Below are positions 1 through 30,235 of a stretch of 30,235 bases of DNA, one piece after another. Below the pieces are notes generated by a model. It saw only the letters and a list, made by a program, of their open reading frames with translations, was not told the origin of the DNA and ran no database searches. Origin of the DNA: a virus. The stretch covers positions 1-30,235 of the IMG/VR virus record IMGVR_UViG_3300038436_000044. One strand, written 5' to 3'. How positions within the stretch are numbered: the stretch's first letter is position 1; the number at the start of each line of letters is the position of its first letter. The translations under genes were made by a program, and so were the position numbers.

Positions 1-1392
1 ACCTCCCAGACGACCAGGTGGTTTGCCCTGGAGACCGAGGACGCGGACCTCATGCAATACGACGAGGTGGTGGAGTGGCTCCAGGACACCGAGAAGCGCA
101 TGTACCGCATGCTCAGGAAGAGCAATTTCTACAGCTCCATCGCGGAGAGCTACCTGGACGACGGCGTGATCGGCACCTCGGTCATGTATGCCGAGGAGGA
201 CTTCGAGGACATTTGCCGCTATTACACGCGGCACATTTCGGAGTGCTTCATCGCGGAGAATAACAAGGGCCGGGTTGACACTCTCTTCAGGGAGTTCCGT
301 TACACGGCCCGCCAGGCGTTTCAGGAGTGGGGCGACGCAATCGGAGATGCGGCGAAAAAGATCCTGGCAAAGGAGCCCGACAAGGAGCTCACCTTTCTAC
401 ACGTGGTCATGCCGCGGGAGGAGCGCGATCCGCGTCGGAGCGACCGCCTCTCCATGCCTTTCGCGAGCCTCTACATCGAGCCCGAGAAAAAGGCGATCCT
501 GAGCGAAGGCGGGTACCACGAGTTTCCTTACGCGGCCCACCGGTGGACCAAGGACACGGGCGAGACCTACGGCCGATCGTGCGCCATGAACGCCCTGGCC
601 GACATCCGCATGGTCAACGAAATGAGCAAGACGAATCTCAGGGCCGGCCAGAAACAGGTCGATCCGCCGATCATAGCGCCCGACAGCGGCGTTACGGGCT
701 CCATCAAGCTCGTGCCGGCCGGGATCACCTATATCCGTTCGGACCTCTTCGCGGAGCGTGCCGAGCCCAGGCCCATGAAGATCGGGGGAAACACCAGGCT
801 CGGGCTCGACATGGAGGACCGCCGGCGCGAAGCGATCCGGAAATTCTTTTTCGTGGATCTCTTCCTTATGCTCATGGAGCGGCCGACCATGACGGCCACG
901 GAAGTGATGGAGCGCAACGAGGAGAAGGCGGGCATCCTGGGGCCTGTGCTCGGCCGGGTGATGGGCGAGAAGCTCAATCCCACGATCAAGCGATCATTCG
1001 GCATCATGGCCCGGGCCGGCAAGCTCAGTCCTCCGCCCAGGATCCTCGACAAGCAGAAGCTCACCATCCGGTATGTGAGCCTGCTCGCCAAGATCCAGGA
1101 GCTCTACGAGACCCGGAACATCCAGAGCACGCTCCAGGAGGTCGGCCAGTACGGCCAGGTATTTCCGGAAGTGTGGGACAACGTGGATCCGGACATGCTC
1201 TTTGACGAAATCGCGGACCGCCACGGATTTCCCCAGAGGGCCAGGCGCGGCGCCGACAAGGTGGCCAAGATCCGGACGGCCCGGAACCAGACGGCCCAGG
1301 AGGAGACGGAAAAGCAGGACGTGGCCACAGGCGCGAGCGTGCTCGCCCAGGCAAAGAAAGCGGGGCTTTTAGGTGCGGATACCGTTCACTGA
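1..1392 (+). CDS. Portal (head-tail connector) protein, 5' partial
   Basis: This is the C-terminal ~463 residues of a podovirus-type portal, the dodecameric ring through which DNA is packaged and to which the tail attaches. The reading frame is open from the first base of the window (TSQTTRWFALETED precedes the first Met at 52), so the true start lies upstream. The segment with W-F near the start, the central SDRLSMPFASLY and HRWTKDTGETYGRS stretches, and the charged helical region with MTATEVMERNEEK all fit the T7 gp8-like head-to-tail connecting family. Its place just before scaffold and capsid genes agrees. The C-terminus is rich in Q, E, K and A and probably disordered. It stops with TGA and overlaps the next gene by 20 nt. 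The family call is from recognisable pattern and synteny, not a search. Confidence 0.9.
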   Translation, partial: TSQTTRWFALETEDADLMQYDEVVEWLQDTEKRMYRMLRKSNFYSSIAESYLDDGVIGTSVMYAEEDFEDICRYYTRHISECFIAENNKGRVDTLFREFRYTARQAFQEWGDAIGDAAKKILAKEPDKELTFLHVVMPREERDPRRSDRLSMPFASLYIEPEKKAILSEGGYHEFPYAAHRWTKDTGETYGRSCAMNALADIRMVNEMSKTNLRAGQKQVDPPIIAPDSGVTGSIKLVPAGITYIRSDLFAERAEPRPMKIGGNTRLGLDMEDRRREAIRKFFFVDLFLMLMERPTMTATEVMERNEEKAGILGPVLGRVMGEKLNPTIKRSFGIMARAGKLSPPPRILDKQKLTIRYVSLLAKIQELYETRNIQSTLQEVGQYGQVFPEVWDNVDPDMLFDEIADRHGFPQRARRGADKVAKIRTARNQTAQEETEKQDVATGASVLAQAKKAGLLGADTVH

Positions 1393-1645
1393 AAACCGGC
1401 GGCTCCACATGGATTACGCGGCCACATTCGGCACGCCGAACGGCCGGCGCGTGCTCTGGGACCTGCTCAGCAAGTGCCACGTGTTTCAACCCTCTTTCAA
1501 ACCCGGGCAATCACCGGAAATGACGGCCTTCCGGGAAGGGGAGCGAAACATCGGGCTCCAGGTGATGGCCACGATGGAGATCCGCACTACCGAGGAGCTC
1601 AAGGGTTACGCGGAGACGGAGGAGGAACAATGGCCCTCAACATGA
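1373..1645 (+). CDS. Bbp19-like small phage protein
   Basis: A 90-residue protein with the core DYAATFGTPNGRRVLWDLL, a middle S-K-C-H-V-F segment, then GERNIGLQVMATM. This F-x-T-x-x-GRRVLWDL ... G-x-R-x-I-x-L pattern is characteristic of the small protein family represented by Bbp19 of Bordetella phage BPP-1, which sits between portal and scaffold genes in many podoviruses. Its molecular role is unknown; a capsid assembly or packaging accessory role is guessed from position. The start shown is GTG at 1373, overlapping the portal end. An ATG at 1409, directly before DYAATFG, is an equally good alternative because neither has a strong ribosome-binding site. Its 3' end overlaps the next gene by 16 nt. 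Confidence 0.75.
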   Translation: MRIPFTENRRLHMDYAATFGTPNGRRVLWDLLSKCHVFQPSFKPGQSPEMTAFREGERNIGLQVMATMEIRTTEELKGYAETEEEQWPST

Positions 1646-1815
1646 GAGTGGCGAGGCTCACGCACGACATGGTGCAGGCAAAACCCCGGGGCTACTGGAG
1701 CAAGGAGACGCTTCTCAAATGGCTGGCAGACCAGGGCTTCGACCCGGCGCGGCCCATAGCCAAGGGCCACAACTGGAAAACGAAGAGTTTCCATTTCGTG
1801 CAATCTCAACAGTAA
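1630..1815 (+). CDS. Small hypothetical protein, 61 aa
   Basis: A 61-residue basic protein beginning MALNMRVARLTHDM. GGAGGA lies three bases before its ATG, inside the end of the Bbp19-like gene, and the gene ends nine bases before the scaffold gene's start at 1825. The centre reads WSKETLLKWLADQGFDP, which looks like a short helical segment resembling a small DNA-binding or winged-helix fragment, but no family is recognised. The tight packing with portal and scaffold, the good ribosome-binding site and the absence of another frame support it as real. No function is assigned. Confidence 0.65.
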   Translation: MALNMRVARLTHDMVQAKPRGYWSKETLLKWLADQGFDPARPIAKGHNWKTKSFHFVQSQQ

Positions 1816-1824
1816 GGAGGCTTT

Positions 1825-1893
1825 ATGGTTGACTGGAACGAATTGGTGCAAAGCCTGCCCGAGGACATCAGGTAGGACCCGGCCCTGGGGGAA
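1825..1893 (+). other. Natural start of the scaffold gene, interrupted by an in-frame TAG
   Basis: AAGGAGG lies four bases before the ATG at 1825, the best ribosome-binding site in this part. The frame reads MVDWNELVQSLPEDIR, then TAG at 1873-1875, then DPALG and on into the scaffold body in the same frame. The interrupted stretch LPEDIR-stop-DPAL matches a second copy in the body, LPDELKNDPSL, so it is clearly ancestral coding sequence. TAG is used as an ordinary stop at 9224-9226, 22192-22194, 25459-25461 and 26870-26872, so the whole phage is not TAG-recoded. Possible readings are a point nonsense mutation, a sequencing error, or local suppression by a host tRNA. Confidence 0.8.
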
Positions 1894-2724
1894 GTGAAGG
1901 ACTTCGGCTCCCTGGCCACGAATTTTATCACGCTCAAAAAATCGGCCGGCGATTTCAAGTCCGGGCTCCCGGACGAGCTCAAGAACGACCCGAGCCTGGC
2001 GCCGATCAAGGACCTTCCCGGCCTGGTCAAATCGTACGTAAACGCCCAGAAGCTCGTGGGCCGCGACAAGATCGCCCTGCCGGGCGAGAACGCGAAGCCC
2101 GAGGAGTGGGCCGAGGTGTGGAAAAGGCTCGGCCGGCCGGAAACTCCCGAGGGGTACAAGCTGGCCAAACCTAGCGACCTGCCCAAGGACTTTCCCTTCC
2201 AGGAGCAAATCATCCAGGGGTTCAGCAAGACGGCCCACGAGCTCGGGCTCACGCCGGCCCAGGTGACGGGCCTTTACAAGTGGTACCTCCAGGGCGAGGT
2301 GGACGCCTGGACCGGCATGCAGCGGGACCAGGCCCAGGGCGTGCAGGCGGCGGAGACGGCACTGCGCAAGGAGTACGGGAGCGCGTACGAGGAGAGAGTG
2401 GACGCGGCGAAAAAGATCCTGGCGCAGTTCGGGAGCCAGGAGCTCCTGCAGCAGCTCGAAACGAGCGGCCTCGGGAATAACCCGCTCCTGGTGAAATTCC
2501 TGGCCAACGTGGCCGGCCAGTTCAGCGAGGACACGCTCAAGGGCATGGGTAAGAGCCGGTTCAATATCAAGACGCCCGAGGAGGCCAGGGCGGACATCGC
2601 CGCACTGAAGGCCGACAAGGCTTTTACCGACGCCTATTTTGATCCGAAGCACCAGGGCCACGAGGAGGCCAAGAAGAAGTACAACGCCCTGTATGCCCAG
2701 GCATACCCGGAGGAGAAAAAATAA
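1894..2724 (+). CDS. Capsid scaffolding protein (body of the gene; see upstream amber codon)
   Basis: A 276-residue, acidic and mostly helical protein. LPDELKNDPSLAPIKDLPGL, followed by KSYVNAQKLVG, is the signature N-terminal motif of podovirus scaffold proteins. GLGNNPLLVKFLANVA and the C-terminal AKKKYNALY helix are also typical. Scaffold proteins shape the procapsid and then leave it. The GTG at 1894 is the first start after the in-frame TAG at 1873. It has no well-spaced ribosome-binding site, whereas the ATG at 1825 has an excellent one, so the ancestral protein was about 299 residues. If the TAG is real, the gene either starts internally, relies on suppression, or is impaired. It lies after the portal as expected, but the capsid gene that normally follows directly is displaced by 5 kb. 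Confidence 0.85.
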   Translation: MKDFGSLATNFITLKKSAGDFKSGLPDELKNDPSLAPIKDLPGLVKSYVNAQKLVGRDKIALPGENAKPEEWAEVWKRLGRPETPEGYKLAKPSDLPKDFPFQEQIIQGFSKTAHELGLTPAQVTGLYKWYLQGEVDAWTGMQRDQAQGVQAAETALRKEYGSAYEERVDAAKKILAQFGSQELLQQLETSGLGNNPLLVKFLANVAGQFSEDTLKGMGKSRFNIKTPEEARADIAALKADKAFTDAYFDPKHQGHEEAKKKYNALYAQAYPEEKK

Positions 2725-2745
2725 AATTCGCATGCGCGAATTTTA
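2722..2745 (+). terminator. Palindrome overlapping the scaffold stop codon
   Basis: A perfect inverted repeat with 10-bp arms, TAAAATTCGC and GCGAATTTTA, and a 4-nt ATGC loop. The first arm contains the scaffold TAA. The A-rich left side and T-rich right side would make a weak intrinsic terminator readable from either strand. It separates the conserved capsid-assembly genes from the exported-protein cassette, so it could also mark an insertion boundary. No long U-tract follows. Confidence 0.45.
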
Positions 2746-2763
2746 TACAAGGAGGGTTGCGTG

Positions 2764-3282
2764 ATGAAGAAGGTTCTTGGTTCTTGGTTCTTGGTGCTCG
2801 GAGTACTCCTGGCATTCGCAGGCGGGAGCCTGCTCCTACCTGGCCAAGCCTGGGCCACGGACACGGTGACGATCAGCGACTCGGAAAGACCCAAGACGAC
2901 CGCCTGGTCGCGGGGCGTGCGCCTGATCACCATCAATTTTTCGAGCGACGACGGCGCCATCGCCCGGAGCGCGACTTACACCGTCAACGGCGTGGCCGGC
3001 CAGAGCGTGAACGTCACCGGCTCCCTGGTGGGGTTTCATTATACGCCGGATGCCACCAACACGCCCGACGCGGCCGCGGACATCCAGGTCTACAACCATC
3101 TGACCGGCGGGGTAAACCTGCTCTCCGGCCTGTGCGACAACGTCGGGGCCACGGAGACCGACCCGAACCTGGACACTTTCCCGGTGAGATCCCTGATTGA
3201 CGAGACGTTCTATTTTTCGGCCGGATCCCTGGGCACCGGCATCAACGCCGGCGTCTTGACGTTAAAGGTGTGGCTGCCATGA
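2764..3282 (+). CDS. Exported phage beta-domain protein with signal peptide
   Basis: A 172-residue protein. Residues 1-31 are a Sec signal peptide: MKK, a long hydrophobic core, then GQAWA before TD as the likely cleavage site. The mature part has repeated short beta strands. The sequence VNGVAGQSVNVTGSLVGFHY, then TPDATNTPDAAADIQVYNHL and LLSGLCDNVG, resembles a small beta-sandwich protein seen in many phage structural regions (a G-x-L-x-x-x ... P-T-D-x-Y-D-V-x-L pattern). GGAGGG lies seven bases upstream; GTG at 2761 is an alternative start. A signal peptide on a virion-type domain is odd. The hydrophobic core is partly written by three TTCTTGG heptamers. It overlaps the next gene by 4 nt. 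Confidence 0.7.
   Translation: MKKVLGSWFLVLGVLLAFAGGSLLLPGQAWATDTVTISDSERPKTTAWSRGVRLITINFSSDDGAIARSATYTVNGVAGQSVNVTGSLVGFHYTPDATNTPDAAADIQVYNHLTGGVNLLSGLCDNVGATETDPNLDTFPVRSLIDETFYFSAGSLGTGINAGVLTLKVWLP
2774..2794 (+). repeat. Heptamer tandem repeat (TTCTTGG x3) inside a signal-peptide sequence
   Basis: Three perfect tandem copies of TTCTTGG, encoding the LGSWFLVL part of the signal peptide of the gene starting at 2764. Because 7 is not a multiple of 3, the repeat cycles through all three frames and gives a seven-residue hydrophobic period. Such heptamer strings are familiar from intergenic regions of some bacterial genomes; that comparison is from memory. Confidence 0.85.
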
Positions 3283-3467
3283 AGAGGTTAATTTGTGCGA
3301 TCGCGATCTGCGTCTGCCTCGGGGTGGCCGTCGCCGCGGCCAAGGTGCCGCCCTGGATCCTCTTTCCTTTCCCTCTGAAAGACATAGGGGGGGAGTCCCA
3401 CAACAGGATAACGAGAGACGGCGACACCCGGATCACCAGGACCGGCGACACCAGAACGGTAAGGTAA
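3279..3467 (+). CDS. Small exported protein with TR-x-GDTR repeats
   Basis: A 62-residue protein starting at the ATG at 3279, which overlaps the TGA of the previous gene. Residues 1-24, MKRLICAIAICVCLGVAVAA, are a strong signal peptide or membrane anchor. The end of the protein, NRITRDGDTRITRTGDTRTVR in part, contains near-repeats of T-R-x-G-D-T-R. Short proteins ending in this repeat are common in phage late regions, though their role is not known to me; here a signal peptide has been added. Eleven bases separate it from the next gene. No function is assigned beyond probable export. Confidence 0.6.
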   Translation: MKRLICAIAICVCLGVAVAAAKVPPWILFPFPLKDIGGESHNRITRDGDTRITRTGDTRTVR

Positions 3468-3477
3468 GGAGTTCGAC

Positions 3478-4281
3478 ATGAAAAAACTCTTTCTTCTCTT
3501 CGCTCTTTGCTCTTTGCTCTTTGCTTCCCTTGCTTTTGCCGCCGACGTCTACATCGGGAGCCTCACCGAGGACACGAGCCCGGCACTCACGGACAAGATC
3601 GAGACGGAGAAGGCCACGCCGGCGAGCCGGTATCTGCAGCTCCAGACGCTCCTCCAGTTCATAGCGGCCCAGGACGGCACGCCCCGATCTACGGCGCCCA
3701 CGGGCGCGGACCTGATCGCGAACCGCTGTTATGTGGCCGACAACGAGAGCGGAGGGTGGGATCCGAACAACTACACCGGCCCCACCGGATCCGAGACGGT
3801 TGACTATTGGACCTGTTACGACGGATCGAGCTTTTATCCTATCCGCGATACCCTCGGAAATCCGATATGGGCCGGCATCAGCGAGCTCATGCCCTTTTTC
3901 GACGACGACGGCACGGGCTCGATCCGGATCCGCTTCAACACCAGCACGCAACGGGACATCACCATCCCCGGAGACGCGGCCATCACGCTCAGCTACACCG
4001 TGGCGAGCGGAGACATCGCCCTGGCCACGAGCGAGATCGCGAGCGGCGCCTGCACCGCGGCCCAGACGGACACCGCCACCGGGACCGCGACGACAGACGT
4101 GGTTTGGTGGGGGTTTGCCGCTGATCCCACGGCCACCACGGGCTACTCGCCCACGGCCAACGGCATGCTGACGATCATCGCCTATCCTACGAGCGGTAAT
4201 GTCAACTTCAAGGTATGCAACAACACGGGCGCTGCGATCACGCCAGGGACCGTTACGCTGAACTGGAGGGTGGTCAGATGA
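3478..4281 (+). CDS. Exported phage structural-type beta protein
   Basis: A 267-residue protein with a clear signal peptide, MKKLFLLFALCSLLFASLAFA, cut before ADV. The mature start, IGSLTEDTSPALTDKIETE, matches the short N-terminal motif of several phage tail or fibre-associated proteins that bind a virion platform. The C-terminal third, with YSPTANGMLTIIAYPTSGNV, then NFKVCNNTGAAITPG and LNWRVVR, is a beta domain typical of phage tail and fibre ends. The signal-peptide core is encoded by three CTCTTTG heptamers. AGGAGTTCGAC precedes the ATG. Its TGA overlaps the ATG of the next gene. This could be an adhesin released to the host surface or a modified virion protein; the sequence cannot decide. 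Confidence 0.7.
   Translation: MKKLFLLFALCSLLFASLAFAADVYIGSLTEDTSPALTDKIETEKATPASRYLQLQTLLQFIAAQDGTPRSTAPTGADLIANRCYVADNESGGWDPNNYTGPTGSETVDYWTCYDGSSFYPIRDTLGNPIWAGISELMPFFDDDGTGSIRIRFNTSTQRDITIPGDAAITLSYTVASGDIALATSEIASGACTAAQTDTATGTATTDVVWWGFAADPTATTGYSPTANGMLTIIAYPTSGNVNFKVCNNTGAAITPGTVTLNWRVVR
3503..3523 (+). repeat. Heptamer tandem repeat (CTCTTTG x3) inside a signal-peptide sequence
   Basis: Three perfect copies of CTCTTTG encoding ALCSLLFA of the signal peptide of the gene starting at 3478. A degenerate copy (CTCTTCG) precedes it. Unit length equals that of the repeats at 2774 and 4285, but the unit sequence is unrelated. Confidence 0.85.
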
Positions 4282-5039
4282 TGAAGCTCATAGCTCACAG
4301 CTCACAGCTCATAGCAAAATACCTCTTCCTGTCAGCTATCAGCTTTCTTGCTATGAGCTCGCCCTGCTTCGCCCAGGGCGGCATGATGCCAGGGCCGGGA
4401 GTGAAGGGGTACGCAGCAGCCGACGAATGCGCCGGGTACCTTGTCTGCCAGAATTTCGAGGGGACAGGGTACGACCATTCAGAGACATGGACCGAGACGG
4501 CAGACGGCACGGTTGACGAGGATTACACCACAACGGTGCTCAGGGGCTCGCAATCTCTTTACATCAACGACTCTACCGGTACGAACGAGACGAATATTCA
4601 GTTCGGAACAACTAATCCTGTTTATTACTTCTTCCGGTATCGGCCCGTGTCACATTCGGGAAACGACCAGATCATGCGGATGACCACAACCGCGGCAAGC
4701 GCATCCGGGAATCTGCTCCATCTCGATTCAGCCCCCAGTTACCCCCTCAGAGCTTACCACGGCACGATCACAGCAGACGGAACCGTATCTTTGGCGGCAG
4801 GAACTACATATTACATTTGGGGCAAATATCAAGCTGCATCTGGAGGAAGTAATGGAATTCATCAAGTGTGGATTGGCACCTCCGGACTGAAATCAGAGGC
4901 GACGCTCGATATAGACATGAGTACGGGCGACGACACGGACCAGGCAGGCCGGATTTACCTTAACAACAACGGAGTGGGCGAGGGCATCTATGACCAGGTG
5001 CTTGTCAAGTCAACTGAAATAGGAGACGCTCCCCTATGA
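4278..5039 (+). CDS. Exported LamG/concanavalin-type lectin-like protein
   Basis: A 253-residue protein. GGAGGG lies seven bases before the ATG at 4278, which overlaps the preceding TGA. The N-terminus (residues 1-33) is a signal peptide ending SSPCFA before QGG. From about residue 50 the pattern CQNFEGTGYDHSETW, LRGSQSLYI, YYFFRYRP, AGTTYYIWGKYQ and the end YDQVLVKSTEIGDAP is that of a LamG/concanavalin A-like jelly-roll: the opening F-E strand and the closing D-x-V-x-V-K strand are both present. Such domains bind carbohydrates. The DNA here appears more AT-rich than the flanking genes. The predicted role is sugar binding outside the cytoplasm, as inference. Confidence 0.65.
   Translation: MMKLIAHSSQLIAKYLFLSAISFLAMSSPCFAQGGMMPGPGVKGYAAADECAGYLVCQNFEGTGYDHSETWTETADGTVDEDYTTTVLRGSQSLYINDSTGTNETNIQFGTTNPVYYFFRYRPVSHSGNDQIMRMTTTAASASGNLLHLDSAPSYPLRAYHGTITADGTVSLAAGTTYYIWGKYQAASGGSNGIHQVWIGTSGLKSEATLDIDMSTGDDTDQAGRIYLNNNGVGEGIYDQVLVKSTEIGDAPL
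4285..4312 (+). repeat. Heptamer tandem repeat (AGCTCAY x4) inside a signal-peptide sequence
   Basis: Four tandem copies of AGCTCAT/AGCTCAC encode KLIAHSSQLIA at the N-terminus of the gene starting at 4278. The end, AGCTCATAGC (4306-4315), has an exact inverted partner, GCTATGAGCT, at 4350-4359, giving a 10-bp-arm inverted repeat within the same signal-peptide region. Confidence 0.85.
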
Positions 5040-7654
5040 AAAGACTCCTGGCGTGGCTTTGTGTTTACATGCTCCTGCTTCAGCCCCTTGTGGCGGGTGC
5101 GGCGACATTCAACGCCGTCACATGCGGCCTGGATGATGTCCGCGACGCCGTGAGCGCGGCCGAGGCGGCAGGTTACGGCCACACGGTGAGCGTGCCCGCA
5201 GGCAACTGTACGTGGACGCCGAATCCAAAAACCGACGCGTTGACCATCACCAAGTACATGACCCTCCAGGGCGCCGGCATGGATGGGACTGGAACGAATA
5301 TAACGCAGGGCATCAACAGCACGTTTTACGGGTTGATAAGGTACACCCCGGATCAAACCTCCAGGGACGCCGAGGACCTGAGAGGCGGGCTGTTTAGGGT
5401 GACCGGGTTCGAGTTCGACGGCACTTCTCCGGTGGGAGAAAACTATCTGATCACCAGCAGGGGGATCGTGCTCAGTTCGAATGCCACCGACAAGTATTAC
5501 TACAATATCCGCGTGGATCATTGCTCGTTTTATAACTTCAACAACTACTGGAACACCCCCGACCACACGAGCAACGACCCGGTTTACTACGGTTACGGCC
5601 TTCATCTCGAAGGGCTTTTCTTCGGGGTGATGGATAACTGTTACCATAATTTCTCGAGAGGCATGAACGCCTATGCCATCGGTGGCCAGAATGCGGGCTA
5701 CGGCTGGATAAGGGCGCCCGTCGAGCTCGGCTCAGAGCACGCCTTTTTCATCGAGGATTGCGAGTTCGACAATTTCTTCCGCATCGTGGGATCAGGACAC
5801 GGCGGGAGATACGTGCTCAGGTTCAACCGATCGCATGACGTGCAGACGACGAGCGACGTGCACAGCAACGTGTGGTCGGATATGCACGGCAACTTTCAAC
5901 GGTGCTGCTTTCTGACCCCCACGCCCGCTTTTTTCCCGGAAACGCCCACCGGCCAGGTGCGCGGCACGGTGCTCTCGGAAGGATATTGCAACAAGATCGA
6001 CGATGCACCGGCCACCACGGCGACCAGGTCGCACTTGTGGGGACATCGAGGCGGAATAAGCGTGTTTTGGGGAAACCTTATCGACATTCCCCGGAACGCC
6101 CGGGTGTGGATCAGCGAGGAGGACGCGCTCTATTACTTCAAGACCGTACCCACGGTTGTGAATTATGGCGGCATCAATTACATGGCAAAGGTGGACCATG
6201 TGGCCGACAACGACAACAAGCCACCAAACGCCACTTACTGGACCACCGCAATAAATCAGAATCAGCGGGTTTACCCCTGGACTCTTGGAGCGCACTACAA
6301 GAACAACCATGGCTATGACCCGGTGCGAGATTCTTACTATTGGCTCAATTCCAACGTGAACGCGAGCGGGAGCTATTCTGTAAACGTCAACAACATGTGC
6401 TCCACGGGCCTTGACGGTTTAGAGTACTGCTCCGGCAGTTACATTCAGGAGAACCGCGACTGGTGGCAGGAAAAAACCTCTTTCGCCGGCTCCTCCGGCG
6501 TGGGTGTTGGCACCAGGGCGCAGATGGACGCGATCACGCCGACCGCCCCGGGCGTGGGTTTCTTTGTGCAGAACGAGGGGACATGGAACACCAGCGCGGG
6601 CACGAGCGGCCGGCACAATCCTCTCGGCTACACCGGCCAGGGAAGACTCTACCGCTCGGTGAGCAACGGCCAGGGCGGGTACCAGTGGCAGCTCTATTAC
6701 GAGCCGTACACATACCCGCACCCGCTCCGGAACGAGGGCGGCACGCCTCCGGAACCCGAGTGTGACGCGAGCCACCTGTATCTATGCACCGAGAGCGGTC
6801 CCTGCATTGCAGCCGGCGGGTACTGGTGGGGCACGCCTGCGCAGTGCAACGCCACGCCAGAACCCACGTGCTCCACGGATCCGGACTATTGCGCGGATGA
6901 GGCGACGTGCACCGCGGCCGGCTGGCATTACTATGACGGCGATTGCCACGCGGACCCGGCGCCCTCGTGCGCGGCGCCGTACTATGAGCAATGCACCGAC
7001 GGCCCGAGCTGCACGGCCATCGGCGGAGTGTGGCAGGAAGAGAGCGGCGCCGCAGATCCGCAGATCCCCGCGGCCCTCGATTACAGCGCCGGCGGGTGGG
7101 CTCCTGTAGGCGCCGTGGACCTGGTCGACGCCGTGAACGAGCCAACCGCGGACGACGATGCGAGCTATACGGCCACCACGGGCACGGAGACCCTGAGATA
7201 CCTGTATTCCCGGGCCACCACGATCGGAACGGCATCAAGCGTAGTGGTGACGATCCGGACCAGGAACACCACGGGCGCCGGCACCATGCGGGCTCACCTC
7301 CGCCTGGCCGGCTCGAATTACTATGGGACCACGTTTGACGTGGGAACGGGATACCAGGATTACGTCACCATCTGGACATATAACCCGAGGACCATGCAGG
7401 CCTGGACCCCGGACGACTTGAACGGCCTGGGCGACAATTACCTGCACTCCTACGGCCTGAATCCCGTCACCGTGAGCGGAGAGGTCCGTGTCACGGCCGT
7501 GAAGATCACCCCCCAGGGGACAAGGTATGCATGTGCGGCGCCGGACGATCCTCCGGATCCGCCGGCTACATCAGCGGGCATCATCCAGCCCTGGGCCGGG
7601 AGCACGCCGTCGCAGTACAACGCCGGCGGCGGAGTGGCAATGCCGGCCTATTGA
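5036..7654 (+). CDS. Large exported beta-helix protein with Cys-rich repeats
   Basis: An 872-residue protein whose ATG overlaps the previous TGA. Residues 1-23 are a signal peptide ending GAA before TF. Residues ~25-330 look like a right-handed parallel beta-helix (pectate-lyase-like), with LRGGLFRVTGFEFDG, YNIRVDHCSFYNF, MDNCYHNFSRGMNA and FFIEDCEFDNF as successive coils. Residues ~576-672 hold three cysteine-rich repeats of the form C-x4-C-T-x-x-G/A-x-x-G-x-W with a fourth Cys. Residues ~680-835 form a beta-sandwich with DDDASYTATTGTETLRYLY and the NPRTMQAWTPDDLNGL motif common in phage-associated extracellular proteins. The tail is Pro/Gly-rich. The fold suggests a tail-spike-like glycan binder or depolymerase, but the signal peptide argues for export from the producing cell. 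Catalytic residues cannot be assigned by eye. Confidence 0.7.
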   Translation: MKRLLAWLCVYMLLLQPLVAGAATFNAVTCGLDDVRDAVSAAEAAGYGHTVSVPAGNCTWTPNPKTDALTITKYMTLQGAGMDGTGTNITQGINSTFYGLIRYTPDQTSRDAEDLRGGLFRVTGFEFDGTSPVGENYLITSRGIVLSSNATDKYYYNIRVDHCSFYNFNNYWNTPDHTSNDPVYYGYGLHLEGLFFGVMDNCYHNFSRGMNAYAIGGQNAGYGWIRAPVELGSEHAFFIEDCEFDNFFRIVGSGHGGRYVLRFNRSHDVQTTSDVHSNVWSDMHGNFQRCCFLTPTPAFFPETPTGQVRGTVLSEGYCNKIDDAPATTATRSHLWGHRGGISVFWGNLIDIPRNARVWISEEDALYYFKTVPTVVNYGGINYMAKVDHVADNDNKPPNATYWTTAINQNQRVYPWTLGAHYKNNHGYDPVRDSYYWLNSNVNASGSYSVNVNNMCSTGLDGLEYCSGSYIQENRDWWQEKTSFAGSSGVGVGTRAQMDAITPTAPGVGFFVQNEGTWNTSAGTSGRHNPLGYTGQGRLYRSVSNGQGGYQWQLYYEPYTYPHPLRNEGGTPPEPECDASHLYLCTESGPCIAAGGYWWGTPAQCNATPEPTCSTDPDYCADEATCTAAGWHYYDGDCHADPAPSCAAPYYEQCTDGPSCTAIGGVWQEESGAADPQIPAALDYSAGGWAPVGAVDLVDAVNEPTADDDASYTATTGTETLRYLYSRATTIGTASSVVVTIRTRNTTGAGTMRAHLRLAGSNYYGTTFDVGTGYQDYVTIWTYNPRTMQAWTPDDLNGLGDNYLHSYGLNPVTVSGEVRVTAVKITPQGTRYACAAPDDPPDPPATSAGIIQPWAGSTPSQYNAGGGVAMPAY

Positions 7655-7822
7655 GATAAGCGTTTTCCGGGAAATCCGGGCAACCGGATCCGGCGCACTG
7701 ATCGGTAAGACCGATCCGGCAGAGCGGGCCGCAAAAACCGCGAGGGAGGATCCGCATGTTGCGGGGAGTCCTTACCCGAGGATGAGAGGGAAAAACATTC
7801 TTGGTAAAGGAGGAACCGTAAC
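7655..7822 (+). promoter_or_regulatory. Leader region before the capsid gene, with hairpin
   Basis: A gap of 168 bases between the exported cassette and the capsid gene. It contains GATCGGT-AAG-ACCGATC (7700-7716), a 7-bp stem with a 3-nt loop, just after the palindrome CCGGATCCGG (7684-7693), which can pair in alternative ways with it. A well-formed ribosome-binding site, AAAGGAGG, precedes the capsid ATG. I see no convincing sigma-70 promoter. It may be an mRNA processing or stability element for the highly expressed capsid gene. Confidence 0.35.
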
Positions 7823-8692
7823 ATGAGCTTTGAAATCACAACCGCTTTTGTAAAGCAGTACGGCGACAACATCGAGGTGATGTCGCAGCAGAAGGGCTCC
7901 AAGCTCCGATCGTCCGTAGGCCTCAAGACGGGCATTCGCGGCAAGGAGTATTTTCACGACCAGGTGGCCGCTACCGCAGCCCGCAAGAGAACCAATCGCC
8001 ACGCCGACACCCCGCTCATTTCCACGCCGCACCGCAGGAGGAAACTTTTCCTGTATGATTTCGACTGGGCGGACCTGATCGACGATCTCGACAAGGTAAA
8101 GATGCTCGCCGACCCGACGAGCCCGTATGCCATCAACGCGGCGTACGCCATGGGCCGGAGCATGGACGACGAGATCATCGCGTGCGCCAACGCCACGGCC
8201 TACACGGGCGTGGACGGCGCGACCTCCACGCCCTTCGACACGACCAACAATCAGATTCTCCACGGCTCCGTCGGCATGAGCGTGGCCAAGCTCCTGCTCA
8301 CGAAACGGAAACTTGACGTGAGCGAGGACACGGAGACCAAGCGGCACATCCTGGTTTCAGCGGCGGAAGTGGCCGATCTCCTGAACGAGGCCGAGGTTAA
8401 GAGCGCGGACTACAACACCGTGAAGGCCCTGGCAATGGGCCAGATCAATACCTTCATCGGCTTCGATTTCCACCAGACCGAGCGGCTTTCCTACAGCTCT
8501 TCGACCGGGATCAGGCTCTGCCTGGCCTGGATCGAGGACGGGATCCTGCTCGGGATCGGCGTTGACATCGAGGCCGTGATCAGCCGCAGGGCCGACAAGA
8601 ACAACGCATACCAGCCCTATTACAAGATGTCGATCGGCGCCACGAGAACCGACGAGCGCAAGGTGGTGGAGATCGGCACGTACCACGCTTAA
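7823..8692 (+). CDS. Major capsid protein
   Basis: A 289-residue protein with no signal peptide, started at an ATG after AAAGGAGGAACCGTAAC. It begins MSFEITTAFVKQYGDNIEVM and carries QQKGSKLR, a middle RRRKLFLYDFDWADLIDD, AYAMGRSMDDEIIACAN and the C-terminal YYKMSIGATRTDERKVVEI. These are hallmark stretches of the ~300-residue capsid protein family of temperate podoviruses (HK97-like fold, Phage_capsid_2-type). It forms the icosahedral shell built around the scaffold. A strong hairpin after the stop codon agrees with capsid genes being transcribed at high level and then attenuated. The unusual feature is the 5 kb separating it from the scaffold gene. Confidence 0.88.
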   Translation: MSFEITTAFVKQYGDNIEVMSQQKGSKLRSSVGLKTGIRGKEYFHDQVAATAARKRTNRHADTPLISTPHRRRKLFLYDFDWADLIDDLDKVKMLADPTSPYAINAAYAMGRSMDDEIIACANATAYTGVDGATSTPFDTTNNQILHGSVGMSVAKLLLTKRKLDVSEDTETKRHILVSAAEVADLLNEAEVKSADYNTVKALAMGQINTFIGFDFHQTERLSYSSSTGIRLCLAWIEDGILLGIGVDIEAVISRRADKNNAYQPYYKMSIGATRTDERKVVEIGTYHA

Positions 8693-8698
8693 CCGATA

Positions 8699-8722
8699 GC
8701 GAGGAGCCGTTTGGCTCCTCGC
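8699..8722 (+). terminator. Hairpin after the capsid gene
   Basis: A perfect 10-bp GC-rich stem, GCGAGGAGCC / GGCTCCTCGC, with a GTTT loop, seven bases after the capsid stop. It is followed by GAATAAAATC, so there is no U-tract. It is more likely an attenuator or 3' mRNA stabiliser than a full terminator. T7 places its terminator at the same point, after the capsid gene. Confidence 0.6.
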
Positions 8723-8749
8723 GAATAAAATCAAAGGAGGATTTTGACC

Positions 8750-9226
8750 ATGTTTACAACGATTATTCTTGTTTCGCTTTGCGCCCTGGGGCTCTTCCTG
8801 CTCATGCAGATGGCCGACGGGGCGAACTATGCCAAGGCGGTAAGCCCCACGCCGGCGACCTTCATGGGCGCCGAGTGGGACGGCCGCGTCATTGCAGAGC
8901 ACGACAGCTACACCTTTGCCGCGGCGGCGATCGGCGCCACGGTCAACGTCGGCGTTCTCAAGCCGGGCGAGGTGTTCCTCTTCGGTTTCGTCACCCTGGG
9001 GGCCACGCTCGGGGCCAGCACAACCCTGGCCCTTGGAGATGCGGGATCCGCCACCAGGTACATGGCCGCAGTCGCATCGACCGCGGCCGGGATCCTGTGG
9101 GCGGCGGACCAGGCGGGCGTCGGCTATAAGAACGAGACCCAGGCCGACATCCCGATCCTTGTCACATTAGGCGGCGGCGAGGCCACGGGCGCAATCGAGG
9201 TGGTGATCGTCAAGGCCAGGCAATAG
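8750..9226 (+). CDS. Capsid-associated (decoration-like) protein with N-terminal hydrophobic segment
   Basis: A 158-residue protein behind AAAGGAGG, nine bases from the ATG. Residues 1-22 are strongly hydrophobic (MFTTIILVSLCALGLFLLMQ), like a signal peptide or anchor. The rest matches the pattern of a small virion protein usually found directly after the capsid gene: GRVIAEHDSYTFAAAAIGAT, LKPGEVFLFGFVTLGATLG, TTLALGDAGSATRYMAA and a closing GGGEATGAIEVVIVKA. Relatives normally lack the N-terminal hydrophobic stretch, as far as I know. It stops with TAG, a clear case of TAG used as a stop in this genome. The probable role is capsid decoration or stabilisation, from position and pattern. Confidence 0.65.
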   Translation: MFTTIILVSLCALGLFLLMQMADGANYAKAVSPTPATFMGAEWDGRVIAEHDSYTFAAAAIGATVNVGVLKPGEVFLFGFVTLGATLGASTTLALGDAGSATRYMAAVASTAAGILWAADQAGVGYKNETQADIPILVTLGGGEATGAIEVVIVKARQ

Positions 9227-9230
9227 CGCC

Positions 9231-9911
9231 ATGTGGATCATTAGGGGCATAGCAGGCCGGGGCGAGGCCCCGGCCTGTGCCGGCACCCGCAACGGCGCGG
9301 CTGTGGTGATGGGGACGGCCAGGTGCGTGTGGGACGATATTGCACGATGTAGGAGCAAGCTCCTGCTTGCGACAGATCGCGGCCAGGAGGCCGCTCCTAC
9401 GGGGACCAGGTTCAAGGTGATCGCCATTAACGGCATGGTGCTCTTTTACCCTGGCCGGATCCATCACGCGGTTTCCATGCACCCGGCCGAGCTCGGGCAC
9501 TGGCAGAAACTCCGGGAGATCTACGGCGACCGGGATCCGAGCACATTTCTCACTCATTCCTACCGCAGGCCCGAGGAGGGCGGACCACCCGACGTGGTTT
9601 GGGACATCCAGGGCGCGATCGCCGGCACGTCCGGGCTCCTGGCCGTCATGGTCGGGCTCGCCCTGGGCTACCAGAGGATCATTCTATGCGGCGTGCCTCT
9701 CGACGGGAGCGGCCACGTGTACGACGATCCGGAGACGATAACGAGGCAATTCACACAGGAGTGGCTCGCCATGGAATGGGCCAAGGCGGGCAAGCAGTAT
9801 TTCGACGACAGGGTCCGGAGCATGTCGGGAAACACCCGGGCATGGTTCGGGGAGCCCACAAAGGAGTGGCTGCATGGATCTCTACAGCAAGGAGCAACAG
9901 GAGAAGTTTGA
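9231..9911 (+). CDS. Rossmann-like phage protein (MptE/DUF115-like or sialyltransferase-like) carrying a REPIN-like insert
   Basis: A 226-residue protein of a family found in phage structural regions. The opening strand AVVMGTARCVWDDIARC, then FKVIAINGMVLFYPG, HHAVSMHPAELGHWQKLRE, TSGLLAVMVGLALGYQRIILCGVPLDGSGH and an HVYDDPE end suggest a Rossmann-like sugar- or nucleotide-binding fold of the DUF115/MptE or sialyltransferase type. The exact family is unsure. Between DDIARC and RFKVIAIN lies an in-frame segment, SKLLLATDRGQEAAPT, encoded by a 52-bp palindromic repeat (9349-9400) that does not belong to the family. A GC hairpin (9253-9277) lies near the N-terminus. The start at 9231 has a weak ribosome-binding site. 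It overlaps the methyltransferase by 38 nt, so the two probably act together, for example on virion or cell-surface modification. Confidence 0.6.
   Translation: MWIIRGIAGRGEAPACAGTRNGAAVVMGTARCVWDDIARCRSKLLLATDRGQEAAPTGTRFKVIAINGMVLFYPGRIHHAVSMHPAELGHWQKLREIYGDRDPSTFLTHSYRRPEEGGPPDVVWDIQGAIAGTSGLLAVMVGLALGYQRIILCGVPLDGSGHVYDDPETITRQFTQEWLAMEWAKAGKQYFDDRVRSMSGNTRAWFGEPTKEWLHGSLQQGATGEV
9253..9277 (+). repeat. GC-rich hairpin near the start of the Rossmann-like gene
   Basis: A perfect 11-bp inverted repeat, CAGGCCGGGGC / GCCCCGGCCTG, with a 3-nt GAG loop. It lies within codons 8-16 of the gene as called, or between genes if the true start is further downstream. No U-tract follows. It may act on translation or be a second dispersed repeat. 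Confidence 0.6.
9349..9400 (+). repeat. REPIN-like inverted pair of REP elements, in frame within a gene
   Basis: Two 24-nt REP-like units face each other, 9349-9372 and 9377-9400 (the latter on the minus strand), separated by CAGA. Both begin GTAGGAGC and end GCGA. They differ at the stem positions, AAGC...GCTT against GGCC...GGCC, that is by compensatory changes that keep each hairpin. The GTAGGAGCGGCCTCC type is a known chromosomal REP family mobilised by RAYT transposases. Here it is read through as coding sequence without breaking the frame. Confidence 0.85.
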
Positions 9912-10461
9912 AAAAGTCTGGGATCCGGAGGGCGAGGGCAGGTACCGCCTGGGATCCCCGGGCCACCGCCTGGTGAAGGTTTTCACGGAATATGCGCCGG
10001 CCGGGTGCGTGGTCAACGACTACGGCGCCGGAACGGGCAGGGCGGCCGTGGCCCTGGCAAGGGCGGGCTACAGGGTGAACATGGTGGACATCGCCACAAA
10101 CGCCCTGGAGGAGGAGGCCCTGGAGTTCGTGAAAAAGGGCATGCTCACCTGGACGCACGCGAGCCTGTGGGAGCTCCCCATGAGATTCCCCAAGGCCGAT
10201 TGGGGGTTTTGCATCGATGTCCTTATGACCCTGCCGCCCGAGCGGGCCACCCAGGCGCTTTCCGAGATCAGGAGGACTTGCAGCAACCTCTTTGTGCAGG
10301 TGGACAACTGGTCGGATCCCAGGCTCGGCATGGAGATGCACCCCGTACGGATGGACGCCGAGCACTGGCAGGCCGGGCTCCTGGTTTACTGGCCGGAGGT
10401 GACCCGAATCGCGAGCGTCGAGGATTCGAGGCGGTACATATTCGTATGCAGGAGGGGATAA
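9874..10461 (+). CDS. SAM-dependent methyltransferase
   Basis: A 195-residue class I methyltransferase. Residues 46-55, VVNDYGAGTG, form motif I (the SAM-binding glycine loop). VNMVDIA places the acidic residue at the end of the second strand (D72), and WGFCIDVLMTLPPE (about residues 110-125) matches motif IV/post-IV. The substrate is unknown; the lack of an N/D-PP-Y/W motif argues against a DNA amino-methyltransferase, and the small size fits a sugar or small-molecule methylase. It starts inside the preceding Rossmann-like gene and ends immediately before the tail tube A gene (TAA ATG). The pair lies between capsid and tail tube genes, where T7 has none. Confidence 0.8.
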   Translation: MDLYSKEQQEKFEKVWDPEGEGRYRLGSPGHRLVKVFTEYAPAGCVVNDYGAGTGRAAVALARAGYRVNMVDIATNALEEEALEFVKKGMLTWTHASLWELPMRFPKADWGFCIDVLMTLPPERATQALSEIRRTCSNLFVQVDNWSDPRLGMEMHPVRMDAEHWQAGLLVYWPEVTRIASVEDSRRYIFVCRRG

Positions 10462-11022
10462 ATGGACTCGCAGGTCGCAGTGATCAACGAGGCCCTGCTC
10501 TTGCTCGGCGTGGACGAGATCATGGACATCGAGGAAAACTCCACGCCGGCGCGAAAAGCAAAGGCAGCCTGGCCGGGCACCCGCGACGAGGTGATGAGGG
10601 TTCACCCGTGGAAGTGCTGCTCCTTCAGGGCGTCCCTGGCCCAGGCCGGCACGCCGCCGGCGTGGGGCTGGTCTTATCGGTACCAGCTCCCCACGGATCC
10701 CTATTGTTTGCGCGTGCTCAGGATGGAAGATCCCGAGGCCGCGTGGACCGTCGAGGGCCGGTCTCTCCTCACGAACGAGACTACGGCGAACATCCTCCAT
10801 ATCGGCCGCGTGGACATCATTCCTAATTGGGACGCCCTTCTGGCCGAGTGCGTGGCCGGCAAGCTGGCCGCGAAGCTCGCTTTTAAGCTGACCGCATCGA
10901 GCAAGCTCCGGACCGAGATGTTCGATTATTACAACAAGATCCTCAAGGAGGCCCGGAGCGTGGACGCCATGGAGGGCCAGGCGGAGCGGGATTCTGTGGA
11001 CTGGATCAGCGCGAGGTACTGA
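10462..11022 (+). CDS. Tail tubular protein A (gp11-like)
   Basis: A 186-residue protein with the features of T7 gp11: an N-terminal helix VAVINEALLLLGVDEIMDI, a short ARKAKAAWPGTRDEVMRVHPWKC motif, the W-x-Y-x-Y-x-L-P segment GWSYRYQLPTDPYCLRV, and the C-terminal LAAKLAFKLTASSKLRTEMF...YYNKIL helix. It forms the adaptor ring between portal and nozzle in podovirus tails. The start is the ATG directly after the methyltransferase stop, and one base separates it from the tube B gene. Length (about 190 in the family) and synteny both fit. Confidence 0.88.
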   Translation: MDSQVAVINEALLLLGVDEIMDIEENSTPARKAKAAWPGTRDEVMRVHPWKCCSFRASLAQAGTPPAWGWSYRYQLPTDPYCLRVLRMEDPEAAWTVEGRSLLTNETTANILHIGRVDIIPNWDALLAECVAGKLAAKLAFKLTASSKLRTEMFDYYNKILKEARSVDAMEGQAERDSVDWISARY

Positions 11023-11023
11023 C

Positions 11024-13528
11024 ATGGCCAAGGCTTCCCCGATCATCAACAGCTTCAATGCCGGCGAGCTCTCCCCCAGGATGGCCGCCAAGGTGGACTT
11101 TGCCAAGTATCAGAACGGGTGCGAAAGGCTCGAGAATTTCGTGCTCTTTCCGCACGGAGGGGCCTGCTTTCGGCCCGGCAGCTATTTTGTCAGCGAGGTG
11201 AAGGATTCGAGCAAGAAGGTCCGCCTGGTGCGTTTCGTGTTCAGCGTGGTGCAGGCCTACGTGCTCGAGTTCGGCAACCAATATATCAGGGTCTACAAGG
11301 ACCGGGGCCAGGTACAGAGCGGCGGGAGCGCGTACGAGATCGCCAGCCCCTACCTGGAGGCCCACCTCCAGGGGCTCAAGTTCGCCCAGAGCGCGGACGT
11401 GCTCTATATCTTTCACGCGAGCTATGCGCCCCGCAAGCTGACCAGGACCGGGCACACGGCCTGGACCCTCACGACCATCAATTTCACTCCGCCGCCCGTG
11501 AGCGAGCTGGACGTTTTTCCTGCCGCGACCCTCACGCCCGGAGCCACAACCGGGAGCGGAGTGACCTTCACCGCGGGATCCGCCTATTTCCAGACCGGCG
11601 ACATCGATCGGCAGATTATTTCCGGAGCGAGCCGAGCCGTGATCAAGAGCGTGCCGAGCTCGCCCGGGACTCAGTGCGTGGCGGACATCCTGGACGCCTT
11701 TTCGTCCACGTCCCCGATCGCCTCGGGCTCGTGGAGCCTCCGGGGCAGCCCCACGGGGTTTATCTCGCCGGACAAGATGGAGCCCAAAGGGGCGAGCGTC
11801 TCCATCACGGCGACGGGCGGCGTGAACGTGAGATCAAGTCTTTATAAGTGGGATCTCACCGGCGCGGGCACGGCGGAGTATATGTGCATGCTCGCCGACG
11901 GCTCCGAGGCGGGCCTTTCCGAGCCGAGCTCGGTCATCATCAACGGCGCCATCGCCACCAAGGCGGCTCCCGGCTCCCTGGCCGCCGGACAGTGGGGCTG
12001 GGGCAGTTTCGGTTTCAGCGGCCAGTATAAAAGGCTTGTCGTGCGCCTGGCGGACGACACTGATCCGGACGGCAAGGCCGACGGCTACATCTTCACCGGC
12101 GCGACCGGAGCGGCCACAAGGCACGTGTTCCGTGCGGCCGACGTGGGCAAATACATCCGGGCGCACAACGGCACGATCAAGCTCACGGCTTTTACGAGCG
12201 CCGTCCACGTTACCGGGGAGATCATCGAGCCTCTCGACGCGGTCGATGCCACCGAGAGCTGGACCCTCGAAAGCCCGGCCTGGAGCTCCGCCCTGGGCTA
12301 CCCCAGGGCGGGCTGTTTCTACGAGAGCCGGCTGTGGCTCGCCCGGGATGTCTGGGAGTGGGGGAGCGTTGTGGAGGACTTCGAGAACTTCGCCATGTCC
12401 GACCGGGACGACGCCGCAGTCTCGCGGCCCCTGCTCGCGAACGAAGTGAACGAGGTCATGTGGCTGGCCCACGGGAAGGTCCTCATGGCCGGCACCGTGG
12501 GCGGCGAGTGGGCCATGAAGACGGGCGCCCTGGATGAACCCATCACGCCGGCTAATCTCCTTCCCAAGCGAAAGACCACGCACGGGTGCGCGGATGTCCC
12601 CCCGATCGTGATCAACGAGAGCATCCTCTTTGTGCAGCGTGCCGGCCGCAAGCTGCGCGAGCTCGCGTATCGCTACGAGTCTGACGGTTTCATCGCCCCG
12701 GATCTCACAATCCTGGCCGAGCACATCACCGCCGGCGGGATCATCGACATGGCTTACCAGGAGGAACCCAACGGCGTGCTGTGGACCGTGCGCGGCGACG
12801 GCGTGCTCCTCGGGCTTACCTACGACAGGCTGCACGACGTGGTCGGCTGGCACCGCCACCCCATGGAAGGAGAAGTGGAATCCGTCGCGGTGATCCCGGG
12901 ACCCGGCGACGAGGACGAGCTCTGGCTCAGCGTCAAGCGCACCATCAACGGCGCGGTGAAGCGCTACATCGAGTATCTCAAGCCCTTCTCCTGGGGCAGC
13001 GACCAGGAGGACTGTTTTTTCCTGGACTGCGGGCTCACGTACGACGGGGCGCCCGCCACCACGATAAGCGGCCTGGAACACCTTGAGGGCAAGAGCGTGG
13101 GGATCCTGGCCGATGGAGCAGTGCACCCGGACCGCACGGTCGCAAGCGGCGAGATCACGCTCGCCAGGAGCGCGGGCACCGTGCACGTGGGCCTGAAATA
13201 CACGGGCGTGCTTCTTTCCATGGACCTCGAAGCGGGCAGCGCGACAGGCACGAGCCAGGGCAAGCTCAAGCGGATCCACAAGGCCAGGGTGCGCTTTCTC
13301 CACACCCTGGGCGGCAAGGTGGGAAGCGATTTAACCAGGCTGGAGACAGTTTACTACCGCACCAGCGCGGATCCCATGGACGCACCGCCGCCGCTTTTCA
13401 CGGGCGACAAGGAAGTCACATTCCCGAAAGGATGGGACCACAAGGCGCAGGTGATGATCGTGCAGGACCAGCCGTTACCTATGACCGTTCTGGGTATCAT
13501 GCCGGAGATGAGTACGAGCGATGAGTAA
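11024..13528 (+). CDS. Tail tubular protein B (gp12-like nozzle)
   Basis: An 834-residue protein. The N-terminus, SPIINSFNAGELSPRMAAKVDFAKYQNGCERLENFVLFPHGG, is the signature of the gp12-like nozzle/stabiliser family (F-N-x-G-E-L-S-P-R-x-x-x-R-x-D). This is followed by FRPGSYFV, LEFGNQYIRVYKDRG and FAQSADVLYIFHASYAPRKLTR. The middle has WGSVVEDFENFAMSDRDDAAVSRPL and the C-terminal half a beta-propeller-like pattern with WHRHPMEGEVESVAVIPGPGDEDELWLSVKR. It forms the tail nozzle that seals DNA until infection. It is somewhat longer than T7 gp12 and close to the size in temperate podoviruses. Confidence 0.9.
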   Translation: MAKASPIINSFNAGELSPRMAAKVDFAKYQNGCERLENFVLFPHGGACFRPGSYFVSEVKDSSKKVRLVRFVFSVVQAYVLEFGNQYIRVYKDRGQVQSGGSAYEIASPYLEAHLQGLKFAQSADVLYIFHASYAPRKLTRTGHTAWTLTTINFTPPPVSELDVFPAATLTPGATTGSGVTFTAGSAYFQTGDIDRQIISGASRAVIKSVPSSPGTQCVADILDAFSSTSPIASGSWSLRGSPTGFISPDKMEPKGASVSITATGGVNVRSSLYKWDLTGAGTAEYMCMLADGSEAGLSEPSSVIINGAIATKAAPGSLAAGQWGWGSFGFSGQYKRLVVRLADDTDPDGKADGYIFTGATGAATRHVFRAADVGKYIRAHNGTIKLTAFTSAVHVTGEIIEPLDAVDATESWTLESPAWSSALGYPRAGCFYESRLWLARDVWEWGSVVEDFENFAMSDRDDAAVSRPLLANEVNEVMWLAHGKVLMAGTVGGEWAMKTGALDEPITPANLLPKRKTTHGCADVPPIVINESILFVQRAGRKLRELAYRYESDGFIAPDLTILAEHITAGGIIDMAYQEEPNGVLWTVRGDGVLLGLTYDRLHDVVGWHRHPMEGEVESVAVIPGPGDEDELWLSVKRTINGAVKRYIEYLKPFSWGSDQEDCFFLDCGLTYDGAPATTISGLEHLEGKSVGILADGAVHPDRTVASGEITLARSAGTVHVGLKYTGVLLSMDLEAGSATGTSQGKLKRIHKARVRFLHTLGGKVGSDLTRLETVYYRTSADPMDAPPPLFTGDKEVTFPKGWDHKAQVMIVQDQPLPMTVLGIMPEMSTSDE

Positions 13529-13533
13529 GAAAT

Positions 13534-13607
13534 GCCACGAAGACACGAAGAAGAGAAAATTGATTCTTCTAAAATCAAGATACTTTGTGTCTTAGTGCCT
13601 TGGTGGC
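13534..13607 (+). repeat. Host-type dispersed repeat in the tube B / gp13 gap
   Basis: GCCACGAAGACACGAAG (13534-13550) is followed about 30 bases later by CTTTGTGTCTTAGTGCC...GGTGGC (13583-13607), an imperfect inverted copy. This pair, CACGAAG / CTTTGTGTCTTCGTGGC, is a well-known type of intergenic element in several bacterial phyla. It fills nearly all of the 98-base gap between the nozzle gene and the gp13-like gene. No coding content is seen. Confidence 0.65.
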
Positions 13608-13626
13608 GAAAAACTTGAGACGAGCG

Positions 13627-14073
13627 ATGGTTAGCGATGTGGTGAGATTCGATGTCAAGCACTTCCAGGCCCTGGAGTTCAACCCCAACCCTGGCAGCCG
13701 GGCGTTTTTCCGCTTGCCGAACCAGCGCGAGCTCCTGGCCACCGCGGCGAGACACCCGAGCTACACGCTCATGATCAATGACCGGGTCGTGGCGTGCGCC
13801 GGCGTGGTCGTGCTGTGGCCGGGCGTGGGAGAAGCCTGGGCCTTTGTCTCGAAAGATATTTCGTCTTGCAAGGTATGTTTTTTCCGTGCCGCCCTGGAAG
13901 TGCTTTCCCGGATCGAGCGGGATCAGCAGCTCCACCGCGTGCAGGCCGTGGTGCACGAGGATCACCCGGCAGGGCAGCGTTTTGCGTGGCACCTGGGGTT
14001 CAGGCCCGAGGGGGAGCTCCACAGGTACGGCTCGGACAAGAGCAACTTCATCATGTACGCGAGGTTATGCTGA
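13627..14073 (+). CDS. gp13-like protein with GNAT-like fold
   Basis: A 148-residue protein. RHPSYTLMINDRVVACAGVVVLWPGVGEAWAFVS, then VQAVVHEDHPAGQRFAWHLGFRPEGELHRYG, gives the strand-helix pattern of GNAT acetyltransferase-like proteins: a core strand with a glycine, then the G-F-R-x-E-G end. It also matches the T7 gene 13 type (DUF2833), encoded at the same point between nozzle and internal virion genes, where it helps virion assembly. Catalytic activity is doubtful because a clear acetyl-CoA loop is not seen. The ATG at 13627 was chosen over a TTG at 13585 that lies within the dispersed repeat. The stop overlaps the next ATG. Confidence 0.75.
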   Translation: MVSDVVRFDVKHFQALEFNPNPGSRAFFRLPNQRELLATAARHPSYTLMINDRVVACAGVVVLWPGVGEAWAFVSKDISSCKVCFFRAALEVLSRIERDQQLHRVQAVVHEDHPAGQRFAWHLGFRPEGELHRYGSDKSNFIMYARLC

Positions 14074-14594
14074 TGGCATGGGCAGCGTTAGTAATGATGG
14101 CAGCCGGCACCATGATGCAGGCGTTCGGCCAGGTCCAGGCCGGTAAGGCGGCGCAGCAGGCCGGCGACTTTAACGCGGGAGTGGACCGCAACCAGGCCGT
14201 GGCCGCCAGGGGCCGGGCGGCTTTCGAGGCAAGGAAGCAGCGCGACATGACCCGCAAGCTCCTGGCCACGCAGCGGGCTAAATTCGGCGTGGCCGGCGTG
14301 GGCTTCGAGGGGAGCCCGCTGCTCGTCATGGAAGAGACGGCCAAGGAGGCGGAGCTCGACGCGAGAGCCATCGAGTACGGCGGCGAGATGGAGGCCGTGG
14401 GGCTCGAATCGCGTGCGCTCCTCTCGGAGTGGGAAGGCAGGACGGCCAAGAAAGCGGCCAGGACGCAGGCCTTTACGAGCCTGCTCGGTGGAGCGTCCAA
14501 GATGATGGGAGCTTACGGCGCCGGCACGCCCATGATCAGCGGATCATCCGCCGGCGACGTCACCAGGTACAATCAGCTCATGAGGGTGAAATAA
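14073..14594 (+). CDS. Internal virion protein (gp14-like)
   Basis: A 173-residue protein rich in Ala, Gly and charged residues. An N-terminal hydrophobic segment, MAWAALVMMAAGTMMQAFG, is followed by QAGKAAQQAGDFNAGV, a long helix and LLATQRAKFGVAGVGFEGSPLLVM, the core motif of small internal virion proteins of podoviruses (Q-R-A-x-F-G-x-A-G-V ... G-S-P). In T7 the counterpart, gp14, is ejected into the outer membrane. GAGG lies eight bases before the ATG at 14073, which overlaps the previous TGA; ATG 14067 is an alternative. It ends with TAA overlapping the next ATG. Confidence 0.8.
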   Translation: MAWAALVMMAAGTMMQAFGQVQAGKAAQQAGDFNAGVDRNQAVAARGRAAFEARKQRDMTRKLLATQRAKFGVAGVGFEGSPLLVMEETAKEAELDARAIEYGGEMEAVGLESRALLSEWEGRTAKKAARTQAFTSLLGGASKMMGAYGAGTPMISGSSAGDVTRYNQLMRVK

Positions 14595-16132
14595 TGGAAG
14601 TACCTACCTATCAGAGACGCGTCGGGATCCCGGGCTCCGTGCCCTACGGCCGGGCGAGCCTGGGAATTGCGACGGCCCAGGGCGAGGCGGTCTCACAGCT
14701 CGGCGCCGTGGTGAGCGCGGAAGCGGAGCGGCACCTCGAAGCGAGAAGAGTGAACGAGCTCAGCCAGCGGACGCTCGACGCGGTGAAAGAGCTGGACGAG
14801 CTGGACCGCTGGGCCGAGAACGAACCGGCCTTCGAATCCATCGTGCCGGGCTACGAGGAGAAGCTGCGCGAGCTCCGGAACAAGCAGCGGGAGATCACGG
14901 ACCCGGCGGTCAAGAACCTTTACGCCAGGCAGTTCGAGCAGCTCGCTATCCGGGGCCTGTCGAAAGCCAAGGACGTGGCCAGGAAAAAAGAGATCACCCA
15001 TAACCAGAGCATGGTGCAGGTGAGACTCAACGAGTACTCCGACATGATCGGCGCGGCAGGCGATTTTCAGAAGGCGGCGGAATACATGAAGTTCGCCCAG
15101 GTGGAGATCGCCGGCGCGGTGGCCGCAGGCACCATCGACGAGCTCCAGGCCGTGAACATGGAAAAGCAGTTCAGGGACCGGACCCTTGTGAGCTTCGTCC
15201 GCCGCGACATGCTCAATCATCCGAAGGAGACTTATCTCAATCTCGAGGCGGGCAAATACGAGGGCCTCGACGAGATTGAAAAGACCGGGCTCCTGAAGGA
15301 GGCCAAGAGCATGACAGAGGCCTTCGAGGCAAGAGAGATAGCCGACGCGGAAAGAATCGACCGGCATGCCCGTCAGGCCCTCAAGGACCGGCAGGAGGAA
15401 GTGTACGGCGAGCTGCTGGTCATGAAGAGCAACGGCCAGCTCAACGAGCCCATCGTGCAGATCCTGATCCGGAACCGCCGGCTCGATCCGGACAAGGCCA
15501 AGGTGCTCCTCGACGAGCTGAGGGCCGAGGCCAGGGGCGAGAAAACCTTGAACGATCCCATGTTCGTCGGGGATCTCGCATCGAGGATCGAGCTCGGGGA
15601 GGACGTGAGCGAATCATTGGCGGCGGGGGTAAAAAGCGGCAGGATCAAAACGGAAACCTATATCGCCCTCCAGAAACAGCAGTCGGACCGCGATTATCAG
15701 CGCGGGAGCTCCTACATCAATTATGCGCTCAAGCCGTCGGAAGCGGATCAGTGGACTCCGGACAAGCACATCCGCCACGCCGAGGCCGTGGACGAGTACT
15801 CTTCCCGGGTTGCGGCAGGCGAGGCGCCCATGGCAGTGGCCAGGAACATCGTGGACCGGCATACCGACGAAGTGCGCCGCACGTTCCGGGGCCTGCCTGC
15901 TCCCAGGTTCCTCACGGGCGACAAGCGGAACAGGCAGGATTTGAACGCGGCCCGCGAGAAAACCGTGCAGGCCTTCAGGAAAGGGTTGCTCACGGAGGAG
16001 GAATTCAACCGGGAAGCCGAGCGGCTGGAGCAGCTCATCAATCTCGTGACAAAAATGGAAGAGCAGAAAAACAGGGATATCGAGGACGGTGAAAGCGACC
16101 GCCTGAAGCAAGCGCGGGAGAAGAATAAATGA
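14594..16132 (+). CDS. Internal virion protein (gp15-position)
   Basis: A 512-residue, highly charged, mostly helical protein starting MEVPTYQRRVGIPGSVPYG. Long helices such as HLEARRVNELSQRTLDAVKE and RELRNKQREITDPAVKNLYAR follow, then a repetitive helical region with LEAGKYEGLDEIEKTGLLKEAKS. LNLEAGKYEGLDE is a motif I associate with gp15-like core proteins that line the ejection channel. It lacks any enzyme motif. It overlaps both neighbours by ATGA/TAATG junctions and sits between gp14-like and gp16-like genes as in T7. The family assignment rests mainly on synteny. Confidence 0.72.
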   Translation: MEVPTYQRRVGIPGSVPYGRASLGIATAQGEAVSQLGAVVSAEAERHLEARRVNELSQRTLDAVKELDELDRWAENEPAFESIVPGYEEKLRELRNKQREITDPAVKNLYARQFEQLAIRGLSKAKDVARKKEITHNQSMVQVRLNEYSDMIGAAGDFQKAAEYMKFAQVEIAGAVAAGTIDELQAVNMEKQFRDRTLVSFVRRDMLNHPKETYLNLEAGKYEGLDEIEKTGLLKEAKSMTEAFEAREIADAERIDRHARQALKDRQEEVYGELLVMKSNGQLNEPIVQILIRNRRLDPDKAKVLLDELRAEARGEKTLNDPMFVGDLASRIELGEDVSESLAAGVKSGRIKTETYIALQKQQSDRDYQRGSSYINYALKPSEADQWTPDKHIRHAEAVDEYSSRVAAGEAPMAVARNIVDRHTDEVRRTFRGLPAPRFLTGDKRNRQDLNAAREKTVQAFRKGLLTEEEFNREAERLEQLINLVTKMEEQKNRDIEDGESDRLKQAREKNK

Positions 16133-19100
16133 GCGAACCCTACGAAGACGACCTCAGCCGGGGCTACATGGAAAGCGCCTCGATGCGCTCGGAACTCAAT
16201 TCGCCGGCCCTCAGGCTTTTGCGCGAGTTCGGCGAGGAAGAGGGAAAGCCCGCCGTCCCGAAAGAAGGCCAGGCAGAAAAAGCGCCTCCGGCCCCTCCGG
16301 ACCGGGAAGGCTTTGTCTCCCCGCTCGACTGGGCCAGGCAGAAGGAAGCCGAGGGAATCGACAGAAAAGCCCTGCTCGCCCAGCTCGGGGGATTGAAAGA
16401 TCCCGGCATAGCGAATCCGGTGGAGATCGGCGCGGCCATCTTCGGAGGCGCGATCAAGACAGGGCTCGCCCACGGCGTGAAGCTACTTCCGAATGTGTAC
16501 CGGGCTCTTGCCTCGGCCTCGATCGGGACCGCGACGGAGTATCCCCTCGGCATGGCCACCGAAAAGGTGGAGCAGAAATTCCCCAGGCTATCCTTGCCCT
16601 TCTCAGTTGTCGCCGGCATGGTCTCGGGCATGACCATCGAGAGCATGGCCGAAAAAGCCGTGATCAACGCGGGGAAGAAGCTCGGCGCCAAGCTCGCTCC
16701 CGAGGCGGTCCAGGAACTGAAGGCGGGAGTCATGGCCAGGCTGAAAAGCGAATCAGGCCAGCTCGGGGGCGGCGGAGCATCCGACGTGGAGAAGGAAGCG
16801 GCATCCGAGCTGGTAAAGGAGCTCAATGGAAAGGTCAAGGACCTTCCCGGGCCCGCCTTCCGCCACCTGACCGGCGATCCGGAGAGGCCCCTGGTGGAGA
16901 TCTCGCGGGAGAAGGCGGACGACATCCTGAAGAAGACCGACGACTTCCTGCGGCAGGACACGATCGGGCTCCCCGAAAAGGCCATCAACATCAACTTCGC
17001 CCGGATCGAGTCGGGCGACGACGTAAAAGACGTGATCGCCAGGACGGCCGAGATTTTCGGGACCGAGATCCAGGGCGCACGCCGGGGCGTCCAGGCCAAC
17101 GAAGAGACGGCCAGGCTCGCGGGCCTGATCGGCATGACGCCGGAAAAACTCCTTGCCCGCAGACGCGGCCAGGCCTTCAACGCGGAGGAGGCGCTCGCCG
17201 CCAGGCGAGTCCTGGTCTCCTCGGGAGAGAGGCTCTCGCGGCTTGCCAGGATCATAAACGGCAGGCTCCCGATCGGCGAGACCGAGTTTGCCGACGCCAC
17301 GCTCCCCGAGATCCAGGCCGCTTTCCAGAAGCAGCTCCTGGTGCATACCGCCATCCAGGAGCAGGTCTCCGGCATGACGGCCGAGGCGGGAAGGGCTCTT
17401 CAGTCCTTCAGGATCGTGGCCGCGAGCACCGAGGGCAAGCTCAAGCAGATAGACGAGCTGATGCGGGGCGTAAACCGCGGCAAGATGTCAACCGAGGACC
17501 TGGCCGCCATGGTTGCGGGCATCGAGTCGGGCGAGGGTCTGAACGTTTTCGTGCGACAGGCACGCAAGGCCACGAGCTGGGACATGGTGATGGAGGGATG
17601 GATCAACGGTCTCCTTTCCGGCCCCGTGACGCATGTGTCAAACATGACCTCCAACGCCCTGGTGGCGGCGCTCCAGATCCCTGAGCGGGCCGTCGCAGCC
17701 GGCATCGGCAGGCTTTCCGGGCACCAGGAGATCCGCCTGGCCGAGGCGGGCGCCCAGGCATACGGCCTGGTGGAAGGCTTCAAGGACGGCCTGCGTGCTT
17801 TCGGCAAGACCATGGCCACCGGCGAGGGCTCGGATCTTTTCACCAAGGTGGATACGCCGATCCGCCGGGCCATATCGGCCAAGAATTTCGGCATCGAGGA
17901 CCCCGGCCCCATGGCCAGGGCCATCGATCTTTTGGGCGGCGCGGTCCGGACCCCGGGCAGGATGCTCTCGGCCGAGGACGAGTTTTTCAAGAGCATCGGG
18001 TACCGGATGGAGCTGCGGGCAAGAGCCTACCGCCAGGGGCTGAGCGAGAATCTCCAGGGCGATGCCCTGAACGCCAGGATGCAGGAGATCCTCAACGATC
18101 CTCCGGACGACATCCGCCTGGCGGCGATCGACGCGGCCAGGTACCAGACCTTCACGAAAGAGCTCGGCGAGACGGGCAGGGCAGGGCTCAATTTCTTGAA
18201 CAAGGCCCCGGCTTTGCGGCTGATCGTCCCTTTTGTCCAGACCCCCATGAACATTCTGAAATTCGCGGGCGAGCGCACCCCGCTCGCCTTCGCCTCCAAG
18301 CGGATACGCCAGGAGATCGCCGCGGGCGGCGCGAGGCGCGACATGGCTCTTGCCCGGATCTCCATGGGCTCCATGGTTATGGCCACCTCGGCGAGCCTGG
18401 CCTCCGCCGGCATGGTCACGGGCGGAGGCCCGACCGATCCGGAGCTCCGGCAGGCCCTTTACCGCAGGGGCTGGCAGCCCTACTCTCTCAAGATCGGGGA
18501 CAAGTATTATTCCTATAACCGCCTGGAGCCGCTCGGGATGCTCTTCGGGCTCGCTGCGGACGCCTCCGAGATCATGGGCCAGGCGGACGAGCACAGCGCC
18601 CAGGAGCTGGCCGTCGCGGCAGTGGTGGCGATCAGCAAGAACGTCACCAGCAAGACATGGCTCAAGGGAGTGTCCGACGCGGTCGCTGCCATGGACGACC
18701 CGGAGCGCTCGGCAAAACACTTTCTCCAGAACTACGCCAGGAGCCTGGTGCCCGCCGGCGCGGCCCAGCTCGAGCGGGCGCTCGATCCCACGGTGCGCGA
18801 GACCTATTCGGAGCAGGGCTTTTTTTATGAGACGTGGAACACCATCAAATCCAGGGTGCCCGGCTGGAGCGACGAGCTGCCTCCTAAACGCAACCTCTGG
18901 GGAGAGGCTATTGTCGGCGACGGAGCCCTCGGCCCTGACATCCTGAGCCCGGTCTATATGAGCACGGCGAAGAAATCTCCGATCGACGAGGAAATGCTCC
19001 GGCTCAAGATGAAGGTGGGCATGCCGGCCAAGGAGCAGAGCTTCGAGGGCGAGGCCGTGGACCTGACAGCGAAGGAATACGACCTCTTCATCCGGACCAT

Positions 19101-19386
19101 GAACAGGATCGAGCTCGCTTCCACCGGCATGACGCTCAAGAAGAGCCTCGATGCGCTGACCAGGGATCCGGAATACAAGGCCGCTCCGGACGAGCGCAAG
19201 GAGATCATGATTCGCCGGCGGATACTGGAGGCCAGGGAGACGGCCAAAGGCATGATGCTCGAAGAATCGCAGGAACTCCGGGGCCAGGTGGACAACCTTC
19301 ACATGCACCGGGAGAGACGGCAGGAATCGAGCGTGGATTCAGGGGAGAAAATGGCTTCCAGGGCTTCCGCCTTGCCCTTCATGTGA
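16129..19386 (+). CDS. Large internal virion (ejection) protein, gp16-position
   Basis: A 1085-residue protein, the largest gene in the window. The N-terminal ~120 residues are charged and rich in Pro and Glu. Glycine/alanine-rich hydrophobic patches follow around residues 100-175 (AIFGGAIKTGLAHGVKLL, PFSVVAGMVSGMTIESMA). The second half contains WINGLLSGPVTHVSNMTSNA, NKAPALRLIVPFVQTPMNIL and YSYNRLEPLGMLFGLAADA, which resembles the LPD38-type region of large phage polyvalent proteins. I see no lytic transglycosylase catalytic motif, unlike T7 gp16. The probable role is a membrane-inserting ejection protein that conducts DNA into the cell. It ends the run of internal virion genes; about 95 bases with no visible signal follow. 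Confidence 0.72.
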   Translation: MSEPYEDDLSRGYMESASMRSELNSPALRLLREFGEEEGKPAVPKEGQAEKAPPAPPDREGFVSPLDWARQKEAEGIDRKALLAQLGGLKDPGIANPVEIGAAIFGGAIKTGLAHGVKLLPNVYRALASASIGTATEYPLGMATEKVEQKFPRLSLPFSVVAGMVSGMTIESMAEKAVINAGKKLGAKLAPEAVQELKAGVMARLKSESGQLGGGGASDVEKEAASELVKELNGKVKDLPGPAFRHLTGDPERPLVEISREKADDILKKTDDFLRQDTIGLPEKAININFARIESGDDVKDVIARTAEIFGTEIQGARRGVQANEETARLAGLIGMTPEKLLARRRGQAFNAEEALAARRVLVSSGERLSRLARIINGRLPIGETEFADATLPEIQAAFQKQLLVHTAIQEQVSGMTAEAGRALQSFRIVAASTEGKLKQIDELMRGVNRGKMSTEDLAAMVAGIESGEGLNVFVRQARKATSWDMVMEGWINGLLSGPVTHVSNMTSNALVAALQIPERAVAAGIGRLSGHQEIRLAEAGAQAYGLVEGFKDGLRAFGKTMATGEGSDLFTKVDTPIRRAISAKNFGIEDPGPMARAIDLLGGAVRTPGRMLSAEDEFFKSIGYRMELRARAYRQGLSENLQGDALNARMQEILNDPPDDIRLAAIDAARYQTFTKELGETGRAGLNFLNKAPALRLIVPFVQTPMNILKFAGERTPLAFASKRIRQEIAAGGARRDMALARISMGSMVMATSASLASAGMVTGGGPTDPELRQALYRRGWQPYSLKIGDKYYSYNRLEPLGMLFGLAADASEIMGQADEHSAQELAVAAVVAISKNVTSKTWLKGVSDAVAAMDDPERSAKHFLQNYARSLVPAGAAQLERALDPTVRETYSEQGFFYETWNTIKSRVPGWSDELPPKRNLWGEAIVGDGALGPDILSPVYMSTAKKSPIDEEMLRLKMKVGMPAKEQSFEGEAVDLTAKEYDLFIRTMNRIELASTGMTLKKSLDALTRDPEYKAAPDERKEIMIRRRILEARETAKGMMLEESQELRGQVDNLHMHRERRQESSVDSGEKMASRASALPFM

Positions 19387-19481
19387 GCGGGCTCTGGGCC
19401 ATCAGTCCCCGGTGAAGGGTAAGTGTCGCGTTGAGGGGAGATCGTCGATCCTGGGCCATTCTGGGAGGTCGGTTTACAGCA

Positions 19482-19661
19482 ATGGCGGAGACAATGGAGA
19501 AGGTAGGCCGGGAGCTCGATAATTTGACCCACGTGGTCCGGAACGGCACGGTCAAACTGGAGTCGCTCATGTGCCAGATGGAGGCCCTCGTGAAAGACAT
19601 GCACTGTGCCGTGGAGGCCTGCAAGGCGGAGATAGAGTGCCTGATCGAGGAGGATCGGTAA
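19482..19661 (+). CDS. Small coiled-coil protein, 59 aa
   Basis: A 59-residue, acidic, fully helical protein, MAETMEKVGRELDNLTHVV and on, with three cysteines in the second half. The heptad pattern of hydrophobic residues suggests a short coiled coil. GGGAGG lies 13 bases upstream, further than ideal. It ends with TAA overlapping the ATG of the next gene, whose product has a membrane segment, so it may assist the lysis module. No family is recognised. Confidence 0.5.
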   Translation: MAETMEKVGRELDNLTHVVRNGTVKLESLMCQMEALVKDMHCAVEACKAEIECLIEEDR

Positions 19662-19924
19662 TGGTCGAGATCACGAAAGACAGCTTTGCCGGCATGGACA
19701 CCGACTCAAAGCTCAACGTGCTGTTCGATTTAATGCACGGTCTCTGCCGGCACGACTCGGAAAGTGAGCACGAATGTGAAACAAGGCTCCAGACGTGCGA
19801 GGTGCGTTTCAAGAGGCTGGAGCGGATCCGGATATGGTACCCGGTGGCCGCCGGCGCCGGCGGCGTGATCGGCGGATTCATCGCCGCCTGGACGCAGTTT
19901 AAACTGAAGATCTTCGGAGGATGA
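19661..19924 (+). CDS. Small membrane protein, XhlA/holin-like
   Basis: An 87-residue protein. Residues 1-60 are soluble and helical, and residues ~62-81, IRIWYPVAAGAGGVIGGFIAAW, form one membrane helix near the C-terminus. This layout, a coiled-coil cytoplasmic part followed by a single C-terminal helix, is that of XhlA-type haemolysin/holin accessory proteins. AGGAGGATCGGTA precedes the ATG. It lies directly before an M23 peptidase and one gene before a 3-TM holin, so a role in lysis is likely. There are three cysteines in the soluble part. Confidence 0.55.
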   Translation: MVEITKDSFAGMDTDSKLNVLFDLMHGLCRHDSESEHECETRLQTCEVRFKRLERIRIWYPVAAGAGGVIGGFIAAWTQFKLKIFGG

Positions 19925-20316
19925 AACACATGATCAGTCCGACAGGTAAAGACGTGAGAATGGACGGGGCCGGCTCGGGCCGCTTCGGCGCCCCCAGGGG
20001 CGGAAGGACCCACGACGGCGTGGACTGGCTCGCGGATCCGGGCGACCCGGTGAAGTCTCCGATCAGGGGCAAAGTGACCAGGATCGTTTACCCTTACGCG
20101 GACGACCTGAGCTTTAAGGGCGTGGAGATCGTGAACGACGGTGTGATCGTCCACCTCTTGTACGTCGAGCCCCTGAAGATGTTCATCGGCCGGGAGGTGG
20201 GCATGGGCTCGGTTGTCGGCCACGCCCAGGACGTCCGGAAGCGGTACCCGAACGACAAGGACATGAAAAACCACGTGCATCACCGGTGCTACATCAACCC
20301 GGTGATCTTCATGTAA
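19921..20316 (+). CDS. M23-family peptidoglycan endopeptidase (endolysin candidate)
   Basis: A 131-residue M23/LytM-type zinc peptidase. GRTHDGVDWLADPGDPVKSP gives the H-x3-D zinc motif (H31, D35). VIVHLLYVEP corresponds to the Y-x-H-L region, and NHVHHRCY near the C-terminus provides the H-x-H motif (H118, H120). There is no signal peptide, so it would depend on the adjacent holin to reach the cell wall. Such enzymes cut peptide cross-links in peptidoglycan. It is compact compared with most M23 proteins and has no wall-binding domain. It overlaps the preceding gene by 4 nt and is followed by the holin. It could alternatively be a virion-borne wall enzyme. Confidence 0.75.
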   Translation: MKHMISPTGKDVRMDGAGSGRFGAPRGGRTHDGVDWLADPGDPVKSPIRGKVTRIVYPYADDLSFKGVEIVNDGVIVHLLYVEPLKMFIGREVGMGSVVGHAQDVRKRYPNDKDMKNHVHHRCYINPVIFM

Positions 20317-20329
20317 GGAGGGAAGAGCC

Positions 20330-20902
20330 ATGCTGCAATGGCCCGTACTCGATCAGATCAGGAAGGCCGTCTTCGGAGAGAAGGGAGTCTTTGGATCCGT
20401 AACCGATTTCGTCAACACCCGCTGGCCGCCCGACATGACCCCGCAGCAGAAGGCGGAAATAGAAAAAGCGCTCCGGGATTTCGAGGCGCAGCAGGAAGAG
20501 CGCCGGCAGAATTTCGCCATGACCATGGAGGCCCTCACCAACCAGGCGGAGGCGCAATTCAACGAGCGGACAAAAGAGCTCGAGGGCACGGCCGAGGACC
20601 TCAAGACGATCCCCATCCTCGGGCACATGATCATCTTCGTGCGGGGAGCGCTCCGGCCGGCCTGGTGCGTGGCTGCCATGTATTTCGACTGGCAGATCTT
20701 CACCGGCGCCTGGGGCGCCAAGCTCGTGGCAGTGGATCCCGGAGGCGGAGTCCGGATCACGCCCGAGGGATTCATTCTTATCATCATCAATTTTTTGGTC
20801 CTGGGTTTTATCTTCGGCGAGCGCACGCTCCGCAATGTGGTGCCGGCGATGCTCCCGATCGTTGAGCTCATCTGGGGCAGGAGACAGGAGGCGAACAAAT
20901 GA
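20330..20902 (+). CDS. 3-TM holin, GTA-holin type
   Basis: A 190-residue protein behind AAGGAGGGAAGAGCC. Residues ~20-85 are a charged helical region (MTPQQKAEIEKALRDFEAQQ). A hydrophobic stretch at ~95-120 (HMIIFVRGALRPAWCVAAMYF) and a further membrane helix, FILIIINFLVLGFIFGERTL, follow. The R-P-x-W motif after the first helix and the G-E-R-T/R-T-x-x-K-like end are the marks of the 3-TM holin family that releases gene-transfer agents and many phages. It would open the inner membrane to let out the M23 enzyme. It overlaps the fibre gene by 4 nt. Confidence 0.75.
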   Translation: MLQWPVLDQIRKAVFGEKGVFGSVTDFVNTRWPPDMTPQQKAEIEKALRDFEAQQEERRQNFAMTMEALTNQAEAQFNERTKELEGTAEDLKTIPILGHMIIFVRGALRPAWCVAAMYFDWQIFTGAWGAKLVAVDPGGGVRITPEGFILIIINFLVLGFIFGERTLRNVVPAMLPIVELIWGRRQEANK

Positions 20903-22194
20903 CAGTACCATCGAGCGCGGCGCGAAACGAGTATGTGTGCGACGGGAGCCAGGTTGTTTTTCCCTACACCTTTAAGATCCTGGTCGAGGGCCATCTCCGG
21001 GTGATCCTCCGCGACTCCGGAGGGGCCGAGACGGTGCTCACCCTCACCACGGATTACACCGTGAGCGGCGTGGGCGCGGCCGGCGGCGGCAACGTGACCA
21101 CTGTGGCCACTTATTCGAGCGACCACCGGCTCGTGATCCTCCGCGATGTCACGGTGGAGCAGGGCACGGACTACGTGGAGAACGACTCCTTTCCAGCCCA
21201 GAGCCACGAGGACGCCCTGGACAAGCTCACCATGATCGTTCAGAGCCTCAAGGAGGAGCTCGGCCGGTGCCTCAAGGTCCCGAGGAGTTCGCTTCTGTCC
21301 GGAGCGAGTCTCGAGCTCAACGCATCGGCGGACCGCGTGCTCGGCTGGAACGCCTCCGAGAACGCACTCACCAACATCGCGGCGACGCTCCTCACCGTGA
21401 CCGACTTCGCGAACCTTTACACCGACTACGCAAACGACCTGGCCGCGGCCGTGCTGGCCATCGGCTCGGCCGGCAAGACGATTGTGGTGGACCGCGACAC
21501 CACAGTGAGCGAGCACCTCACGGTCCCCGACAACATCACGCTTCTGATCATAAACGGGGCCTGGATCAGCGTCGCCGCCGGCAAGGTCCTGACGATCTAC
21601 TCGCCGGCGCACGTGATTGCTCCCTTGTCCAAGCGCATTTTTATCGGATCCGGATCCGTGGCGTTTTACACCGCCTATGGCTTCAGGAGTGAGCTATGGG
21701 ACGCCACAGGCGCCGCCGTGGTGCCGGGCCTCATTAAGGTGAGCGACCCCACCGAAGACGAGCACGCTCTCAACAGGCAGACGGGCGACGGCCGGTATGA
21801 CCGGCTCCCGACCCTCTACACCGCCAAGGTGACAGGGTTCGGGAACATAAGCAGCGCCAACGTGGAAGTGCTCGAGCTCAACGTGGGGACCGTCGCGGAG
21901 GATCAGAAGCTGCTTATCAGCTTCTACTTCGAAGGTTACAAGGATACCGACGGTTATGTCGATATCGGCTTCGTGAAGAAAAGCGGCACCAGCGGCAACA
22001 TCAAGGTGGGCCAGGATATGAGCTCCACCCTTAACCGCTATTGGGCAAAAACCGGGTACGATTTCGTAATGGCAGGCTCAATCATGGCCAGGGCGGGCTC
22101 GGCCGGCACGCTCGTGCTCAAAATGAGCGTGGGGTGCGTTGTGGGCGGATACGTCTCCGGAACCAGGATTGAGATGTCCGTGCACAAATTCTAG
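20899..22194 (+). CDS. Tail fibre with T7-type N-terminal domain
   Basis: A 431-residue protein. Residues 1-125, NEYVCDGSQVVFPYTFKILV, LTTDYTVSGVGAAGGGNVTT, LVILRDVTVEQGTDYVEND and FPAQSHEDALDKLTMIVQSL, match the T7 tail-fibre N-terminal domain that docks on the nozzle. A mid-region has short beta repeats and a neck, and the last ~150 residues, ending VSGTRIEMSVHKF, are a beta-rich receptor-binding or trimerisation domain. No catalytic motif is visible. It stops with TAG at 22192. Its last 117 bases are also read on the other strand by the end of a small immunity-operon gene. It is short for a fibre; the large beta-helix protein at 5036 may complement it in glycan recognition. Confidence 0.85.
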   Translation: MTVPSSAARNEYVCDGSQVVFPYTFKILVEGHLRVILRDSGGAETVLTLTTDYTVSGVGAAGGGNVTTVATYSSDHRLVILRDVTVEQGTDYVENDSFPAQSHEDALDKLTMIVQSLKEELGRCLKVPRSSLLSGASLELNASADRVLGWNASENALTNIAATLLTVTDFANLYTDYANDLAAAVLAIGSAGKTIVVDRDTTVSEHLTVPDNITLLIINGAWISVAAGKVLTIYSPAHVIAPLSKRIFIGSGSVAFYTAYGFRSELWDATGAAVVPGLIKVSDPTEDEHALNRQTGDGRYDRLPTLYTAKVTGFGNISSANVEVLELNVGTVAEDQKLLISFYFEGYKDTDGYVDIGFVKKSGTSGNIKVGQDMSSTLNRYWAKTGYDFVMAGSIMARAGSAGTLVLKMSVGCVVGGYVSGTRIEMSVHKF

Positions 22195-22371
22195 AGATTT
22201 TTCGCGTGCTTCCTTTGCGTTCTTAATCCATCCTCTCCGGATGTCAACGTAACTGACCCCGTTGTGTTTCAGGAGCACATAGAAGAGATCTAGAAGTGTG
22301 CCCCAATCCTCAACGCTGTCCGTTTCTTCGAGGACCATGTCCCGAAGTTCTTCCACACTCGGGAAAGGCAT
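22078..22371 (-). CDS. Small helical protein (paralogue A), extended antisense into the fibre gene
   Basis: A 97-residue protein whose first ~62 residues (MPFPSVEELRDMVLEETDSV, DWGTLLDLFYVLLKHNGVSYV) are clearly related to the protein encoded at 22736-22924 (V-x-E-L-K/R-D-x-V-L-x-E ... D-W-x-L-L-D-L-Y/F-Y). The remaining ~35 residues (residues 63-97) have no counterpart and are read from the antisense strand of the fibre gene's 3' end. So the original gene was ~62 codons, lost its stop, and now runs on. GGGGTGA lies five bases before the ATG. It is the last gene of the leftward operon. Function unknown; a phage-accessory or regulatory role is only a guess. Confidence 0.65.
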   Translation of the reverse strand: MPFPSVEELRDMVLEETDSVEDWGTLLDLFYVLLKHNGVSYVDIRRGWIKNAKEAREKSLEFVHGHLNPGSGDVSAHNAPHAHFEHERAGRARPGHD

Positions 22372-22484
22372 TTTCGTCACCCCGGATTGTCGTCTGTTTG
22401 CGATGCAGACAGAAGGCAGCAGGGCTTGAGGTAAAAGCATAAAGCGTGCCGCGACCGCGAGTTTCCTGAAATGACACAAAATTC

Positions 22485-22498
22485 GCCCGCCGGCGGGC
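22485..22498. repeat. GC palindrome upstream of paralogue A
   Basis: GCCCGCCGGCGGGC is a perfect 14-bp palindrome. It lies in the 162-base gap between the paralogue A gene and the zinc-ribbon gene. No other structure, and no convincing promoter, is visible in that gap. Confidence 0.4.
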
Positions 22499-22533
22499 CG
22501 GATCTCCGCGAAAAGTAGCTTATTGGGAAACTT

Positions 22534-22734
22534 TCAGGCTGCCGAAATTCGACTTTTTTGACGAGAAACGGCAGGTTCGGGCTGGTGGGGAGCGTAGTGC
22601 TTCATGATGAAGCGGAGGCCGGCGCAGCAGGGAGCGCAAAGATGCCAGTCGCGATGAAAGAAATGAAGCGCGTACAGGAGCGGACCCTCTCTGTGGCAGT
22701 TATCGCACTTGACCCCGAAAAAGGTATCCGCCAT
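22534..22734 (-). CDS. Small zinc-ribbon-like protein, 66 aa
   Basis: A 66-residue protein, MADTFFGVKCDNCHREGPLL and on, with a C-x2-C pair (C10, C13) and a second pair in HLCAPCCAGL, 22 residues later. His residues (HFFHRDWH) lie between. Two C-x2-C pairs suggest a zinc ribbon. AGGA lies eight bases before the ATG; one base separates it from the stop of the previous gene in the operon. Basic residues at the end may contact nucleic acid. No family is named with confidence. Confidence 0.6.
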   Translation of the reverse strand: MADTFFGVKCDNCHREGPLLYALHFFHRDWHLCAPCCAGLRFIMKHYAPHQPEPAVSRQKSRISAA

Positions 22735-22735
22735 T

Positions 22736-22924
22736 TCAGTTCCTGCAGTTCTGCCAGAGCTTGATCTGGGCCATGTCGAGGCGAATCCTGGCCGCCCGGA
22801 TCCGGACGTAACTCTGTCCGCGACTTTTCAGGATCGCGTAATAAAGATCCAGGAGAAGCGGCCAATCGGTCGTGCCCTTGACTTCATCCAGGACCTGGTC
22901 CTTCAATTCCTGCACCGTCCACAT
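22736..22924 (-). CDS. Small helical protein (paralogue B), 62 aa
   Basis: A 62-residue protein, MWTVQELKDQVLDEVKGTTD, then WPLLLDLYYAILKSRGQSYV and RIRAARIRLD. It is a paralogue of the first 62 residues of the gene at 22078-22371, with the same spacing of the E-L-x-D, D-W-x-L-L-D-L and S-Y-V motifs. It is all-helical by appearance. Its ATG follows the preceding gene's TGA with no gap, so it is translationally coupled. Function unknown; a duplicated small phage protein in a repressor operon is consistent with an immunity-linked accessory role. Confidence 0.65.
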   Translation of the reverse strand: MWTVQELKDQVLDEVKGTTDWPLLLDLYYAILKSRGQSYVRIRAARIRLDMAQIKLWQNCRN

Positions 22925-23131
22925 TCAAAGGACTCCCATGGCCTTGTAACGGACGACAAGGGCTTTCGCCCACGCCGCGAGATTCCGAGGCTTGGGGCAG
23001 ACCTCCAGGGGCTGCAATGTGTCGATCCGGCGCCCGGCGGTTTTATACCCGAGGGTGCAGTCCATGACCCCGATCCGGCGATTGAACTGCATGGCGTGAC
23101 AACCCCGGCAGGATTTCTTCATCCGATCCAT
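22925..23131 (-). CDS. Small Cys-containing protein, 68 aa
   Basis: A 68-residue basic protein, MDRMKKSCRGCHAMQFNRRI and on, with C-x2-C at C8/C11, another Cys at C25 (VMDCTLGY) and one at C45 (EVCPKPR). Four spaced cysteines suggest a metal-binding, ferredoxin-like or zinc-knuckle protein. Its ATG overlaps the repressor stop codon (TGATG), so it is co-translated with the repressor. Similar short proteins (C-x2-C ... C-x3-G-Y ... C-x-K-P) are recurrent in phage genomes. Role unknown. Confidence 0.65.
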   Translation of the reverse strand: MDRMKKSCRGCHAMQFNRRIGVMDCTLGYKTAGRRIDTLQPLEVCPKPRNLAAWAKALVVRYKAMGVL

Positions 23132-23688
23132 CAGTGCACCGTGGCCGGTATCCCGGTGATTTCCGGGAACGGCAGAAAGAGGTTATCGATTCTGGGATCC
23201 GACTCTTTGAGATCGAGCACAAGCTGTTGCGGCTGGCCCAGGACGGCCCCTACCAGATTTAGCCAGGTTCTGATAATATATATTATTGTCAACTTCCGGG
23301 CCTGCATCTCCTCCGGGTCAAAAGGAGAGGGGAAACCCAGATGATGCCGTGCTTCCTCGGCGCTGATCTCTGAAGAACGGCCAGCAACCGCACGCCGCAA
23401 ATTCCCCATAAACTCATCTTCGAACTGCTGCTTCAACACCATGTACTTCTGATGTAAATCCGGCTCGGCTTCTCTTAAGAAATCGAGAAACCATGAAAGA
23501 TCAATATCCAGGGCTCGAGTGATAGGATGTAGTTTTTCAATAGGGATGGGAGTCAGTCCTAATTCGATATTATTGATCGTACCGATGCTGCGATATCCGA
23601 GGCGTTCGGAAAGCGCCTGCAATGTCAAGCCTTTGGCATTTCGTTTTGATTTGATCAGCCTGCCTACGTCTTTTCTGCTGCTGCCCAT
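23131..23688 (-). CDS. XRE-family repressor (CI-like)
   Basis: A 185-residue protein. Residues ~8-65 form an XRE helix-turn-helix: GRLIKSKRNAKGLTLQALSE, RLGYRSIGTINNIELGLTPI, then LHPITRALDIDLSWF. The C-terminal ~120 residues are helical with no S24/LexA-type Ser-Lys catalytic pair, so RecA-stimulated self-cleavage is not expected. It reads leftward from a promoter opposite the Cro-like gene, giving a lambda-like switch. AAGGGG lies before the ATG. It heads an operon of four small genes. The predicted role is maintaining lysogeny by binding operators in the 23689-23851 gap. Confidence 0.78.
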   Translation of the reverse strand: MGSSRKDVGRLIKSKRNAKGLTLQALSERLGYRSIGTINNIELGLTPIPIEKLHPITRALDIDLSWFLDFLREAEPDLHQKYMVLKQQFEDEFMGNLRRAVAGRSSEISAEEARHHLGFPSPFDPEEMQARKLTIIYIIRTWLNLVGAVLGQPQQLVLDLKESDPRIDNLFLPFPEITGIPATVH

Positions 23689-23851
23689 TTTTACCCCTTT
23701 GTTTTGCTAGACAGAATAAAGTAATTCAAGGTGTTGTCAAGCAGAAAAGCTGCTTTGTAAAAAAAAAGATATCGGAAATACAAATAAAGCTTGACAAGCC
23801 ACAACCGCTAGTATTTACTAGGCTCGCGTAACACAATTCAGGAGGATGCAG
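23689..23851. promoter_or_regulatory. Divergent immunity control region
   Basis: This AT-rich gap holds two opposed promoters. Rightward: TTGACA at 23791-23796 and a candidate -10 TTTACT at 23814-23819 (17-base spacer). Leftward: TTGACA read on the minus strand at 23740-23735 with TATTCT 16 bases further. Both -35 boxes lie in a mirrored 9-bp sequence, TTGTCAAGC (23734-23742) and GCTTGACAA (23789-23797). CTAGTA-TT-TACTAG (23808-23821) overlaps the rightward -10 and is the best operator. AAGCAG-N5-CTGCTT (23739-23755) abuts the leftward -35. Which protein binds which site is inference. Confidence 0.65.
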
Positions 23852-24061
23852 ATGGGCAAAGAAATGACGCCTTTCGGCCGCAAGCTGGAGCTGCTAATGG
23901 CAAGGCGCGGAATGAATCCTGGCGAGCTATCGAAAAAAATAGGGATTTCGGTGAGAAATGTATGCCAGCTCAAGCGCACCGCCAAGCCTCGTCCCAAAAC
24001 AATCTATCTTTGCGCCCAGGCGCTCGGGGTGGATGTGGAATTTTTTTTGGATCTCGATTAA
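23852..24061 (+). CDS. Cro-like HTH protein
   Basis: A 69-residue helix-turn-helix protein. FGRKLELLMARRGMNPGELSKKIGISVRNVCQLKRTAKPRPKT in part gives the HTH pattern, with the recognition helix around ISVRNVCQL, and the end ALGVDVEFFLDL is typical of XRE proteins. GGAGG at 23841-23845 sets the start at ATG 23852; the ATG at 23846 directly touches the Shine-Dalgarno and is unlikely. It is divergent from the repressor and is the first rightward early gene, so it acts as Cro: it shuts off the repressor promoter and favours lytic growth. Size and position both fit. The following gene is on the opposite strand. Confidence 0.75.
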   Translation: MGKEMTPFGRKLELLMARRGMNPGELSKKIGISVRNVCQLKRTAKPRPKTIYLCAQALGVDVEFFLDLD

Positions 24062-24094
24062 TACTGCCAAGCAAGTAAGGGGGCGAAGATGCGC

Positions 24095-24268
24095 TCAATC
24101 ATCCTGCCTGGCCACGGGCTCCAGTCGCACATCTTTGATTTTGTAAACGACGACTCTCTTCTCCGAATCGGAGTAAAGCCGGACCTTGACGTGCCTCGGC
24201 AGCGCCATGATTACGAATCCCGTCCCGTCCGGAGTACGCACATGATCCCATGGTTTGAAGGCGCTCAT
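24095..24268 (-). CDS. Small SH3-like protein, 57 aa
   Basis: A 57-residue protein in the minus strand: MSAFKPWDHVRTPDGTGFVI, then MALPRHVKVRLYSDSEKRVV and VYKIKDVRLEPV, ending QDD. The alternation of strands (D-H-V-R-T-P-D-G-T-G-x-V / V-x-V-R-L-Y-S / V-V-Y-K-I-x-D-V-R-L) is that of a small SH3-like barrel, as in KOW/tudor-type phage proteins. Its start is three bases from the stop of the upstream exported-protein gene (TAA CCC ATG), forming a two-gene unit. A longer reading on the other strand (24089-24598) is judged a shadow. Confidence 0.6.
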   Translation of the reverse strand: MSAFKPWDHVRTPDGTGFVIMALPRHVKVRLYSDSEKRVVVYKIKDVRLEPVARQDD

Positions 24269-24271
24269 GGG

Positions 24272-24715
24272 TTAATCCTGCTTTTTGGGCTGTTTCATGG
24301 CCCGTTCGTAGGCGTTCCGGATGCTCTCGTTTATCTCATCCCAATGATCGTAGTAAGCGGCATACAGGCAATGGCTTTGAAGCAGCAACTGTTTTGCGAG
24401 GAGAGCCTCTCGTTCGGACTCGATTGGATGATTGGTGATTTGTTCCGCGATCTCCTTAGTGGGGCGATAGCATTCATTCCGAGCCATGAATTCCCAAAAT
24501 GTCACCAGGAAATCCGCTGTTTTAAAATCCAGTTCAGCAAGAATTTTCAGTTTGTCGAGAACGCTTTCATCGCTTTTCAAGTAGTGCGACACCATTGAAT
24601 ATCGGCTTAAAAACAGGCTGAAAACATCCGCTTTTTCAGCAGAAAAACCAGGAGAAACCACGAAAAAAATAATGAGAACCACGAGCCGCAAGACTATCAG
24701 TTTTTTCTTGTTCAT
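24272..24715 (-). CDS. Exported helical protein with signal peptide
   Basis: A 147-residue protein. Residues 1-26, MNKKKLIVLRLVVLIIFFVV then SPGFSA, form a classic signal peptide with a cleavage site before EKAD. The mature ~120 residues are helical (DVFSLFLSRYSMVSHYL, LDKLKILAELDFKTADFLVTF, EREALLAKQLLLQSH). AGGAGGTG lies before the ATG on the minus strand. The DNA is AT-richer than the late genes. It stands opposite to early transcription between the Cro-like gene and the early operon, which suits a lysogeny-expressed accessory (moron) gene acting in the periplasm. No family is recognised. Confidence 0.65.
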   Translation of the reverse strand: MNKKKLIVLRLVVLIIFFVVSPGFSAEKADVFSLFLSRYSMVSHYLKSDESVLDKLKILAELDFKTADFLVTFWEFMARNECYRPTKEIAEQITNHPIESEREALLAKQLLLQSHCLYAAYYDHWDEINESIRNAYERAMKQPKKQD

Positions 24716-24789
24716 AACCACACCTCCTCGTCGTTTTTCCGGGGAGGATAACAAAAACAGCGTCAACATTCAAACCAAAGGAGGGATCT

Positions 24790-25182
24790 ATGACACCCGA
24801 ACAAATCGCAAGAGTGGCCCACGAAGTAAACCGCGCTTATTGCCAGGCGCTTGGCGACAACTCGCAAGTACCCTGGGAGGAAGCGCCGGAATGGCAGAAA
24901 ACGAGCGCAATAAAGGGCGTGATCCATCATTTGAACAATCCGGAAGCGGGCCCGGAATCCTCTCACGAGATGTGGCTCGCCGAAAAGGCGGCCACCGGCT
25001 GGAAGTACGGCCCGGTCAAGGATCCGGACAGGAAAGAACACCCGTGCTTTGTCCCCTTCAGTGAACTTCCCGTGGACCAGCAGGCAAAGGATTACCTGTT
25101 TCGCGGCGTTGTATTGGCCTTGGCGCCGTCAACGGCACCAGGGCCGGACTTTGTTCGTCGCCAGGGTTCGCCATATCGTTAA
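24790..25182 (+). CDS. RyR-domain-like phage protein
   Basis: A 130-residue protein starting MTPEQIARVAHEVNRAYCQALGD, then VPWEEAPEWQKTSAIKGV, HEMWLAEKAATGWKYGPVKD and a closing DQQAKDYLFRGVVLAL. This is the RyR (ryanodine-receptor-type) repeat found in many phage and bacterial proteins: the P-W-E-x-A-P-x-W-Q-K ... H-x-x-W ... G-W-x-Y-G-x-x-x-D pattern is diagnostic. The biochemical role in phages is unknown. AAAGGAGGGATCT precedes the ATG, so it is the first gene of the rightward early operon. The last ~20 residues lie beyond the domain. Confidence 0.82.
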   Translation: MTPEQIARVAHEVNRAYCQALGDNSQVPWEEAPEWQKTSAIKGVIHHLNNPEAGPESSHEMWLAEKAATGWKYGPVKDPDRKEHPCFVPFSELPVDQQAKDYLFRGVVLALAPSTAPGPDFVRRQGSPYR

Positions 25183-25206
25183 ACGTGCCGGCAAGGAGAA
25201 ACGGAC

Positions 25207-25461
25207 ATGCCGATAAAGAACAGGCTCATCGATCTTAACGATCATCTCTTTGAGCAGATGGAGAGGCTGAACGATGACGAATTGTCCGGTGAAGCCTTGA
25301 CCCAGGAAATCACCCGGGCCAAGGCTATGTCGTTCGTCGCGTCCCAGATCATCGGCAACGCCCGGCTGGCCCTGGATGCTCAAGTGGCGATCAACGACGG
25401 CCTTCTCAAGAATCCGCCCAAGATGCTCGGCCTGGAGGGCTACAAGGATGAAGAGGCGTAG
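25207..25461 (+). CDS. Conserved phage hypothetical protein, 84 aa
   Basis: An 84-residue helical protein, MPIKNRLIDLNDHLFEQMERL then NDDELSGEALTQEITRAKAM and IIGNARLALDAQ. This sequence is typical of a small conserved protein found in many Gram-negative phages and prophages near the replication or regulation genes. Its function is unknown, as far as I know. AAGGAG lies before the ATG. It ends with TAG and overlaps the HNH gene by 14 nt. Confidence 0.75.
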   Translation: MPIKNRLIDLNDHLFEQMERLNDDELSGEALTQEITRAKAMSFVASQIIGNARLALDAQVAINDGLLKNPPKMLGLEGYKDEEA

Positions 25462-26278
25462 GCCGGCCAATTACACCGCCGGGCAGTTGAACTTTCTGCG
25501 TGACGGGTACATGCGCATGAATGTCAGAGACCTGACCGCGGCATTCAACCACTGGTACCGTACCCTCAAGACGGAAACCGCGATTCGCTCGGCTCTTGCA
25601 AACCATCATATCCGCTGCGGCCGGGCGCATAAGAACCGACTCATAGAGACCCGCTTGAGGATTTTCACCGAAACCCAGATCCGGTTCCTGCGTGACAATT
25701 ATCCGGGTCGAAGCCTCCGGGACCTGGCCGGTTTGTTCAACCTCGTTTTCAACGATACCAAGACAGTACTGCAGATCCGGAGCGCGGTGCATAACCGGGG
25801 CATCACCTCCGGCCGGACAGGTTATTTCCCGAAGGGGAATAAACCCTGGAACGCCGGCACCAGGGGCGAAGGTCTCACCGGCCGGAACAAGACGACCTTC
25901 GAGAAAGGCAATATCCCTCCGAACCGCAAGCCCTTGGGCTCGGAGCGCATAACCCGTGATGGATACATAGAAATAAAGATCGGACAGCGGGATCCATATA
26001 CCGGGTTCCCCACCCGTTACCGGCTGAAACACGTGCACATCTGGGAAGAAGCGAACGGCCCGGTCCCGGCCGGCCATTGCCTGATATTTGCCGACGGGAA
26101 TTCGCTCAACTGCGAGCCCGGGAACTTGTTGCTCGTCTCGAGGGCCGAGCTGCTTCTTTTGAATCAGTATGGCTACAAGACGGCGCCGGCAGAAATCAAA
26201 CCGAGCATCCTGGCGCTGGCCAGGCTCAAAGCCAGCGCATTCTCCAAACAAAAAATGCACAAAAGGAGCGGCTCATGA
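25448..26278 (+). CDS. HNH endonuclease with tandem DNA-binding repeats
   Basis: A 276-residue protein. Residues 9-60 and 73-123 are two related repeats (F/Y-T-x-x-Q-x-x-F-L-R-D-x-Y ... L-R/T-A-x-F-N ... I-R-S-A-x-x-N-x-x-I), which look like helical DNA-binding units. A basic linker, KGNKPWNAGTRGEG and FEKGNIPPNRKP, follows. Residues ~165-240 form an HNH_3-type nuclease: RDGYIEIKI, HVHIWEEANGP, AGHCLIFADGNSLNCEPGNLLLVSR, with H195, H197, H210 and N218 as candidate metal/catalytic residues. It is a free-standing homing-type or packaging-linked HNH. It overlaps the preceding gene by 14 nt and the following ATG. Confidence 0.8.
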   Translation: MKRRRPANYTAGQLNFLRDGYMRMNVRDLTAAFNHWYRTLKTETAIRSALANHHIRCGRAHKNRLIETRLRIFTETQIRFLRDNYPGRSLRDLAGLFNLVFNDTKTVLQIRSAVHNRGITSGRTGYFPKGNKPWNAGTRGEGLTGRNKTTFEKGNIPPNRKPLGSERITRDGYIEIKIGQRDPYTGFPTRYRLKHVHIWEEANGPVPAGHCLIFADGNSLNCEPGNLLLVSRAELLLLNQYGYKTAPAEIKPSILALARLKASAFSKQKMHKRSGS

Positions 26279-26457
26279 GACCTGAAGATAAGCGCAAGGT
26301 GGCAATGTGGTTGAGAGACCGGATCGAGGTGCACAAGGTTCGACTCCATGGCCTCTCGCCGGCGCTCCGCCTGGCGATGGAGGGCCACATCCTGAAGCTC
26401 GAAAAAACGGCCGAGGAACTGGAGGCCCAGGCAAAGGAGGCAGAGGCAAGAGCATGA
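26275..26457 (+). CDS. Small helical protein, 60 aa
   Basis: A 60-residue, highly charged protein, MRPEDKRKVAMWLRDRIEVH then KVRLHGLSPALRLAMEGHIL and KTAEELEAQAKEAEARA. It is one or two long helices. AAAGGAG precedes the ATG, which overlaps the HNH stop codon. No family is recognised. It is part of a chain of very short early genes. Confidence 0.6.
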   Translation: MRPEDKRKVAMWLRDRIEVHKVRLHGLSPALRLAMEGHILKLEKTAEELEAQAKEAEARA

Positions 26458-26684
26458 ACCAGGAAACACGAAGGATGAACGAGGTCGAGCTCACGAATAT
26501 CGAGCTGCTGGTGATCGTCGGAAATCTGATACTCGCCCTGCGGCTGCGCTATCCGGAAAATGGTGCGGAGTCATCCGCAATAGCGCGTAAGCTCGCGAAC
26601 CGCTTCGCGAAGATCCTGATCGCCAACGAAATCCCGATTCCCACGGAGGTTATCAAGGAATGGAGGAAGGAGATCGATCTGTGA
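26454..26684 (+). CDS. Small hypothetical early protein, 76 aa
   Basis: A 76-residue protein, MNQETRRMNEVELTNIELLV and on, predicted helical with a hydrophobic middle (IVGNLILALRLRY) that is too short and charged to be a membrane helix. AAAGGAGG lies within the previous gene. It overlaps the previous stop by 4 nt and the next start by 4 nt. No family is recognised. Confidence 0.55.
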   Translation: MNQETRRMNEVELTNIELLVIVGNLILALRLRYPENGAESSAIARKLANRFAKILIANEIPIPTEVIKEWRKEIDL

Positions 26685-26872
26685 ACGAAGCGAGCTATGT
26701 CCCGAATTGGTGTGAGTATGCCGGCGGCTACGGCCGGCCGGTGCATCCGGATGCGTGCGCCTGGCACGCGGAGAAACAGGATCCGGCGTGCCGGGCGTGC
26801 GAGGTGTTCAAACGTCTCACCGGAGGAGGCGGCAATGGTGCGATCGGTGTGGAAAGCGAGGCGAAAACATAG
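26681..26872 (+). CDS. Small Cys-rich protein, 63 aa
   Basis: A 63-residue protein with a GTG start overlapping the previous TGA (GTGA). An ATG at 26660 is an alternative start. Cysteines at NWCEYAG, DACAWH and DPACRACEVF suggest a zinc-binding knuckle. The tail is Gly-rich and may be disordered. It stops with TAG and overlaps the next gene by 38 nt. No family is recognised. Confidence 0.55.
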   Translation: MNEASYVPNWCEYAGGYGRPVHPDACAWHAEKQDPACRACEVFKRLTGGGGNGAIGVESEAKT

Positions 26873-27020
26873 GCCCTGGGTGGAGCCGGAAACGTGCAAG
26901 GAGTGTTCTCTCCGTTTCCTGTTCGAGAAGTGTCCGGACGATTGCCCGGTGATTAAGGAGTATCTCGCGGCCGAGGGTTTCTTGTTCAAGCCGGCCGCAA
27001 ACGGTGACAAGGGCAAGTAA
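26835..27020 (+). CDS. Small zinc-type protein, 61 aa
   Basis: A 61-residue protein, MVRSVWKARRKHRPWVEPET then CKECSLRFLFEKCPDDCPVI. C-K-E-C and C-P-D-D-C form two pairs and could bind one zinc. GGAGGAGGCGGCA precedes the ATG. The basic N-terminus (KARRKHR) could touch nucleic acid. It overlaps the end of the previous gene and precedes a 19-base gap. No family is recognised. Confidence 0.55.
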   Translation: MVRSVWKARRKHRPWVEPETCKECSLRFLFEKCPDDCPVIKEYLAAEGFLFKPAANGDKGK

Positions 27021-27039
27021 ACCAATTAAGGAGGAAACT

Positions 27040-27303
27040 ATGAAGGCGACTTACGAGCTCGGGACCGCTGCCTTAGTGGTACCCAAAATTAGAACCGTGG
27101 GAATTGTGCAGTTCACCAAGGACTTGCTGGTACTTTCGCAATTCCGGGACCAGCTTCCAGTGGGCCAGGACAGGATTTTTGTTTTCGAGATCCAACTCGC
27201 AGGCTCGGAAAAACCGATGCGTTATTATGATGCGGACGCGGAGGTCCTCAAGGCCGAGCGAGAGAAGCTCCTCAAGTCCATCGAGGCGTATTATATCCTA
27301 TGA
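27040..27303 (+). CDS. Hypothetical early protein, 87 aa
   Basis: An 87-residue protein starting MKATYELGTAALVVPKIRTV with a strong AAGGAGGAAACT ribosome-binding site. Beta strands (IVQFTKDLLVLSQFR, RIFVFEIQLAG) are followed by a C-terminal helix. It overlaps the AEP primase ATG by 4 nt, so it may be translationally coupled to the replication genes. No family is recognised. Confidence 0.6.
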   Translation: MKATYELGTAALVVPKIRTVGIVQFTKDLLVLSQFRDQLPVGQDRIFVFEIQLAGSEKPMRYYDADAEVLKAEREKLLKSIEAYYIL

Positions 27304-28031
27304 AAAATCAACAACAGAACACCAGGGCCGACGTGTATCGCATGTTCTTCAACCCCGGCGAAGTGACGGAGATCCGGGCCATCGGATGCAAGGGCAAGAA
27401 CAAGGCGTGGACCGGGTGGGCGAGAGACATCGTGTTCGGCTATTTCAACGAGCCCGAGGCATTCGGCCAGGCGGCGGCCGGCCTGGAGGGCGCGGAGCCC
27501 AAGGGCATTTACTTTGTGCTCAATCCGGTGAATCCGGATCTCCTGGCGAGAGCCGCGAACCGCCTCAAGGCGGCCGACGAGAAAACGCCCACTACGTCCG
27601 ACAAGGACGTGCTTTGTTTGCGCTGGCTTTATATCGATATCGATCCGAAGCGGCCGGCCGGGATCTCCTCCACGAAAGAGGAGCTGGCCAGGGCCATCGA
27701 GCTCCGGAACAAGATCAGCAAATGGATGAAGGAGCGGGGCTTCAGCCAGGCCGTGCCGGCGCACTCGGGCAACGGCGCCCATCTCCTGGTCAGACTTCCG
27801 GATCTCCCTAACATCGATCTCAATGTCGATCACATCAAGAAGGCCCTGGAGGCGATCAATGCCTTGTGGAGCAACCCGCACGTTGAGATCGACCTCAAGG
27901 TCTATAACCCGGCCCGGATCTGCAAGCTCTATGGCACCTGGGCACGCAAGGGCGACCACACCGAGGACCGGCCGCACCGGCCAAGCTACATCGAACCAAA
28001 GATCATAGACATATTGAAAGGCAGCTCATGA
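27300..28031 (+). CDS. AEP (primase-polymerase) family DNA primase
   Basis: A 243-residue archaeo-eukaryotic-type primase core. Motif I is LYIDIDPKRP (D113, D115: the metal-binding D-x-D). Motif II is SGNGAH (S156, H161). Motif III is VEIDLKVYNPARICKLYGT, with D198 and the R/K-x-x-x-Y-G-T end (~206-213). It makes RNA or DNA primers, and may polymerise DNA, at the phage origin. The gene is unusually free-standing: in many phages this domain is fused to the D5 helicase, which here is a separate gene 0.7 kb downstream. Its ATG overlaps the previous stop. Its TGA overlaps the ATG of a 15-codon remnant reading frame. Confidence 0.85.
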   Translation: MKNQQQNTRADVYRMFFNPGEVTEIRAIGCKGKNKAWTGWARDIVFGYFNEPEAFGQAAAGLEGAEPKGIYFVLNPVNPDLLARAANRLKAADEKTPTTSDKDVLCLRWLYIDIDPKRPAGISSTKEELARAIELRNKISKWMKERGFSQAVPAHSGNGAHLLVRLPDLPNIDLNVDHIKKALEAINALWSNPHVEIDLKVYNPARICKLYGTWARKGDHTEDRPHRPSYIEPKIIDILKGSS

Positions 28032-28075
28032 TCACCTGGCCAAAACCAGGGGAAGGAGCCAAAGATGCAGTTTAG
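28028..28075 (+). other. 15-codon remnant resembling the start of the gene at 28583
   Basis: MITWPKPGEGAKDAV then TAG, overlapping the primase stop. Its first 15 bases, ATGATCACCTGGCCA, match 14 of 15 with ATGATCCCCTGGCCA at 28583-28597. The two lie 555 bases apart and bracket the AT-rich zinc-finger gene. This is consistent with a duplicated 5' end left when that gene was inserted. Confidence 0.5.
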
Positions 28076-28586
28076 AGACAAAGCAGAGATTGAGAGCTAC
28101 TACAAGGGCGACAAAATCCAATGCCTAATATGCGGCAAGTACTTCAAGGCCCTGGGCGCACATATTAACAAATCGCACGGTCTCAACGTAGATCTATACA
28201 AGGAAAAATTTGGTCTTCCATGGTCAAAAGGTCTTTGCGGGTGTGTAACTGCCGATAGAATGCGTGACAATGCAGAAACAGCGAGGGCCGAAGGAAGATT
28301 GTTAACGGGTATGATGTCGGAAGAGCACGAAAAAAAAATCCACAAAAAAGGACACAGAAGAATAACCCCCGCCCATTCGGACGATAGAAGGAAATGGCTT
28401 GTAAGCGTCATAAAAAAAAGGAGTAAGTATCCTACCCTTGATTTCCGGCAGTGTTGGCGACTTTTTGAAAGCGGTTTAACTCAAAAAGAAATAGGAGAAA
28501 GCTTCGGAGTCAGTCAAATGACCATATCAAGATTCATGAGAGGTTTGAACAAATATCAAAACAACAACATCCTGAAGACAACATGA
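28065..28586 (+). CDS. MucR/Ros-like zinc-finger and HTH protein
   Basis: A 173-residue protein. Residues 18-50, IQCLICGKYFKALGAHINKSH, followed by GLNVDLYKEKFGLPWSKGL, give the MucR/Ros zinc finger (C20, C23, H33, H38) plus the conserved Y-K-E-K-F-G-L-P. Residues ~137-158, GLTQKEIGESFGVSQMTISRFMRGL in part, are a helix-turn-helix. So it probably binds DNA in two places and regulates, or guides, phage genes. The gene is distinctly AT-richer than its neighbours, with codons such as AAA, ATA and TTT, and its ends show a 15-base repeat, suggesting recent insertion. GAAGGAGCCAAAG precedes the ATG. It overlaps the next ATG. Confidence 0.75.
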   Translation: MQFRDKAEIESYYKGDKIQCLICGKYFKALGAHINKSHGLNVDLYKEKFGLPWSKGLCGCVTADRMRDNAETARAEGRLLTGMMSEEHEKKIHKKGHRRITPAHSDDRRKWLVSVIKKRSKYPTLDFRQCWRLFESGLTQKEIGESFGVSQMTISRFMRGLNKYQNNNILKTT

Positions 28587-28744
28587 TCCCCTGGCCAGGC
28601 CCTGCAGAAGAAAGCACGCCGGCGCCGGCGCTGGATCCGGCCGCCATGCAGTGGAAGCGCATGGTGGAGATCCTGGAGTGGCCCGGATCCGAGGATGAAC
28701 TGCTCGCGGCATTAGAAGGACTCTATGAATCTCACTCTCGCTGA
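28583..28744 (+). CDS. Small acidic protein, 53 aa
   Basis: A 53-residue protein, MIPWPGPAEESTPAPALDPA and on through WKRMVEILEWPGSEDELLAA, ending LYESHSR. It overlaps the previous stop by 4 nt and the helicase start at 28725 by 20 nt. Pro-rich at the start, helical at the end. No family is recognised; its start matches the remnant at 28028. It is a plausible small early protein. Confidence 0.5.
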   Translation: MIPWPGPAEESTPAPALDPAAMQWKRMVEILEWPGSEDELLAALEGLYESHSR

Positions 28745-30235
28745 TATACCTGTATCGACAATCGAAGCGCTTGAGGCCCTGGCAGCCGAGGCCCCGGCGC
28801 CCCTTCCACCCGCACAGCCACCGGCCACCAGGCAGCAGCGTGGCCGAGGCGGGCCGCGAAAGCAGGACCTGGGCTCGCTGCTCGTGGAAAAATACCTGGA
28901 GCACTACGGCGTCGAATACACCGCAAAGAGCGGCGACGGGAAAACCATCTACCGATTGCGCCGCTGTATGTTTGATCCCTCACACACGAAGAACGAGGCG
29001 GCGATCGTCCAGGACGTTTCGGGGAAGATCACCTATCAGTGCTTTCACAATTCATGCAAGGGCAGGACCTGGGCCGATGCCCGGATCCGGATCTCGGGCG
29101 ACGACAAGCTCGCGCAGTTCTGCGAGGGCTATACCGAGAATTGGGAGCGTCCCGGGCGAACCAGGTGCGAAGCGGCAAGCGGCGTCCTGGGCAATATCAG
29201 AATAGAGCCGGTGACGTCCCTGGCCCGGAGCACGTCCCTCTCACTCCCTCCGCCTGGTCAGATCAACCCGGAGGAGTTCTTCCAGCTCGCCAACAGGACG
29301 CGCAAATTTGTTTCCTACAGGATGGGCGTCTACTACATCCTGCATTACAAAGACCTGGTGCACACGGCAGGTAATTTCTGGCGCTATTGTGAGGGCGTTT
29401 GGCGCCAGATCTCGGAGTACGAGCTCAACAGCGTGTGCGTGCACGCCCTTGGCGAGTTCATACAGCCGGCCTATGTGGATGGGACTGTCAAGATCCTACG
29501 CGGGCTGGCTAATTTCGAGGAGCCGCAGTGGCCGAAGTTTCCGCAGTACATCAACTGCCTCGACGGGATGGTGGACATCTACACCGGCGAGCTCGTGGAG
29601 CATGACGCCAAGTATGGATCGCGAACCCAGATCCCTTGCCACTTTAATCCGGACGCACCGGTGGACCGGTGGATGAAGTTCCTGGAGGAAGTTTTCCCGG
29701 GCGATGAGGGCGAGCAAAAGATCGATACGCTCCAGAAGTATTTCGGCTATTGCCTGCTGACAGATTGCCGCTTTGAGCGTGCCATGTTCATGCACGGCGA
29801 GGGCGCCAACGGCAAGGGCACCGTGCTTAATGTGCTGAGGCAGATGGTAGGCCCGGAAAACACGAGCTCCCTCACCATGCGGGACCTGGGGGATCCCAAG
29901 TTTTCGGTCTATTTCCTTCAGGGCAAGCTCGTGAACATGGCCACGGAGACCTCGGCCCGGGATCCGCTGGCCACGGAGATGTTCAAAACCATCGTGAGCG
30001 GCGAGCCGATCACGTGTGAAATGAAGTTCGGCCACAAGTTTCAGTTCAGCCCGTACGTGAAGTTCATCATTTCGATGAACGAGACGCCGATCATTCCGGA
30101 TAAGACCTATGGCTTCGAGCGCCGGCTCCTGGTGCTCGCGTTCAATGAGCGGTTTGAAGGCACCAGGCGCGACGTGAACCTCAAGGAAAAGCTCTATGCC
30201 GAGCTGGACGGTATCTTCTTTTGGTCGCTTGAGGG
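28725..30235 (+). CDS. D5-like primase-helicase (SF3), 3' partial
   Basis: At least 503 residues, cut by the window end. Residues ~1-45 are low-complexity and Pro/Ala/Arg-rich. Residues 76-120 form a zinc-binding domain, RRCMFDPSH ... YQCFHNSC (C81, H87, C106, C111). A D5_N-like region follows with FWRYCEGVWRQISEYEL, YINCLDGMVDIYTGEL and LQKYFGYCLL. The SF3 helicase has Walker A MHGEGANGKGT (residues ~358-366), a Walker B acidic residue in LVNMATET (E408) and motif C in FIISMNETPII (N452). It unwinds DNA at the phage replication fork, probably with the AEP primase upstream. The start overlaps the 53-aa gene; no strong ribosome-binding site is seen. Confidence 0.88.
   Translation, partial: MNLTLADIPVSTIEALEALAAEAPAPLPPAQPPATRQQRGRGGPRKQDLGSLLVEKYLEHYGVEYTAKSGDGKTIYRLRRCMFDPSHTKNEAAIVQDVSGKITYQCFHNSCKGRTWADARIRISGDDKLAQFCEGYTENWERPGRTRCEAASGVLGNIRIEPVTSLARSTSLSLPPPGQINPEEFFQLANRTRKFVSYRMGVYYILHYKDLVHTAGNFWRYCEGVWRQISEYELNSVCVHALGEFIQPAYVDGTVKILRGLANFEEPQWPKFPQYINCLDGMVDIYTGELVEHDAKYGSRTQIPCHFNPDAPVDRWMKFLEEVFPGDEGEQKIDTLQKYFGYCLLTDCRFERAMFMHGEGANGKGTVLNVLRQMVGPENTSSLTMRDLGDPKFSVYFLQGKLVNMATETSARDPLATEMFKTIVSGEPITCEMKFGHKFQFSPYVKFIISMNETPIIPDKTYGFERRLLVLAFNERFEGTRRDVNLKEKLYAELDGIFFWSLE

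Follow-up and report, generated by a model that had tools for sequence, protein, structure and literature searches.

A recurrent set of putatively exported fibre-type proteins encoded between the scaffold and capsid genes of an uncultured podovirus

Why should a podovirus carry, between its scaffold and capsid genes, an operon in which every gene appears to begin with a signal peptide? Tailed-phage virions are, to our knowledge, regarded as assembled wholly in the cytoplasm. The operon lies in a podovirus fragment of 30,235 bases (an entire IMG/VR record, here called the window), which encodes portal, scaffold-like, capsid, tail, internal virion, and gp17-type fibre proteins and has a phage primase gene at its right end. 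A helix-turn-helix repressor-like ORF was also noticed by eye. Between the capsid protein and that of Pelagibacter phage HTVC035P, identity amounts to 54%; for the spring-water podophages, the value is 43%.

A preliminary description of this DNA started from the premise that proteins of the virion lack signal peptides, and proposed that the five proteins of the operon are exported, perhaps as adhesins, superinfection blockers, decoys, or matrix-active enzymes, and may belong to an undescribed system. Our analysis upholds the insertion, the presence of export signals, and the lack of a match to any described family tested, whereas the premise about virion-type proteins found no support in that form. 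The gene set speaks either for an extracytoplasmic step in virion maturation or for a broad class of lectins and glycan enzymes that phages secrete. Either way, receptor binding, superinfection, and the "auxiliary" carbohydrate genes of environmental phages would have to be reinterpreted, and such genes should not be annotated as host-type secreted enzymes.

Position of the operon and signal peptides of its genes

The operon (2764-7654) comprises five close or overlapping ORFs on the + strand, P1 to P5, flanked by the scaffold-like and capsid genes (Table 1). In Vibrio phage 1.182.O, spring-water phage ct3Et533, and the IMG/VR relatives L002 and L003, the capsid gene directly follows the scaffold gene, and in HTVC010P a single small ORF separates the two. 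The five-gene insert is absent from all of these relatives.

Table 1. Coordinates of the operon, its flanking genes, and features discussed in the text
Feature	Position in window	Strand	Remarks
Scaffold/protease-like gene, left flank	1894..2724	+	phrog_3742, phrog_458
P1	2764..3282	+	172-173 aa, predicted exported; GTG start at 2761 also possible
(GGTTCTT)3.4 array in P1 signal-peptide codons	2772..2795	+	TRF
P2	3270..3467	+	~62-65 aa peptide with TRxGDTR repeats, predicted exported; ATG at 3279
P3 (gene A)	3478..4281	+	267 aa, fibre-type, predicted exported; 4 Cys in mature part
(CTCTTTG)4.3 array in P3 signal-peptide codons	3496..3525	+	TRF
Domain A, P3 residues 166-267	3973..4278	+	conserved Cys192, Cys247; predicted tailspike-tip/H-type-lectin-like fold
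P4 (gene B)	4278..5039	+	predicted exported; start 4278 or 4281; ATGA overlap with P3; 2 Cys in mature part
(AGCTCAC)4.4 imperfect array in P4 signal-peptide codons	4285..4315	+	TRF
PGPG motif of gene B, P4 residues 38-41	4389..4400	+	five from predicted cleavage site
P5 (gene C)	5036..7654	+	872 aa, predicted exported; ATGA overlap with P4
Cys-rich repeat region, P5 residues 576-659	6761..7012	+	read from sequence
Major capsid protein gene, right flank	7823..8692	+	PF19821
Ordinary gp17-type fibre gene	20899-22194		

Every signal-peptide count given here is based on one simple rule, and its background was therefore measured. The rule is passed by all five operon proteins (5/5), each of which starts with a positively charged, hydrophobic segment followed by a plausible signal peptidase site, but not by any neighbouring capsid, portal, scaffold, or main tail gene. 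As background, it is passed by 4/69 ORFs from deposited-phage segments and by 22/357 more distant genes on related contigs. The simple rule thus confirms the signal peptides that had been described for all five genes, and the proteins appear to be built for export. Among relatives of P4, some carry Tat-type signals instead of Sec ones (L025 and L113, and by eye L147), and a few genes of the related sets have lipobox-like signals. Such replacements suggest that export is conserved, rather than one particular hydrophobic segment. Chance matches of a loose rule are ruled out as an explanation by the control rates and the Tat variants, together with the cysteine parity described below.

One of the four rule-positive ORFs of deposited phages lies at 15489-15998 of Rhodoferax phage P26218, in whose genome exactly one SignalP-positive gene has been reported (PMC4657236); the two are probably the same gene.

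The recurrent P3-P4-P5 gene set

A search with P3 retrieved 53 IMG/VR relatives, essentially all of them through the last ~100 residues, and the alignment columns of Cys192 and Cys247 are conserved in 52/53 and 53/53 of these, respectively. A profile of this C-terminal region, domain A, matched 121 IMG/VR stretches, of which 80 were kept; the non-redundant ORFs with this domain number 88 (92 after further scans). At E<=1e-3, none of 50,697 deposited phages contains a match to the domain, and 11.3 million GTDB genome contigs contain a single one, in a Bryobacterales metagenome-assembled genome (MAG). With only this one match in genomes, a bacterial adhesin family is rejected. No near-identical relative was found.

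The genes around domain A share a common anatomy. The signal-peptide rule is passed by 75 of the 88 non-redundant A ORFs, and most of the rule-negative ones are truncated at a contig end, are interrupted by gaps in the sequence, or show a signal peptide on inspection by eye. The next gene, B, is likewise predicted to be exported in 75/87 cases, mostly at a spacing of -4 (an ATGA overlap), and in 50 of them a gene C with a predicted signal follows. A P[GA]PG motif located 5-8 residues past the predicted cleavage site is found in 45/74 non-redundant B proteins (48 at any offset), compared to 49/1970 control N-termini. The window conforms to this pattern, with putatively exported A, B, and C proteins, ATGA overlaps at both P3/P4 and P4/P5, and the P4 sequence QGGMMPGPG, in which the motif lies five residues from the predicted cleavage site, the most frequent offset. 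P5 can be assigned as the third gene by its large size, its predicted export, and its overlap with P4.

Of the five-gene order, the P3-P4-P5 core thus recurs elsewhere, whereas the fetched related loci contain no relatives of P1 or P2. The conserved unit is P3-P4-P5 only, with P1 and P2 appearing as local additions. The mature part of P1 is predicted to be a small β-type protein, and P2 does contain the TRxGDTR repeats described for it, with no match among the fetched loci.

The domains that had been guessed for the individual proteins are confirmed in part. P4 itself has no Pfam match, and the LamG-like domain suggested for it holds instead for genes at the same position in relatives, where Laminin_G_3, glycine-rich, ArabFuran, and F5/8C domains occur. 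C proteins contain β-helix, fucosidase, GDSL, and BNR domains. P5 has 22 cysteines in its mature part, and neither viral contigs nor deposited phages yielded a sequence relative of it; since its single-sequence AF2 model is useless (mean pLDDT 31), the β-helix and Cys repeats proposed for it come only from reading the sequence. For P3, the predicted structure is informative and agrees with the preliminary description of a tail-type domain, as detailed in the next section.

In other phages, the genes flanking the set encode terminase, portal, capsid, tail, and endolysin proteins from many families, and this variety indicates that the set moves among late regions. Varying insertion sites, including the one between scaffold and capsid genes here, would also be expected of cargo (moron) genes for secreted proteins that came from a host and have no part in infection. 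We consider such an origin very unlikely, given that domain A is virtually confined to phages, that the A-B-C order is kept across diverse phages, and that the predicted fold is of the phage-spike type. The preliminary description had proposed to look for the cassette in bacterial chromosomes outside prophages, and the Bryobacterales MAG has a complete A-B-C set among chromosomal genes with no phage genes recognized nearby. The set may therefore work without a virion, and this copy is the best argument for such a possibility. Further along the same contig, trp genes were noted by eye.

Probable kinship with tail fibres and even cysteine counts

For residues 171-267 of P3, AF2 yields a confident model (pLDDT about 95). 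Its best matches in the PDB are tailspike tips (Pam1, phi297, and Klebsiella depolymerases) and H-type lectins, which are weak by E value (0.07 or worse) yet mostly of high probability, and 20 matches at E<=0.001 were obtained against viral models. By sequence, domain A has no match in the PDB. The H-type lectins, for example, Helix pomatia agglutinin and discoidin II, resemble domain A in fold, but are animal or amoebal proteins, unlike the phage domain. At the N-terminus of P3, a fibre-like motif is visible by eye only, with no PHROG match.

A more direct connection to tail fibres is provided by two relatives. The mature start of the A protein of L134 aligns with two fibres, one from Rhodoferax phage P26218 and one from ctfPj964, from the second residue of these fibres onward (MATLLPEGKQ.. 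and VATLLPNGKQ..); neither fibre has a signal peptide. The L134 protein has the beginning of a normal phage fibre, immediately preceded by a signal peptide. The putatively exported fibres of L134 and L093 lie between internal-virion-type and lysis genes, which is also where the P26218 fibre is encoded (gene roles in L134 and L093 partly assigned by eye), and residues 176-286 of the window's own fibre, which has no signal peptide, recur in a putatively exported fibre of L093. Such relatives, in which a signal peptide precedes a normal fibre N-terminus in the fibre slot, speak against the premise that signal peptides are absent from virion-type proteins. Because L134-type fibres have a signal peptide before the fibre start, "virion component" and "exported" are not alternatives.

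Known podophage fibres and tailspikes (AKA60329 of P26218 and the Pam1, phi297, and Klebsiella spikes) share the mature N-terminal domain with L134; the C-terminal trimer-tip or receptor-binding fold and the slot before the lysis genes are further points of likeness. They differ in having no signal peptide, whereas the A protein is predicted to leave the cytoplasm and to pair its cysteines, as are its putatively exported partners B and C to accompany it. The signal-peptide genes of P26218 and of Xanthomonas phage PBR31 resemble the set in encoding a putatively exported product near fibre or lysis genes, but they are single genes rather than a conserved A-B-C operon. In PBR31, the product (gp40) is an esterase resembling tail-associated hydrolases, which has been interpreted as a lysis aid (PMC10975493).

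The cysteines are consistent with export and disulfide bonding. Among mature proteins with at least two cysteines, even counts are found in 71/77 A, 53/62 B, and 29/41 C proteins, compared to 244/412 other ORFs, and the cysteine content of the set is 1.6-1.8% versus 0.8% in other genes. Six A proteins have no signal peptide (L101, L114, L117, L135, L144, and L151), and both domain cysteines are missing in all six, whereas nearly all A proteins with a signal peptide retain both; L102, which has a signal peptide without the Cys pair, is the one clear exception, and L147 is ambiguous. The gene following a signal-peptide-less A also has no signal peptide in 5/6 cases by eye, the one after L144 being of the lipobox type; in L151, it begins directly with MLSCLPWPGPG. 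Fisher's test on hand-rounded counts, with the sequences taken as independent, gives 1e-7 for the link between cysteines and signal peptide. On the tree, two changes suffice and a single clade is not rejected. The link is therefore only suggestive, as the test ignores kinship and the tree allows a single origin, and it may reflect one or two evolutionary events.

The most likely reading of the P3-P5 set is that its products are exported, disulfide-bonded, fibre-type, glycan-binding proteins, because of the predicted fold, the fibre start of L134, the even cysteine counts, and the six signal-peptide-less A proteins that have lost the Cys pair. Export and fibre-type nature are well supported, and we regard both as very probable. 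Alternatively, these could be ordinary virion proteins with signal-peptide-like hydrophobic N-termini that are not used for export. The virion proteins of tailed phages known to us do assemble in the cytoplasm, and export is here read from sequence alone. This alternative is nevertheless very improbable in view of the even cysteine numbers and doubled cysteine content, the AxA|Q-type sites, the Tat and lipobox-like variants, the loss of cysteines in signal-peptide-less versions, and the fixed motif right after the cleavage site.

Proposed route of the mature proteins and heptamer repeats

If the proteins are exported fibres, how would they reach a virion? In the route that we propose, the A, B, and C genes would be translated as a coupled late operon, judging from the ATGA overlaps and their position. 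Signal peptidase would then cleave the precursors and thereby expose the fixed xxPGPG sequence on B, and the mature proteins would fold and form disulfides in the periplasm, consistent with the even cysteine counts and with the association of cysteines with signal peptides. At lysis, mature A, B, and C would be mounted on progeny virions as receptor-binding fibres or depolymerases. We infer this last step, which we favour, from three features: N-termini of fibre type, a location in the fibre slot, and the existence of signal-peptide-less versions. In the window's virus, the set is additional to the ordinary gp17-type fibre. That the operon encodes Sec-exported (in some relatives Tat-exported) fibre-type glycan-binding proteins whose mature forms join virions is, in our estimate, about an even call.

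The main competing possibility is that export and disulfide bonding take place without the products ever becoming part of the virion. They would then cover the infected or lysogenic cell, or be released from it, and serve as adhesins, as lectins that mask receptors or act as decoys, or as enzymes that degrade the matrix; superinfection would thereby be blocked, progeny prevented from sticking to debris, or the biofilm opened. Phage T5 offers a partial parallel with Llp, a small receptor-masking lipoprotein that is exported to the cell surface, as such a decoy would be, although unlike P3 it is not a fibre with a lectin-like tip. Purely secreted proteins would be in line with the predicted export common to all members, the lectins and glycan-active domains among the B and C modules, the chromosomal copy outside recognized phage genes, the separate normal fibre of the window's virus, and the lipobox-like signals of a few members. 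They would leave unexplained the tail-fibre N-terminal domain and fibre slot of some A proteins and the signal-peptide-less versions in other phages, and the chromosomal copy is the only match in the genome contigs. On balance, we consider this possibility the less likely of the two, though a serious contender.

The literature, mostly outside subscription papers, yielded no precedent for periplasmic maturation of tailed-phage fibres, and describes phage signal-peptide genes only as sporadic single genes. The occurrence of the core set, rich in paired cysteines, in dozens of other uncultured phages suggests that some phages may finish their fibres outside the cytoplasm. Tentatively, many uncultured tailed phages might secrete fibres through Sec or Tat, form their disulfides in the periplasm, and load them onto virions during lysis with the PGPG N-terminus as docking peptide, three of the genes being in the present case also phase-variable through heptamers.

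These heptamers, which are absent from the preliminary description, form the only TRF arrays of at least three copies in the window: three different units, all located within signal-peptide codons (P1, P3, and P4; Table 1). Shuffled sequence contains zero such arrays, and no other exact three-copy heptamer array is found in 963 kb of related loci and the window. (GGTTCTT)3 is common in viral contigs, with 4/119 matches at signal-peptide-like starts; these numbers and the lack of other arrays in the 963 kb rule out the idea that phage signal peptides are generally built from heptamer arrays. In Neisseria, opa genes undergo phase variation via CTCTT repeats in their leader codons. The likeness lies in short tandem repeats, with a unit that is not a multiple of three, inside signal-peptide codons, whereas the present arrays are heptamers of 3-4 copies in a phage and are known here from one sequence only. 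By analogy, and speculatively, slippage in the arrays could switch P1, P3, and P4 on and off: gain or loss of one unit would cause a frameshift, and both alternative frames run into a stop 12-133 codons downstream of the array.

Fibre, post-capsid and sixth exported genes of the window

The sixth predicted exported protein, which had no match in NCBIfam, is encoded close to a repressor-like ORF and is possibly the product of a lysogeny-expressed surface or exclusion gene. Residues 176-286 of the ordinary gp17-type fibre are matched by a predicted exported fibre on a compared contig. The first of two genes downstream of the capsid gene, which is conserved in the viral relatives L002 and L003, had no family match in PHROG or Pfam.

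Features discussed here (window unless prefixed)
Feature	Coordinates	Strand
gp17-type fibre, no signal peptide	20899-22194	+
First of two genes after capsid gene	9231-9911	+
Second, methyltransferase-like	9874-10461	+
Repressor-like ORF, near the next	23131-23688	-
Sixth exported protein (predicted)	24272-24769	-
Exported fibre (predicted)	L093:3765-5765	
Full A-B-C set	L062:5029-11735	
P26218 exported protein (predicted)	L153:4724-5233 (KP792623 15489-15998)	
Variable-lectin-like gene	L002:12559-14037	
Possible reverse transcriptase ORF	L002:14354-15412	

Related genes elsewhere

On a Bryobacterales MAG contig, the full A-B-C set (three adjacent signal-peptide genes) is flanked on both sides by chromosomal genes, with no phage genes recognised nearby, and may represent domestication. 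The exported gene of Rhodoferax phage P26218, shortly after the tail-fibre gene, has no relatives in other deposited phages; the phage being cultured, it offers a laboratory handle.

In L002, a capsid relative of this virus, one protein has a C-terminus resembling, by eye, a DGR-type variable lectin; the possible reverse transcriptase ORF, likewise recognised by eye, follows its gene.
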